64,000 nt of DNA from the NCBI GenBank assembly GCA_026214975.1, contig CM047805.1, positions 5,084,001-5,148,000 of the forward strand, written 5' to 3'. Shown here piece by piece: positions 1 through 64,000 of this stretch. Under the pieces are notes generated by a model. It did not search any database. It had not been told where the DNA came from and saw only the letters and a list, made by a program, of their open reading frames with translations. Every line of letters begins with the position of its first letter. Within the stretch, counting starts at the first letter, position 1. Made by a program: the position numbers and the translations under genes. Source of the stretch: Gentiana macrophylla. Its lineage: Eukaryota > Streptophyta > Magnoliopsida > Gentianales > Gentianaceae.

Positions 1-210
1 AAGTAAAAGTGTGTTATAAAAAGTGTTTATATATTTAGAAACCAATACGTCCCTCTCAAAAAAAAAAAAAAAAAAAAAAAAAAAAACAAAAAGTCATTTA
101 ATGTATTTTCCCTAACATATATTTATCCTAACATTTAATGTTTATATGTTTATTTCATTTTTCAAACAAATATTTATTATGAGATAACAGTATATATATG
201 TCCATAAACA
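1..210. mobile_element. Stowaway-like MITE remnant (copy 1)
   Basis: AT-rich stretch with a long A-run (about 60-86), closely matching 33075-33270, where the same sequence continues further left. Its inner part (fragments such as AATATTTATTATGAGATAAGAGTATAT) resembles the MITE at 30640-30896. Terminal repeats are decayed, so the boundaries are approximate. Confidence 0.35.
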
Positions 211-242
211 TTGCCAATATATGCTCTCGCAGGATTGGATGA

Positions 243-431
243 AGATCAATTTGGGGGCTAATAGAGACTCTTCCTTGGGAACAAGGGAGAGAAGCAACGT
301 ATGGCCAATGGCTATGGCGCAATCGAGTTGTATACGATCCAGACAAAGAACGACCTCATACGTTCATTTTTGTATCCCATGTAGTTAAGAGGGCTAAAAA
401 CCTGAGACTAGCTTGGAAGGACATGGGGTAA
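243..431 (+). pseudogene. LINE-like reverse transcriptase C-terminal fragment (copy 1)
   Basis: An open frame of about 62 codons bounded by an in-frame TGA at 240 and ending in TAA at 429-431. It contains WGLIETLPWEQGR, a QWLWRNRVVYD motif and a VKRAKNLRLAWKD tail. The W-LWRNR-V pattern is typical of the region after the zf-RVT zinc-binding domain of plant L1-type non-LTR retrotransposons. A splice-acceptor-like CTCGCAG lies just upstream, so a host exon cannot be fully excluded. The same fragment recurs at about 33310-33500 as part of the duplicated block. Assignment rests on motif resemblance only. Confidence 0.35.
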
Positions 432-486
432 AATAGTTTTCGATTTTTTGCCTGCTTTTTCTATTCTTAAAAACAATGTGAATGGT

Positions 487-632
487 GCCTAACGAGATTT
501 AAGATAATTGTATTTCATTGATTCAATTGAGTAGCAGTGGTATAAATATATAGGCCTATAACTACTTGGCCAACAAGTGACAATAAAATAAATACATAAT
601 AATAACATTTAGCTAATTCCAATATTTTCCTC
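487..632 (-). mobile_element. copia-A 3' LTR (copy 1), short
   Basis: On the minus strand, copia-A's RNase H region is followed by a purine-rich tract (GCGGGGGCGTGCCGAGGAAAAT) and then TATTGGAATTAGCTAAATG, a likely decayed TGTTGG LTR start. A TATA-like CTATATATTTATACC and an AATAAAATAC signal lie within about 120 bp. Ale/Retrofit copia elements have such short LTRs. No second LTR survives in the window to fix the ends, so both boundaries are estimates. Confidence 0.35.
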
Positions 633-1254
633 GGCACGCCCCCGCAATTTCGTGGGTAGTGGTTGAACACGAAGATTGGACTTAAATTAGTAAAACCGGG
701 CTGAGTCAACGGTTTGGTAAGGACATCGGCTAACTGATCCTTTGAGGAGATAAAACAGATGCCGAGCTTGCGGGCAGCAACTAATTCGCGAATATGGTAG
801 AAGTTGATCTTTATGTGTTTCGTGCGGGCGTGAAACACCGGATTGTGAGTAAGGTAGGTGGCGCCAATATTATCACAACAAAGAGTAGTCGGGGAAGACA
901 AGGAACCTACATATCAAGAAGAAGACTACAAAGCCACTGAAATTCTACGGCGGTGTTAGAAAAAGTCTTATACTCGGCCTCAGTGCTATTTTTTGAAATT
1001 GTCAAGTGTTGCTTAGTATGCCAACTAATGAGATTATCGCCAAGGAAGACAAATATGCCACAACAGAACGTCGATTATCACTATCAGTTGCCAATCATAG
1101 TCAAAATAAGTCCGGAGCGAAATAGAGGAGCTATGGGAAAAGAAGAGACCATCAGAGATAGAGTGTTTAAGATACCGAAGAATGCATGTAACTGCAACCT
1201 AGTGAGCATCGGTAGGCGAATGCATATACTTAATAACCTTGTATATCGTACAGG
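633..1254 (-). pseudogene. copia-A RNase H / RT C-terminus, part 1 (copy 1)
   Basis: The minus strand encodes the RNase H end of a Ty1/copia polyprotein. The open part (515-901) has CCDNIGATYLTHNPVFHARTKHI, then FISSKDQLADVLTKPLTQP, the usual C-terminus of copia RNase H. The portion 901-1250 aligns with the better preserved copy at 33974-34330. Frameshifts and stops interrupt the frame. The gene is cut at 1254 by insertion of gypsy-A and resumes at 12558. The motif style resembles the Ale/Retrofit lineage, which is an inference. Confidence 0.8.
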
Positions 1255-2862
1255 TGTTAAGGCCAAATTTATATGATTATTAAGGGTGTATTTCATTATT
1301 ATTTCCCCACATTTGCATAGTTACATGAGAATTAAGGGTTTAAGTGTAATTATTTAGTAGGGATGATTCTAATATGGTTATTTGCAAAATTGATTATTTT
1401 ATTTGTTAAATTAATGGAATTATTATTATTTGAGTTTTATTACATTTTGCAATGTTTATTTATCCTTTAGGAGGCTGAATTTCGAGTGCTAAAGAGGATA
1501 AATGAAGCTCAAGTCGAATTATTCAAGATAGAGTTGGAATTGGCTTGAAGGAAATGGATAAAGATGAAGAGATCCGATCCTAAGCATTGCAAACGAGCGT
1601 CTGCATCCCGTCCATTCCAGACGGGCGCCCATCGATCTTGGGCGGCGGCGAGTAATGAATCGGCGTCCATGCGGCGTCGAATCGTATTTTACATTCGATC
1701 TTGAGCGAAGCCAAGCGCACGTTCATGCTCCGTCCAGGCATTCTGGACGGGCGTCTGGTTGTTCAAACGAGCGTCCGGTGCCGACTTATTCCCTAACCGA
1801 CTTAGCACTCTATAAATATAGCAGTAGCCCCAACCCTAAGGATATAACTTTTCATAGCCGCAATTTTCACAAAAGAACTGCGCCCCAAAACCACTTTTAC
1901 ACAGAGATGCAAATCTCCAATCCAACAATATTCTTCTCCAATATGATTGTTGGCTAGAAACCTTGTAGTGAGTCGACGGAGGAAGCCCATCAACAACCAA
2001 ACCAACTAGAGGAGTTCGATACTTGATGTGTAGTGAGTTTATTTCATAGTTTTTCATTACTTTGGATCTGTTTTGTATTGTTTAAGTTTTGTTGAATTAA
2101 GATTTGATGAACCGATCTATGTTTAATTGATGCTTGAATTAATATATGAAAGTATGTTATTTAAGTTTGATTTCATTCAAAGTAATGCATCTAATCATGT
2201 TGTAAGCGATTAAGCATGTTTAGTTGAGTAAAAAGCTTGGAAACAATCTCGTGATTTCGTTTTGATTGCATGTTTAGTTTGTCTGAAAAGATAAACGAAA
2301 CCTTAGAAATTTGATTGAAGATATTTGATCGAATTCGTGAAAAATCACTACTAAAAACTATGTCTTTAGATCACCATCTAGTTGGGATTGTTTGTTGATG
2401 GGTGGATTCGTTGCCTCGCTGTGTTTTCCTTTAATTGTTTGAATCAAATCGTTTAGATTAAGTTTAGTTTAAGTTCTAGTTTTATTAACCCTAATTTCCT
2501 GCTGTTTTCCTGCACTTTTTTGCTTCAATTCGTAGCCAGACGCCCGTCCGAAATATTGAACGGTCGTCCACTAGTTTATACTTTCAGACGCTCGTTCACT
2601 TTAGTGAACGCTCGTTCATCTTTCTGTTTTTTCTTATTTTCGCTTGTTTTTATTCTTGTTTTAGTTTTAATTCTTAGGTTCGAGTTTTAGTTAGTTTTGA
2701 CCTTAGTTTAGATAGATAATTGTGACATAATCGATATAGGTTTATACTTGAATTCGATAAACATTCCATTCCTTAGGACGACCGATAACATCCTTTACTA
2801 CAGATCCTTATACTTGGGGTGTGTCGGTATTATAAATTTTAAAACTAGTTTTTTACCGAACA
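1255..2862 (+). repeat. gypsy-A 5' LTR
   Basis: 1608 bp starting TGTTAAGG and ending ACCGAACA. It contains a TATA box (CTCTATAAATATAGCAG, about 1808-1824) and an array of CG-rich motifs related to AACGAGCGT and GACGGGCG on both sides of it (1590-1780 and 2540-2620). Compared with the 3' LTR, most differences are short indels clustered in the CG-rich part. Confidence 0.93.
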
Positions 2863-2868
2863 AGTTTT

Positions 2869-2886
2869 TGGCGCCGTTGCGGGAAT
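2869..2886 (+). promoter_or_regulatory. gypsy-A primer binding site (tRNA-Asp)
   Basis: TGGCGCCGTTGC followed by GGGAAT lies 6 nt after the LTR. It is complementary to the 3' end of plant tRNA-Asp(GTC), which ends in CCCCGGCAACGGCGCCA, apart from one missing C and one substitution. Gypsy-B carries the perfect 18-nt form. Confidence 0.85.
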
Positions 2887-3527
2887 CGTAACGGTTGTCG
2901 GATTCTTTTAGGTATAAAATTTTATATCGATTCTAATTTTAATTCGTAGATCTGAATTTTAGAATTACGTTTATTTTTTGTTTTCGTCTTACCTTGTTTT
3001 ATTTAATTCTATTTTCCTTCAATTATTTTCTTTAATTTTTGATAGTTATATTAGTTTCGTAATTTTAGATTTGTTTTTGTAATTTTAGATTAGCCTTTAT
3101 TTATTTCCGTCACGTTCTTTTAGTTTCCTTAATTATTTCTATTTCGTTTTAAGTTTTAAGCCTTAGTTTTAGATTTTGAAGTGCAGACGAGCGTTTAAGA
3201 ACTTGAACGCCCGTCCACTTCAATCTGTTCTCCCGAACGACCGTTCATAAATCTGAGCAGCGTTCAGCCAACGAACGCCCACTAACACTGCTGGGCCTTG
3301 ATTCGATCTGTTCAATCATCACTTCTTTTCTATCTTCTCTTCTCTTTTCTTTTCTCCATCTAAACCATCAAACCTTTTCTAAACCTGTTCTAACAACCCT
3401 AAGGTTGATTTCTTCCTTTTCCTTTCTTCTGGTTTATGCAAGCGAGAAGTAAGAAGGACTTCTAATCTTCGATCCCGAGCACGAACGATCTATTTTTGGA
3501 AGGAGGCTTTTCCCGATTTGGACATAA
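2887..3527 (+). other. gypsy-A leader
   Basis: T-rich untranslated leader between the PBS and gag. Around 3180-3280 it repeats the CG-rich motif family of the LTR (GACGAGCGTTTAAGAAC, GAACGCCCGTCC, GAACGACCGTTC). No coding frame is evident. Confidence 0.6.
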
Positions 3528-5413
3528 TGGCGAGATCAAGATCCACCAATTCCAAATCCTGATCCCCAAGCTCAGTTAAATTTAATACTTCAGCAGATGC
3601 AAGCTCTGCAGCAACAACAGAATCAACAAGCTGGCATAAATCAACAACTTCAACAATTTAGACAAAACCAGCTTAATCAATTGAACCAGGACCCCTACAC
3701 CCCATATCTAAATCAAGATTTTCTCGAGGGGCATAGACCTATTCGTCCTCCTGACATGGGAGGAGTGAACTTTGATCTAAAGAACGGAGTAGTTGCTCTA
3801 GTTCAGAATAGCTCTTTCCATGGTACTGCTCAGGAAGATCCACACGACTTCTTGTCCACATTCGTACAAATCTGTGAAGCAGGCCATTATCCTGGTGTTG
3901 ATTCTGAGATAGTTAAGTTAAAGCTATTTCCTTTTGCTTTGAAAGGTGAAGCAAGTCGGTGGTTTAAATCGTTGGCACATCATTCTCTCCATACATGGAA
4001 TGATGTCAAAAGAGCCTTCACTCTTAAGTGGGTTTCACCAGGCAAGATTATGGAGATGAAACGGGAAATAGCTACGTTTGAGCAGTTGGAGGATGATCAT
4101 TGGCAAAGCTTGGGAGAGATTGAATCTCTTGATGAGGAAATGCCCCAATCACACATGAGTTCTTTGGAGGCTTTCTATAGAGGTGTCTCTCAACCTAATA
4201 GAGACTATCTTGACTCCACACTCATGGATCCTTCTTAGGGGAGGCGATGAGAGGCGCCATAGAGTGGCGAAACCATCGCCAAGAACAATATGTGGTCGAC
4301 CCCCAAGAAGACCAATGTCGTTAAGAAAGAAGTCACGCAAGCGATCCCGATACAAAGTCGTTGGTTGCTCGAGATGGAATTGATAAGCAAGCGGTGGCCA
4401 ATCTTTGACGCTTGACCTTTTGATCTTGGAATGCGGTAGGAGCGGAGGTGACGGAAGAAATAAATCTAATGGATAATCAAAACCAACCCTTCCGAAACTT
4501 TAACCAGAATCAGAACTACTCGGGATTTCAACGACAAAACTTCAATCAAGCCAAGTTACCACCTGGCCCTTCAAATTCGAATTCTTTTAACTCAAACTAT
4601 CAAAGGACGACTCCCAACTCCCAAAGGCCGCGGGGGTGGATGGAACCAAACTCAAAATCATACCACCTCATGTGTCCTCAACACAAATTTGATGAAATTT
4701 GGTAGACATGGTGAAGACTCGTCTACTAGTGTTAAAGCTATTGAGAGACAAGTTGGTCGGATGGCGGACCGGCCAAGCAAGCGAGACCTCACGGTAAACT
4801 TCCGAGTTATACCGAGAGAAACCCAAAAGTCGATGTGAATGTTTGCACTGCCATTACACCACAATGGGAGTATGGACAAGAAGAGGAGTTGAATGAAGTA
4901 ACGTTGAGAAGTGGTAAGAAAAGGTGAATCCGGCAAGATGTCGGAAGCGAGTAGCCCCTCCCGACGCCAAGAGTTCGGGAGGGAAATCGAAAAACACATG
5001 CCGAAGAAAGCAACGATGAGGAGCTTAGTGACAATTCTTCGGAGGACGAAAATAATTCTGATGATGAGGAAAGAAAGGAAAGTCAAGGGGCGGTACCCCT
5101 GACTAAGAAAAAGAAAGAAAATTTCGTGAGATGGAAGGATAAGGATGATGAGGCGATAAAGAATCAGGCCACAGGGAATGATAAAGCCCTTCCTTATCCC
5201 CCAAAAAGGAAAGAGAAAGCCCTCACTAATGACAAGCAGTATGCTGGAGTGAGGAGGATTCTTAGAGACACTCAAGTTAGTATGCCCTTAGCCGAGGTAT
5301 TAACTGAAATGCCTAAATGCTCTGAGTATCTTAAAGAATTCTGTGGGAGTAAGAGAAAGCTTCAGGGGATGGCTGAAGAAGTGCTACGCGAAGATTGCGC
5401 GATGGTTTCATAG
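3528..5413 (+). pseudogene. gag: gypsy-A gag (nucleocapsid/capsid), broken
   Basis: The frame could start at ATG 3528, and an open segment runs to 4238. It has a Gln/Asn-rich N-terminus (QALQQQQNQQ), then a Retrotrans_gag-type core with FALKGEASRWFKSL and EDPHDFLSTFVQICE. A stop after 4236 and several frameshifts follow. Later open pieces encode an Asn/Gln-rich linker (FRNFNQNQNYSGF, near 4480-4620) and a Lys/Glu-rich tail (5126-5413, with RRILRDTQVSMPLAEVL) that leads into protease. Gag would form the virus-like particle. No CCHC zinc knuckle is obvious, perhaps because of the frame damage. Confidence 0.8.
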
Positions 5414-6388
5414 AAAATTGTTGTTAAGCGAGGTGATCCTGGAAGACCTTCAATCTCTTGTGAAATTGAAGGCCACATATTCGAAAATGTCTTATGCGAC
5501 TCAGGGGCCTCTATTAATGTGATGCCATTAAACGTATGAAAAAAGCTCGGGTTAGATAAAAAGATGCGGAACGCCTATTATTTCTCTTGGATGGTGAGAC
5601 AGATCTAGCGGTCTGCGGCGGTTGTGTAGCTAATGTTCTCCTTCAAGTTGAACATTTAGTCTTCCCTACCGATTGGGTTATTCTAGACTATCCACCTGAT
5701 AAGGAGATGCCTCTAATTCTAGGCCGAACCTTTATAGACACCTCTAACGCTCTCATCGACTTCTGCAAAGGACAGATTACTCTTAGAGTCGATGACACAT
5801 CCGTCACCTTCACACGAGGGAAAAGTCCTGGAAGAACCATAACTGATGAAATATCGTTTGTTGAAGCAATTTACGAGGATGAAAAAGATGCCTACTCTGA
5901 AGAAGCAGAGGAGTTGACAGAGATAGGTGTTTTTGAAGTCATGGACATTGAAGATCAAGCTGACTGCGGACCATCTTCTAATTCATTACAGCCCGTTGTC
6001 ATTGACGAGTCATCTTCACTCGCTCACACTGAGCCTGTTAGTGAGTTAGAAGCATGGAGATGCCCAGCAACAAACGATGATCTCAAAGAATCGAGTCGGG
6101 GAAGACTTCATCCCTGGTGAAGAAGAAGCTCTGATGGGTAGTTGGGACGAGGTTGACTTTTGGAAAGAAACTACTCATTGGGAAGTAGATGATTGGGAAG
6201 AGCTGGCAGAAGAGCTTAAAGATGAAGAGTTAAGAAAAATGATCGATCACAAGAAAAAGGAAGCAAGTGTTGACCGGAGGATTCCGATGGATGATTTGAT
6301 CCGTGCCTTTTCGGGGTTGAGCCTCGGGAAGATGAGTTATTCTTTAGTCAACCACTCCAAGCTCATAAAGAGAAAGGTGGCCCGTTAA
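5414..6388 (+). pseudogene. gypsy-A aspartic protease and linker
   Basis: A retropepsin-like segment carries CDSGASINVMPL near 5492-5530, where DSGA is the catalytic Asp motif, and MPLILGRTFIDTSNALIDF near 5707-5763, the usual flap and LGR-F motif of Athila-like proteases. A TGA interrupts the frame soon after the active site (near 5540), and a long acidic linker (5860-6388) follows in shifting frames. The protease would process the Gag-Pol polyprotein. Confidence 0.78.
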
Positions 6389-6429
6389 AGTCTAGTATTG
6401 AGCAACCACCACTCATCGATTTAGAGCTC

Positions 6430-7243
6430 AAACCGCTCAAACACCTTAAGTATATCTTTCTTAAGGATGGAGGTAAATTTCCTTTGATCATTTCTTGAAA
6501 CTCGACCACTGAGCAAGAAGCACACGGTGATAGAAGTGCTTAAAAGAATATCCTCGCATTCGGATGGCAAGTGGGTGATATCCGAGGAATCGACCCGAGA
6601 TGTATGCATGCATAAAATCCGAGCGGAGGAGGAGCTAAAAGGTTAGACAACCTCGAGAGAAGGGTGAATCCGCATATGCAGGAGGTTGTCAAGAAAGAAG
6701 TGATAAAGTGGCTTGACATGGGCATCATCTATGCAATCGCCGATAGCGAGTGGGTCACCCTACTCAAGTTGTGCCAAGAAGGCGGAATCACAATCGAAAA
6801 AGAATGAAAAAGGGGAGGAAGTTGCCTTACGACTCGTGACGAGCTCTGAGTCTCGTATTGACTATCGTAGACTTAATGAGGTTCTTGCCAGGACCACTTT
6901 CCCCTACCCTTCATTGACCAGCTTATTGAACGACTGAGTGGTCATAATTATTATTGTTTCCTCGATGGATATTCTAGTTACTTCCAGATAGCCATCGACC
7001 CAAATGACCAGGAGAAGACTACGTTTACGTGTCCATCAGGCACTTTTGCTTTCCGCAGGATGCCTTTCGGCCTCTGCAATGCACCCGTGACTTTTCAACG
7101 GTGCATGTTGGCCATCTTCGATGGACTTGTGGAAAAATGTATGGAAGTCTTCATGGATGACTTCTCAGTCTATGGCGATAGCTTCGATGGGATCTTGGCG
7201 AATCTAGATATGGTACTTCAACGTTTGTGTTGAAAAGAATTTA
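6430..7243 (+). pseudogene. gypsy-A reverse transcriptase
   Basis: Ty3/gypsy RT in several frames: VKWLDMGIIYAIADSEWV near 6700-6755, DYRRLNEVLARTTFPYP near 6860-6910, then an open run at 6930-7200 with GYSSYFQIAIDPNDQEKTTF, FRRMPFGLCNAP and the catalytic FMDDFSVYGDSFD (FMDD at 7150-7161). These are the palm and finger motifs of Athila-like RT. Frameshifts near 6770-6830 and 6935 and a stop near 7232 prevent a full product. Confidence 0.9.
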
Positions 7244-7910
7244 GTGCTTAACCGGGAGAAATGCCATTTTCTAGTTGATGAGGGGATCGCTCGGGACACA
7301 AGGTGTCCGCACCGTATTCAAGTTGATAAGGCCAAAGTAGAAGCCATTGAGAAAATGTCGCACCTAAAACCATCAAAGAGGTACGCGGCTTTCTTGGTCA
7401 TGTTGGCTTCTGCTGCACGATTTATTAAGGACTTTTCCACCATCGCCAAGCCCCCTGTCCAACCTTCGAAAGATGATGTTGTGTTCTTGTTTGATGAGAA
7501 ATGCAAGAAAGCTTTCAATTGCTTGAAGGAAAAGCTCATAAGTGCCCCTATCTTAATCGCTTTGATCGACTAAGCCTTTTGAATTATTATGCGATGCCTC
7601 TAACTACGTGAGAGGCGCAGTTTTAGGTCAAAGAGTTGATAAAAGGTTCAGGCCCATTTATTATGCGAGCCGCACCTTGAACCCGGCTCAATGCAATTAT
7701 ACCACAACTGAGAAGGAATTCTTAGCTGTTGTTTTTGCCATTGACAAGTTTTTGTTTGGACCGACCATGCAGCCTTGCGCTACCTTATGGACAAAGCAGA
7801 TGCAAAACCAAGGTTACTTCGATGGATTCTCGATTTTACAAGAGTTTGATCTTGTGATTAAAGATAAGAAAGGTTGTGAGAATATTGTGGTGATCATTTA
7901 TCTCGCTTAG
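7244..7910 (+). pseudogene. gypsy-A RT connection and RNase H
   Basis: Follows RT directly. An open run at 7244-7573 has NREKCHFLV and AARFIKDFSTIAKP (thumb/connection), and 7608-7910 has GAVLGQRVDKRFRPIYYASRTL and NYTTTEKEFLAVVFAIDKF, typical of the gypsy-type RNase H domain that removes the RNA strand. A short frameshift near 7570 separates the pieces, and the C-terminal part (WTDHxAL equivalent) is damaged near 7780. Confidence 0.85.
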
Positions 7911-7975
7911 TAAATGAGGGTGAGAGAATCACAATGATATAGGCATTGATTTTCCGATCGAGCAATTGATGAAGC

Positions 7976-9514
7976 TTGAAACGGTTAGGCCGTGGTATGT
8001 CGACTCACGTCAACTATTTAGCGAGTGGTCATTTAGAGGACATGACGATCGAGGAGAAGAAAAAGTTCTTTTCTGATCTTAAATATCTCGTATGGGAAGA
8101 TCCTTATTTGTTCAGAGTCTGTAAGGACGGATTGCTTCGAAGGTGTGTTCCGGAGCATGATCAGTGGGATATCCTAGAACAATGCCATAGCGGTCCTACC
8201 GGAGGTCACTATGGAACACCGAAGACGGTTGCAAAAATCCTTCAAGCTGGATTCTATTGGCCGACTCTGTTTAAAGATGCAGAAGCCTATTGTAAAGGTT
8301 GTGATAGGTGCCAGAGAACTGGACGGCAGAGTAGTAGGATGGAAATGCCACTTAAGCCCATTCTCGAATGCGAAGTTTTCGACGTTTGGGGCATAGATTT
8401 TATGGGACCCTTTCCATCTTCGTGCGGTAATAAATATATCCTCGCCTCAGGTCGACTATGTTTCCAAGTGGGTTGAAGCCATAGCTAGCTACCAAACTAA
8501 TGATCATAAAGTCGTGAAGAAATTCTTGCAAAAGAATATCTTTACCAGATTCGGCTGTCCGAGAGCACTCATTAGTGATGAAGGTACCCATTTTTGTAAT
8601 GCGCCGCTTGATAAAATCCTTGAAAGATATGGTGTCAAACACAAAGTTGGTACACCATATCATCCCTGCACCGATGGCCAAGTCGAGGTGAGCAAACAGA
8701 GCTTGAAAGGAATTTTTTAGAAGACCGTGAACAATAATCGATCTAATTGGAGTCTTAAGTTGGATGACGCATTGTGGGCTTATCGATCGCATTTAAAACC
8801 ACGATGGGCACGTCACCCTTCCAATTGGTCTATGGAAAAGCTTGTCATTTACTGTCGAACTTGAACACGAGCTTTCGGGCAATTAAATTCTTAAATTTCG
8901 ATAGCCAATGCGTGGGGAGAAACGGTTGTTACAATTGAACGAGCTCGATTTAATTGCACTCAGAGCGTCACGAGAATGATAAGCTTAGCAAGGAAAGAAC
9001 AAAGATACTCCATGACGCTAAGATCAAGGACCGAAAATTCAAAGTTGGTGAGATGGCTTTACTCTATAATACTAGACTTCACCTGTTTCCGGGTAAACTC
9101 AAGTCTAGATGGTCTGGTCCCTTTGAGATTCTCGAGGTTAATCCAAGTGGAGTAATTACTTTGAACGGGTATGGTAATCAAGCTTTTAAAGTGAATGGCC
9201 ATCGACTTAAGAAATATTTTGGGCAACCAAAGGAAAAGCCTGAGACTCTTTATTTCCAAAGAAGAGATGGGAGTACGGATGTCCTGATTTGTGAAGAGAT
9301 TCCATCTTATTTCTTTGAGTCAGATGATGACATTCCTACCTCTACCTGTGAGGAACCTTCTTCTGAGACTCCTGAGCATGTTAGCACACCTATGCCTATC
9401 ATCCGCAAGAACACGAAGAAGGGAGTCAGTGTAGTTTGGAGAGAAAAGTTTAATGATCTTATTGCGCACTTGACTTGTTGTTGTGGTGAAAATCATTTCC
9501 GCCCCAATACTTGA
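7976..9514 (+). pseudogene. gypsy-A integrase
   Basis: The zinc-binding part reads HSGPTGGHYGTPKTV then FYWPTLFKDAEAYCKGCDRCQ, an integrase H2C2 domain, near 8190-8320. The catalytic core has GIDFMGPFP (first Asp, near 8392) and LISDEGTHF (second Asp, near 8570). YHPCTDGQVE supplies the Glu near 8685. The C-terminal domain KSRWSGPFEILEV lies near 9100. An extra Ser/Thr/Glu-rich tail runs to 9514. Breaks occur near 8450 and 8720-8950. Confidence 0.88.
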
Positions 9515-10929
9515 TTCCGACATCTTGGCGGCGGTCGTTAAACCAAAGTGGCCCGATCCGGGTTGATCTTTTGAAATCTGTGTCAAGCTATTGACATTAA
9601 AAGAGCGCTCCTAGGAGGCAACCTAGTTTTCTTTGTTTGTTTTCTTTTCTTAGGTTGTTTTGTTTTCTTGTTTTTAGAAATAGTACTCTAGTGGCGTGTT
9701 GATGGTTATTCCCTTTACTCGTGTTGTAAGTGTTTTGTGTTATGTGTTGCTCATATACCCCGTGTACCCCGAGATTATATGGTATGTCGAGTGTGGCAGA
9801 TACTTTTGAGCAGGTTCGCAAGCTTTTATGTCCAGTGTTGTCTATTCGAGTTGTCGCGGTACATTCATGCTCCGGCCTGACCTCTGCAACTTTCATCCGA
9901 CAACCACTGTTGAAACCAGCTAAGTATTCTTTTCTTTTATTTGCACATTCTGAGGACATAATGTGATTTACGTGTGGGGGGGTAAATTGGGTATGTTTTC
10001 ATGCTATATCCTTTGAAATATGAGTGAATGTTAAATTTCCACGAAATTTAAATTTTTGTTAGTCTCGAGCATGTAATTGGAACAAATGCTTGCTAGTTGT
10101 AGTTTTCTAACGATGATAGTATGTGACTTAGTGAGATAATTATAGCATGTCTTTACTGTTATGAAGATAGTATTCATTTTTCACTCACGAAAGCCTTTGA
10201 TATTGAAGCAAGATTTTTGAACTATATCCTTTCATTGTTTTAGTGATTTATCTTAGGAAGGTCAGTATAGTAACACCTTAGTTAGACCGGGTGCTGTGAA
10301 TATCATAAAGTTCGAATGTGATAAGTGAGATGTAACTTATGTCTTGAAGAAAAGAATGAATAAACAATCATAATAAATACGTTTGTCGAAAGCTGGTCGA
10401 TGATCTGGGTGAGGTAGGGTATACCACGTATGTCCTATACCACTATGATGACCAGAAGCTCACGACAGTTGAAAGAAGCTACCTTATGATTTGAGTAGGT
10501 AGGGGATTATCTCGAAATGTCCTATTCTACTATGATGGGTAAAAGCTCATTTCGATATGCGTCAAATTTGAAATTTTGAAAATGATGAGTAAAAATAAAG
10601 TGAAGTCTTTGTTATCATGGATCTTATACTCAGTGAGAACAAAGATGATATGTTTGTAGGGATTATCCTACCGAGTGCGTGGGAAGGCTTTGAGTGGAGC
10701 TATTATCTTTATATCTAAGATAGTCATTGGATTTTTGAGAGGATATTTCTTTGAAAGTCTTGTTAAATTTGAAAAGGGCTTGTCACACATACACTGAATC
10801 TATCTCTGTGATGGTATTGTTTGCTATAGTTGTTGTATCTTTTGTTACGTGAGTTAGAGATCTATGTGGATTACATGAAAGTTGAGCTATAGTTTTGATT
10901 GTTTTGTCCGAGGACGTACAAAAAGCTAA
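9515..10929 (+). other. gypsy-A long 3' non-coding spacer
   Basis: About 1.4 kb between integrase and the polypurine tract without a convincing frame. It includes two imperfect repeats around 10404-10460 and 10493-10550 that share GTCCTAT-C-ACTATGATG and an AAGCTC end. Athila elements can carry an env-like ORF here, but I find no such frame. Confidence 0.6.
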
Positions 10930-10943
10930 GTGTGGGGTGTTGT
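10926..10943 (+). promoter_or_regulatory. gypsy-A polypurine tract
   Basis: AAGTGTGGGGTGTTGT immediately precedes the 3' LTR and is the expected plus-strand primer position. It is a short purine run typical of Athila-like elements. Confidence 0.7.
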
Positions 10944-12557
10944 TGTTAAGCCATATTTATATGATTATTAAGGGTGTATTTCATTATTATTTCCCCACAT
11001 TTGCATATTTACATGAGAATTAAGGGTTTAAGTGTAATTATTTAGTAGGGATGATTCTAATATGGTTATTTGCAAAATTGATTATTTTATGTGTTAAATT
11101 AATGGAATTATTATTATTTGAGTTTTATTACATTTTGCAATGTTTATTTATCCTTTAGGAGGCTGAATTTCGAGTGCTAAAGAGGATAAATGAAGCTCAA
11201 GTCGAATTATTCAAGATAGAGTTGGAATTGGCTTGAAGGAAATGGATAAAGATGAAGAGATCCGATCACAAGCATTGCAAACGAGCGTCTGCATCCCGTC
11301 CATTCCAGACGGGCGTCCACTGATCTTGGACGAAGGCGTCGAAGTGAATCTGGCGCCCATGCGGCGTCGCTGTGTAATTGTATTTTACATTCGGTCTTGA
11401 GGCGAAGCCAAACGCGACGTTCATGCTCCGTCCAGGCATTCGGACGGGCGCCTGGTTGTTCAAACGAGCGTCCGGTGCCGACTTAAACCCTAACCGACTT
11501 AGCACTCTATAAATATAGCAGCAGCCCCAACCCTAAGGATATAACTTTTCATAGCCGCAATTTTCACAAAAGAACTGCGCCCCAAAACCACTTTTACACA
11601 GAGATGCAAATCTCCAATCCAACAATCTTCTCCAATATGATTGTTGGATAGAAACCTTGCAGTGAGTCGACGGAGGAAGCCCATCAACAACCAAACCAAC
11701 TAGAGGAGTTCGATACTTGATGTGTAGTGAGTTTATTTCATAGTTTTTCATTACTTTGGATCTGTTTTGTATTGTTTAAGTTTTGTTGAATTAAGATTTG
11801 ATGAACCGATCTATGTTTAATTGATGCTTGAATTAATATATGAAAGTATGTTATTTAAGTTTGATTTCATTCAAAGTAATGCATCTAATCATGTTGTAAG
11901 AGATTAAGCATGTTTAGTTGAGTAAAAAGCTTGGAAACAATCTCGTGATTTCGTTTTGATTGCATGTTTAGTTTGTTTGAAAAGATAAACGAAACCTTAG
12001 AAATTTGATTGAAGATATTGGATCGAATTCGTGAAAAATCACTACTAAAAACTATGTCTTTAGATCACCATCTAGTTGGGATTGTTTGTTGATGGGTGGA
12101 TTCGTTGCCTCGCTGTGTTTTCCTTTAATTGTTTGAATCAAATCGTTTAGATTAAGTTTAGTTTAAGTTCTAGTTTTATAAACCCTAATTTCCTGCTGTG
12201 TTCCTGCACTTTTTTGCTTCAATTCGTAGCCAGACGCCCGTCCGAAATATTGAACGGTCGTCCACTAGTTTATACTTTCAGACGCTCGTTAACTTTAGTG
12301 AACGCTCGTTCGTCTTTCTGTTTTCTTATTTTCTGCTTGTTTTTATTCTTGTTTTAGTTTTAATTCTTAGTTTAGGTTTTAGTTAGTTTCAGCCTTAGTT
12401 TAGATAGATAATTGTGACATAATCGATATAGGTTTATACTTGAATTCGATAAACATTCCATTCCCTTAGGACGACCCGATAACATCCTTTACTACAGATC
12501 CTTATACTTGGGGTGTGTCGGTATTATAAATTTTAAAACTAGTTTTTTTACCGAACA
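10944..12557 (+). repeat. gypsy-A 3' LTR
   Basis: 1614 bp, TGTTAAGCC...ACCGAACA, followed by the ACAGG target duplication at 12558-12562. Its TATA box is near 11511. It is nearly identical to the 5' LTR outside the CG-rich block at 11270-11490, where most of the small indels lie. Confidence 0.93.
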
Positions 12558-13160
12558 ACAGGCAACATCAAGCCGAGTGAAACTAAGATACTGCAAACCG
12601 CCAATGATAGTGCGGTAAAGAAAGGGATCAGCGTAGGGAGGACAATCGTCAAGTGTAAGCCGGGTAGAGGTTGACATAGGTGTCTGACAAGGCTTGGCCT
12701 TGTCCAAAGAAGCACACTGTATAAGCTGAAAGATATACTTGCGTTGAGTGAAGAATAGCCCATCGGAGGTAGAGAGCACCTCAATACCAAGAAAATAGGA
12801 CATAGAACCAAGGTCTTTAGCCAGAAAGTGCCGACCAAAATAATTTTTGACCAGCTGAATAAGAGATGATGATGAGGCAGTAATAATAATATCATCAACA
12901 TAGATCAGTATATAAACACGAGCATTATCATGAGAATAAATGTATAGGGAGGTGTCGGCTTTGGAGCCAAGAAAGACAAACTGAGGGCCTAACGAAGGCC
13001 ATAAAGACTGCGCTGATGATGGCAAACATAGTCAGGATAATCAGGATGAAAAAATCCCCGTGGCTACAACATATAAACGGGCTTAGATAAATGCCCATGG
13101 AGAAAAGCATTCTGAATGTCCACTTGGCAAATAGACAAACCCTGCGAAACAGCAAGAGAC
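12558..13160 (-). pseudogene. copia-A reverse transcriptase, part 2 (copy 1)
   Basis: Continuation of copia-A after gypsy-A. The minus strand encodes LIYVDDIIITASSSS (the YVDD catalytic motif of copia RT), MSYFLGIEVLSTSDGLFFTQRKYI and SLDKAKPCQTPMS, then upstream RT motifs (FAKWTFRM..., in another frame) to about 13160. It aligns base by base with 34330-35000. Frameshifts near 13000-13060 break the frame. The N-terminal half of RT is much shorter than in copy 2, so part appears deleted near 13150-13200. Confidence 0.82.
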
Positions 13161-13570
13161 AAAATGAGACAAATAGTGACCGGTTTAAAAACTGGACTAC
13201 GCCAGTTCGGGTGTTTAGAGGCTTTGGTATCAGAAGTAGGTTCTAGGGAGTCGGTAAGCGGATAACAGATAAAGTTAGGCGAAGAGATAGATTTGAGGGA
13301 ATTGGTTTTGGTTCGAGTAACCATGGTATGAGTGGGAGCAGGTTGAGTAGGAGACGAGTCTGAAGAGGCCGAGGCCGAAGTGGACGTAGGAGAGGTGGGA
13401 GGGGAAGACTCGAGAGCGGGATCTGATGGGGTGGGCCGGGTTGGAGGGAGCCGGCATGGGTGGAGGATTGTGTAGGGGTGCAAGCAGGGAGACAAAAAAT
13501 GGTACAATGAGATTATCAAGGGTTGGTTTGAATGGAGAAGGTGTATTGGGGAAGACAGATTCATCAAAAA
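13161..13570 (-). pseudogene. copia-A integrase-RT linker (copy 1)
   Basis: A Pro/Ser/Thr-rich minus-strand frame, with THTMVTRTKTNSLKSIS near 13310-13330, is typical of the variable stretch between copia integrase and RT. The HTMVTR motif is common directly before RT. This is the site where copy 2 holds the plastid insertion: GTGCAAGCAGGGAGAC near 13477 is uninterrupted here. Confidence 0.7.
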
Positions 13571-14702
13571 CTACATGGCGAGCAATATAGATAAGACTAG
13601 AGGCATGGTCCAGACATTTATAACCATGGTGGGAAGGACTATAGCTGAGTAAGATGTAGGTTTTGGAGCGAAAATCAGTCTTATGATGGTTGGAGGGATG
13701 CAGATAGAGCCATCACACACAGCCAAAGACCCGAAGGAAAGTATAGTCTGGGGCCGATGATGGACCATTTCAAAGGGAGACTTATCATTGAGGACATTGG
13801 TGAGAAGACGGTTGATGATATAAGTGGCAGTGATAAAGGCATCCTCCTAATAAGGAAGCAGAAGGTTGGATTGGGCAAGAAAAGAAAGGTTGACTTCAAA
13901 AGTTTGTCGGTGGCGGCGCTCAATGGCACCAAATTGTTCATGGGTATGGGGACAGGAAAGGCGATGCCGGATACCAAGAGAAGTAAGAAGAGTGGAAACG
14001 CGATGATACTCACCACCTCAGTCAGTTTGGATAGATTGGAGTTTGGTGTTAAATTGGCATTCAATCATAGAAAGGAAGTCAGGAAAGATAGTTTCAAAAT
14101 CAGATATATTTTTAAAGGGATAAAGTCATAGGTATTTCGTAAAATCATGCAGAAAGATGACATAGTAACGTGAAATATAAATGGAGGACTCAGAATAGGG
14201 CGCCCAAACATCAGAATAAATCTGGCCCAAAGGAGCAGTAGAGGTAAAATTAGAAATGTATAACGAAAAATGACGACACTTTGCTAACTTACATGGGCCA
14301 CGTATGACATTGGGTGCTTTAGTAGGAATAAAGGTATATATACTTTTTAAGGTTTGACGGAGCATGGAGTAAGAGTAATGACCGAGACGCTGATGCCACG
14401 TGGTGGATGAGGTCAGGGAGGAGGAAAGAGCTTGGGCAAGAGCAGGGGGTCGGTGGAGTGGAGTGGTGAATTGATAGAGTCCATCCTTTACAAATCCCCT
14501 AAGATGGGCGCGCCTCGAGTAAACTTTCACAATAAAGTAGGAACCATGAAATTCAAAATACATGGAATTGTCAGAGGCAAACTTATGCACATGTTAGAGG
14601 TTTCGTGTAATAGAAGGGGTAACAAAGATATTTGATAAATAAAATGACTGTAAAGGAGAACATACAGAGAAGAAGCATAATGAGTAATTGATAAATCTGA
14701 AC
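13571..14702 (-). pseudogene. copia-A GAG-pre-integrase and integrase (copy 1)
   Basis: The open frame 14126-14590 contains TTWHQRLGHYSYSMLRQTL (the HxxxH half of the zinc domain), then CKLAKCRHFSLY (the CxxC half, degraded) and IYSDVWAPYSESSI, the first catalytic Asp of copia integrase. Downstream core sequence continues to about 13571 in changing frames. The gag/protease part that should lie to the right is absent, because a SIRE LTR begins at 14703. Confidence 0.8.
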
Positions 14703-16153
14703 TGTTGGTCCCATGAAAAGGCTAACACAATTTTAGAGGGGGGTGAATAAACTTGTCCCCAAAAACCATGATTTGATACAACTTAGGTTCAGCTTTAAAC
14801 TTGTGTGGAGTTAAGCTAATTCAGCTGAGTATAAATCGAGCTGACTTATGCTCAAACTGAGTTAATCGGTAGCGGAAAAATTAAAGCCTTTTTGATTGTT
14901 CATTTATCAGTTTGTAAAGATGAATGCAGTGTTACCTCAGTTTCTAATGTTTGCTGAGTTTGTGATCTGATGAGATATAGACTAGAATGCAGTAAATAAT
15001 TGCGTAAAGTAAATAAGCAAACGAGACAGAGTTTATAGAGGTTCCAGGTGGTGTAATTATGTCAGTCCTCTCTTCCCCTGTGATACGGAGCAAAATTCCA
15101 CTAGAACTCTTTGAGGTAGATCGGTTACAAAAAGTTCTAAACTGATAGTCCTTCACTAATCCCTAGTTTCACTATCTAAGCAACTATAGAATATGTAGGA
15201 TTGCTGCTCTGCAACTGCTTGCACCACTGGTCCTTGACGGGTTGTATTGCCTCTTCACCAGCTCATCACAAACACAGTCTTCCTGACTGCCCTCAACTGT
15301 CCTTCACACCTTCTTTGGGTTTCACAGTCTAAGCCTTCGATAAAAATCAAAGTTGAGACTTGAATCAATAACTATGATTCAACTTGTGATTTGAGTTTCT
15401 TCTTCTGGATGTATATAATTTCCACAGTAAGCTCTGATATCTTCAAGTGTTAATCTTGATGTTTATTTGAATACTTAAGAACACTTTGAAGATTTCTTGA
15501 TTTGGATATAGCAATGTAGAATAAAGCTGGAGTTCTTTTTAATTCACTTTCCCCTTACTAAAATCTTTCTTGATATGTTTTTCTTTAAAACTCCGCACTT
15601 CTTCTTGATGTTGAAGTGGTCTATTTATAGGTGTTTTTCCAACGGTTATCCAATTGAATTTAAATTATAGCCGTTAGTGGTCCTACTAAGGTTTGTTGAA
15701 TGCCAGTGACCGTTCTGACAATTCATTCCATCATCCAATGAAAATGCTGTTTTGGAACGTTCAAATTTTCTTTCATTTCTTGGATATCTTCAGCTCTAAA
15801 ACTGAGTTTTTTTTATAAATGGTCAGTTTTAAGCTTTAGAAAACTGAGAGAGTCAGTTTTCAGTTTAGAGCTTTAAGTGAGTTTTTACTCTTCTTCAAAA
15901 CTTAGTACTATATTTTCCATCTGATTCATATTGACTTAATCAGAGTACACCATAACTCATAAGTCATTTAAGATATCATTGTCCTTATGTATCTTTGGTC
16001 TTGATACGAGATCTATAAAGTCAGTTCAGATCATCACAGTCTTGCCTGAATCCTAACCTTACAGTCTTGACTTTAATCTCATAAACTGAGTTTGAACCCT
16101 CATTTCTTCAATCTTCAATAACTGAGTCTATGTCCCTCAACCTTCTAATACTG
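14703..16153 (-). mobile_element. SIRE-type copia LTR, truncated (copy 1)
   Basis: Matches 48018-49470 nearly base for base. The plus strand begins TGTTGGTCCCATGAAAAGGCTAAC followed by the G-rich TTAGAGGGGGGTGAAT, the terminal signature of SIRE/Maximus-like LTRs. A TATA box (sense CCTATAAATAG) lies near 15619-15632. The complete copy is 1816 bp, so about 365 bp of the sense 5' end is missing. The break at 16153 joins it to the dioxygenase pseudogene. Confidence 0.85.
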
Positions 16154-16346
16154 ATTAACAATCTGAAAGAAACCCCAGTCTTCACAAGCATTGCTAATCT
16201 GAGAAAGAATCTTAGCTCTTGTCTCTGCATCATCACTATCACCATCCACTTTAAGGTCAATAAGTGGAAATTCTTGTTTCCTTGACTTATTTGTAGGTCT
16301 CTTTTCATTCTTGAGGGACTCATGATGAAAAAATGAAGGGATTTTT
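16151..16346 (-). pseudogene. 2-oxoglutarate/Fe(II) dioxygenase exon 1, C-terminal piece
   Basis: On the minus strand this reads KIPSFFHHESLKNEK, then KQEFPLIDLKVDGD and ILSQISNACEDWGFFQIVNQ. This is the DIOX_N domain of plant 2-oxoglutarate-dependent oxygenases (FPxIDL ... ACxxWGFFQVVNHG), closest in style to the ACC-oxidase-homolog group. It continues the piece at 18167-18410 when the intervening solo LTR is removed. The frame stops exactly where NHG is expected: the gene is broken at about 16153 and joined to a SIRE LTR, sharing TGA. The catalytic HxD...H and RxS domain is absent, so it is not functional. Confidence 0.8.
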
Positions 16347-18166
16347 TGTTAGGAAATCACTAGTTTTACGCAGTGGAATTTAAAATTTGATTTCCCTTTT
16401 CTAGATCGTTCTTCGTTTAATGCAATAAACACGTTAAGTAGTTTGACGGTTATACCTTGATGATCTATAAGATCGTCGCTTTGACCGTCAACGGAGAGTA
16501 GTTCAGTGCACAAGCCGTCCACGCGTCCGGCCTCTATCGCTAATCCACACGAACCCCTTTCCGGAATCCTCCTTGGATTGCTATCGGAAAAATTCCGGTT
16601 GCTAGACCGGCATTTTTCCTCCCTCACAAATTCACTATGGGTTGCTCTCTATTTTACACAAGAACTATGAGCTCTTTCAATTGTGATGTACAAAAGAGCT
16701 TGACACCCACCTCTAATTTATAGTCAAAAGTGGCACCCCATATGGTGTGGAGGAGAAGAAAACATTTTCCCAATAAAATAAGAAAAATCTTCTAGATTGA
16801 TTTATCTCTTTAATGATAATTAATTTTGCCAATATCTTATATTGAATATAATTATCTTATTACCATAAATCTGTTTTTCCAAAAATCAATTAATATCTTA
16901 TATTAATATTATTGTAATCTTATTAATTAAAGTGCACAATCCAAGTGTATCTCATACACTGAAAAGTGGCGCCCCATCGGTCAATTAATTGACTTCTGGA
17001 ATATTCTTTAATTAATATAATTTATATATAATTAATATCTTCTACATTATTTATTCATAATAAATAAATACCACCATATTAATTTACCACTATAACCTTT
17101 ATATTCTAGAGATAAACTTTCCTTATTTGGTCATCAACTATAACCGCATTTTAATCTGACTCGATGTTCATATGTGTGTGACCCGATAGGCTTCCGAATA
17201 TGTCGGCCGTAGACACAAAGTGCAATTTACTAAAATGCTCTTCTTACCTAACGATCACGGGATAGTGTCTTGCAACACACCGTGACCCCCAATCATCGGA
17301 AGAGTCAAAAGCAATGACTACTACCTTTCATGTGAAGCAGTTACCGTGTAACTTACAATCCTATCGCTGTAATAATATCCATATGATCGTATCTCGAGTG
17401 TCGATACATTAACGATCGTATCTTATAATCTGAATATCATGCTCTCTCGGGATAACACATTTACTCCCACTTTGCAAAGATTCTCGAGAGCTAGACATTT
17501 CTTATAAGAAGGCCAATTCGGATATTTGATCCCAATCATAGGAAACGCGATTCCCGGACGACCAATCATGTATACTCCGCATGCTTCAATATCATACCCA
17601 ATCACTACCGCATGATCGCTCCGTGGCTAGGGGAAATCTCAATAATGTCAAACCATGACAATCCACACCATGATGCCATGAAGACTCCGGTCAAAAGGAT
17701 AATAACACAACCGCCACATATTGTGACACTTAATGTAAGTGGGTCAGTCTAACGTATGCATTCTCTAATACACGTCCACGTACAGTCCAAGTGTCTCTAC
17801 ACTTCGATAGACGAGATCTATCCCTATCTTCTAAAAGATAGAGGACATCCAATACGTGCTAGCCTGATTATACTATCAATGTCCCATTTGATAATATGTA
17901 AGACTAGAGACATTCAAAGCACCAACCTTGTTATAGTGATCGAGATCTCATCAACCATAATTACTATCATGGTTTTCTATCATCATGATTGATACTAGGG
18001 CGTTAATATATATGTACAACAAATAATATGAAGGTAAACAATATATAATAACATAAGTGCTTTTATTAATCAAAATAAAGTTATTACATAAACTAAATAG
18101 ACTGTAAATGACCCGACCCGGTCGGATCTGGTCCAACCCGATTGGGTTTAGGACACCTTTCCAACA
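16347..18166 (-). mobile_element. Solo LTR, copia (Angela/Tork-like), inside the dioxygenase exon
   Basis: 1820 bp. The minus strand starts TGTTGGAAAGGTGTCCTAAA and ends CTAGTGATTTCCTAACA, flanked by a 5-bp duplication (TTTTT on plus, 16342-16346 and 18167-18171). There is no internal region, so it is a solo LTR. The start and the AATAAAAGCAC-type region near 18050-18070 resemble Angela/Tork copia LTRs, which is an inference. Removing it and one duplication restores the dioxygenase frame GVKK-IPSFF. Confidence 0.85.
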
Positions 18167-18410
18167 TTTTTTTCACACCAGAATCCACAAGTCCCTTAAC
18201 ACCCATCATTGACGCATCAAAGGCTTTTGCTTCACTATTGGAGTCATTTTGAGGTGTGCTTATCCATTGGGCTGCTTTTTCACATTTTAATATAGACTTT
18301 CTTATAGTGATCACCTTTTGGGTTGATCTACAAAGGCCATTGAGTAGGTTCAAAGACTTGTTTTGATGGAATGATTGTGAAGCAGAAAATATTATTGAAC
18401 TTGAGGCCAT
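18167..18410 (-). pseudogene. 2-oxoglutarate/Fe(II) dioxygenase exon 1, N-terminal piece
   Basis: ATG at 18408-18410 opens a frame beginning MASSSIIFSASQSF. It carries a roughly 55-residue Ser/Lys-rich extension and then NDSNSEAKAFDASMMGVKGLVDSGVKK, which matches the conserved AFD-(T/S)K-GVKGLVDSG-KIP start of ACC-oxidase-homolog dioxygenases. The frame reads on into the solo LTR and ends at 18093. Such enzymes hydroxylate or oxidise small metabolites using Fe(II) and 2-oxoglutarate in the cytosol. The N-terminal extension is longer than I expect for the family and might be transit-peptide-like. A copia-B LTR in the same orientation ends 45 bp upstream. Confidence 0.75.
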
Positions 18411-18455
18411 TTTATTTTAAGAAAATTCACTTCAATATTGGTGTGAAGCAGAAAG

Positions 18456-19330
18456 TGTTGTAGTCTATGTAGTAAACTGGTTACATTGACTAGAAAAACG
18501 AATAAGCAAAATTACAACAGAAACAACTTACAGTTTGTTTTGAAACAGATTAAAAGTAGAAGGAAACCGAGCCGTGTGTTTAACACACTTTCCTTAAGAC
18601 TAATTCTTCCCCTCACCGTCGAGTGCTTGAGCTTCAATGGAACGTTAGTCTCCCAGGATAAAACGGTTAACAAGGACATGTTGCTCCATACCTTCCTTGT
18701 TTCAGAACTATTTGCTTGAACTCTCTATTTTCCATAAGAAAGGTAGAAGGAAGAGGAATTTCGGTGTATCAGCTTCTGGTTCTTAAGCTCCTCTTATTCT
18801 TGTTGTATTTGTGGCTGTATATATAGACAGGCTCTAGTAGAGGAGAGTGGATAAACTAATGGAAGATGGGACAATTCACCAATTGAATGTCATCATCAAT
18901 ATGGAGTAAGTGTTAGAACTGGAAGGTCTTCAGCATAATCACGTTGGAATGGAACAGTCTCACAGCAGCATTCAGTATTGGAAAATAATAAAGATTTTAT
19001 TTGCAATAACTAACTCAGACTGTGAACATTCAAATCGAGCAGCAGTCGTGTACGCAGGATACGCGGGCATGCACAAGCGCCCAAGGGTAAACCAAGGTGA
19101 AATCCGTATTGGATTTGCACCCCCCTACGCGCGCGAGATTGTGTATAATGTTGGTTTCTCATTCCAACTACACTAAATTAACATCATAATATTGACTCTT
19201 TTCCCTTCTTCCAACCAATGTGGGAGAAATAGCTTCTTCCAATTTTTCCTTTCCATAACACTTTCCATTCACACACTTAAGCCCAATAGGCCCAATATGA
19301 CATATCATTTTAACCATCAATTTTCCAACA
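18456..19330 (-). repeat. copia-B 3' LTR
   Basis: 875 bp. The minus strand starts TGTTGGAAAATTGATGG and ends CTACAACA. A sense TATA box (CTATATATAC) lies near 18812-18825, and a CTTAAGACTAATTC site (plus strand) is near 18592-18605. It is close to the 25504-26370 copy. Because it ends 45 bp from the dioxygenase ATG in the same orientation, it could drive read-out transcription. Confidence 0.9.
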
Positions 19331-19346
19331 ATCCCCCACATGAATG
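19331..19346 (-). promoter_or_regulatory. copia-B polypurine tract
   Basis: The minus strand reads CATTCATGTGGGGGAT immediately before the LTR start TGTTGG. It is identical to that of copia-C at 55385-55400. Confidence 0.85.
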
Positions 19347-19895
19347 AAAATTGTGTAAAACCCTAGCAAAGGCTCTAAGAATGACATAGAGAGTTCAGCG
19401 GTAGATGAATGCATAGGATAGGTAGGTGTGACCCTTTGAACCTTCCCTTGATAAGATATGTTTACTTTACTAGCTGATTAGTAGACTCGATGTCCTTGAA
19501 ATATTCTGATGTTGATGTAAACGATGACATATTTACCACAATGCATCTACCTAGCAACATTTAGTTCTTGCGGTTATGTCCAGTTTGGCCGTGGACATCT
19601 GCCTGGTTCTGCAAGAGTTTCTAAGAATTGCGCCCTGTACAATTCCCTTTGAAGCGGCCCCTCTTCTCTCTCACATAGGTGATTCTGTAATTCAGAATTT
19701 CTCAAATTATTCTTCTTACACAAATCATTAAAAGCTTTACTGGTAAGCTTATCCTCGTTCTCACCATTTTTCATCTTAGGAATGAGATGGAGGGTAACCC
19801 CCCACAGTGATCTCTACTTTTGCAGTTAAGTTGTCCCTTTGAACCAAGATCTTGGGATCTCCAATCTACAAGGTAGGGTTTTCCTTCACAAAAGT
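19347..19895 (-). other. copia-B 3' untranslated region
   Basis: About 550 bp between RNase H and the PPT. No domain is recognised. Short frames such as the one near 19574-19774 have no family resemblance. The part near 19830-19860 matches the corresponding part of copia-C (TTCGAACCAAGATCTTGGGAT on plus). Confidence 0.6.
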
Positions 19896-20783
19896 TTATT
19901 CCATGGGATTCAGTCCCATTCCTCTTGATGACTTTGCAACTACTTCTCTATTTAACCCTTTCGTTAGCGGATCTGCAATATTATCCTCTGACTTAACATA
20001 GTCTAAGGTAATAGTACCAGTAGAAAGTAGTTGTCTAATGGAGTGTCTTCGGCGTATATGCCTTGACTTACCATTATACATTTTGTTCTGTGATCTTCCA
20101 ATCGCAGATTGACAGTCACAGTGAATACATATTCCTGGCACAAGTTTTGGCCATTGAGGAACATCCTCTAGGAATTGATGCAACCATTCTGCCTCTTCTA
20201 CACATTTATCTAAAGCTACAAACCCAGATTCCATTGTGGATTTGGTTATTACAGTTTGTTTAGAAGATTTGCAAGACACAGTTCCACCTCTTAATGTGAA
20301 TACAAAACCACTTGTGGATTTTGAATCTGATATCCAATTTGCATCAGTATATCTTTCTATAACAGTAGGTTCTCTTGTATAGTGAAGGTCATACTTACGA
20401 GTATATCTTAAATATCTCAGTAACCTCACTATAGCTTTTTAATGATCATTACTCGGATTACTAGTTTATCTGCTTAGCTTGCCAACAGCATAAGCGATAT
20501 CCGGTCTAGTACAACTCATTAAGTACATTAGTCTTCAAATAATCCTTGCGTACTCTAATTGAGACACACTTTCACCTTTATTCTTTAACAAAGGCTGACT
20601 TTGATCTATCGGAGTTCTGGCTTCATTTGAATCATCTTTATTGAATTTTTTTCCAGGATTATCAATATAATTAGATTGACTCAAAATGAGACCATTAGAA
20701 TTTCTTGTAATTCTAATTCCCAGTATCATCTCTGCTAAATCCATATCTTTCATTTCAAATCTGGCGTTTAACATATCTTTGGT
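19896..20783 (-). pseudogene. copia-B RT C-terminus and RNase H
   Basis: The minus-strand open run 20429-19896 contains [66 protein letters not shown] and [17 protein letters not shown], the usual copia RNase H sequence to its C-terminus. The preceding piece 20774-20535 has FEMKDMDLAEMILGIRI and SQLEYARII (RT thumb/connection). Stops and a frameshift between 20430 and 20535 separate them. The segment is cut at 20783 by a SIRE solo LTR and continues at 22483. Confidence 0.88.
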
Positions 20784-22477
20784 TGTTGGAAATATTATTT
20801 GTATTTTGATGATGATTCATCACATATTCTTATAACCCGTGATGATGAAGTCATAACTAACTGTTATAGTGCATAATGAAAGAAGAAGCAAGAAACAGTC
20901 TAGAGAAAAGTGTATAAATTCTATATAGAGTCTGAACCTTGTATAGGTTGTTTCAGACAAGCATTATAATAGATAGGAACTAGGCGAACAACTGAGTCAT
21001 AGTAAGTAAACTGAGTATATACATAAAGAACTGAGAGAGCAGACTCAGTTATGCAAGAAATGAAGAAGATAAGTTATTTGAGGACACAGAGTGGCTTATT
21101 TAAGAAGATCAAGAAGCGAGGACACAGACTCGCTTGTTGAAGATCAAGAATCGAGGTGGCAAACTCGATTTAGAAGTCGATAAAGTCGTGACTATAAGTC
21201 GATTCAAAGCGCCTGTGATGACCAAATCGAGCTATAGATCATATAAAGCTGAATAATCTTAAGGACAAAGATTATCAGTTACCAGGAAAAGAAGAAGCTG
21301 AAGGTATGCCTTGACTTAGCCAAATATATGAGGTACTCAGTTTTGAAGAAGAGTAGAAAACTGAGTTAAGGCCTTGTTGAATTCAAACTGATAAAACGAC
21401 AAAAGGTCATACATATGAACGTTGGCTAAACGACAAGTGTAACGGCTACAAGAGCTAATTGACCGTTACATCACCCCTATATATGCACAGAGAAAAAGGT
21501 TAGGAAAGGCGATTTGAGAAGTATTGAAAAGCACATATCTAAAGATCCAGATCCAGGGAATCAGATTTCTTATCTAGAAAATGGGAAGCCAACTGAATTG
21601 CCTTGAATATTTAAAAGAAAGATCCAATAACCCATCAATGGGGAAGAAGGCATCTTGGAGCTACAATGCTATATCCAGAAGAATCAGACAGCTTACTGAA
21701 TTAATCTTTTGATTAATTCTAAACCTAACCTTTGTGAAAAAAGGTTGGCTGTGCATAGTTTGAGGAGAGCAACTCCACCTTTCCTCATACGGTTGTAACT
21801 TGGTTACCACATCTTTTGGTTCAGTCTGCGGACTGTGTGTGTGTTAGTGGTGAGCTGGTGAAGGAGTCATTCCACCTCCGAAGGATCAGTGTGCAGAATG
21901 AAGGGAGCAATCCTACCTTTCTTCATTATGTGTTGACAGTGAAACTAGGGTGTCGTGAAGGACTGTCATTAGGCTAGGATTTTGTAACAGTTATCTCAAA
22001 ATTCTAGTGATACCTCCTACACCACAGGAGAAGGGGAGATGTACGGGATTACACCACCCGGAACTTCCATAAACAAATACTGTGTTGATATGCTTTACAT
22101 ACTTACATTTGTGCTTTGATTAATTTAATTATTACATTATACTATTATTATCACACTCAGCAAAACGTCAAACACTGAGTCAGCACAAAACTGATACATA
22201 GGAGATCCAGATCTTAATTGACACATCTATTGCACTAAAGGCTAGTTTTTTCCGCTGCCAGTTAACTAGACTAAGAATAAGTCAGTCTTGACTCATACTC
22301 AGTTGAGTTAGCTGAACTCCTATGTAAGTTTAAAGGATAGGAACAAAACTAATTAAGCTTCAGTTGAGTTTAGGAAAAACTCAGTTCCTGGGGTACTTTC
22401 TGTTTTGGGAAAGTTTTTGGTGACAAGTTCATTCACCCCCCCTCTAAACTTGTGTTAGCCTTTCCAAGGAACCAACA
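20784..22477 (+). mobile_element. SIRE-type solo LTR inside copia-B RT
   Basis: 1694 bp, TGTTGGAAATATTATTTG...GGAACCAACA, flanked by the duplication TTGGT (20779-20783 and 22478-22482). A TATA-like CCCTATATATGC lies near 21476. The end TTCACCCCCCCTCTAAACTTGTG is replaced here by its sense form in inverted orientation relative to 14703 and 48018, so this LTR is oppositely oriented and diverged. No internal DNA is present. Confidence 0.85.
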
Positions 22478-23196
22478 TTGGTAGATTTGATCATCTTATC
22501 ATTGCTTCCAATAATAAGCATGTCATCAACGTAAAGACACAAAATGACACAACCATCTTTTGTTTCTTTCATGTAAATGCATTTATCAAATTCATTAGTT
22601 TTGAAACCATTTTCAAGCATAACATGATCAAATTTCTCATGCCATTGTTTCGGTGCTTGTTTTAAGCAATACAAAGACTTAACTAATTTACACACTTTCT
22701 TATCTTGTCCTGGGCTAGAAAAACCCTTAGGTTGTTCCATGTAGATTTCTTCATCTAAATCTCCATTTAAGAAGGCTGTTTTTACATCCATTTGGTATAC
22801 TTGTAAATTACGCAAAGCGGCTATTGCAAGTACCATCCTAATAGATGTTATTCTTGTTACTGGAGAATATGTATCAAAATAGTCAAGACCTTCTTTTTGA
22901 CTGTAACCTTTTATTACTAGTCTCGCCTTATATTTATCAATAGATCCATCTGATTTCATTTTCCTTTTAAAGATCCATTTTGATCCTAGCTCCCATGTAC
23001 GATTTTGCAATATATAATTTATTTCACTATTTATTGCTTCTTTCCACATTGGACCTTCAGAAGAAATTGTCGCCTCCTTGAAATTTTGAGGATCCGTCTC
23101 TATCATATATGTGATAAAATCCTTACCAAAAGATTTTTCAGTCCTCGACCTTTTACTTCTTCTTGGCTCAAACTCAGTTGGTTCTTCCTCATTCAC
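22478..23196 (-). pseudogene. copia-B reverse transcriptase, main part
   Basis: The minus-strand frame from about 23196 down to 22483 has FKEATISSEGPMWKEAINSE, NRTWEL, KWIFKRKMKSDGSIDKYKA, QMDVKTAFLNGDLDEEIYM, KSLYCLKQAPKQWHEKFD and LYVDDMLIIGSN, the catalytic YVDD motif. This is the finger-palm region of copia RT. After KSTN the frame enters the solo LTR. A short in-frame loss between NRTWEL and GSKWIF removes the usual VDLPPG-KPLG segment. Apart from the insertion the frame is open, so copia-B decayed mainly by insertion and deletion. Confidence 0.88.
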
Positions 23197-23890
23197 TTGT
23201 TCAGAAGGGTGATCCTGAACATGAACACAATTTAATGAACTAGGTTCATTTGTTTTAGCCGGGAATACATTCTAAAAGAATGATGCATTTCTTGATTCCA
23301 TTATCGTATTTTTGTGTATTTCAGGGTTATCTGACTTATACACAGGAAATCGATAAGCACTACTATTGTGTGCATATACAATGAATATACAATCAAAGGT
23401 TTGTAGATCCTATCATCTCTCTTTTTTTTTTTTTTTTTTTTTTTAAGTTTAAGTACTTCAACCTTCACCACACACCCCCACATTTTTTTTAATGATTTTG
23501 TAGTAATGTTTGCAACATTTCCAAAATTCATATGGGGTTTCTTCCTTCTTCTTAGAAGGGATTTTATTAAGAATGAAATTCACCGAGAGAATAGCGTCCC
23601 CCACAAGTTCTGAGTTAAACCTGAACTTAACAACGTAGCATTCATCAGCTCTTTAAGAGTTGAGTTCTTGTGTTCAGCAATACCCTATGACTGGTGTGTG
23701 TATGGTGTAGTTGTTTGATGAATGATGCCGGCGCCTCAGCAAGACTCATGAAACGGTACATCATATCCACCACCACAGTCACTACGAATAGTTAAATCCG
23801 TATACTAAGTTGTTTCCCACCTTCATTCTTATAACATTTAAAAGCATCAGAGCCTCATTATCTTCAATGTCATTAAACGGTTTGTAGAAT
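23197..23890 (-). pseudogene. copia-B integrase C-terminal remnant
   Basis: The minus strand retains a segment aligning with the copia-C integrase end: MWGCVVKVEVLKLK (WGC-AKVEIPK-K in copia-C), SSAYRFPVYKSD-like residues in a neighbouring frame, and further core sequence to about 23880 with many stops. A 24-bp T-run at 23419-23443 (A-run on minus) splits it. The catalytic core, gag and protease are missing. Confidence 0.65.
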
Positions 23891-24699
23891 ATCAATATTC
23901 TACTTATTATCTAGGTTTAGTTAAAACCTTTACATTCATTTTAATAGTCATCAACACCACTATTGAATCCCGTTAACTATGACAGTTGAACTTTTAAATA
24001 ATCATAAATTAATGATTACTATTCATAATCTCTGAACCTTATAGACGTTTTAAGAATTAATAATCATCAATACCATGATTCCTATTACTTCTCATTAACT
24101 TTGACAATGAAACATTTTCAATAATTATTACTGCAACGGTTCATATTCCACTAACCGGTCATCCGGTAACAATTCAGTTCAACACAATTTGTATTCCACA
24201 AGATACAACCATACAATTTTAATTATTTAAAATTATCACGAGGATTTAAATCAAACCCGATTTAATTCACACACATAATCACTCGGTTTTTCCGTTTATT
24301 CACCTTAATGATTATTTCTATTTCTGTGTAAATACAGAAACCGATAATTATTTAAACATATAGCATGTCAATATAAGGGTTTCAGAAAATCTAGTATTTC
24401 AAACAGAAATAGCAAGATATTGAATTAATTTACACAACCTTGATACTAAAACACAATATTTAGTATTCATAACTAGTTCTGTTAACAACAGAGTATAAAC
24501 TGTTATTTCCTATATAATTTGTATAGGAATAATTATTATGTCACGAAATAATGTTGTGTCACAACATATTATAACAATATAATCAAATAAATAATTATAA
24601 TCAAATAATTCTCAATCGAATAATTATTTCCTTTCTAAAATAATAACAACAAAACTCATTTACAAAAAATGATTTTGAGTCCACAAAAATTTACACACA

Positions 24700-24701
<2 letters not shown>

Positions 24702-24767
<66 letters not shown>
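24702..24767. repeat. (AC)n(AT)n microsatellite
   Basis: A run of CACACA repeats followed directly by an ATATAT run, seen by eye. Short frames across it are artefacts. Confidence 0.9.
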
Positions 24768-24772
<5 letters not shown>

Positions 24773-25164
24773 AAATTTTGATCATCTTCATGTGATCATG
24801 TATTTTTTTCTGTTGATAATATTTACTCATAAATAATATCATAAAATATGCTCAATATGTTAAATGTATTGACAAACTGATTGTAAAATGTTTCTTGAGT
24901 GTCTATTATGACCACTCCTAGAACCAATTTGTTTTCATTACAACTCGATTCGTTTTCTTCAAGAACAGAAAACTGAACCATTTAATCTTGTTTCGTTTTC
25001 TTCAAGAACGGAAACTTCAATGAGATTATTTTATCATCACAAACCTATTCGGTTTAAAGCCGATTCGTTTTTGACTTGTAATGGTTGTCATATCTGAAAT
25101 TTAACACAAACAGATTAAATTTCTTTCAATACTCTATAGAACGTTCGTGAACCGAACTATACTA

Positions 25165-25272
25165 ATTAAAACAATCTCGAAATTGTTTCTGTTAAATTTC
25201 TTTCGATAATATATAAAACGATCTCGAAATTGTTTCTATTATATAAAACAATCTCGAACTTGTTTCTATACT
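25165..25272. repeat. Short tandem repeat, CTCGAAATTGTTTCT unit
   Basis: Three imperfect copies of AAAACAATCTCGAAATTGTTTCT separated by AT-rich spacers in the copia-B leader. The core ACAATCTCGAAATTGT is near-palindromic. Confidence 0.7.
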
Positions 25273-25486
25273 GATTATTGAACAAATCGTTTGAGAATCA
25301 TGTATGATTACTCAAAATATTCGTGAGTATCTTAGACGATCACTCCATGAAAAATTTTGCTCTGTTTATAATTTTGTTTTGAAACATAAAACGAGCATTC
25401 AATTCGTAAACAACAGTTTACTGTTCGTTTTCAATTCTGTCAATGAACCGGAATTATTCTGTCCTCGGCTGATCGATACAGAAACG

Positions 25487-25503
25487 CGAATTAGTCTTAA
25501 GAT
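25487..25503 (-). promoter_or_regulatory. copia-B post-LTR priming site candidate, self-complementary
   Basis: Directly inside the 5' LTR the sense strand reads ATCTTAAGACTAATTCG. It is not the usual TGGTATCAGAGC complement of tRNA-iMet. Its 15 nt CTTAAGACTAATTCG are the perfect reverse complement of the sense-LTR sequence at 25657-25671. The same arrangement occurs in copia-C with a matching change. Confidence 0.7.
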
Positions 25504-26370
25504 TGTTGCAGTCTATGTAGTAAACTGGTTACATTGACTAGAAAAACGAATAAGCAAAATTACAACAAATCGAAATTACAACAGAAACAACTTATAGTTT
25601 GTTTTGAAACAGATGAAAAGTAGAAGGAAACCGAGCCGTGTGTTTAACACACTTTCCTTAAGACTAATTCGTCCCCTCACCGTCGAGTGCTTGAGCTTCA
25701 ATGGAACGTTAGTCTCCCAGGATAGAATGGTTAAGAAGGACAGGTTGCACCATACCTTCCTTGTTTAAGAACTATTTGCTTGAACTCTCTATTTTCCATA
25801 AGAAAGGTAGAAGGAAGAGGAATTTCGGTGTATCAGCTTATGGTTCTTAAGCTCCTCTTATTCTTGTTGTATTTGTGGCTGTATATATAGGCAGACTCTT
25901 GTAGAGGAGAGTGGATAAACTGATGGAAGATGGAACAATTCACCAATTGAATGTCATCATCAATATGGAATAAGTGTTAAAACTGGAAGGTCTTCAGCAT
26001 AATCACGTTGGAATGGAACAGTCTCACAGCAGCATTCAGTATTGGAAAACAATAAAGATTTTATTTGCAATAACTGACTCGGACTGTAAACCTTCAAATT
26101 GAGCTGCATTCGTGTACGCAGGACACGCGGGCATGCACAAGCGCCCAAGGGTAAACCAAAGTGAAATACGTATTGGATTTGCACACCCCCTCCCCCCCTT
26201 GCGCGTGCGAAATCGTGTATAATGTTAGTTTCTCATTCCAGCCACACTAAAACAACATCATATAAATATTGACTTTTATCCCTTCTTCCAACCAATGTGG
26301 GAGAAATAGCTTCTTCTCATTTTTCCTTTCCATAACACTTTCCATTCACACTTAAGCCCAATAGGCCCAA
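25504..26370 (-). repeat. copia-B 5' LTR, truncated
   Basis: Matches 18456-19284 closely. The plus strand starts TGTTGCAGTC and is lost after CCCAATAGGCCCAA at 26370, so about 46 bp of the sense start (TGTTGGAAAATTG...) is missing. A sense TATA-like CCTATATATACAGC lies near 25883-25893. Confidence 0.88.
25657..25671 (-). promoter_or_regulatory. LTR-internal partner of the copia-B priming site
   Basis: The sense strand reads CGAATTAGTCTTAAG, perfectly complementary to 25487-25501. It lies about 220 nt downstream of the TATA box, so it would be in the transcribed part of the LTR. Confidence 0.7.
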
Positions 26371-27695
26371 GTCAGCAGTCCACTAGGTGATCCATTACCA
26401 ATAAGCACTTGAGATATGGAAAACAAATTCCAACTCATTTAGTGGCTAATAATTCTTTTTTTTTTATTCTCTCCAGCTAGTCTGACACTCATCAAAATAA
26501 ACTCTGTTTTAGGCCTAACAATATTTGCATTTATTAGGAACAAATCAAATGATCATGCAACCCCACAAAACATTTCATTATTAAAATCAACACATTAACT
26601 CACTCTATTAATATCCATGACACTTGATACAACTTTATTAAATGTGCCAAAGCCCAGTTATGAAATTTTGTCAATTGACTAATTGTTCCCACATCGGTAG
26701 ATTGGAATAGAGTAGCAGACTTTGGCTTATTTAAATGGGGCAAATGTCCAAAAAGACACATATTAGACTTAATTAGGTAAATATGACATTAATGAATCGT
26801 ATTTGGTTATAAGGACACAAAAATAGTACATAGACCAAACTACCCCCAATTTTATTTTAGGTAATAAAGAGAAGGGCAAAACGGGAACAACATAAAAAAT
26901 GACCGGAATATTATTTTGATTCTACCGGAATTGCTAAGTTAAGGTTTTTGGAAAACCCCAAGGGGGTAAACAATATTTTTTTAAACCACGAGGGGTCAAA
27001 GACTTCAATTGGCAAACCATAGGGAGGTAAAAGGTGTTTTCCCCATTAAATAATGGTAAGGTAATTTAAAATCTTAATTTAAACTACTCCCTCGGTCGCT
27101 CATCTTAGCATTTGTACTTTGATTAATTAAGTTGTTTAATGGAAGAATTTAAGTGTCAATTTTCCAAGTCTCTTACTTGTTTATTTTTCTTCTTTCACAC
27201 GCTGTTATAATTTTGATATGAAATGAGGCTTACGTGAGATTTAAGGTTTACTCTAAATATTACTTGTCGAGCATCCAATGTCTGGATAAGAATTCGATAT
27301 CCAAGACAAAGACATTACAAATAATCATTCGTATGGAAAATCATTCAAGATATGCTCATGATCTTGAGAAGTTAAAGAATTGTAAATCTTTGATTAGAAA
27401 AAGCCTTGAGGCCTTAAACAATGTCTACCCTCCAATTCTCAAAAATACCCGTGAATTTTAATTGTATTTTTTATTTTTAATTACAGTGTGAGAGGTGTTT
27501 TTTTTAATATAATTAGTTTACAAACTCTCAGAAGCGCGTACGGGATTTAAAGAAAGACGCACAAAGTTTATAATTAGTTTACAAACTTTCCAAGCTTGTG
27601 GCTTAAAAATTTTTTAAAGAAAGACACACAAAGTCGCATGCGTATGGGATTTAATGTATCCTAAAATATACGACTAATAAATTGAGTTTCACATC
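26371..27695. other. Unassigned non-coding DNA
   Basis: No convincing gene. It includes a U-snRNA-type upstream element at 26685-26697 and an unusual stretch (26960-27060) with repeated G-rich phrases (CCCCAAGGGGGTAAA, ACGAGGGGTCAAAG, CATAGGGAGGTAAAAG), perhaps a transposon end. The 75-codon plus frame at 27234-27461 has no recognised similarity. Confidence 0.5.
26685..26736 (+). promoter_or_regulatory. USE + TATA arrangement (snRNA-type promoter-like)
   Basis: GTTCCCACATCGG at 26685-26697 matches the plant upstream sequence element (RTCCCACATCG) and TTATTTAAAT at 26727-26736 is TATA-like, about 30 nt apart, which is near the Pol II snRNA spacing. Downstream sequence does not resemble a known U-snRNA. 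Confidence 0.35.
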
Positions 27696-27947
27696 CTACC
27701 TCCGTCTCATATTATAAGTAATCATAATATTTTTATTCGTCCTACAATATAAGTTATTCTCATATTTAAATGTAATAATTAATATTCTTTTTCCTGTTTT
27801 ACCCTCTTTTTATGAAATGTATTTTACCCATTTCAATACATAACTTTTCGTATACCATTTAATAAATCCTCCAATGGGCATTTTAGTCTCAAACTACAAA
27901 AGTTACATTATTTATTGAGTTTCTTAATCTGTATGGGACGGAGGTAG
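27696..27947. mobile_element. Stowaway-like MITE
   Basis: About 252 bp with terminal inverted repeats CTACCTCCGTCTCATA (27696-27711) and TATGGGACGGAGGTAG (27932-27947). The right flank begins TA, the left TA is not preserved. It is AT-rich inside with no coding capacity, as expected of a Tc1/mariner-derived MITE. Confidence 0.8.
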
Positions 27948-28420
27948 TACATGCCTAAGGGTTTTAGTTTTATGCATGGGGGATACTAGTAGAAATTTTT
28001 CGCAATCAATAAAATTAATACTCCTTCCGTTCTGAAATAATTGAGACAGTTGTCAAAAAGATTTGTTCTAAAATAATCGAGGTAATGCATATTTTAATGC
28101 AATATTTAATGTATTATTCATATTATAACTTTTTTTAATATTTTTTTCTTCCACTACCTTAAATGCACCTTATTTAATGGGCTAAATTGCACTTTTTGTC
28201 CTGTAACTGGACACGTTTTGCAATTTTGGTAATGGTTTTTCTCCGGCGACAATTTCGATCTGTAAGTGATCTATTTTTGCAAAAATAGTCACGAAGGCGG
28301 AAAATCTTGATTATCACATATTTTCCGCCAAAAACTTCATGTAATCGAGAAATTGACATGTCAGGCATACATGTCATCACCACTTTCCACATCAGTATTT
28401 TTTTGCATGGAATAAAATGT

Positions 28421-28491
28421 TTGTTGTAATGGTATTCAAACCTCCAACCTAATACTAAAAATCTAGCACTTTGCCATCCGAGCTACAACAA
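28421..28491 (-). other. tRNA-like module in the left arm
   Basis: 71 nt. On the minus strand it begins TTGTTGTAGCTCGGATGG and ends ACCATTACAACAA. The first and last 7 nt can form a perfect acceptor-like stem (TTGTTGT/ACAACAA). TAGCTCGGATGG resembles a Pol III A box and GGTTTGAATACC a B box. The D and anticodon arms pair poorly, so it is not a functional tRNA. Confidence 0.55.
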
Positions 28492-29324
28492 TATATGTTA
28501 TATAGGATTCAATATATTATACTTAATGATATGTTTAGTATTTAATATTATAAACAATCTAATGATACAGACAATTTAATTTTTTTTTATAAATTATAGA
28601 TAGTATTTGTTACACATGTCTTGCATGTTTATTTTAAGTAATATGAGGTTCTTAGATTTTTTATTGTTCTTTTTTTATTTATAATATATATTGTATAATG
28701 CATGTGATTAATATTTGCTTATTTTTTCTCAAATTTGTTGATTAAGGTTGTTATGACCAGGAAGAAAATACAGCTAGATCATATGGCTTTTGCAACATTG
28801 AATTATTGGGGTACTAGTACCACTACTAACTTCCCGATTAGTTTATTTCTCTATCTTTAATATCTGAATAATATTGCTGTTACAACCACTCTAACACTAT
28901 GCATCTCGTAATTTAATAAACCATTCTGACACACTGAATCACGGAATGTTATGTGACAATGGAATTATATACCTTTGAGGAATGTAATATCATTCAATAT
29001 TTCACAGTTATATCATGTTACAATTAATTGTTGTTATAGATTGATCGTAACAATATCATTTGCTATAATCAGTGTAATACACGTGACTTAAAAAATTAGC
29101 AAATATTTAGTCACATGCATTATATATATTATACATAAAAAAATAGCAATAAAAAATTTACGAACCTCCCTATTACATAAAATAAACAAGCAATACACGT
29201 GTAACAAATATTATCCATACTTCATAAAAAAAAAATTTAAACTGTCTATATCTTTAGATTGTTCAGAATATTAAATACTGAACATGTCTTTCAGTAAAAT
29301 ATGTTGTATCTTAAATAATAGATA

Positions 29325-29397
29325 TTGCTGTAGCTCAGATGACCAAGTGTATAGATTTTTAGTATTAGGTTGGAAGTTTGAATTCCATTACAATCAA
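29325..29397 (+). other. tRNA-like module in the right arm
   Basis: Inverted copy of 28421-28491: TTGCTGTAGCTCAGATGACC ... GTTTGAATTCCATTACAATCAA. The A-box-like TAGCTCAGATG is closer to consensus than in the left arm. The acceptor-like stem is weaker. Confidence 0.5.
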
Positions 29398-29870
29398 CAT
29401 TTTATTCCATGCAAAAAAATGTTGTCGTGGAAAATTGTGATGACATGTATGGCTGACATGTCGATTCTCAATGACATGGCATTTTTTGGCCGGAAAATGT
29501 GTATAGTCAGCATTTTCCGGCCTTCAGGAATATTTTTGCCCAAAAAAAGACTACTTACGGGACTGAAATTGTCGCCGGGGAAAACCAAAGCACCAAAAAT
29601 CGCAAAACACGTCAGTCTACAAGACTAAATTTGTAATTTAGCCTTATTTAATGAGTGAATTTGGGGGAGAGTAGTAAGTGGTGATTGTTAGTTTACTGAT
29701 TTATTAATGCCTTCTCCTCCTTCCATGCACAAGTTATCTGCCTCTTTTTTTTTTCTAAGGTTAGATAAGGGTATTTTAGTCTATATGACGTCAAAGTTAA
29801 TGCAATTAATTATTTTCTTAATCTGTGTGTTTTTGGCAATTTGCCTCAATCATTTCGGAACATTGGAATA

Positions 29871-30639
29871 GTTACTCCCAACAAAATGTAGACGTTGTTC
29901 AACCTATATGTTGTAAGATTTTTTTGTTGTTGTAAGTTTCGTTTCTACCTTTTAGTTGGATGACAAGGAAACTCCTTAGATCCTTGTATGCTTTATCCGA
30001 GTTTATTGATCTTTCGCGACGCTTTAATTTGATACGATGTCGTATAGACTTATGTATAATATTACATGATATTTAATGTTATACGACCAAAGGTTTTTTT
30101 TTGTGATAAAATTCGACTTGCCATCCGGAAACGGGACGTTATACCCGGATCCATTGGAGGTGCCTAATTATGGACAGGCAAGACAGCTAGAGAGAACAGG
30201 TTGATGGGGCTAGCATACATGGGGCGCAGGTCATTGGTAGTGTATGATTGTTTTTACGTATTTAATCGTTTAATAATTGAATAATACTGTATTGGTTTTT
30301 AATTTTCTAGTTGAGTAGTTAATTCAGGGATGTAATAATTCATGGATGTACTATAGAGCATTCAATAGCTTGACTGTGTTTTTTTGTTTTACATCGCATC
30401 GAGACGGCGTCGTTTCGGATCGAAATGACACCGTTTCGACTTAGATCGTCAAGCCACAGAAGTGCACCGGCGTGGATCTCTTCCCCATTGACATCCAAGG
30501 CCTCCAATTATCACGCACAAGAGTTATTGCTTCACCTTCCAAAAAAAAACGAAATCAATTAAAACACATGTGTAGTTATTTCTTTTTTTTCGAGGGACAT
30601 GTGTAGTTATTGTTTCAGTAACGACAGGGTGTAATATAC
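29871..30639. other. Unassigned non-coding DNA
   Basis: No gene or repeat end recognised. It contains the near-palindromic CG-rich pair GACGGCGTCGTTTCG and CGAAATGACACCGTTTCG near 30401-30440. Confidence 0.4.
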
Positions 30640-30896
30640 TACCTCCGTCCTCCAGAAAGTGTCCATAACGGAAAAATGTATTGTCCTATAAAAACTGTTT
30701 ATTTAAATTTTCAATACATCATTAAATACATTTTTTTCCAATAATACATCTATTTTAACATTTTATTTTCCATAATCCTTTCATATTCCAAAACAAATAT
30801 TTATGATTAGTTAAGAGTATATTTGTCTATTCGTTCTTAAAATACAACATATTAATTATTTCCTTAATCTCCGTGTCCAACAAAAAGTGAACACTT
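30640..30896. mobile_element. Stowaway-like MITE with a lost right end
   Basis: Begins CTACCTCCGTCCTCCAGAAAGTGTCC. The characteristic subterminal TCCGTGTCCAACAAAAAGTGAACACTT near 30871-30896 marks the other end, but the outer inverted repeat is missing. Confidence 0.6.
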
Positions 30897-31826
30897 AAAA
30901 TTCATTCATAATTAACTAGTGCGTAAAACATAAAAGTGACAACAAAAATGTTTTGTATTAAAAAGATTTTTTTTTTTTTCGGGTGTAAAAAGGATTTTCT
31001 TTCCCCCCCACCAAAAAAAAAAAAAAAAAAAAAAAAACAACCACATGAAACACATTTTGGGTGGGTTGAATTATTGCTCCCCGCCCTTTCGTTATGTTTA
31101 CACCTACTTCCTGGCTCTGTTTCATTTCATTTCACAATAAACTTGTCTGTACCCCTTGATGTTACGCGTACACAATAAAGAAACAAAATACCTTTAATGC
31201 TATACCCTTTTTTCTTGTCATACTTTATTATATGCCTTGTTCGTCCAAAAATATAGATTATTTTATATCTTTTTGTTTGATTTAGAATAAGTCTACATTA
31301 CGGATGAAGTATTTATTATTCATTTCGTTTCTATTTAACTGTCGTTGTTGTCTAAAAACAAAATTTAATTTTTAGGGAGAAGAAGTAGGCATGATGAAAA
31401 AAAAAGAGAAAGATAAATGGTGATAGAAGGGACGTTACTTATATATTATGTGATTAAAAAGATAAATTCATAATAATTGGTAAAAAATACTTTTACACAT
31501 TAAATGGCGTAATGTATTAACGCTAGATAAAGTGTAATGAATACCAAAAACAAGTAGAACATCCAAAAACAAGTAAGAAGAACCTAAAAATGAAAGAACA
31601 TCCAATGAAAAAAGAAGAATGTGCCAATAAACAAGAAGAATACCACCCAAAAACAAGTAAGAATGTATTTCATAAAATGTAGTGAACGACTCATAAACAA
31701 GTAGTAACAACCCGTAAAATAGATAAAGTTACATCAACAAATGTAGTAACGTTAAAAAATTAATAGTAACAACCCTAAAACCTAAACTTATTAAAAAAAA
31801 AAATACAGCCTGCTTCTCCGGCAACC
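30897..31826. other. Unassigned non-coding DNA with A-runs
   Basis: It includes a poly-A run at 31013-31036 and a loose repeat of CCAAAAACAAGTAAGAA-type phrases at 31550-31700. The antisense 80-codon frame there is a by-product of the repeat. No gene seen. Confidence 0.4.
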
Positions 31827-32000
31827 ATGGCCGCCGTTAACTCCTTCGCCGGTGCACATGGCCCGATCTCTGGCGTTCAAATCCGATCATTCAGCTCTAG
31901 CGGCACAGCCGTCACCCCTCTTTCTCCTCCCCAAATCCCAATCCCCAAATCGGTTGGAGCAGTGGGCAGAAATTGGATCAGTGGCGGGAAAATAAAGTGA
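31827..32000 (+). pseudogene. Possible small ORF or exon fragment, unknown
   Basis: A GC-rich 57-codon frame opens at ATG 31827 in a good plant context (ACCATGGCC) and reads MAAVNSFAGAHGPISGVQI, then a Ser/Pro-rich part, and ends at a TGA inside a minisatellite. The composition differs from the surrounding AT-rich DNA and fits a plant first exon. I do not recognise the protein. It may be a captured gene fragment whose continuation was disrupted by the repeat. Confidence 0.3.
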
Positions 32001-32130
32001 ATCCGACCAGCCTGATAAATAAAGTGAATTCGATCAGCCGAAAATTGGATCAGCCTGATAAATAAAGTGAATTCGATCTTCTTCACCGGAAATTGGATCA
32101 GCCTGATAAATAAAGTGAATTCGATCGTTC
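31968..32130. repeat. Minisatellite, unit GGATCAGCCTGATAAATAAAGTGAATTCGATC-like
   Basis: Three to four imperfect copies of a 30-50 bp unit containing GATCAGCCTGATAAATAAAG and TGAATTCGATC, with variable spacers. Confidence 0.8.
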
Positions 32131-32205
32131 AGCTCCGGCTCACTACCACCGGCGAGTTCCTCTCCCCTTTCGATGCCATCCCGCTGCTAGACAAAATTTT
32201 CAGGT
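32126..32205 (+). pseudogene. Possible exon debris, GC-rich
   Basis: An open reading of about 26 residues, VQLRLTTTGEFLSPFDAIP then LLDKIF, ends at a donor-like CAG/GTGATC at 32202-32208. The GEFL...DAIPLLDK pattern faintly recalls the start of glycolipid-transfer-protein domains (FL..(x)..PLLDKLG). That is a weak resemblance. The downstream low-complexity frame to 32440 shows no clear domain. Confidence 0.2.
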
Positions 32206-32440
32206 GATCGCCGGCCTCTCGACCCCTCCCTCTCAACGCCTCCCTCTCAACGCCTCATTCTCAGCCGGCCATCAATTTTGTTTTTATACTGCGGCGTCGG
32301 CTCCGCCTTCAACAAATTCGCCGCACAGTACCTCAACGGAATCTCCGGCACGATCACACAGTGCTCCATCAAATAATCCTCCTTCACCGGCCCTTTCTGA
32401 GGGCATCTCCGGCATCTCCGCACAGGCGGCCAAAATTTGA

Positions 32441-33034
32441 GGATTAGGAATGCTGATGCTTTTTTTTTTGGGATGTAGGGTTTTTTATTTTATAGATAGA
32501 TAGAAAAAGGGTGTTTTGGGAAATTTACACAGGTTTTGTCCTGATTAATTATCAGTATCCTTGGATCCTGATTTATTAATTAATCTGTCATTCCTGACAA
32601 AAACCTATAATTTTTATCTGTCGTAGTTACATTTCCAAAGCATTATTTATTATATTATTTAACATCTATCCTTATTTATTAAGGGGTGAGAGATTGAAAA
32701 CAACATTTTTAATAAAAAACAACAACATTGCATTAATTATAATCAAGGGGTATTATTGTCATTTTGATGTTAAGTCAAAGCCTTAACTAATCTTCTTCAT
32801 ATGTGTTTTTTGCAACTGCGTTAGCTAAATAGGAGCAAAGGGAGTACTATTTTCTTCATCTTACCCCTAATTTAATAACAATCCAACCACTTTTAATACT
32901 ACATAATAATTTCATTAACGGTATTCAAAGGATATTTTAGACATTTATAATTAAAATTTAGGACGTTTTACAACTTTCATAATCTTTATGAAAACACTCA
33001 AAATAACTTATATTTTGGAAATGGAGGTAGTATA
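32441..33034. other. Unassigned AT-rich DNA with MITE fragments
   Basis: It includes short MITE-like ends (GCAAAGGGAGTA near 32836 and GGAAATGGAGGTAGTA near 33017). No gene seen. Confidence 0.4.
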
Positions 33035-33270
33035 CACTACTTTCATCTCACAAAAGCTTCCAATTTTAGAAAAGTAAAAGTGTGTTATAAAAATTGTTTA
33101 TATATTTAGAAACCAATACGTCCCTCTCAAAAAGAAAAACCCAAAAAAAAAAAAGAAGTCATTTAATGTATTTTTCCAAACATACATTTATCCTAACATT
33201 TAATGTTTATATGTTTATTTCATATTTCAAACAAATATTTATTATGAGATAAGAGTATATACAAGTCCAT
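33035..33270. mobile_element. Stowaway-like MITE remnant (copy 2)
   Basis: Same sequence as 1-210 and extending further left (CTACTTTCATCTCACAAAAGCTTCC). It marks the left part of the duplicated block. Confidence 0.4.
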
Positions 33271-33309
33271 AAACATTGTAAATATATATGCTCTTGCAGG
33301 ATTGGATGA

Positions 33310-33500
33310 AGATCAATTTGGGGGCTAATAGAGACTCTTCCTTGGGAACAAGGGAGAGAAGCAACGTATGGCCAATGGCTATGGCGCAATCGAGTTGTAT
33401 ACGATCCATACAAAGAACGACCTCATACGTTTATTTTTGTATCCCATGTAGTTAAGAGGGCTAAAAACCCGAGACTAGCTTGGAAGGACAAGGGGTAAAA
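33310..33500 (+). pseudogene. LINE-like fragment (copy 2)
   Basis: Near-identical to 243-431, with the QWLWRNRVVYD reading preserved. The last codons read WKDKG before TAA. Part of the duplicated block. Confidence 0.35.
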
Positions 33501-33545
33501 TAGTTTCGATTTTTTGCCTGCTTTTTCTATTCTTAAAAACAATGT

Positions 33546-33692
33546 AAATGGTGCCTAACAACATTTATGATAATTGTATTTTATTGATTCAACTGAGTAG
33601 CAGTGGTATAAATATATAGGACTACAACTACTTGGCCAACAAGTGACAATAAAATAAATACATAATAATAACATTTAGCTAATTCCAATGTT
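33546..33692 (-). mobile_element. copia-A 3' LTR (copy 2), short
   Basis: Counterpart of 487-632. The sense strand begins near CATTGGAATTAGCTAAATG and contains TATATATTTATACC and AATAAAATAC. Ends are estimates. Confidence 0.35.
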
Positions 33693-35193
33693 ATCCTCGG
33701 CACGTCCCTGCAATTTCGTTGGAAGTGGTTGAACACGGAGATTGGATTTTAAATTGGTAAAACGAGGCTGAGTCAACGGTTTGGTAAGGACATCGGCTAA
33801 CTGATCCTTTGAGGAGATAAAAGAGATGCCGAGCTTGCGGGCAGCAACTAATTCACGAACATGGTAAAAGTTGATCTCTATGTGTTTCGTGCGGGTGTGA
33901 AACACCGGATTGTGAGTAAAGTAGGTGGCGCCAATATTATCACACCAAAGAGTAGGCAGGGAAGACAAGGAACCTACATATCAAGAAGAAGACTACAAAG
34001 CCACTGAAGTTCTGTGGCGGTGTTAGAAAAAGTCTTATACTTGGCCTCAGTGCTATTTTTTGAAATTGTCAAGTGTTGCCTAGTACGCCAACTAATGAGA
34101 TTATCGCAAAGGAAGACATAATATGCCCCAATAGAACATTGATTATCACTATCAGTGGTCCAATTAGAGTCAAAATAAGCCCGGAGCGAAATAGAGGAGC
34201 TGTGGGAAAAGAAGAGACCATCGGAGATAGAGTGTTTAAGATACCGAAGAATGCTTGTAACTGCAACCCAGTGAGCATCGGTAGGAGAATGCATATACTT
34301 AATAACTTTGTATATCGCACAGGAAATATCAAGCCGAGTGAAACTAAGATACTGCAAACCGCCAATGATAGTGCGGTAAAGAAAGTGATTAGCGCAGGGA
34401 GGACAATCGTCAAGTGTAAGCCGGGTAGAGGCCGACATAGGTGTCTGACAAGGCTTGGCCTTGTCCAGAGAAGCACGCTGTAGAAGATGAAATATATACT
34501 TGCGTTGAGTGAAGAATAGCCCATCGGAGGTAGGGAGCACCTCAATACCAAGAAAATAGGACAGAGAACCAAGGTCTTTAGCCAGAAAGTGCCGACCAAG
34601 ATAAGAGATGACCAGCTCAATAAGAGATGATGACGAGCTAGTAATAATAATATCATCAACATAGATCAGTATATAAAAACGAGCATCATCATGAGAATAA
34701 ATGTATAGGGAGGTGTCGGCTTTGGAGCCAACAAAGCCAAATTGAGTCAACAAATCAGTGAAGCGAGAGAACCAAGCAAGGAGGGCCTAACGAAGGCCAT
34801 AAAGACTACGGCGATGATGGCAAACATAGTCAGGATATTCAGGATGAACAAATCCCTGTGGCTTCTACATATAAACGGGCTTAGATAAATGCCCATGGTG
34901 CAAAGCATTCTGAATGTCCACTTGGCAAAGAGATAAACTCTGCAAAACAGCAAGAGACAAAATGAGACAAATAGTGGCCGGTTTAAAAACAGGACTAAAT
35001 GTGTCTGTTTAATCAATTCCTTCAGCCTGATGAAAACCCTTGTCCACAAGGTGAGCCTTGTGACGCTCAAAATGACCATCTGCATGATGATTAGTGCGAT
35101 AAACTCATTCATTCCTAAAAAATTCATACGAGGACGCGGCGGAACAAGATCCCAGGTATGGTTGCACAACAACGCGTCAATTTCCTCTCTCAT
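33675..35193 (-). pseudogene. copia-A RT and RNase H (copy 2)
   Basis: The best preserved copia-A pol piece. The minus-strand frame 34753-33974 (259 codons) has ADTSLYIYSHDDARF, LIYVDDIIIT (catalytic YVDD), LSYFLGIEVLPTSDGLFFTQRKYI, LYRTIIGGLQYLSFTRLDI and RAYFDSNWTTDSDNQCSIGAY (RNase H start). Piece 33968-33675 has LWCDNIGATYFTHNPVFHTRTKHI and SSKDQLADVLTKPLTQP. The N-terminal RT (35193-34747) starts MREEIDALLCNHTWDLVPP and then shifts frame. The protein would copy the element's RNA into DNA. Stops near 33970 and frameshifts near 34750-35100 inactivate it. Confidence 0.88.
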
Positions 35194-35504
35194 AGCATTA
35201 CGCCAATTTGGGTGTTTAGAGGCTTCGGTATCAGAAGTAGGTTCAAGGGAGTCGGTAGAAGCAACAAGGGCTTTAAGAAGCGGATAACGGATAAAGTTAG
35301 GCTGAGAGATAGGTTTGACGGAATTGGTTTTGGTTCAAGTAACCATGGTATGAGTGGGAGCAGGTTGAGCAGAGACGCAGTGCGAAGAGGCCGAGGCCGA
35401 AGTGGATGTAGGAGAGGTGGGAGGGAAGACTCGGGAGCAGGAGGCGATGGGGTGGGGCCGGGTTAGAGGAGCCGGCATGGGAGGAGGATTTTGTAGGAGT
35501 GCAA
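35194..35504 (-). pseudogene. copia-A integrase-RT linker (copy 2)
   Basis: A Pro/Ser-rich frame with HTMVT before RT, like 13161-13570. It is interrupted at 35504 by plastid DNA. Confidence 0.65.
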
Positions 35505-36088
<584 letters not shown>

Positions 36089-36195
36089 TATTAGAAATAC
36101 AAAATATATATTTATTGCCTTGGACATGTCGTTTGATTTTTCAAATTATATCAAGATTTCATTCGTAGAATTATGTCGTCGTTGACAAAAGAAAG
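36089..36195 (+). other. Plastid atpH-atpF spacer remnant
   Basis: AT-rich sequence directly downstream of atpH (GCCTTGGACATGTCGTTTG) that runs to the right junction near GAGACAAAAA, which is shared with copia-A. I infer it to be the native spacer from its contiguity with atpH. Confidence 0.65.
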
Positions 36196-36264
36196 AGAGA
36201 CAAAAAGCGGTACATTGAGATCATCAAGGGTTGGTTTGAATGGAGAAGGTGTATAGGGGAATAC

Positions 36265-37845
36265 TGATGGAGGTCAAGTTAAATTATTAACTCGAGACCT
36301 ACTAACCCACTAGCAAGAGAACTAGGTTCAATTGTAGTATAGCCAGACAGAGTCGAGGTCGATCCCACAGAGACTCGGCACAAATAAAACACAACTTACT
36401 TTATCGACTTAAATTAAAAGGCGGTCTCACGACCAACTAAATGTTGTAAATAAAATAGCGACAACCACAAGACACAAAATACCACAAAGACAAATCAAAG
36501 ACTACTAAAACACGGATAATACGGTTGATATTATCTAGACAAATAGTATTGATTACGCTAGTAGATCATAACTCCCTCATGTGAATTAGGTTGATAACGA
36601 GACAAAACAAACGTTCAAGATTAATTATTATGACTACGGAGTCATCCCCAAGGTAGATTTAGCTCGGTTAGGCCATCTAAATCATCGTGCCTCCATTACG
36701 TGACTTCGCTTTTTGATGCCTCCATCTCATATAACTTCTGACACAATTAATTAACTAGGGATGCCGGTATAAACCGTAACCTCATCTAAGCAACATTCCT
36801 ATGGTTAGGCGTACTTCTTAGATGCCGATTCAATCTATATCCTAAGTAACAATTACTTTTTGAGTTTCATGTTAAATTATGATGACGAATAATTAAGTTG
36901 ATCGGAGTTTAACTACTCGCTTTAATTCCAATTCGGAGAATCGACGTAGTCGGCCGATCATGATATTGCCCTACAAATTGCCAGGCTCGGTCGATCGAAC
37001 GACAAAGACTCGGGCGACCGAGTGACACGTCTAGTCGACCGAACACGCTCGTGTCGGAACAAATCATGATTACTTCTTAACGCTTCTAACCTAAACACAT
37101 GGGTTCGTAAATAGATCTACATCACGCAATCAATACAAATAAAATTACTCCATAATAAAACACAACAGATCTACGAATAAAGATTGCATAATTGAATAGT
37201 CATACCCTCGAAGGCGAGAGCGACTCCCACTCTTTAATGCGCTCCCTAATCGGAGAATCCGGACTAATCCACAATGGACGAACATAAAGAAAATAAAACT
37301 TAAAAACTAAAATTGCATAAATTGTTTTGTGTTGTAGTGGTGTGTCTTCTCAATTTCAGTATTCTTTGCTTATATAGGAGTTGTAGCCGACATAGGAGAA
37401 TCCGAGAAGATTGACACGCATTTATCACCTTAGGCTTGGGTGACCGAACCTACACGCTCGGTCGATCGAATGGCATGGCTCGGTCGACCGAGCCACCTTC
37501 TTTACGCGCGTTTTCACACTTGGTTCGTCGACTTGTTCCCCACTTCACTCGTTTGTGCCGATCGATAAATCTTTTCTTCAATGCTCCGATTTTCTTCTCT
37601 TTTATCTTGAGATCTCCGATTGTGTGGTGATTATCTTCCCGATTTATCATGATCGCAAAATCAGCATTTATCACGCAATTAATTGCTCTTTTATAATAAA
37701 AACAAATAAATACCAATTATCATATTAATAATCACTTATCATTAAATAATAAATATAAGCACGTGATTAAATATGAAAAATATATAATTGACTCGATTTA
37801 AGGTTATAATTGATGACATAAATAGGTATATTTTAACCGTCATCA
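36265..37845 (-). repeat. gypsy-B 3' LTR
   Basis: 1581 bp. The sense strand starts TGATGACGGTTAAAATATACC and ends TTGACCTCCATCA. A sense TATA box (CCTATATAAGC) lies near 37370-37380. The palindromic motif CGGTCGATCG/CGGTCGACCG recurs near 36984-37045 and 37440-37495. Compared with the other LTR it lacks or gains 1-4 nt at many CG-containing sites. Confidence 0.93.
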
Positions 37846-37862
37846 AAATGCCCCCACTTAAA
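37846..37862 (-). promoter_or_regulatory. gypsy-B polypurine tract
   Basis: The minus strand reads TTTAAGTGGGGGCATTT immediately before the 3' LTR. Confidence 0.75.
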
Positions 37863-39300
37863 CTTTGCTTCATCCCGAACAAAGCATCAATAAGTCATTC
37901 CCAAGACAACATTTTCTCGTGGTCAACTCATACTTACACAAGAAACCCGAGTCAACTCATACCGGTCATGCTCATAAGATAAGCATTATCCACTACTCGC
38001 TATGAATCAAGTGATTGTGTGCATGTGCGTTGGTTTTATATAAATGTAGCCGATTTAGAGTTTATGCAGACTTCATATCTAAATTCACCAACATCAAGAT
38101 TCATACTTCTTATGCCTCGCAATGGTTAAAGCACTAGAACAATAAGCAAGAGCGTATCTATAGGTTTTTGGACTTGGAGACCGAGTACTACTCAAGCCTC
38201 TAAAAATTAATATTTTCAATTTTTGCATATGTTTGAATACTACTAATCTCAGGAAGAAAACTTTTTAATGAGTATCTCCTCTCTTAGATCATGCATAGCA
38301 CCGAATATTACCACAAGCGCAGGCTACTTTGGTAATTTTTCTACAAGCCCAAAGTGTTTTAATGCATTGTCAAAACACAGTACGCCCCAAGCTTATTACT
38401 CCGCTCTTGTTGGCTAGAAGATCGAATACATCAATCGACAAATATCGACATTAGGTCCTCATAACCACTTATCTACGCATTGTACACATATTTCTTTCAA
38501 TTATTATAACTCATGCGGTACTAAGCGATTCACATGTCGAGTAATTGAACAATACCTAACTACTTGCAATTGTTGGCATGAATATCCTTAAGTCTACTAA
38601 CAAATTATCGCAAAAGTATAATATGACTACGTACTCACGCAACTCGGTTCATGTCCTATTAATTCTAAGTATAAGAACTTCACAAGTTTAAGGGTACGAG
38701 TTAAACAACTTGGCATTTATCCATAAAATTTTTAAAATTTGGCTCAATATTGTCTCAGTGTACCGTTTCCCTTGACTGCAACATATAGCACAATATACAT
38801 ATATATAGCTAAGTCCCCTGCCCCCCACTTAAACATGGCATTGTCCTCAATGACAAAAATAAATGAGAGTTCAAGATGAAAGACTTAGCTCTGGAAACGG
38901 CTCCCAAGTAAAGGAACAATATCGGAGTAATCATTGGCACAGCGTGGAGGGAGAGACACATCTCGTATAAACAAACAAGCTCCACGAAATCGTCAAATAC
39001 CATGTCTATGGAAGTGATAAAATAATGTGGCGATAATTAGATATAGATATCTAAAAACGATTTAAGCCACTTTACTTTAGATCGCCAAGGACAAGACCAA
39101 AAAAGGATTTAAACCTAAATAAATATAACTCACATGATCGCTATCAAGGAAAAACCTCGCTTATTCCGAACTTAGACTCGAACATGGGAGATGAAAAAAC
39201 CGTGATAGGCGCATGCTACTTTATTAAAAAGAAAAACAAAAGATAGTTATAGGTAGTAGTTCTAAATTTAAAGTCGCTAGCTCGACTCACTCAAGATGGT
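37863..39300 (-). other. gypsy-B 3' non-coding spacer
   Basis: About 1.4 kb between integrase and PPT with no convincing frame, like the spacer of gypsy-A. Small frames here have no domain. A second purine run (minus TTTAAGTGGGGGGCAGGGG) lies at 38817-38833, so the PPT motif is duplicated upstream. Confidence 0.55.
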
Positions 39301-40440
39301 TTATTCATAGACAGGGTCCTCGAGGTACAAGACTTCCTCCTCACCTCCGCGGCAGCCCGTGATAATGCTTAATACGATGTCCATTGACCACAATCTGGAC
39401 TCGTTTTGAAATTGAATAATTCCACCGCCTCCGAAGGAAAAACTCGTTGTACTTGAAATGGGCCACACCATCTTGATTTTAACTTGCCCGGAAAGAGCCT
39501 TAGCGCGAGTTGTACAGAGAACCAGATCACCCTCTTGAAGGGTCCTATCTAGAATCTTTTTGTCATGGAACTTCTTCGTGCGCTCCTTGAAAATTTTGGC
39601 ATTCTCGTATGCCTCTAAACGAAACTCCTCCAGCGAGTTAATTCTAACATCCTCTTCTCACCGGCCAACGCCTCATCAAAATTTAGCATTCGTGTTGCCC
39701 ACATGGCCCGGTGCTCCAGATTCCACACAGGTAGATGACATGCTTTTCCAAAAACAATCCTATACGGTGACATTCCAATCGAGGTTTTATATGCAATCCT
39801 ATATGCCCATAAAGCGTCGCCCAAACGTAACGACCAATCCTTCCTAGTTGTATTGACAGCTTTTCTCAGGATACGCTTTATTTCTCGATTGGTGACTTCT
39901 ACCGCCCACTAGTTTGGGGGTGATATGCGGTTGCTAGCTTATGTCGAACCCCATACTTAATCATCACCTTTCAAAAGGTTTATTACAAAAATGACTACCA
40001 TTGTCGCTATAATCGCCTCAAGCGCCCCAAACCTTGTAAAAATATTCTTTTCAAGAATCTAACCACAACCCTAGCATCGTTAGTAGGGAAGCAATGGCTT
40101 CAACCCATTTGGATACATAATCAACAAAGAACTAAGATGTATCGGTTAGATAATGATGAAGTGAAAGGCCCAACGAAATCTATTCCCCAAACATCAAAAA
40201 GTTCTACTTCTAAGATACTCTTGAGTGGCATCTCATTCCTCCGAGAAATATTACTGTCATTTGACAAGCATGACATCCTCTTGCATATTGGTGTGCATCC
40301 TTAAACAATGTTGGCCAATAAAAACCGCATTGGAGGACCTTGGCCGCAGATTTTATCTCCCCGTAGTGTCCTCCAACTTCATACGAATGACAATGCTTCA
40401 GGATATCATTATACTCTTCCTCGGGCACACATCTTGAAAA
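39301..40440 (-). pseudogene. gypsy-B integrase
   Basis: The minus strand piece 40428-40210 has the H2C2 zinc domain (HCHSYEVGGHYGEIKSA, then FYWPTLFKDAHQYARGCHACQ). The core follows in broken frames near 39900-40200. 39824-39615 has [24 protein letters not shown] and [14 protein letters not shown], the segment after the catalytic Glu. The C-terminal KL-SRW(S)GPF-like part is near 39460-39490. Integrase would insert the cDNA, and here it is inactive through frameshifts. Confidence 0.85.
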
Positions 40441-41300
40441 ACATTATCGATCCTAGCTTAAACAAATAAGGCTCATCCCAATAATAGTGTCTAAGATCTT
40501 TAAAGAATTTTTTCCTTTCTTGGGCAAAGTGAGATTCGGTAAGGTGTACTTTATGGAGAGATAATTGACAAACAAACTAAACCACGGTTGTTTCTTTTCC
40601 TTCACAACCTCTATTCGCGAAGAAACTGCGCAGCACAATCATCATGTCCTCCGATGGTGGTGATGGAGAAAAGTTGTTCATCAGAAAAGATTCTCCTATT
40701 TCGTGCAATTCCTCACCATCCTCTAACTCGTAAGCGATGATGATCGGCCACCACGTTCTCACTTCCTTTCTTATCTCGGATTTCTACGCCAAATTCTTGC
40801 GCAGTAGAATCCATCTCAACAGTCTCGGCTTTGAATCTTGCTTTGCTAGGAGGTACTTAAGAGCCGCATGGTCAGTCCATACAGTGACTTTAGATCCTAC
40901 TAAGCACGATCTAAACTTGTCAAAAGCAAAGATAACGGCCAAAAGCTCCTTCTCCGTTGTGGCGTAATTTCTTTGGGGCATTCAAAGTCCGGCTTGCATA
41001 ATAAATGGGCCTAAAAATCTTATCCTTTCTTTGACCCAAAGCGGCGCCAACCGCAGATCACTTGCATCACACATCGGTTCAAACGAAAGATCCCAATCCG
41101 GTGCGACTAGGGACGGGTGCAAAGAATCAATCTACTTTTTATTTCGTTGAAGGCTTTTATGCACTCATTAGAAAACACGAATGGTACATCCTTGGCCAAT
41201 AATTCGGTAAGAGGTCTAGAGATTAGGAAAAGTCCTTGATAAACCTACGATAAAATCCGGCGTGGCCTAAAAACCTCGCAAAGTTTTAAGATTAGTAGGT
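40441..41300 (-). pseudogene. gypsy-B RNase H and connection
   Basis: The minus-strand frame 40981-40784 reads [23 protein letters not shown], then [29 protein letters not shown], the conserved gypsy RNase H core with the WTDH motif. Flanking pieces (41000-41300) are the tether, with stops. Confidence 0.85.
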
Positions 41301-42072
41301 GGAGGTAGTTTCTCGATCACCTCGACTTTAGCTCTATCCACCTCTATACCGTTCTTGGATATCGCGGTGACCTAGTACTATACCTTCCGTAACCATCAAA
41401 TGACACTTCTCCCGCTTAAGCACAAGATTAGTCTCTTCACATCTCTTCAACACTCGTGCTAGATGTGTGAGACATGAATCAAATCGTCTCCAAATACGGA
41501 GAAGTCATCCATAAAGATTTCCAAGAAATCTTCCACCATGTCCGCAAACAGTGACATCATACACCGTTGAAATGTCGCGGGGGCGTTGCACAATCCAAAT
41601 GGCATTCGATTATAAGCAAATGTCCCATATGGGCATGTAAATGTCGTTTTCTCACGATCCTCGGGTGAGATGTGGATTTGATAGTATCCCGAATACCCGT
41701 CAAGAAAACAATAGAAAGCATGCCCGCTCGCCTCTCGAGCATTTGATCGATGAAGGGAAGAGGAAAGTGGTCCTTACGAGTTGCGTCATTTAGTTTCCTA
41801 AAGTCTATGCACACTGATGACCGGTGATTAGCCTCACAGGAATTAACTCATTCAACTCATTGGCTTGCACCGTCAATCCTCCCTTCTTGGGAACTACGTG
41901 GATAGGGCTTACCCATTCGCTATCAGCAATTGGAAATATAATTCCCATTTCTAGCATTTTTATAACCTCATCCCTAACCACGCCTTTTAATTGCGCGGGG
42001 TTAAACGCCTCGAGGTTGTGCAACCGCTTTCTTTTCAGTGGTCCACGGAGATCTTGTGCATACATACGCTAG
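41301..42072 (-). pseudogene. gypsy-B reverse transcriptase
   Basis: The minus strand encodes MLEMGIIFPIADSEWVSPIHVVPKKGG, then CIDFRKLNDATRKDHFPLPFIDQML and the catalytic IFMDDFSVFGDD near 41480-41520. All are diagnostic of Athila-like RT. Frameshifts occur near 41700 and 41805. Confidence 0.9.
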
Positions 42073-43089
42073 GACTAATGCCCTTGACGTCAGCTATGGT
42101 CCATCCAAATGCTCCGCGGTACTCTCTCAGAACTCTCATTAGTTTCTCCTCTTGTAAGTCCGTCAAGGATGAAGATATAATTAGCGGCAAAGTCTCATCT
42201 TGAAGAAATACATACTTCAAATTCGCAGGAAGAGGTTTTAAAGTCAAATTTGTGGGAGGTTCTTCCAAAGAGGTCTTCAGCTTTTGACCAGTGAGTTTGA
42301 GTTCAAAGTATTTATGCCACGTTGGTCTATGATAGAATCTTTCAATCTCGAGCAAGACTTACTTCCTCTCACAGGCCTTGGGATTCCTCTACTACATCCT
42401 GGCCATATCATCTTCTCCTCCTCACTACTTATGTACTTGACTTCATCCTCTTCTTCCAAGACAGCATCCAAGAAATCCTTGATACTTTCATGTTGTTGAA
42501 ATTCTTGAATGATCCTATCAATGGAATCCAACATGAAACATGCATCTTCTCCATCATCAAAGTTGCTTCATAGTATCAAAGACATTGAATGCAACTCTCT
42601 CTTCATTCACTCTTAATACCAACTCGCCTTTGTAAACATCAATTTAGCGTTTCTACTAGTGGCCATGAAAGGTCTCCCTAAAATCAATGGCACTTCGTAG
42701 TTAGCTTCCATATCTAATACCACAAAGTCGACAGGAATACAAACTTTTCAACTCTTACTAGCACATCCTCAACCACTCCACACGGCTCTTTGTGAGATCG
42801 GTCACTAATTGCAATGTGATTGAGGTCTTCTTAAGATCTTTCATGCCTAGTTTCAAAAAAATAGATAGTGGCATCAGTTCACACTTGCTCCTAGATCACA
42901 CAAAGCTTTGTTCGGACATACGTTACCTATGGTGCGAGGGAATGAGAAAACTTCCCGGATCTTTGCATTTCGGGGTAACTTATGTTGAAGAATGGCCGAG
43001 CACTCCTCATTAAGGCATATGGTCTCTAAATCTAGAAGTTTCCTTTTAGTGGAGACGGCGTCTTTTAAAACTTGGTGTACTCGGGCATT
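42073..43089 (-). pseudogene. gypsy-B protease and linker
   Basis: The minus strand near 42920-42850 reads KALCDLGASVN, the Athila-type protease active-site region (DLGAS in place of DSGA), followed by damaged sequence and an acidic linker (42534-42277) leading into RT. Confidence 0.7.
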
Positions 43090-44900
43090 TCACCCAAATG
43101 CTTCAACTAGGGGTATATTGATTTGCAACTTACTAAACATATCCACGAACTTCTTATACCTCTTATTATCAAACTTAGGTTTCGGCTTTGGTGGAGGGTA
43201 AGGTAGAGTTGAAGGATCGACATCGGTGAAAATTGGGTACTTGTTATCAAAAAGTTCAACTCTAGGCCAAAGAGGTTCTTTATATGTTCTTTGTTCAGCA
43301 AAGATTCGAAGTATTAGTCTCATTGCTTGGCTCACCATCCTTATTCTTTGTGACTTTCTCTTGGGGATGGTGGAGTTACTTCTTTTCCACTTCTTGTCAT
43401 GATCGCATTCAAATCCTTGGGTTCTTTCGGTGTTGCTTGGCAACCCTCCAGGAGGTCTAGTTGAGACTTGCTCACCTAGTTGTCCTACCCAGTGCGTGAG
43501 ATTTTGGACTAGAGCTTCTGGTTGGTTACCTTGGCATCTGTCTTCGACAATATTGGCTAAAGTTAGTGGCTAACTCAACCATAGATTTTGAAAGTTGTCC
43601 CATATTATCGGTGACGACATTACTCGCTTTTTCTATCGCAGACTTCCCAACCAAAAGTTTTAGTCTGTTTGTGGTACATAAGGGGTAGGTGGTTTAGGCC
43701 TTTCTCCTGCATTTATGTCACTATATCGGAATCCAGGATGGTTATGATTGGGTCTCAGATCCTCCTCCGACATAATTGGCTTCTTTCAAGATCAAGATTC
43801 TCACCTTGAGGTGCTACCTCGATTCCAGCCCTTTCTCTACTCTTGTCATCCTCTCTTGCATCCCATCTACCTTATCATTGATAATGTAAAGTTGTTCTAA
43901 GATTTTAGTAGATGCACTATCATCGAATATATCAGTGCCATCTTCACAAGAGCTATGTCATTGCCTCCCATTGGCTATTCATTGCTATTTGTTCCATCTT
44001 TCCTTGTGCCTCCTCGGGAGATAAAGAACAAACGCTCCATTTCTTTGGAGGCGTCTACTCTAATTTTCTCGAGTCTCTCTCAACCCATGGTAAAAAGTTT
44101 GCATTAAAAGCCAAAGAGAGATGTCATGATGAGGACACTTCCTCATAGCTTCCTTGAAACGCTCCCAAGCTTGATCAAAACTCTCCCAGGTTGTTGCTTA
44201 AATCCTAAGATGTCTTGGCGTAACTTAAAGTTTTTTTCCCAAGGGAAATACTTATTCATGAATTTTGCAACAATTGTTCCCAAGTAGTGATAGATCCAAC
44301 CTCTAAAGAGAGAAGCCATTGCTTAGCTTTATCTTTCAACGTGAAAAGGAAAAGCTTAAGACGAATGTTCCCCTCCGGGATTAATTTCGGTTTCACGGTG
44401 CTAACGATTTCCAAGAAATTCGCCACACGTGAACACCGGGATCCTCGCTTTGGATTCCATGAAAAGTGGAATAGTTGGTCACCATTTGAATTACATTAGG
44501 CCTAGGGTGATAGACTTCCGCAAAGATCTTGCGGTGCTACGATAGCGGGAATGAATTGTTCAATAGTGGGCGTTGCATAACTTTGCAAAGTGCGCCGCTC
44601 CTTGGACTAGGGCTTGGTTCTCATTATTAACATTTGCATTCACATTATTGGCATTATTGATAACAGGATCAACAACGGGATTAGGTACTGATTTGGATTG
44701 TTCTCAATGCCTTCCATTTCCGCTTTTTGATTCGTAATGTTCGTAATGATCGGTTGTATGTCCTTCTTCCACTCCTTGCTCGCTTTCCTCAAGATTTGGA
44801 TCCTCTTCTCCTTGCTTAGCCGCCAGTTCCTAGCTAACTTCCTATTCCTTCTCGCAAATTTTTCTATCTCAGGATTATAAGGTTCAAGCGGTTCCTTCGA
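43090..44900 (-). pseudogene. gag: gypsy-B gag
   Basis: Broken gag on the minus strand. Near 44290-44390 it encodes FTLKDKAKQWLLSLE, the Retrotrans_gag signature. The C-terminal piece 43443-43090 has YPPPKPKPKFDNKRYKKFVDMFSKLQINIPLVEA, equivalent to the RRILRDTQVSMPLAEVL part of gypsy-A. The start lies near 44890. Many short frame breaks. Confidence 0.75.
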
Positions 44901-45118
44901 TTTCCGAGTAGCGTACTATAAAATAATAAACAACAATAAAACAATTAATCACTAGTAAAGGCTAGGCCTTTAACTAACTAAATAAAACAGACTCAAATAA
45001 GTTGGAGAAAAGAAACATGCATAAATAAAACGAAGCGGAATTTTGTAAAATCGACACGAGAATAAAAGCAAAAGAAAACAAATTCTCGGTCGATCGAGAG
45101 TCGTGGTTCGGTCGATCA

Positions 45119-45151
<33 letters not shown>

Positions 45152-45245
45152 TTTTTTTTTTTAATATCTATATGACTCTTATTCACAGACTATTTACGAA
45201 TCTAGTTCTAACAAAATAAGCTATATCGTAATTTAATGACTCGAG
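44901..45245 (-). other. gypsy-B leader with poly-T tract
   Basis: Untranslated leader. It has a near-continuous T-run (A-run in sense) at 45120-45163, directly beside a CGGTCGATCGAGAG/CGGTCGATCAAG motif pair. Confidence 0.6.
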
Positions 45246-45263
45246 TCCCCGGCAACGGCGCCA
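45246..45263 (-). promoter_or_regulatory. gypsy-B primer binding site (tRNA-Asp)
   Basis: The plus strand TCCCCGGCAACGGCGCCA is identical to the 3' end of plant tRNA-Asp, so the element RNA is complementary over 18 nt. It lies 6 nt inside the LTR. Confidence 0.92.
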
Positions 45264-45269
45264 AAAACT

Positions 45270-46865
45270 TGATGGAGGTCAAGTTAAATTATTAACTCGA
45301 GACCTACTAACCCACTAGCAAGAGAACTAGGTTCAATTGTAGTATAGCCAGACAGAGTCGAGGTCGATCCCACAGAGACTCGGCACAAATAAAACACAAC
45401 TTACTTTATCGGACTTAAATTAAAAGGCGGTCTACGACCAACTAAATGCTGTAAATAAAATAGCGACAACCACAAGACACAAAATACCACAAAGACAAAT
45501 CAAAGACTACTAAAACACGGATAATACGGTTGATATTATCTAGACAAATAGTATTGATTACGCTAGTAGATCATAACTCCCTCATGTGAATTAGGTTGAT
45601 AACGAGACAAAACAAACGTTCAAGATTAATTATTATGACTACGGGAGTCATCCCCTAAGGTAGATTTAGCTCCGGTTAGGCCATCTAAATCATCGTGCCT
45701 CCATTACGTGACTTTCGCTTTTGATGCCTCCATCTCATATAACTTCTGACACAATTAATTAACTAGGGATGCCGGTATAAACCGTAACCTCATCTAAGCA
45801 ACATTCCTATGGTTAGGCGTACTTCTTAGATGCCGATTCAATCTATATCCTAAGTAACAATTACTTTTTGAGTTTCATGTTAAATTATGATGACGAATAA
45901 TTAAGTTGATCAGGTTTAACTACTCGTTTTAATTCCAATTCAGAGAATCTGACGTAGTCGAAGCCGATCATGATATTGCCCTACAAATTGCTGGCTCGGG
46001 TCGATCGAACGACAAAGACTCGGGCGACCGAGTGACACGTCTTCAGTCGACCGAACACGCTTCAATGTCGGAACAAATCATGATTACTTCTTAACGTTTC
46101 TAACCTAAACACATGGGTTCGTAAATAGATCTACATCACGCAATCAATACAAATAAAATTACTCCATAATAAAACACAACAGATCTACGAATAAAGATTG
46201 CATAATTGAATAGTCATACCTCGAAGGCGAGAGCGACTCCCACTCTTTAATGCGCTCCCTAATCGGAGAATCCGGATTTAATCCACAATGGACGAACATA
46301 AAGAAAATAAAACTTAAAAACTAAAATTGCATAAATTGTTTTGTGTTGTAGTGGTGTGTCTTCTCAATTCGTCAGTAGTTCTTTGCTTATATAGGAGTTG
46401 TAGCCGACATAGGAGAATCCGAGAAGATTGACACGCATTTATCACCTTAGGCTTGGGTGACCGAACCTACACGCTCGGTCGACCGAATGGCATGGCTCGG
46501 TCGACCGAGCCACCTTCTTTACGCGTTTTCACACTTGGTTCGTCTGACTTGTTCCCCACTTCACTCGTTTGTGCTGATCTGATAAATCTTTTCTTCAATG
46601 CTCCGATTTTCTTCTCTTTTATCTTGAGATCTCCTGATTGTGTGGTGATTATCTTCCCGATTTATCATGATCTGCAAAATCAGCATTTATCACGCAATTA
46701 ATTGCTCTTTTATAATAAAAACAGCTAAATACCAATTATCATATTAATAATCACTTATCATTAAATAATAAATATAAGCACGTGATTAAATATGAAAAAT
46801 ATATAATTGACTCCGATTTAAGGTTATAATTGATGACATAAATAGGTATATTTTAACCGTCATCA
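45270..46865 (-). repeat. gypsy-B 5' LTR
   Basis: 1596 bp partner of 36265-37845, with the same TG/CA ends and TATA box (plus TTATATAGG near 46388). Palindromic CGGTCGACCG motifs lie near 46001-46065 and 46470-46510. Confidence 0.93.
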
Positions 46866-48017
46866 AATACGCATTCATTGAAAATCACAAGGCGAGCAAT
46901 ATAGATACGACTAGAGGCATGGTCCAGACATTTATAACCATGGTGGGAAGGACTATAGCTGAGGAAGATGCAGGTTTTAGAGCAGAAATCAGTCTTATGA
47001 TGGTTGTAGGGACGCAGATAGTGCCATCACACATAGCCAAATACCTGAAGGAATGTATAGTCAGGGGCCGATGATGGACCATTTCAAAGGGAGACTTATC
47101 ATTGAGGACTTTGGTGAGAAGACGGTTGATGATATAAGTGGCAGTGATAAAGGCATCCTCCCAATAGGGAAGCAGAAAGTTGGATTGGGCAAGAAGGGAA
47201 AGGTTGACTTCAAAAGTTTTGCGGTGGAGGCACTCAAGGGCACCAACTTGTTCATGGGTGTGGGGACAGGAAAGGCGTTTCCGGATACCAAGAGAAGTAA
47301 GAAGAGTGGAAACACGACGATACTCACCACCTCAGTCAGTTTGGATAGATTTGAGTTTGGTGCTAAATTGGCATTCAATCATAGAAAGGAAGTCAAGAAA
47401 GATCGTTTCAAAATCAGGTATATTTTTAAGGGGATAAAGCCATATGTATTTCGTAAAATCATGCAGAAAGCTGACATAGTAGCATGAACTATAAATGGAG
47501 GGCTCAGAATTAGGGCCCCAAACATCAGAATAAATTTGGTCCAAAGGAGCAGTAGAGGTAAAATCAGAAATGTAAAACAAAAAATAATGACTCTTAGCTA
47601 ACTTACACGGGCCACATATGACATAGGGTGCTTTAGTAGGAATAAATGTATAAATACTTTTTAATGTTTGACAGAGCACAGAGTAAAAGGAATGACCGAG
47701 ACGCTGCTGCCATGTGGTGGATGAGGTGAGGGAGGAGGCAAGAGCTTGGGAAGGAGCAGGGGGTCGGTGGAGCGGAGTGGTGAAGTGACAGAGTCCATCC
47801 TTTACAAATCCCCTAAGATGGACGCGCCTCGAGTAATCTTTTACAATAAAGTAGGAACCATGAAATTCAAAATACATGGAATTGTCAGAGGCAAACTTAT
47901 GCACATGTTAGAGGTTTCGTGTAATAGAAGGGGTAACAAAGACATTTGATAAATAAATTGACTGTAAGGGAGAACATACAAAAGAAGAAGCATAATGAGT
48001 AATTGATAAACCTGTAC
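46866..48017 (-). pseudogene. copia-A GAG-pre-integrase and integrase (copy 2)
   Basis: The minus-strand frame 47904-47332 (190 codons) has TTWQQRLGHSFYSVLCQTL, GPCKLAKSHYF, IYSDVWGPNSEPSI (first catalytic Asp), FLHDFTKYIWLYPL and KSIQTD (approaching the second Asp), the zinc domain and core of copia integrase. The rest to 46866 is broken and is cut by gypsy-B. A SIRE LTR begins at 48018, so protease and gag are missing. Confidence 0.85.
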
Positions 48018-49833
48018 TATTGGTCCCGTGAAAAGGCTAACACAAGTTTAGGGTGGGGGGGTGAATAAACTTGTCCCCAAAAACCTTGATTTGAAACAAC
48101 TTAGGTTCCACTTTAAAATTGCGTGGAGTTAAGCTAATTCAGCTGAGTATAAATAGAGCTGACTTATGCTCAAACTGAGTTAACCGGCAGCGGAAAAATT
48201 AAAGCCTTTTGATTGTACAGTTATCAGTTTGTAAAGATGAATGCAGTGCTACCTCAGTTTCTAATGTTTGATGAGTTTGTGATCTGATGAGATATAAACT
48301 AGAATGCAGAAAATAATTGCATAAAGTAAATAAGTAAATGAGACAGAGTTTATAGAGGTTCCAGGTGGTGTAATCCTGTCAGTCCTCTCTTCCCCTGTGA
48401 TGTGGAGGAAAATTCCACTAGAACTCTTTGAGGTAGATCGGTTAAAAAAAGTTCTGAACTGATAGTCCTTCACTAATCCCTAGTTTCACTATCTAAGCAA
48501 CTATAGAGTAGGTAGGATTACTGCTCTGCAACTGCTTGCACCACTGGTCCTTGAAGGGTTTTATTGCCTCTTCACCAGCTCATCACAAACACAGTCTTCC
48601 TGACTACCCTCAACTGTCCTTCACACCTTCTTGGGGTTTTACAGTCTAAACCTTCGATAAAAATCAAAGTTGAGACTTGAATCAATAACTATGATTCAAC
48701 TTGTGATTTGAGTTTCTTCTTCTTAATGTATATAATTTGCACAGTAAGCTCTGATATCTTCAAGTGTTAATCTTGATGTTTCTTTGAATACTTAAGAACA
48801 CTTTGAAGATTTCTTGATTCGGATATAGCAATGTAGAATAAAGCATGAGTTCTTTTTAGTTCACTTTCCCCTTACTAAAATCTTTCTTGATATGTTTTTC
48901 TTTAGAACTCCGCACTTCTTCTTGATGTTGAAGTGGTCTATTTATAGGTGTTTTTCCAATGGTTATCCAATTGAATTTAAATTATAGCCTTTAGTGGTCC
49001 TGCTAAGGTTTGTTGAATGCCAGTGACCGTTCTGACAATTCATTCCATCATCCAATGAAAATGCTTGTTTTGGAACGTTCGAATTTTCTTTATGTTCTTG
49101 GATATCTTCAGCTCTAAAATTGAGTTGTTTATAAATGGTCAGTTTTAAGCTTTAGAAAAATGACTGAGTCGGTTTTCAGTTTAGAGCATTAACTGAGTTT
49201 TTACTCTTCTTCAAAACTTAGTACTATATTTTCCATCTGATTCATATTGACTTAATCATAGTACACCATAACTCATAAATCATCTAAGATATCATTGTCC
49301 TTATGCATCTTAGGTCTTGATACAAGATCAATAAAGCCAGTTCAGGTCATCACAGTCTTTCCTGAATCCTAACTTACAATCTCGACTTTTATCTTCATAA
49401 ACTGAGTTTGAACCCTCATTTCTTCAATCTTCAATAACTGAGTCTGTGTCCTTCAGCCTTCTAATACTGAGTTTGTCCCCTCAGCCTTCAGCTTCTAAAT
49501 AAGCCAACCGAGTCTGTGTCCCTCAGCGAACTTACATTTTTCAATTCCAGTTTGTGTACTCAGTTCTTTTGATAAAGTCAGTTTCTTCTTATGAATACTC
49601 TTCATTGTAAACTCAGTATATTCTCAGTTGTCTCAGTTTGTCCTATTCTATTACATTGCTTGTCTAATTAACATATACAAATATCAGACTCTATTAAATC
49701 CTATACATTTATTTTTTAGAATTCTTTTTGCTTTGCACTATAACAGCTAGTTATGACACTTCATCAAAGAGGTTAATAACAATAACTGAATAACTAATGA
49801 ATCATCAACAAAACATAAATTTTATTTCTAACA
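48018..49833 (-). mobile_element. SIRE-type 3' LTR, complete (copy 2)
   Basis: 1816 bp. The sense strand starts TGTTAGAAATAAAATTTATG and ends ...GTGTTAGCCTTTTCACGGGACCAATA (the CA end has become TA). The G-rich TAGGGTGGGGGGGTGAATAAAC lies near 48040. A sense TATA box CCTATAAATAG lies near 48935-48946. Being adjacent to a PPT it is the 3' LTR of a minus-strand element. Confidence 0.9.
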
Positions 49834-49847
49834 ATTTCCCCCTTTTT
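49834..49847 (-). promoter_or_regulatory. SIRE-type polypurine tract
   Basis: The minus strand AAAAAGGGGGAAAT precedes TGTTAG directly, the classic SIRE/Maximus PPT. Confidence 0.9.
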
Positions 49848-50350
49848 GATGATGTCAATACCATCCTTAAAAGCAATGCAACAAGATAGAACATAAGTAA
49901 TAACAAACACACAAAACTGAGAAACTGATATATTATTGATAGTTTGAGTTACAAAGAGTATTAAAATACAATTAGAGTAATTAAAAGAACTAGGTCTCAA
50001 CTTCTTTGTCAGTTGTTGTCTTCTTGTCATACACTTCAGCAACTTCTTTCACAACATGATTTGTTGAACTGTTTTCTATTCCATTGATACTAGCCCAGAT
50101 ATTTTAAGATGTATTCATGTTGTGTTTCCCGAAAAATTTGATTTTGAACAAAGTTGCGAATAATAGCACAATTTTCTTCATCTTTTCATTTGTAGATGTT
50201 TTCAATAGTTATTTGATAAACTCGGATTCAATTTCAACTTTCTTCTCAGCTTTCTCAAGCGTACCATTTTTGTCCCATTTTTTTCATTTTATTCTAGTAA
50301 TGAACAAGAACTTTCTGCATAACTAGAAACTTTTCTAAAGCTTGTTCTCT

Positions 50351-53289
50351 TTATTCACCTTCCTTGGTAGGTAATTCCTTGAAAATGCTGTAGAGTTGTG
50401 AATCCAAGCCAAGTCTCTTCTCAATTGGTTCAGAAAATTTTGCAATTAACTCCATTTCTTCATCATCCATGTCAGCTCTGGATTTCTTAAGTTCAATCAG
50501 TTTATCATCTATGTTTTCCAGAACTCTTGACATGTCTTCAGCATTTGCTCTTAGAATATCCAAACTTTCCCCCTTATTGACATCATCTTTATGAATCCAA
50601 CTCCTGATATAAGAATTCAGGTGCTGTTGATTATATACCAATATGGTTTGTGCAATGACTGAGTCTCTCATGGAATTTTCCAATAACAGCATTCTGTCAT
50701 GAACATTGGTAACAAGACCTTCAAGTCTTTCTTGAGTCTCAGTTTCCTGGCGTTTGACTCAATGGTTGTTTTTCTTATTTCAACCAAATTGTCGTGACAG
50801 AATTTCTTGACATTGTCCATCCTCTTCGTCATATCTGTCCTTTCATTATTGTTTTCCTCCATGGAATTCAACACTTTCCCAAAAATGTTCATATCATCAT
50901 TCTGTATCCTTACAAGCTCATTGTAATGATACTTGATGATCTCAGTTTGGGTGGGAACATCTTTCTTGTCAGATTTCTCTTAGTATTCTTGTCTTCAACT
51001 TTTTCATCAGTTTTCTTTTTCTCAGTATGGGTTTCTTTTTCATCTTCAGCTTTATTTCCAACAATGCCAGCTTTTAGTGGATTCTCAGCTGCATCTTTCT
51101 CTGTCCATTTTTCTTCCAACTTTGTCTTATCTTCTTCTTCTTCTTCTTCTTCATCAATAGTTCATTTCTTCGCTTCATCAGCTTCAGCCTTAGCAATTTC
51201 CAAGACTTCTCTATCAATTGGAGAAACATATCATTCTTCTTCCGGGTCTTCATATTCAGATTCAGACCGAGTTTCTGAGTCTGATGCTATTGATCTGCTA
51301 TCATATGTACTGTCTTTACTAACATCTCCTCCTTCAACATCAAGCAAGGATCCCTTTTTGTAGGTCATGGTCTCCTTGTGAGTCATCATCATCATAATTA
51401 ATATAATTCTTTGATATTGAAGTTTCATCTCTTGTGAATTTCTTCCAATGATTGTTTCTTAACAATGAGTAACCATTACTCAAGAATTCTTCAGCATTGA
51501 ACAATTGTGACAAGTGAGTTATGCCATACAAATAAAAAAACACATAGTTCTATGCATTGCATGACTTCTTGTTGACTTCTTTGATTTCTGATTGAACTGA
51601 ATTTCCAGTAATGGTAAGCATCCAATTTTCTACAATTAGCTTCAATCAATTTGCCAATGTCAACTGTAGGAGCAGAAACAGTTTGTGATGTTGTGGCAAT
51701 TTTGGTTTCTCGGGGTGCTTCCAATGCAGTCTAAGTTACAATTTTAGTTGATTCAACAACTTTCTCAGTTTCAGTTTTGCTAGGTTCCTTTTCAGCAAAA
51801 ACTGGGATGACAGATTTTTCAGTTTCAGCTTCAGTTTCACCAGTAATCATGGGCTCAACAGCCTATTCAGTTTTTTCTTTCGGTTCAGCAATCTGAAGCT
51901 ATTTTGGTTCCACTATTTCTTGTTCCTTTTCCAGTTCAGTAACTGGTTCCTCTTCAGCTTTTTCAACAATTCCAGTATTTTCAGCTTCATTTCTCTGACT
52001 TACTTCTTCAACAAGATTATCCAAAGCGATAACTTGTTGTTAAACTGATTTTTCAGCAGACTGCTCTTATCTTTCTCCTTTTTCGGACTGAGATGCTTCA
52101 AACTCTTTGATTGAATCTTCATACTCCAGTCTTGATGCTGATTTTTGTGGTGTAGATTTTGATTTAGATAGTAGATTGAGCATGTTTGCTATCTCAGGTG
52201 TTATCAACTCTTCATCATTTTCAGTCTCTTCATCATCAGTTCTCAAAACTTGTTCCCCCGTGAGTGTCAGCTTCTAGTAGGGATGGAACGATTTCTTGAG
52301 CTTCTTCAACTGATTCCTTCTCAATAACATCAGGTTTTGTGGGGGTTACCTCAGCTTTAGATTTCTTGGCTGTCTCACTTGCTGTGTCTGAAACTAATGA
52401 TCTCTCAGGTGAGAGTTCCTTTGATTTCTCAGCTGACTGAGCATACTTGGTTTTCTTTAACTCTTCCTGTAGTATCTTTCTTGAAGGATCTCTTTCTTTT
52501 CTTTTCAGGTTAAGCTTCAGAACCTTCAGCTTTCCGTTTTCCAGATTTTTTTCTTCTCATCTTTTACTGCAGTTTTTCCATCAACAATTAAAGTTGGTTG
52601 TCTTATGGGAATTTCAAAATGATTGATCATTTTCTGTACTAACAGGGATATAGACTTCTTGTCATAGAATCTCCCTATTTTCACATCCATCTTCTTCTTT
52701 GGTACTTCAAATAGAACCTGTCCTACAATCCGGTCAATAATGTATATTTTCCAATTGAAATTGGTTTCAAACCAAAGTACATACAACAAATCTATCTTTG
52801 TGCCTGATAGATTGCTAAATTACCAGCACTTCCAATCACACATCTGGCTAGCATCTGAGTTAAATAGGCAAACTCAGGTTTGAGAAATCCTGTCTTCCCT
52901 ATCAATGTCACATTTGAATCATCATTAGCTGCAATAATCTTCCACAACTTTTCTCTTTGATCCTTGTTTAATTTGATAGTAGATGAATATCCATACTTGT
53001 CGAAACCAAAAATTTCTGCAATAAGGCCCTCAATGACCTTAATTTCCTTCTCATTGGCCTTGGTGGTATAGGTGTAGACTTTCCCTTCTACAGCAGTATT
53101 TCAAAATTCATAGAAATCACCGATGCTCTCCAAGCATACACTCTCCAGGGCAATGTTGAACACCTCTTCAAGTCCTTTGATTTTTCTGATTTTCTCCACG
53201 ATTTTCTTGGCAGTGTCTGAATTGCCAAGCTTTTCAAGATATTGATCAAGTGGCATGATCAATCCGGCTTCAACTCTGGTGAAAGTCAT
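50351..53289 (-). pseudogene. SIRE-type additional 3' ORF (env-like position), decayed
   Basis: From ATG 53287-53289 the minus strand would encode about 980 residues, broken by a TGA at about 53101, a frameshift near 52797 and others. The N-terminal part (53289-52526) is a folded-looking segment with LDQYLEKLGNSD, GFLKPEFAYLTQMLARCVIG and VGQVLFEVPKKKMDVKIGRFYD. The middle is Ser/Glu/Lys-rich and acidic (52500-50950). The C-terminal part (50892-50351) is a predicted coiled coil ending near FKELPTKEGE. SIRE/Maximus elements carry such an ORF between pol and the 3' LTR, often called env-like. I see no clear signal peptide or membrane span, so I do not assert an envelope function. Confidence 0.6.
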
Positions 53290-53404
53290 TATTTCTGATG
53301 GAATTATGAATTTTGAAATAAATTGAAGATATAAAGGAAATTCTTCAACTTCGAGTATAATAAAACTGAATGGTAAAGAAATTTTAATGAAGAAGAAGAG
53401 AAGG

Positions 53405-53413
53405 TTTATATAG
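53405..53413 (-). promoter_or_regulatory. TATA box candidate for the SIRE extra ORF
   Basis: The minus strand CTATATAAA followed by CCTTCTCTTCTTCTTC (a pyrimidine patch) lies about 115 nt upstream of the ATG at 53289. This is a plausible plant core promoter inside the element. Confidence 0.5.
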
Positions 53414-53646
53414 ATGAAAAGTAGTTGTGCAGTTTAGGGGATGTGAGTGGGTTTTGAAACGTCTTGTCAAAAATCATGTCTAGTTTTGAGATGTAAAAAG
53501 GTGGTATGCAGTGGAGTTGAACGGTTGAGATGTATATATAATACGACTTTTCTGCCAATCGCTGCTGATGTCAGTAAATGCACTTGATATGTAGTATCTC
53601 TTAGTTGTAAAGACTCAGCTTTGATCTTATCCACAAAATGGTCAGT

Positions 53647-54289
53647 TGATCGCATGTAAGTCGCTTAATACTAGCAAGAGGACTAGGTCAATCGTAATTT
53701 AGAAAGGACGAGTCAAGGTTGATCCTACAGAGACTATTATTTAATTACTTTAAACATCACCACAATTTATAGGTCAACCGGATAGGGATGGTCATTGACT
53801 AGCATAAATAAACAGTAAATAAAAGAGATACAATAAACTCATGGTCAATCATTTATTCAAAAGACATTAACCAAACTATTCATAACTAATCTCCCCTTAA
53901 TCCGTGTTTGAATCGTGTGTGTAATTTAGCTACGGGTGCAACTCCTAACCCTATCCACTCCGACCATGGTAGTAGACAATCCATACGCAAGCTACCCTCC
54001 TTAATTGGTCCGTAATAGCCCATATGCATAAAGAACTAGAATTGCCGGTAATGAGCGCAACCTATACCGCTAACCCGCCTAGGCAGCAATCGACACTGAT
54101 TAGCACGTTCCTAGGGTCCATCAAGACAATGACCTAATTAACACTTCACTATCAGTACTTCATTCTAATTTACGAAGACATGCAAATGGTTGATCGGGCT
54201 ACTAACATGTAAATTAGATTTGTCGATCAACGTAGCTGACACCGAACCACAAAATTAGGGTTTACTAGGTATTCATATCTAGTGATATA
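53647..54289 (-). mobile_element. gypsy-D LTR, left part (Athila-like)
   Basis: The plus strand begins TGATCGCATGTAAGTCGCTTAATACTAGCAAGAGG and then matches the layout of the gypsy-B LTR (CTAGCAAGAG-ACTAGGT ... GATCC-ACAGAGACT). It is interrupted after 54289 by copia-C and resumes at 63422. The family differs from gypsy-A and gypsy-B. Confidence 0.75.
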
Positions 54290-55384
54290 TGTTAGAAATA
54301 TATTATAGAAGTGTATTTGTTTGCTAAATTTCTGAGATGACCAAGATGCAATTTGTAGAAACATGAATATAATGATGAACACATAGCACGAAACTTTATT
54401 CATATTTTCATAGCACTACAACACATAGAAAAAAGAATGCAGAAAGCAAAATGTAAATACGAAAAATTATTGTGACTGAGGCGAGTTTAGAACTCTGTCC
54501 TTAAGACATAATTGCCCCGCCTATGGTGCACACGGTTTATAGCAATACATCTCCCAAGATACAACAGTCTCCCTTTCCGGGTTCTTGCACTAGAATGAGG
54601 AAAGCAACGAACTGATTGAGCCTTTGATTATCTCTGACAATGCAGTGTTTTAGTGTTTGTTTTTGCAGAGTAACGGTATGATTAATGCTATGTTTTCTGT
54701 CTCTTTTTTTTTTCATTCAGGGATGTGTTTTCTTTTATAGGCAAAAATAATGTAGAGTAGTGTCCTTTGAGAAATGGAAGTTAGGGAGATTTTCGAATAG
54801 TCAGGCATCTTGGCCGAACTGATGCCATTTTCGTTGCTGCTCTTGGCCGAACTGATGCCATTTCCAAAATGATGCATTGTTCCACTGTTGCATTTTCCAG
54901 AATTAAATGTTGAGCTGGTCCAAAAATTAATATTGGGCCAAGCCAAGCCCAAAGCCCGAGCCCGAACCGAGCCGAGCCGGCCGGACGGCGGCGGCGGCGG
55001 CGCGCACGTGTGAACCAACAAGCATCTAAGTCCTCCCTCCTTCACAAAATTCTCTTGCCCCTTGGGGCTTGACCTTCTATGAAACTCTCCCACTTATATA
55101 GTGAGCAACTTTAGTTTCATTGCCTATGTGGGATAAATGGAACACACTTCCATTATAACACCCACATAAATTACTCTACATTTAGGCATTGATTTCTCAT
55201 TCACCCGATATCGGAATCGAGTGATTCAAAAGCCTAACATCAACTACTATCTTAGTAGTTTCCAATAATAATTTTAGCTCCCGTAAATTCATTCCACATG
55301 TCATTCAAAATCGAGCCTTAAGTGGACTGTCCGCCACTTACACTTAGACCCGGTTTGAGCTAAATAATCATTAAAGTTCCAACA
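54290..55384 (-). repeat. copia-C 3' LTR
   Basis: 1095 bp. The sense strand starts TGTTGGAACTTTAATG and ends ATATATTTCTAACA. The sense TATA box CCTATAAAAG is near 54733-54743 and AATAAAG is near 54389. A CGG-repeat near 54984-55001 generates an artefactual proline-rich frame. The self-complementarity site is at 54500-54513. Confidence 0.94.
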
Positions 55385-55400
55385 ATCCCCCACATGAATG
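55385..55400 (-). promoter_or_regulatory. copia-C polypurine tract
   Basis: The minus strand CATTCATGTGGGGGAT adjoins the LTR start TGTTGG, as in copia-B. Confidence 0.88.
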
Positions 55401-55949
55401 AAAATTAATGCATATGCTATGTAGACTCTGTAGAGATAACAAAACGGAGTTCTATTGCATCGGGCGAGGTGGTTTGCTGCCTTGAACCTTCCCTAGTAGA
55501 ATACCATCGGACATACTCGGCTAAGCAGTGAACTAGGTCTTGAACTGCTCAGGCTTTGGTGCATGCCTAGACAATGATACCCACACAATAGACCCCCTGG
55601 CCTTCTCGAAGTTCTCATGGTTGTGTCCATTTTGGCCCTGGAACACCTTGGTTTCAGAAAGTGTGTTAGAGAATTCAGCCCACAAACTCTCACAGAAGCG
55701 GCCCCACTTCCACTTACGTAGGTGACCTCCCATAAAGAGTACTCTGCAATACCCCACTTGGCTTAACCAAGATATAGGAATCATTAAAAGCTTTATGCTT
55801 AACCTAATCCTTCATCAGACAGCACTTTTGTTCTGACAGAATGGGTAAGTGCTAATTGTCCCTCGTAACTTAGTTGTCCCTTTTGAACCATGATCTTGGG
55901 ATATCCAGTCACTATGGTTGGGTTGCCATTATAAGGGAACATGCGTAAT
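55401..55949 (-). other. copia-C 3' untranslated region
   Basis: About 550 bp from RNase H to the PPT, comparable to 19347-19895 in copia-B. No domain. The small frames here are probably spurious. Confidence 0.6.
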
Positions 55950-56416
55950 TGATGTATGATAAAAATATAACCATATTATATGACTTTTTATAGCGTATTT
56001 ACGATAATATCATATAAATTCTATAAAAATATATCTAAAAACACATAAAAATCGAAATCGTTATAAATAGATATTATCGTTATAATTTTAGTAAAACTTA
56101 TAATTTTTATGATTAAAATTACTGTGGCTCGTGTTTTTGACTGTTTCAGGGTACGTGTGATGGAAAACTGAAGGATTAAAACCGAAACAGTAAGAAACGG
56201 AAGAAAGATATTTTTCAAGATCCGCCCGAACAGAAAAACCCGGCCCGAGCCGAATCTCTCTCGCCACCAAAGACAGGGGACTCATGGGAGAGAATCTCCA
56301 TCTGTAGCACGGCCCGCGCTGGTACTACACCGCCCGCGCTTGGCCTTGTGGGGTACACTCTATAAATACTCCTCATTTGCAGAGTGTTGGAGTTGTACCA
56401 ATATATATATATATCA

Positions 56417-56495
<79 letters not shown>

Positions 56496-57542
56496 CTTAA
56501 TCTAGTTTGTAGTTCTGTAAATACCGTAAACGACACTCTGTCGAAATAATAATGTAGTATAAGTATCGTTGTAATACTTAGAAGGTTTATCAAGGCTCGT
56601 TGTTGCTAAAGGAGTTGCTATTTTAGGAGAATACGGCTCTGACACTACAATTGTAATATGGTAACTTTTTAATGTATTTATGTTTGTTTGTTGTTATTAG
56701 TATCTATATATTAGTTATAATGATATTAGGCTAACTCTATATCTAGCCAAGATATGAAATTGAATTAGTTTATCTTTTTAGGGAAATAGATGATGACTAT
56801 GTTAAAATTAAATTAAAATCGATTATAATGAATCTTTTTCTATTTTGCAACGTATTGATAATATTCGGATTGACGTAATTAACCAAGATGAATCGCAACA
56901 TATAACCTAACGATGAACTGACCAGAGAAGTTAGGATATGAGATAAAGGATAGAAAAACCGGAGGGTAAAATGGCCGAGTGAAAAGCGTGACAACGGAAT
57001 CCTATTTCCTACCCGGGGGCAGATTTGTCTTGGGAAAGATTAATCTTATTAAATTTGTGCTCAAGATCGTAATAATGTTAAAATCAACGGTTTAATTGAA
57101 ACTAACACCGGAAAGTTAAATCGATCCGCCTGACAACCGGAGCCTTTTGAATAACATCGGCCGTCTGACAAACGGAATAACCTCTTTTATCCGGGGTAGA
57201 TTTGTACTCGGTACCTGTTCAGACTAACTGAGATTAGCATGGGGCAGTTGTGGAGATTGAACTGTTGACAATTTGACATATGACAATTTCATACGCTCGT
57301 GTGAGGAGGAGTTGTCTAGTTTAGGAGTACACCGGTTCATATATAATTGATTCACCTTAAAATAAGGAAAGATCAAGCACATCTATTTCTACTGAAAAGA
57401 GATACTGATTCAGTGACATATTCTTGGCTAGTTTCTAATAACATTAATAGTATTTATATCCTATATATTGTATTGGTACCTATATATATTTATATCTATA
57501 TATATATATATGTATTTCTATATATTTATATATATATATATT

Positions 57543-57579
<37 letters not shown>

Positions 57580-57803
57580 GTTTTAGTTTTATGCATTTAT
57601 TTACTGTTTTAAGGTTACTAGAAAGGAAAAAGAAAAATTGCGACTTAGATTGAGTTAATAACAACTTCTTGGTGTTTAGCCACACTCTGAATTACCACAC
57701 GTTTCCCTGAGGATTCGACACCTGACTCACCACACTAGCACTACAGTTTGACCCGATACACTGTTGGTTAAGGACTGGAATAGCACTAGGAAAGGCCACG
57801 TCA
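55950..57803 (+). mobile_element. Gypsy-type solo LTR inside copia-C
   Basis: About 1854 bp, TGATGTATGATAAAA...GGCCACGTCA, flanked by GTAAT (55945-55949) and ATAAT (57804-57808), a 4/5 match. A sense TATA box CTCTATAAATACTCC is near 56359. The motif TCCCTGAGGATTCGACACC near 57703 is the usual near-3' LTR phrase of Athila/Tat-like elements and matches gypsy-A near 2770. It disrupts the end of the copia-C RNase H frame. The boundary is inferred from the imperfect duplication. Confidence 0.7.
56396..56492. repeat. (TA)n microsatellite
   Basis: About 95 bp of almost pure TA just downstream of the solo LTR's TATA box. A second, imperfect TA tract lies at 57479-57577. Frames across either are artefacts. 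Confidence 0.92.
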
Positions 57804-58393
57804 ATAATAGGCTTAATTCCCATTCCGTTTGTCAAGATTGACATCTGATCTCTAGGTAAACCTTTAGTTAGCGGATCCGCAAGATTCTCCTTTGATTGTA
57901 TATAATCAATGGAAATCACTCCATTAGAGATCAATTGTTTGATGGTATTATGTCTACGACGTATGTGTCGAGACTTACCATTATACATACAGCTTTGTGC
58001 ACGTCCTATAGCCGACATACTATCACAATGTATCCCAAATGGAGGAATTGGCTTAGGCCAACAAGGAATATCCTCTAAGAAATTCCGAAGCCATTCTGCT
58101 TCTTCTCCAGCTTTGTCTAACGCAATAAACTCAGACTCCATAGTGGATCGAGCTATGCATGTTTGTTTTGTTGATTTCCAGGACACTGCACCACCACCAA
58201 TAGTGAATACATATCCACTGGTGGATTTTGAATCTTACGATCGGATATCCGATTTGCATCACAAGTATCCTTCCAATACTGCTGGATATCTTGTATACTG
58301 TATTCCGAGGTTCATTGTATACTTCAAATATCTCAACATCCTGTCAAGAGCTATCCAATGATCCTCACTTGGATTACAAGTGAACTTACTTAA
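57804..58393 (-). pseudogene. copia-C RNase H
   Basis: The minus strand 58186 downward reads [60 protein letters not shown] and [21 protein letters not shown], the RNase H C-terminus. The frame then runs into the solo LTR at 57803. A frameshift near 58235 separates it from SKSTSGYVF and the RT connection. The natural C-terminus after GMGIKPI would be close by. Confidence 0.88.
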
Positions 58394-59150
58394 TTAATTC
58401 ACTGCACAAGCCAAGTCTGGTCTTGTACAATTTGTAATGTACATCAGACTACCAATCACTTGTGAGTATTCCAATTGTCTTACAGGTTCACCTCTATTTT
58501 TGACTAAGTGTTTACTTAAGTCAAGTGGAGTTTTAACAGGACTCTTGTCAAAAGCCTTAAATCTTTTAAGAACAGACTCTACATAGTGAGCCTGTGACAA
58601 CATCAGTCCATTAGATAATTTTGAGATTTTAATCCCAAGTATAACATCAGCAACTCCCATATCCTTCATCTCGAAACTCTTAGTCAACATTCTCTTAGTG
58701 TTCACGATGATCTCATGATCACTACCCATGATTAGCATGTCGTCCACATACAGACACACTATCACGTAGGCCTTAGGTGTTGTCTTTATGTAGACACACT
58801 TACCACATTCATTGATTTTAAAGCCATTTGCCATCATTGTTTGGTCAAATTTCAAGTGCCACTGTTTAGGTGCTTGCTTAAGCCCGTACAGTGATTTCAC
58901 AAGTTTACACACTTTTCTTTCTTGACCTGGAACCACAAACCCTTCAGGTTGTTCCATATAAATTTCTTCTTCCAACTCACCATTTAAGAAAGCTGTTTTA
59001 ACATCCATTTGATGGATTTCCAGGTTAAGCAATGTGACAATGGCAATAAGAATACGTATAGGCGTAATTCGTGAATCTTGGTGAGTATGTATCAAAGTAA
59101 TCTTGGCCTTCCTTTTGTCTGTACCCTTTGGCTACCAACCTGGCCTTTTA
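58394..59150 (-). pseudogene. copia-C reverse transcriptase
   Basis: The minus-strand frame 59095-58394 (233 codons) has HQMDVKTAFLNGELEEEIYM, KSLYGLKQAPKQWHLKFDQ, VIVCLYVDDMLIMGSDHE (catalytic YVDD), FEMKDMGVADVILGIKI and LEYSQVIGSLMYITNCTRPDLACAVN. Upstream, a single nonsense codon (IDK then TAA where copia-B has TAC) at about 59148 and a frameshift near 59090 separate it from the finger domain. Confidence 0.9.
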
Positions 59151-59965
59151 TTTATCAATAGATCCATCAGATTTCATTTTCTTCTTGAAAATCCACTTAC
59201 ATCCAAGTGGTTTATCTCCGGGTGGAAGATCAACCAACTCCCAAGTATGATTTTGTAAGATGGATTCTATTTCACTATTGATAGCCTCTTTCCAGAATGG
59301 TGCTTCTGGAGTGGACATAGCCTCGGCGAATGTCCTTGGATCCTCATCTACCATATAGGTAAGGAAATCAGGACCAAAAGACGTTGAAGTCCTTGTCCTT
59401 TTACTTCTGCGAAGTTCCTCCGTTTCTTGATGATCATTTGATTCATCATTTGTTATTTCATCAGAAGTTCTCTTAGAACTTGAACCTTCTTTCTCCTTGT
59501 CTTTGCAAGGAAAGATCTCCTCAATAAATACAGCATTCCTTGACTCAATTATTGTATTTACATGAACGTCAAGTATGTCTGATTTATGAACCAGAAACCT
59601 ATAGGCACTACTATTATTTACGTAACCAATAAAGATGCAGTCAATTGTTTTTGGCTCAATTTTCACTTGCTTAGGTTTAGGTATTTCTACCTTTGCTAGG
59701 CACCCCCACACTTTAAGAATTTTGTAGTTAGGTTTGTGACCCTTCCACAATTCATAAGGTGTCTCATCCTTTTCTTGGATGGTATTCGGTTTAAAATGAA
59801 GTTCGCGAGAGGATCGCCTCCCCCACAAGTTCGGGGTAATCCCGAACTAATCAACATAGCATTCATCATTTCTTTAAGTGTTACGTTTCTTTCGTTCAAA
59901 GAACACCATTCGACTGTGGCGAATATGGCGCGGTTGTTTGATGAATTATTCCAGATTACGAACAA
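59148..59965 (-). pseudogene. copia-C integrase C-terminus and RT fingers
   Basis: The minus-strand frame 59828-59148 has DETPYELWKGHKPNYKILKVWGC, AKVEIPKPKQVKIEPKT, IFIGYVNNSSAYRFLV, then a Ser/Glu linker and RRSKRTRTSTSFG, AEAMSTPEAPFWKEAINSE and NHTWELVDLPPGDKPLGCKWIF (RT start). 59965-59760 holds the catalytic Glu region (SLNERNVTLKEMMNAMLISSGLP) in another frame. At least two frameshifts lie at 59770-59960. Confidence 0.88.
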
Positions 59966-61791
59966 AATTCATCAAAAGGTGCATCATATTCTCCACCTCG
60001 ATCACTACGAATTACTTTAATTCGTTTGCTAAGTTGATTCTCAACTTCATTTTTATAATGCTTAAAAGCATCCAAGGCCTCATCTTTAGTATGCAATAAA
60101 TACACGTAACAATATTTTGTGCTATCGTCAATAAAAGTTACAAAATACTTTTTACCGCCTCTGGTTTGTACAAATTTTAAATCATAAATATCCGTGTGAA
60201 TTAAATCCAAAGGTTCATTAAATCTTTCAACACTTGGAAATGGCAGTTTAGTCATTTTCGCTTCAATACATGTATGGCATTTTTTATTTGCATCAAATTG
60301 TAGTTTAGGCAATAAATCCAAGTTCATTAATTTTCGAACAGATTTAAAGTTTGCATGACCTAATCTACAATGCCATAAATTAGAACACTCAAGCAAGTAC
60401 ACGGAAGTAGTAGCATTCTTATTAGCATCAACAGAGTTTACAGACTTAGGCACTACGGCCTTAGGAATTACAATCATAATATTAAGTTTAAACATACCAT
60501 CTACACCAAAGCCCATCCCAACAAATTGTCCATTCTTACACAAAGTAAATTTTCCAGAATCAAAAATTAACTTAAAACCATTGTTTACAAGAAGAGAACC
60601 GGATACCAAATTCTTGCGAATATCCGGAACATGAAGCACGTTGTTCAACGTCAAGTGCTTTCCGGATGTCATCTTCAAAAGAATTTTTCCTTGGTCTTCC
60701 ACCTTTGAGGTTGCCGAATTTCCCATAAACAACTGTTCACCATCCACTTTTTGGTATTCAGAAAACATTGCTTTGACAGCACAAACATGGCGTGTAGCAC
60801 CAGTGTCTACAAACCATTCCCGTGGATTTCCAATAGTGTTGCATTCAGATATAATTGCTGACAGGTTCATTTCATTAACCGCATCTGTCACGATCTCAGC
60901 AGCATTAACCTGATGGTTGTGCTTTGGCTTTCGGCATTTAGCACTTCTATGTCCCTGCTTGCCACAATTGTAACAATTGCCTTTGAAGCGCTTGTCCTCT
61001 TTCTTTTCACTTTTTCCCTTGGAACTTGATGCACCACCGGCATTGAACTTTCGTTTCTTGCCTTTATTTGCACCCGAACTGGTCCCCACCATATGTGCTT
61101 TGGACTGTCCAATTTGCCCACCTCTGTCTAATTGCCTGTTATTTTCTTCAACACGCAACTTAACCACAAGTTTATTCATAGTTATCTCTTCATTTTTATG
61201 CTTCAGATAATTTTTAAAATCCTTCCACGACGGTGGAAGTTTACCTATTATCGCAGCAACTTGGAAAGGTTCATTTATAACCAATCCTTCTTCATGACAT
61301 TCAGAGATAATCACCTGTAACTCTTCCATCTGACTCACGACAGTTTTGAATTCCACCATTTTGTAATCCATAAATCTGTCAACAATATATTTCCTTTTGC
61401 CTGCATCCTCTGTCTTGTATTTCATCTCGAGTGCCTGCCATAAATCTTTAGCACTTTTGTACATAGAATAAACACTATACAATGTGTTATCAAGACAATT
61501 AAGGATATAGTTTTTGCAAAGAAAATCAGAATGCTTCCAAGCATCCAACGCAGTTACGGATGCTTTGTTGTTCTCCCCCTCTTGTATTTCAGGAGGATCC
61601 TCGGTTAGCCATTTTGCTAAACACAAAGTAGTCAGATAGAACAGCATTTTCTGGTGCCACCTTTTGAAATTCTGTCCGTTGAATTTCTCGGGCTTTTCGT
61701 GGTGTGAAGAACTTGTGCCTTGCACCGGTGCAACAATAGGATGCACCACATTCAGAGGTAAAGAGCTTGTGCCTTCAAACGTTCCTTCCAT
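59956..61791 (-). CDS. copia-C GAG-protease-integrase polyprotein, N-terminal 611 codons intact
   Basis: Starts at ATG 61789-61791. Capsid-type GAG spans about residues 30-215 (EKFNGQNFKRWHQKM, FMDYKMVEFKTVVSQMEELQV, LPPSWKDFKNYLKHK). A basic stretch precedes a CCHC zinc knuckle CYNCGKQGHRSAKC at 273-286. The protease has FVDTGATRHV near 327-336 (catalytic DTGA). GAG-pre-integrase has LWHCRLGHANF and CHTCIEAK near 472-511. The integrase core has HTDIYDL (first Asp, near 533-539) and IRSDRGGEY (second Asp, near 595-602). The frame ends at DEFCS after a frameshift, before the catalytic Glu. It could yield GAG and protease, but not a full Pol. Confidence 0.92.
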   Translation of the reverse strand: MEGTFEGTSSLPLNVVHPIVAPVQGTSSSHHEKPEKFNGQNFKRWHQKMLFYLTTLCLAKWLTEDPPEIQEGENNKASVTALDAWKHSDFLCKNYILNCLDNTLYSVYSMYKSAKDLWQALEMKYKTEDAGKRKYIVDRFMDYKMVEFKTVVSQMEELQVIISECHEEGLVINEPFQVAAIIGKLPPSWKDFKNYLKHKNEEITMNKLVVKLRVEENNRQLDRGGQIGQSKAHMVGTSSGANKGKKRKFNAGGASSSKGKSEKKEDKRFKGNCYNCGKQGHRSAKCRKPKHNHQVNAAEIVTDAVNEMNLSAIISECNTIGNPREWFVDTGATRHVCAVKAMFSEYQKVDGEQLFMGNSATSKVEDQGKILLKMTSGKHLTLNNVLHVPDIRKNLVSGSLLVNNGFKLIFDSGKFTLCKNGQFVGMGFGVDGMFKLNIMIVIPKAVVPKSVNSVDANKNATTSVYLLECSNLWHCRLGHANFKSVRKLMNLDLLPKLQFDANKKCHTCIEAKMTKLPFPSVERFNEPLDLIHTDIYDLKFVQTRGGKKYFVTFIDDSTKYCYVYLLHTKDEALDAFKHYKNEVENQLSKRIKVIRSDRGGEYDAPFDEFCS

Positions 61792-62206
61792 TTCTGTTCA
61801 ATGACAGAAGATCAACAATTAAAAGTTGCAAAACAAAGTTTGTAGTGCACACTTTTCAACAATGGAGTGTATGTCAATTTTAAAAATTCACAGACCAAAT
61901 ACTCAAGTAAAATGAATGGATTCACAAACTACAAGATGTAACGAATAACTTTGATTCTTTAAGTTTTCAGAAACGGTGTAGTAATTACAAAGTATTTTTC
62001 AATACAAAACAAGATATTTAGTCGTGACATTTCCGGTAATTTGTAAAATATTTTTCTGGTCATAACACGTTGCAGATTTTTGTTTCTACCATTTTAGCAG
62101 AAAGTTTACATGATATGTTTCTACAAAAGTTGCAGAGATTTACAACAAGTAGTAGATGAGAAACTACAACAATTTTGACAAACTAAATACACAGATTAAC
62201 GGATAG
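61792..62206 (-). other. copia-C leader
   Basis: About 415 bp untranslated leader between the post-LTR site and the GAG ATG. AT-rich, with no upstream frame of note. Confidence 0.6.
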
Positions 62207-62222
62207 AATTATGTCTTAAGAT
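62207..62222 (-). promoter_or_regulatory. copia-C post-LTR priming site candidate, self-complementary
   Basis: Directly after the 5' LTR the sense strand reads ATCTTAAGACATAATT. The 14 nt CTTAAGACATAATT (62207-62220) are the perfect reverse complement of AATTATGTCTTAAG in the LTR (62433-62446). No tRNA-iMet-type TGGTATCAGAGC occurs here. Confidence 0.7.
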
Positions 62223-63416
62223 TGTTAGAAATATATTATAGAAGTGTATTTGTTTGCTAAATTTCTGAGATGACCAAGATGCAATTTGTAGAAACATGAA
62301 TATAATGATGAACACATAGCACGAAACTTTATTCATATTTTCATAGCACTACAACACATAGAAAAAAGAATGCAGAAAGCAAAATGTAAATACGAAAAAT
62401 TATTGTGACTGAGGCGAGTTTAGAACTCTGTCCTTAAGACATAATTGCCCCGCCTATGGTGCACACGGTTTATAGCAATACATCTCCCAAGATACAACAG
62501 TCTAGCTTTCCGGGTTCTTAGAACTCTGTCCTTAAGACATAATTGCCCCGCCTATGGTGCACACAGTTTATAGCAATACATCTCCCAAGATACAACAGTC
62601 TACCTTTCCAGGTTCTTGCACTAGAATGAGGAAAGCAACGAACTAATTGAGCCTTTGGTTATCTCTGACAATGCAGTGTTTTAGTGTTTGTTTTTGCAGA
62701 GTAACGGTATGATTAATGTTGTGTTTTCTGTCTCTTTTTTTTCATTCAGGGATGTGTTTCCTTTTATAGGCAAAAATAATGTAGAGTAGTGTCCTTTGAG
62801 AAATGGAAGTTAGGGAGATCTTCGAATAGTCAGGCATCTTGGCCGAACTGATGCCATTTTCGTTGCTGCTCTTGGCCGAACTGATGCCATTTCCGAAATG
62901 ATGCATTGTTCCACTGTTGCATTTTTCAGAATTAAATGTTGAGCTGGTCCAAAAAATTAATATTGGGCCAAGCCAAGCCCAAAAGCCCGAGCCCGAGCCG
63001 AGCCGGCCGGACGGCGGCGGCGGCGGCGGCGGCGCGCGCGTGTGAACCAACAAGCATCTAAGTCCTCCCTCCTTCACAAAATTCTCTTGCTCCTTGGGGC
63101 TTGACCTTCTATGAAACTCTCCCACTTATATAGTGAGCAACTTTAGTTTCATTTCCTATGTGGGATAAATGGAACACACTTCCATTATAACACCCACATA
63201 AATTACTCTACCTTTAGGCATTGATTTCTCATTCACCCGATATCGGAATCGAGTGATTCAAAAGCCTAACATCAACTACTATCTTAGTAGTTTCCAATAA
63301 TAATTTTAGCCCCTGGAAATTCATTCCATAAGTCATTCAAAATTGAGCCTTAAGTGGACTGTCCGCCACTTACACTTAGACCCGGTTTGAGCTAAATAAT
63401 CATTAAAGTTCCAGCA
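62223..63416 (-). repeat. copia-C 5' LTR
   Basis: 1194 bp, about 99 bp longer than the 3' LTR because of an internal tandem duplication. Sense TATA box near 62759-62769. The sense start reads TGCTGGAACTTT instead of TGTTGGAAC. The CGG-repeat near 63011-63035 is longer than in the 3' LTR. Confidence 0.94.
62421..62616. repeat. Tandem duplication of 98 bp in the copia-C 5' LTR
   Basis: Units 62421-62518 and 62519-62616 both start TAGAACTCTGTCCTTAAG and differ by only a few bases. The 3' LTR has one unit. Each unit contains the CTTAAGACATAATT self-complementarity site (62433-62446 and 62530-62543). Confidence 0.92.
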
Positions 63417-64000
63417 ATATAGACCGTCGCAGATATGAAGAACGCAACCCATAATTCTGTGTTTCATATTAATGAATCGAATAATAAAGATTAAGGTTCG
63501 TTTAATTAATTCATAATTGATTAAATGCAAGCATAATCTAGATCTATCACAAGAACAATCATGAATCTAAGAAGGAAATAAAACATTGGAATAGATATTA
63601 CCCATAACGAAGAACATATCTACTCTTCAATTCTCTCTCCCTCCGGCGATTTGAATCGATCCATGATGATTGTAAACCAAGCACAATTCAATAATGAAAG
63701 ACTCATGACTTATTTGCAAGACGGAAAGAAGAAAATAAAAGAAGATTTTATTCCCAAAAGACTACATTGTATCTAATTGGTGAATAGATCTATGAATGAA
63801 TGAGAGAATGAATGGAATGGATGAAGAATACAATTTCGTAGCTCTGAATGGCCTTATATAGGTGTATAAACCGACTTAGGGGTACACCCAATGCTTGGAG
63901 GACAAGAAAACATGTTTCTGGAAGATTCTGGGGCTCGGTAAATCGAGGGTAACTCCCGGTAAACCAAGGGTGTTTTTGTCTTTTTCTTCCTGCCGACTTA
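63417..64000 (-). mobile_element. gypsy-D LTR, right part
   Basis: Starts with the ATATA duplication and continues the gypsy-D LTR from 54289. The sense TATA box CCTATATAAGG is near 63852-63862, placed as in gypsy-B. The repeated phrase CTCGGTAAATCGAGGG / CCCGGTAAACCAAGGG near 63933-63970 corresponds to the CGGTCGACCGA phrases of gypsy-B. It runs past the window edge. Confidence 0.72.

What the first reader, a model, noticed from the sequence alone, without database searches (positions are those of the whole stretch)
62207..62446. copia-C: the site after the 5' LTR is complementary to its own LTR, not to tRNA-iMet
Seen: 14 nt right after the 5' LTR (sense CTTAAGACATAATT, 2 nt from the LTR end) are the perfect reverse complement of AATTATGTCTTAAG within the LTR, about 195 nt past the predicted transcription start and before the polyadenylation signal, so inside R. 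Plant copia elements normally use tRNA-iMet (TGGTATCAGAGC), and that is absent. Known: fission-yeast Tf1 primes reverse transcription with its own RNA 5' end annealed to the PBS. Inference: this lineage may self-prime with an RNA cleaved inside R, or use a conserved leader stem. The motif is not at the RNA 5' end and there is a 2-nt offset, so the mechanism would differ from Tf1.
Basis: partly seen in the sequence, partly recalled or inferred. Interest (0 to 1): 0.85.

Follow-up and report, generated by a model that had tools for sequence, protein, structure and literature searches.

The report
Self-priming site of plant copia retrotransposons
Two different jumping genes in this plant DNA carry, just after their first end-repeat, a 14-15 letter site that is the exact complement of a piece of their own end-repeat, which fits copying that starts from their own RNA instead of a borrowed tRNA; this had already been predicted for one plant lineage.

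Summary
Element C (minus strand, 63416-54290) has AT + CTTAAGACATAATT right after its 5' LTR, the perfect complement of AATTATGTCTTAAG (M) in its own LTR; no tRNA-iMet site is there. M occurs twice in the 5' LTR, about 195 and 290 nt past the predicted RNA start. A second copia family in the window (element A, about 26403-18456) is built alike: AT + CTTAAGACTAATTCG, 15 nt complementary to its own LTR. Against C, A lacks one base in the site and the partner base in M: a compensated indel. Dinucleotide-shuffled LTRs reach 14 nt (C) in 4 of 24000 and 15 nt (A) in 0 of 24000. Best explanation: an RNA cleaved inside R primes reverse transcription. This is not new in kind: Neumann et al. 2019 predicted self-priming for the plant Ty1/copia lineage TAR by a rule met here. 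TAR membership by phylogeny was not tested. The own-genome search did not complete (23 calls), so host tRNAs and further members are unexamined. No structure beyond M:PBS exceeded chance, and the LTR-to-LTR match at M was reached by at least one of 300 shuffles.

The parts
62223..63416 (-). 5' LTR of element C (1194 bp; begins TGCTGG, ends TCTAACA)
   Evidence: TSD TATAT at 63417-63421 and 54285-54289
54290..55384 (-). 3' LTR of element C (1095 bp, one copy of motif M)
   Evidence: 870 of 902 and 295 of 297 aligned columns identical to the 5' LTR
62207..62222 (-). primer binding site of C: AT spacer + CTTAAGACATAATT
62531..62544 (-). motif M, distal copy in 5' LTR (about 195 nt past predicted RNA start); paired with the PBS in the 948-nt minimum-energy fold
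54500..54513 (-). motif M in 3' LTR of C
62420..62615 (-). 98-bp tandem duplication carrying M, in the 5' LTR only (copies differ at 3 of 98 positions, none in M)
62760..62770 (-). TATA box CCTATAAAAGG of C; RNA start assumed about 30 nt downstream
55385..55400 (-). polypurine tract region CATTCATGTGGGGGAT of C, identical in A
59956..61797 (-). gag to start of integrase core (613 aa open frame)
   Evidence: PF14223, PF22936, PF13976, PF00665
58394..59846 (-). SH3-like domain and reverse transcriptase, in two separate frames (59846-59148 and 59131-58394)
   Evidence: PF25597, PF07727 (on the first frame PF07727 is below its cut-off)
25504..26403 (-). 5' LTR of element A, second copia family (start approximate)
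18456..19330 (-). 3' LTR of element A
25487..25503 (-). primer binding site of A: AT spacer + CTTAAGACTAATTCG
25657..25671 (-). motif M of A: CGAATTAGTCTTAAG, 15 nt complementary to A's own PBS
19331..19346 (-). polypurine tract region of A, identical to C

Best explanation
The site after the 5' LTR is the primer binding site of a self-priming Ty1/copia element. Shown from sequence: in two families an LTR segment M (14-15 nt) is the perfect complement of the site, and the site starts 2 nt (AT) after the LTR. Inferred: the RNA folds so that M, about 190-200 nt from its predicted 5' end, pairs with the PBS; a nuclease (by analogy with Tf1, the element's own RNase H) cuts just 3' of M, after ...CTTAAG; reverse transcriptase extends that end back through U5 to the cut. 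Because M lies in the predicted R, the short cDNA can transfer to the 3' copy of R, and copying through it restores M. Inferred further: if the primer RNA is copied into the plus strand, as a tRNA primer's end is, the PBS is rewritten from M in each cycle, which would keep the two perfectly complementary while both change.
For: Perfect 14-nt and 15-nt complements at the same 2-nt offset in two families, meeting the rule of Neumann et al. (at least 10 bp, starting 0-5 bp after the LTR). Compensated indel: M is AATTATGTCTTAAG in C and CGAATTAGTCTTAAG in A, and each PBS follows its own M. BLAST with C's 62151-62950 as query found no hit in A's LTRs, yet the best local alignment of the two LTRs is M plus 15 nt downstream (score 31), and the best alignment of the two leaders is the PBS (score 27; no shuffles made for it). 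TATA to GTCTTAAG spacing is alike: 232 (C 3' LTR), 230 (C 5' LTR, distal copy), 225 (A, both LTRs). No TGG, the complement of the tRNA CCA end, occurs in the first 16 nt of either site. M:PBS pair probability 0.80-0.93 (C, 311 nt) and 0.87-1.00 (A, 251 nt). Self-priming is predicted for the TAR lineage in print (PMC6317226, passages).
Against: No cDNA or RNA end data. Only two families, related to each other, one element each. The score of the LTR-LTR match at M was reached or passed by at least one of 300 mononucleotide shuffles (maximum 33, mean 22.9, sd 2.3), so M's conservation alone is suggestive. Structure beyond M:PBS is no better than chance, and the whole-region energies are not unusual (z -1.66 for C, -0.27 for A), so no counterpart of Tf1's three-duplex structure was found. 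In the 948-nt fold the proximal M copy pairs elsewhere (62477-62491). RNA start and R limits are predictions, and A has no AATAAA downstream of M. Host tRNAs were not examined.
Confidence: 0.72

Rival explanations
1. The site binds a half tRNA cut in the anticodon arm, as described for Bianca, Osser and Bryco copia elements; the LTR match is secondary.
For: Half-tRNA primers exist in plant copia (PMC6317226, passages). The core CTTAAGA resembles the anticodon loop of eukaryotic tRNA-Leu(UAA), which could give about 8 pairs with ATCTTAAG (recalled, from no call).
Against: A and C share only ATCTTAAGAC before their sites differ by an indel, and each flank matches its own LTR. One tRNA matching both without a gap could do so over about 10 nt, less than the 14-15 nt given by the LTR. 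Host tRNAs could not be fetched.
Confidence: 0.08
2. M:PBS is a conserved leader stem for packaging, dimerisation or translation, and priming is done by something else.
For: The helix is present in the minimum-energy folds of both elements.
Against: It occupies the primer position, 2 nt after the LTR, and I see no other primer site. With M and PBS held fixed, shuffling the outside gave z -1.23 (C) and 0.45 (A), shuffling the inside 0.03 and 0.64, so no wider fold is evident.
Confidence: 0.12
3. Self-priming in trans: the primer comes from M of a second RNA, or from the 3' copy of R, rather than from the same RNA's 5' part. This is a variant of the best explanation, not exclusive of it.
For: M lies in the predicted R and so should be present at both ends of the RNA.
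Against: Nothing here distinguishes it from priming in cis; the cis fold forms in prediction.
Confidence: 0.2
4. Chance complementarity inherited by both families.
For: Shuffled LTRs reach 14 nt in 4 of 24000 for C, so it is rare but not impossible for one family.
Against: A reaches 15 nt (0 of 24000), at the same offset, with a compensated indel.
Confidence: 0.03

Closest known systems
TAR lineage of plant Ty1/copia (with Houba and Osr-1), Neumann et al. 2019, PMC6317226 (passages read)
   Same: Ty1/copia gene order and a PBS complementary to the own 5' LTR starting 0-5 bp after it; primer thought to be cleaved from the LTR part of the transcript
   Different: Lineage not confirmed by phylogeny here. 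In the passages I read the paper gives no motif position, covariation or spacing; these are added here for two families
Tf1/sushi group (Ty3/gypsy), self-priming of Tf1 of fission yeast
   Same: Primer is the element's own RNA, annealed to a PBS complementary to the LTR
   Different: Other superfamily. In Tf1 the first 11 nt of the RNA pair and are cut between 11 and 12 (PMC7175516, passage), with a three-duplex structure (PMC10085805, passages). Here M is predicted about 190-200 nt inside the RNA and no further structure was found
Half-tRNA primed copia (Bianca, Osser, Bryco; PMC6317226, passages)
   Same: Non-standard primer in plant copia
   Different: Here the site matches the own LTR over 14-15 nt; tRNA match untested
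Fungal Copia elements with a conserved hairpin sequence at the PBS place (PMC5445492, one passage)
   Same: Copia elements without a recognised tRNA site after the 5' LTR
   Different: Its authors found no LTR sequence complementary to that site; here there is one

Membership tests
Ty1/copia | Integrase upstream of reverse transcriptase; copia-type gag and RT | tested here: met
   (element C): PF14223, PF13976 and PF00665 on 61797-59956, PF25597 and PF07727 on 59846-58394
Ty1/copia | 5-bp target site duplication (93.4% of elements in the Neumann survey, both superfamilies) | tested here: met
   TATAT on both sides of C; not established for A
TAR lineage (REXdb) | INT/RT/RH phylogeny groups with TAR | not tested
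   REXdb sequences not at hand; the protein hits listed (120 of 1283, 120 of 7951) show no lineage names
TAR lineage (REXdb) | PBS complementary to own 5' LTR over at least 10 bp, starting 0-5 bp after it | tested here: met
   14 nt (C) and 15 nt (A), both at offset 2; rule
Tf1/sushi self-primed elements | Ty3/gypsy chromovirus | tested here: not met
   copia gene order
Tf1/sushi self-primed elements | Primer is the 5' end of the RNA | tested here: inconclusive
   M about 190-200 nt past a predicted start; no RNA data
Tf1/sushi self-primed elements | Further duplexes flanking primer:PBS | tested here: inconclusive
   fold energy no better than chance with M and PBS fixed (300 shuffles per mode); the duplexes themselves were not searched for one by one
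tRNA-primed copia | PBS begins with TGG (complement of CCA) | tested here: not met
   both sites begin ATCTTAAG; no iMet site there
Half-tRNA-primed copia (Bianca, Osser, Bryco) | PBS complementary to an anticodon-arm tRNA fragment | not tested
   no host tRNAs: none in the window, genome search did not complete

The most novel reading that the evidence does not exclude
In this copia lineage the primer is excised from inside R, about 200 nt from the RNA 5' end, and the PBS is re-copied from that primer in each cycle, so the LTR segment and the PBS evolve as one self-templating unit with no tRNA. The compensated indel between A and C would be a trace of this. In the listings of my paper searches, of which I opened ten papers for passages, I saw no experimental demonstration for any Ty1/copia element.
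Probability: 0.4. Interest if true: 0.6.

Novelty: new member of a known kind. Interest (0 to 1): 0.42.

Why it matters
Self-priming was worked out on Tf1, but for plant copia elements I found it only as a prediction. Two families with a compensated indel strengthen the prediction and name an exact cut site (after CTTAAG) that can be tested on an active relative such as rice Houba. If true, tRNA-independent priming exists in both LTR superfamilies. Such elements might also escape control by tRNA fragments, which target tRNA-type primer sites in mammals (PMC7472051, abstract in the listing); that is inference.

Tried and rejected
Rejected or not claimed: wider leader structure as in Tf1 (nothing beyond chance). 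A 13-nt complement between the leader and the LTR of C, at leader offset 95, has no counterpart of that length in A (next longest 11) and, by my rough estimate, is near chance for a scan of 383 positions. An origin of the 98-bp duplication as a reverse transcription error: only the 5' LTR has it, so a later change is simpler. Rfam: 0 matches in 61700-63500 up to E 1. A hairpin just 3' of M (GAGTT-CTA-AACTC in C, GTGTGT-TAA-ACACAC in A) was seen by eye. It appears in the fold of C's 3' LTR, in C's 56-nt piece and in A's long folds, but not in C's folds that include the PBS nor in A's 73-nt piece, so I make no claim on it.

Led nowhere: viral-contig scans for the RT (9 stretches matched a pattern, none a relative), the PBS pattern (12 contigs, about what I estimate by hand for chance; their surroundings were not examined), the PPT (0) and the gag-integrase alignment (14 stretches, none a relative). 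Genome contigs (39 stretches, 1 distinct locus) gave L013, a 36% relative in a Trichormus MAG, with two TGGTATCAGAGC sites (LTR ends not located). Searches for later work on TAR self-priming listed nothing on it by title beyond PMC6317226; of those listings PMC6934838, PMC9873768, PMC1940013, PMC5473765, PMC9682801, PMC9033089 and PMC5338827 were not opened. A search for papers printing CTTAAGAC with retrotransposon and LTR listed 5 papers; none was opened.

Full report
What is there. The region holds one Ty1/copia element on the minus strand, 63416 to 54290, which I call C. Its 5' LTR is 63416-62223 (1194 bp), its 3' LTR 55384-54290 (1095 bp), and TATAT stands on both sides. Pfam finds gag, integrase core, SH3-like domain and reverse transcriptase in that order, the copia order. 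The coding sequence is split over several frames, so this copy is probably dead. Protease and RNase H were not matched by a family; I take the frame 58234-57692 for RNase H by eye (no Pfam match).

The observation. After the 5' LTR the sense strand reads AT then CTTAAGACATAATT (62222-62207), the perfect complement of AATTATGTCTTAAG in the LTR. That motif, M, is present twice in the 5' LTR (62544-62531 and 62446-62433), because 98 bp are duplicated, and once in the 3' LTR (54513-54500). The duplicate copies differ at 3 of 98 positions, none in M. No iMet primer site lies there.

A second family. Element A (about 26403-18456, minus strand) is about 68% identical to C in DNA over two stretches of its pol region (661 and 1418 aligned columns). 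BLAST with C's 62151-62950 as query gave no hit in A's LTRs. A's primer site is AT then CTTAAGACTAATTCG, and its LTR holds CGAATTAGTCTTAAG, 15 nt perfectly complementary, at the same 2-nt offset. The helices share 13 pairs; C has one more pair inside, absent on both sides in A (a compensated indel), and A has two more at the end. A's 3' LTR keeps GAATTAGTCTTAAG, 14 of the 15.

Chance and conservation. For the longest complement anchored 0-5 nt after the LTR, shuffled LTRs with the same dinucleotides reach C's 14 nt in 4 of 24000 and A's 15 nt in 0 of 24000. Two gypsy LTR ends in the window give 6 and 7; the second of these appears to be followed by flank rather than by a primer site. The best local alignment between the LTRs of A and C is M with 15 nt downstream (score 31; 300 mononucleotide shuffles: mean 22.9, maximum 33, so at least one shuffle passed it). 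The best between the leaders is the primer site (27), and the sequence before the 3' LTR is identical over 22 nt (44); these two were not tested by shuffling. The distance from TATA to GTCTTAAG is 232 and 230 in C (3' LTR; distal copy of the 5' LTR) and 225 in both LTRs of A. With a start assumed 30 nt after TATA, M begins about 190-200 nt into the RNA.

Structure. M:PBS forms in the minimum-energy folds of both (pair probability 0.80-0.93 in C, 0.87-1.00 in A). In a 948-nt fold of C the distal M copy is the one paired, while the proximal copy pairs with 62477-62491. With M and PBS kept and the flanks shuffled, the observed energies are ordinary: C z -1.23 (outside) and 0.03 (inside), A 0.45 and 0.64. 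Whole-region shuffles give -1.66 and -0.27. So the single long helix is supported, and nothing more.

Mechanism. A tRNA 3' end needs TGG at the start of the site; both sites start ATCTTAAG. A primer ending in ...CTTAAG would sit right after the AT. In Sireviruses AT likewise stands between the LTR's CA and TGG (CA/ATTGG, PMC2829016, passages). I infer that M anneals to the site, the RNA is cut after M, and cDNA runs back to the cut. Since M is in the predicted R and, in C, about 107 nt before AATAAA, first-strand transfer to the 3' R can restore M. If the primer is copied into the plus strand, the site is rewritten from M each cycle. For Tf1 the title of a cited paper states that the self primer is not removed (reference list); that paper is not held and was not read.

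What is known. Neumann et al. 2019 (PMC6317226; passages read, not the whole text, no supplements) predict self-priming for 12% of their plant elements, name TAR as the Ty1/copia lineage that does so, define the primer as released by cleavage of the 5' LTR of the transcript, and cite an earlier proposal for Houba and Osr-1. The finding is thus a new member of a predicted kind. TAR membership rests here on the primer site alone. In Tf1 the first 11 nt of the RNA serve, cut between 11 and 12 (PMC7175516, passage), within a three-duplex structure (PMC10085805, passages); superfamily and predicted primer position differ here.

Limits. The genome search did not answer in any of 23 calls, so further members and host tRNAs are missing. 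The evidence is two families with one element each; RNA starts and R limits are predicted.

Noticed in passing
62420-62615: 98-bp tandem duplication in C's 5' LTR only, carrying M twice; copies differ at 3 of 98 sites, about as much as the two LTRs differ.
   Followed up: partly
about 55924-57714: About 1.8 kb of C, between the frame I take for RNase H and the 3' part, has no clear BLAST counterpart in A and holds long AT microsatellites; probably a later insertion.
   Followed up: partly
62106-62119 and 62289-62302: 13-nt complement between the leader and U5 of C (places read by eye), crossing the M:PBS helix; no counterpart of that length in A.
   Followed up: partly
2864-2890: After a gypsy LTR end the sequence TTTTTGGCGCCGTTGC looks like a tRNA-Asp type primer site (recalled), an ordinary tRNA-primed neighbour.
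   Followed up: no
L013: Contig filed under an uncultured Trichormus MAG holds a 36% identical copia reverse transcriptase and two iMet-type primer sites; perhaps host plant DNA in the bin.
   Followed up: partly
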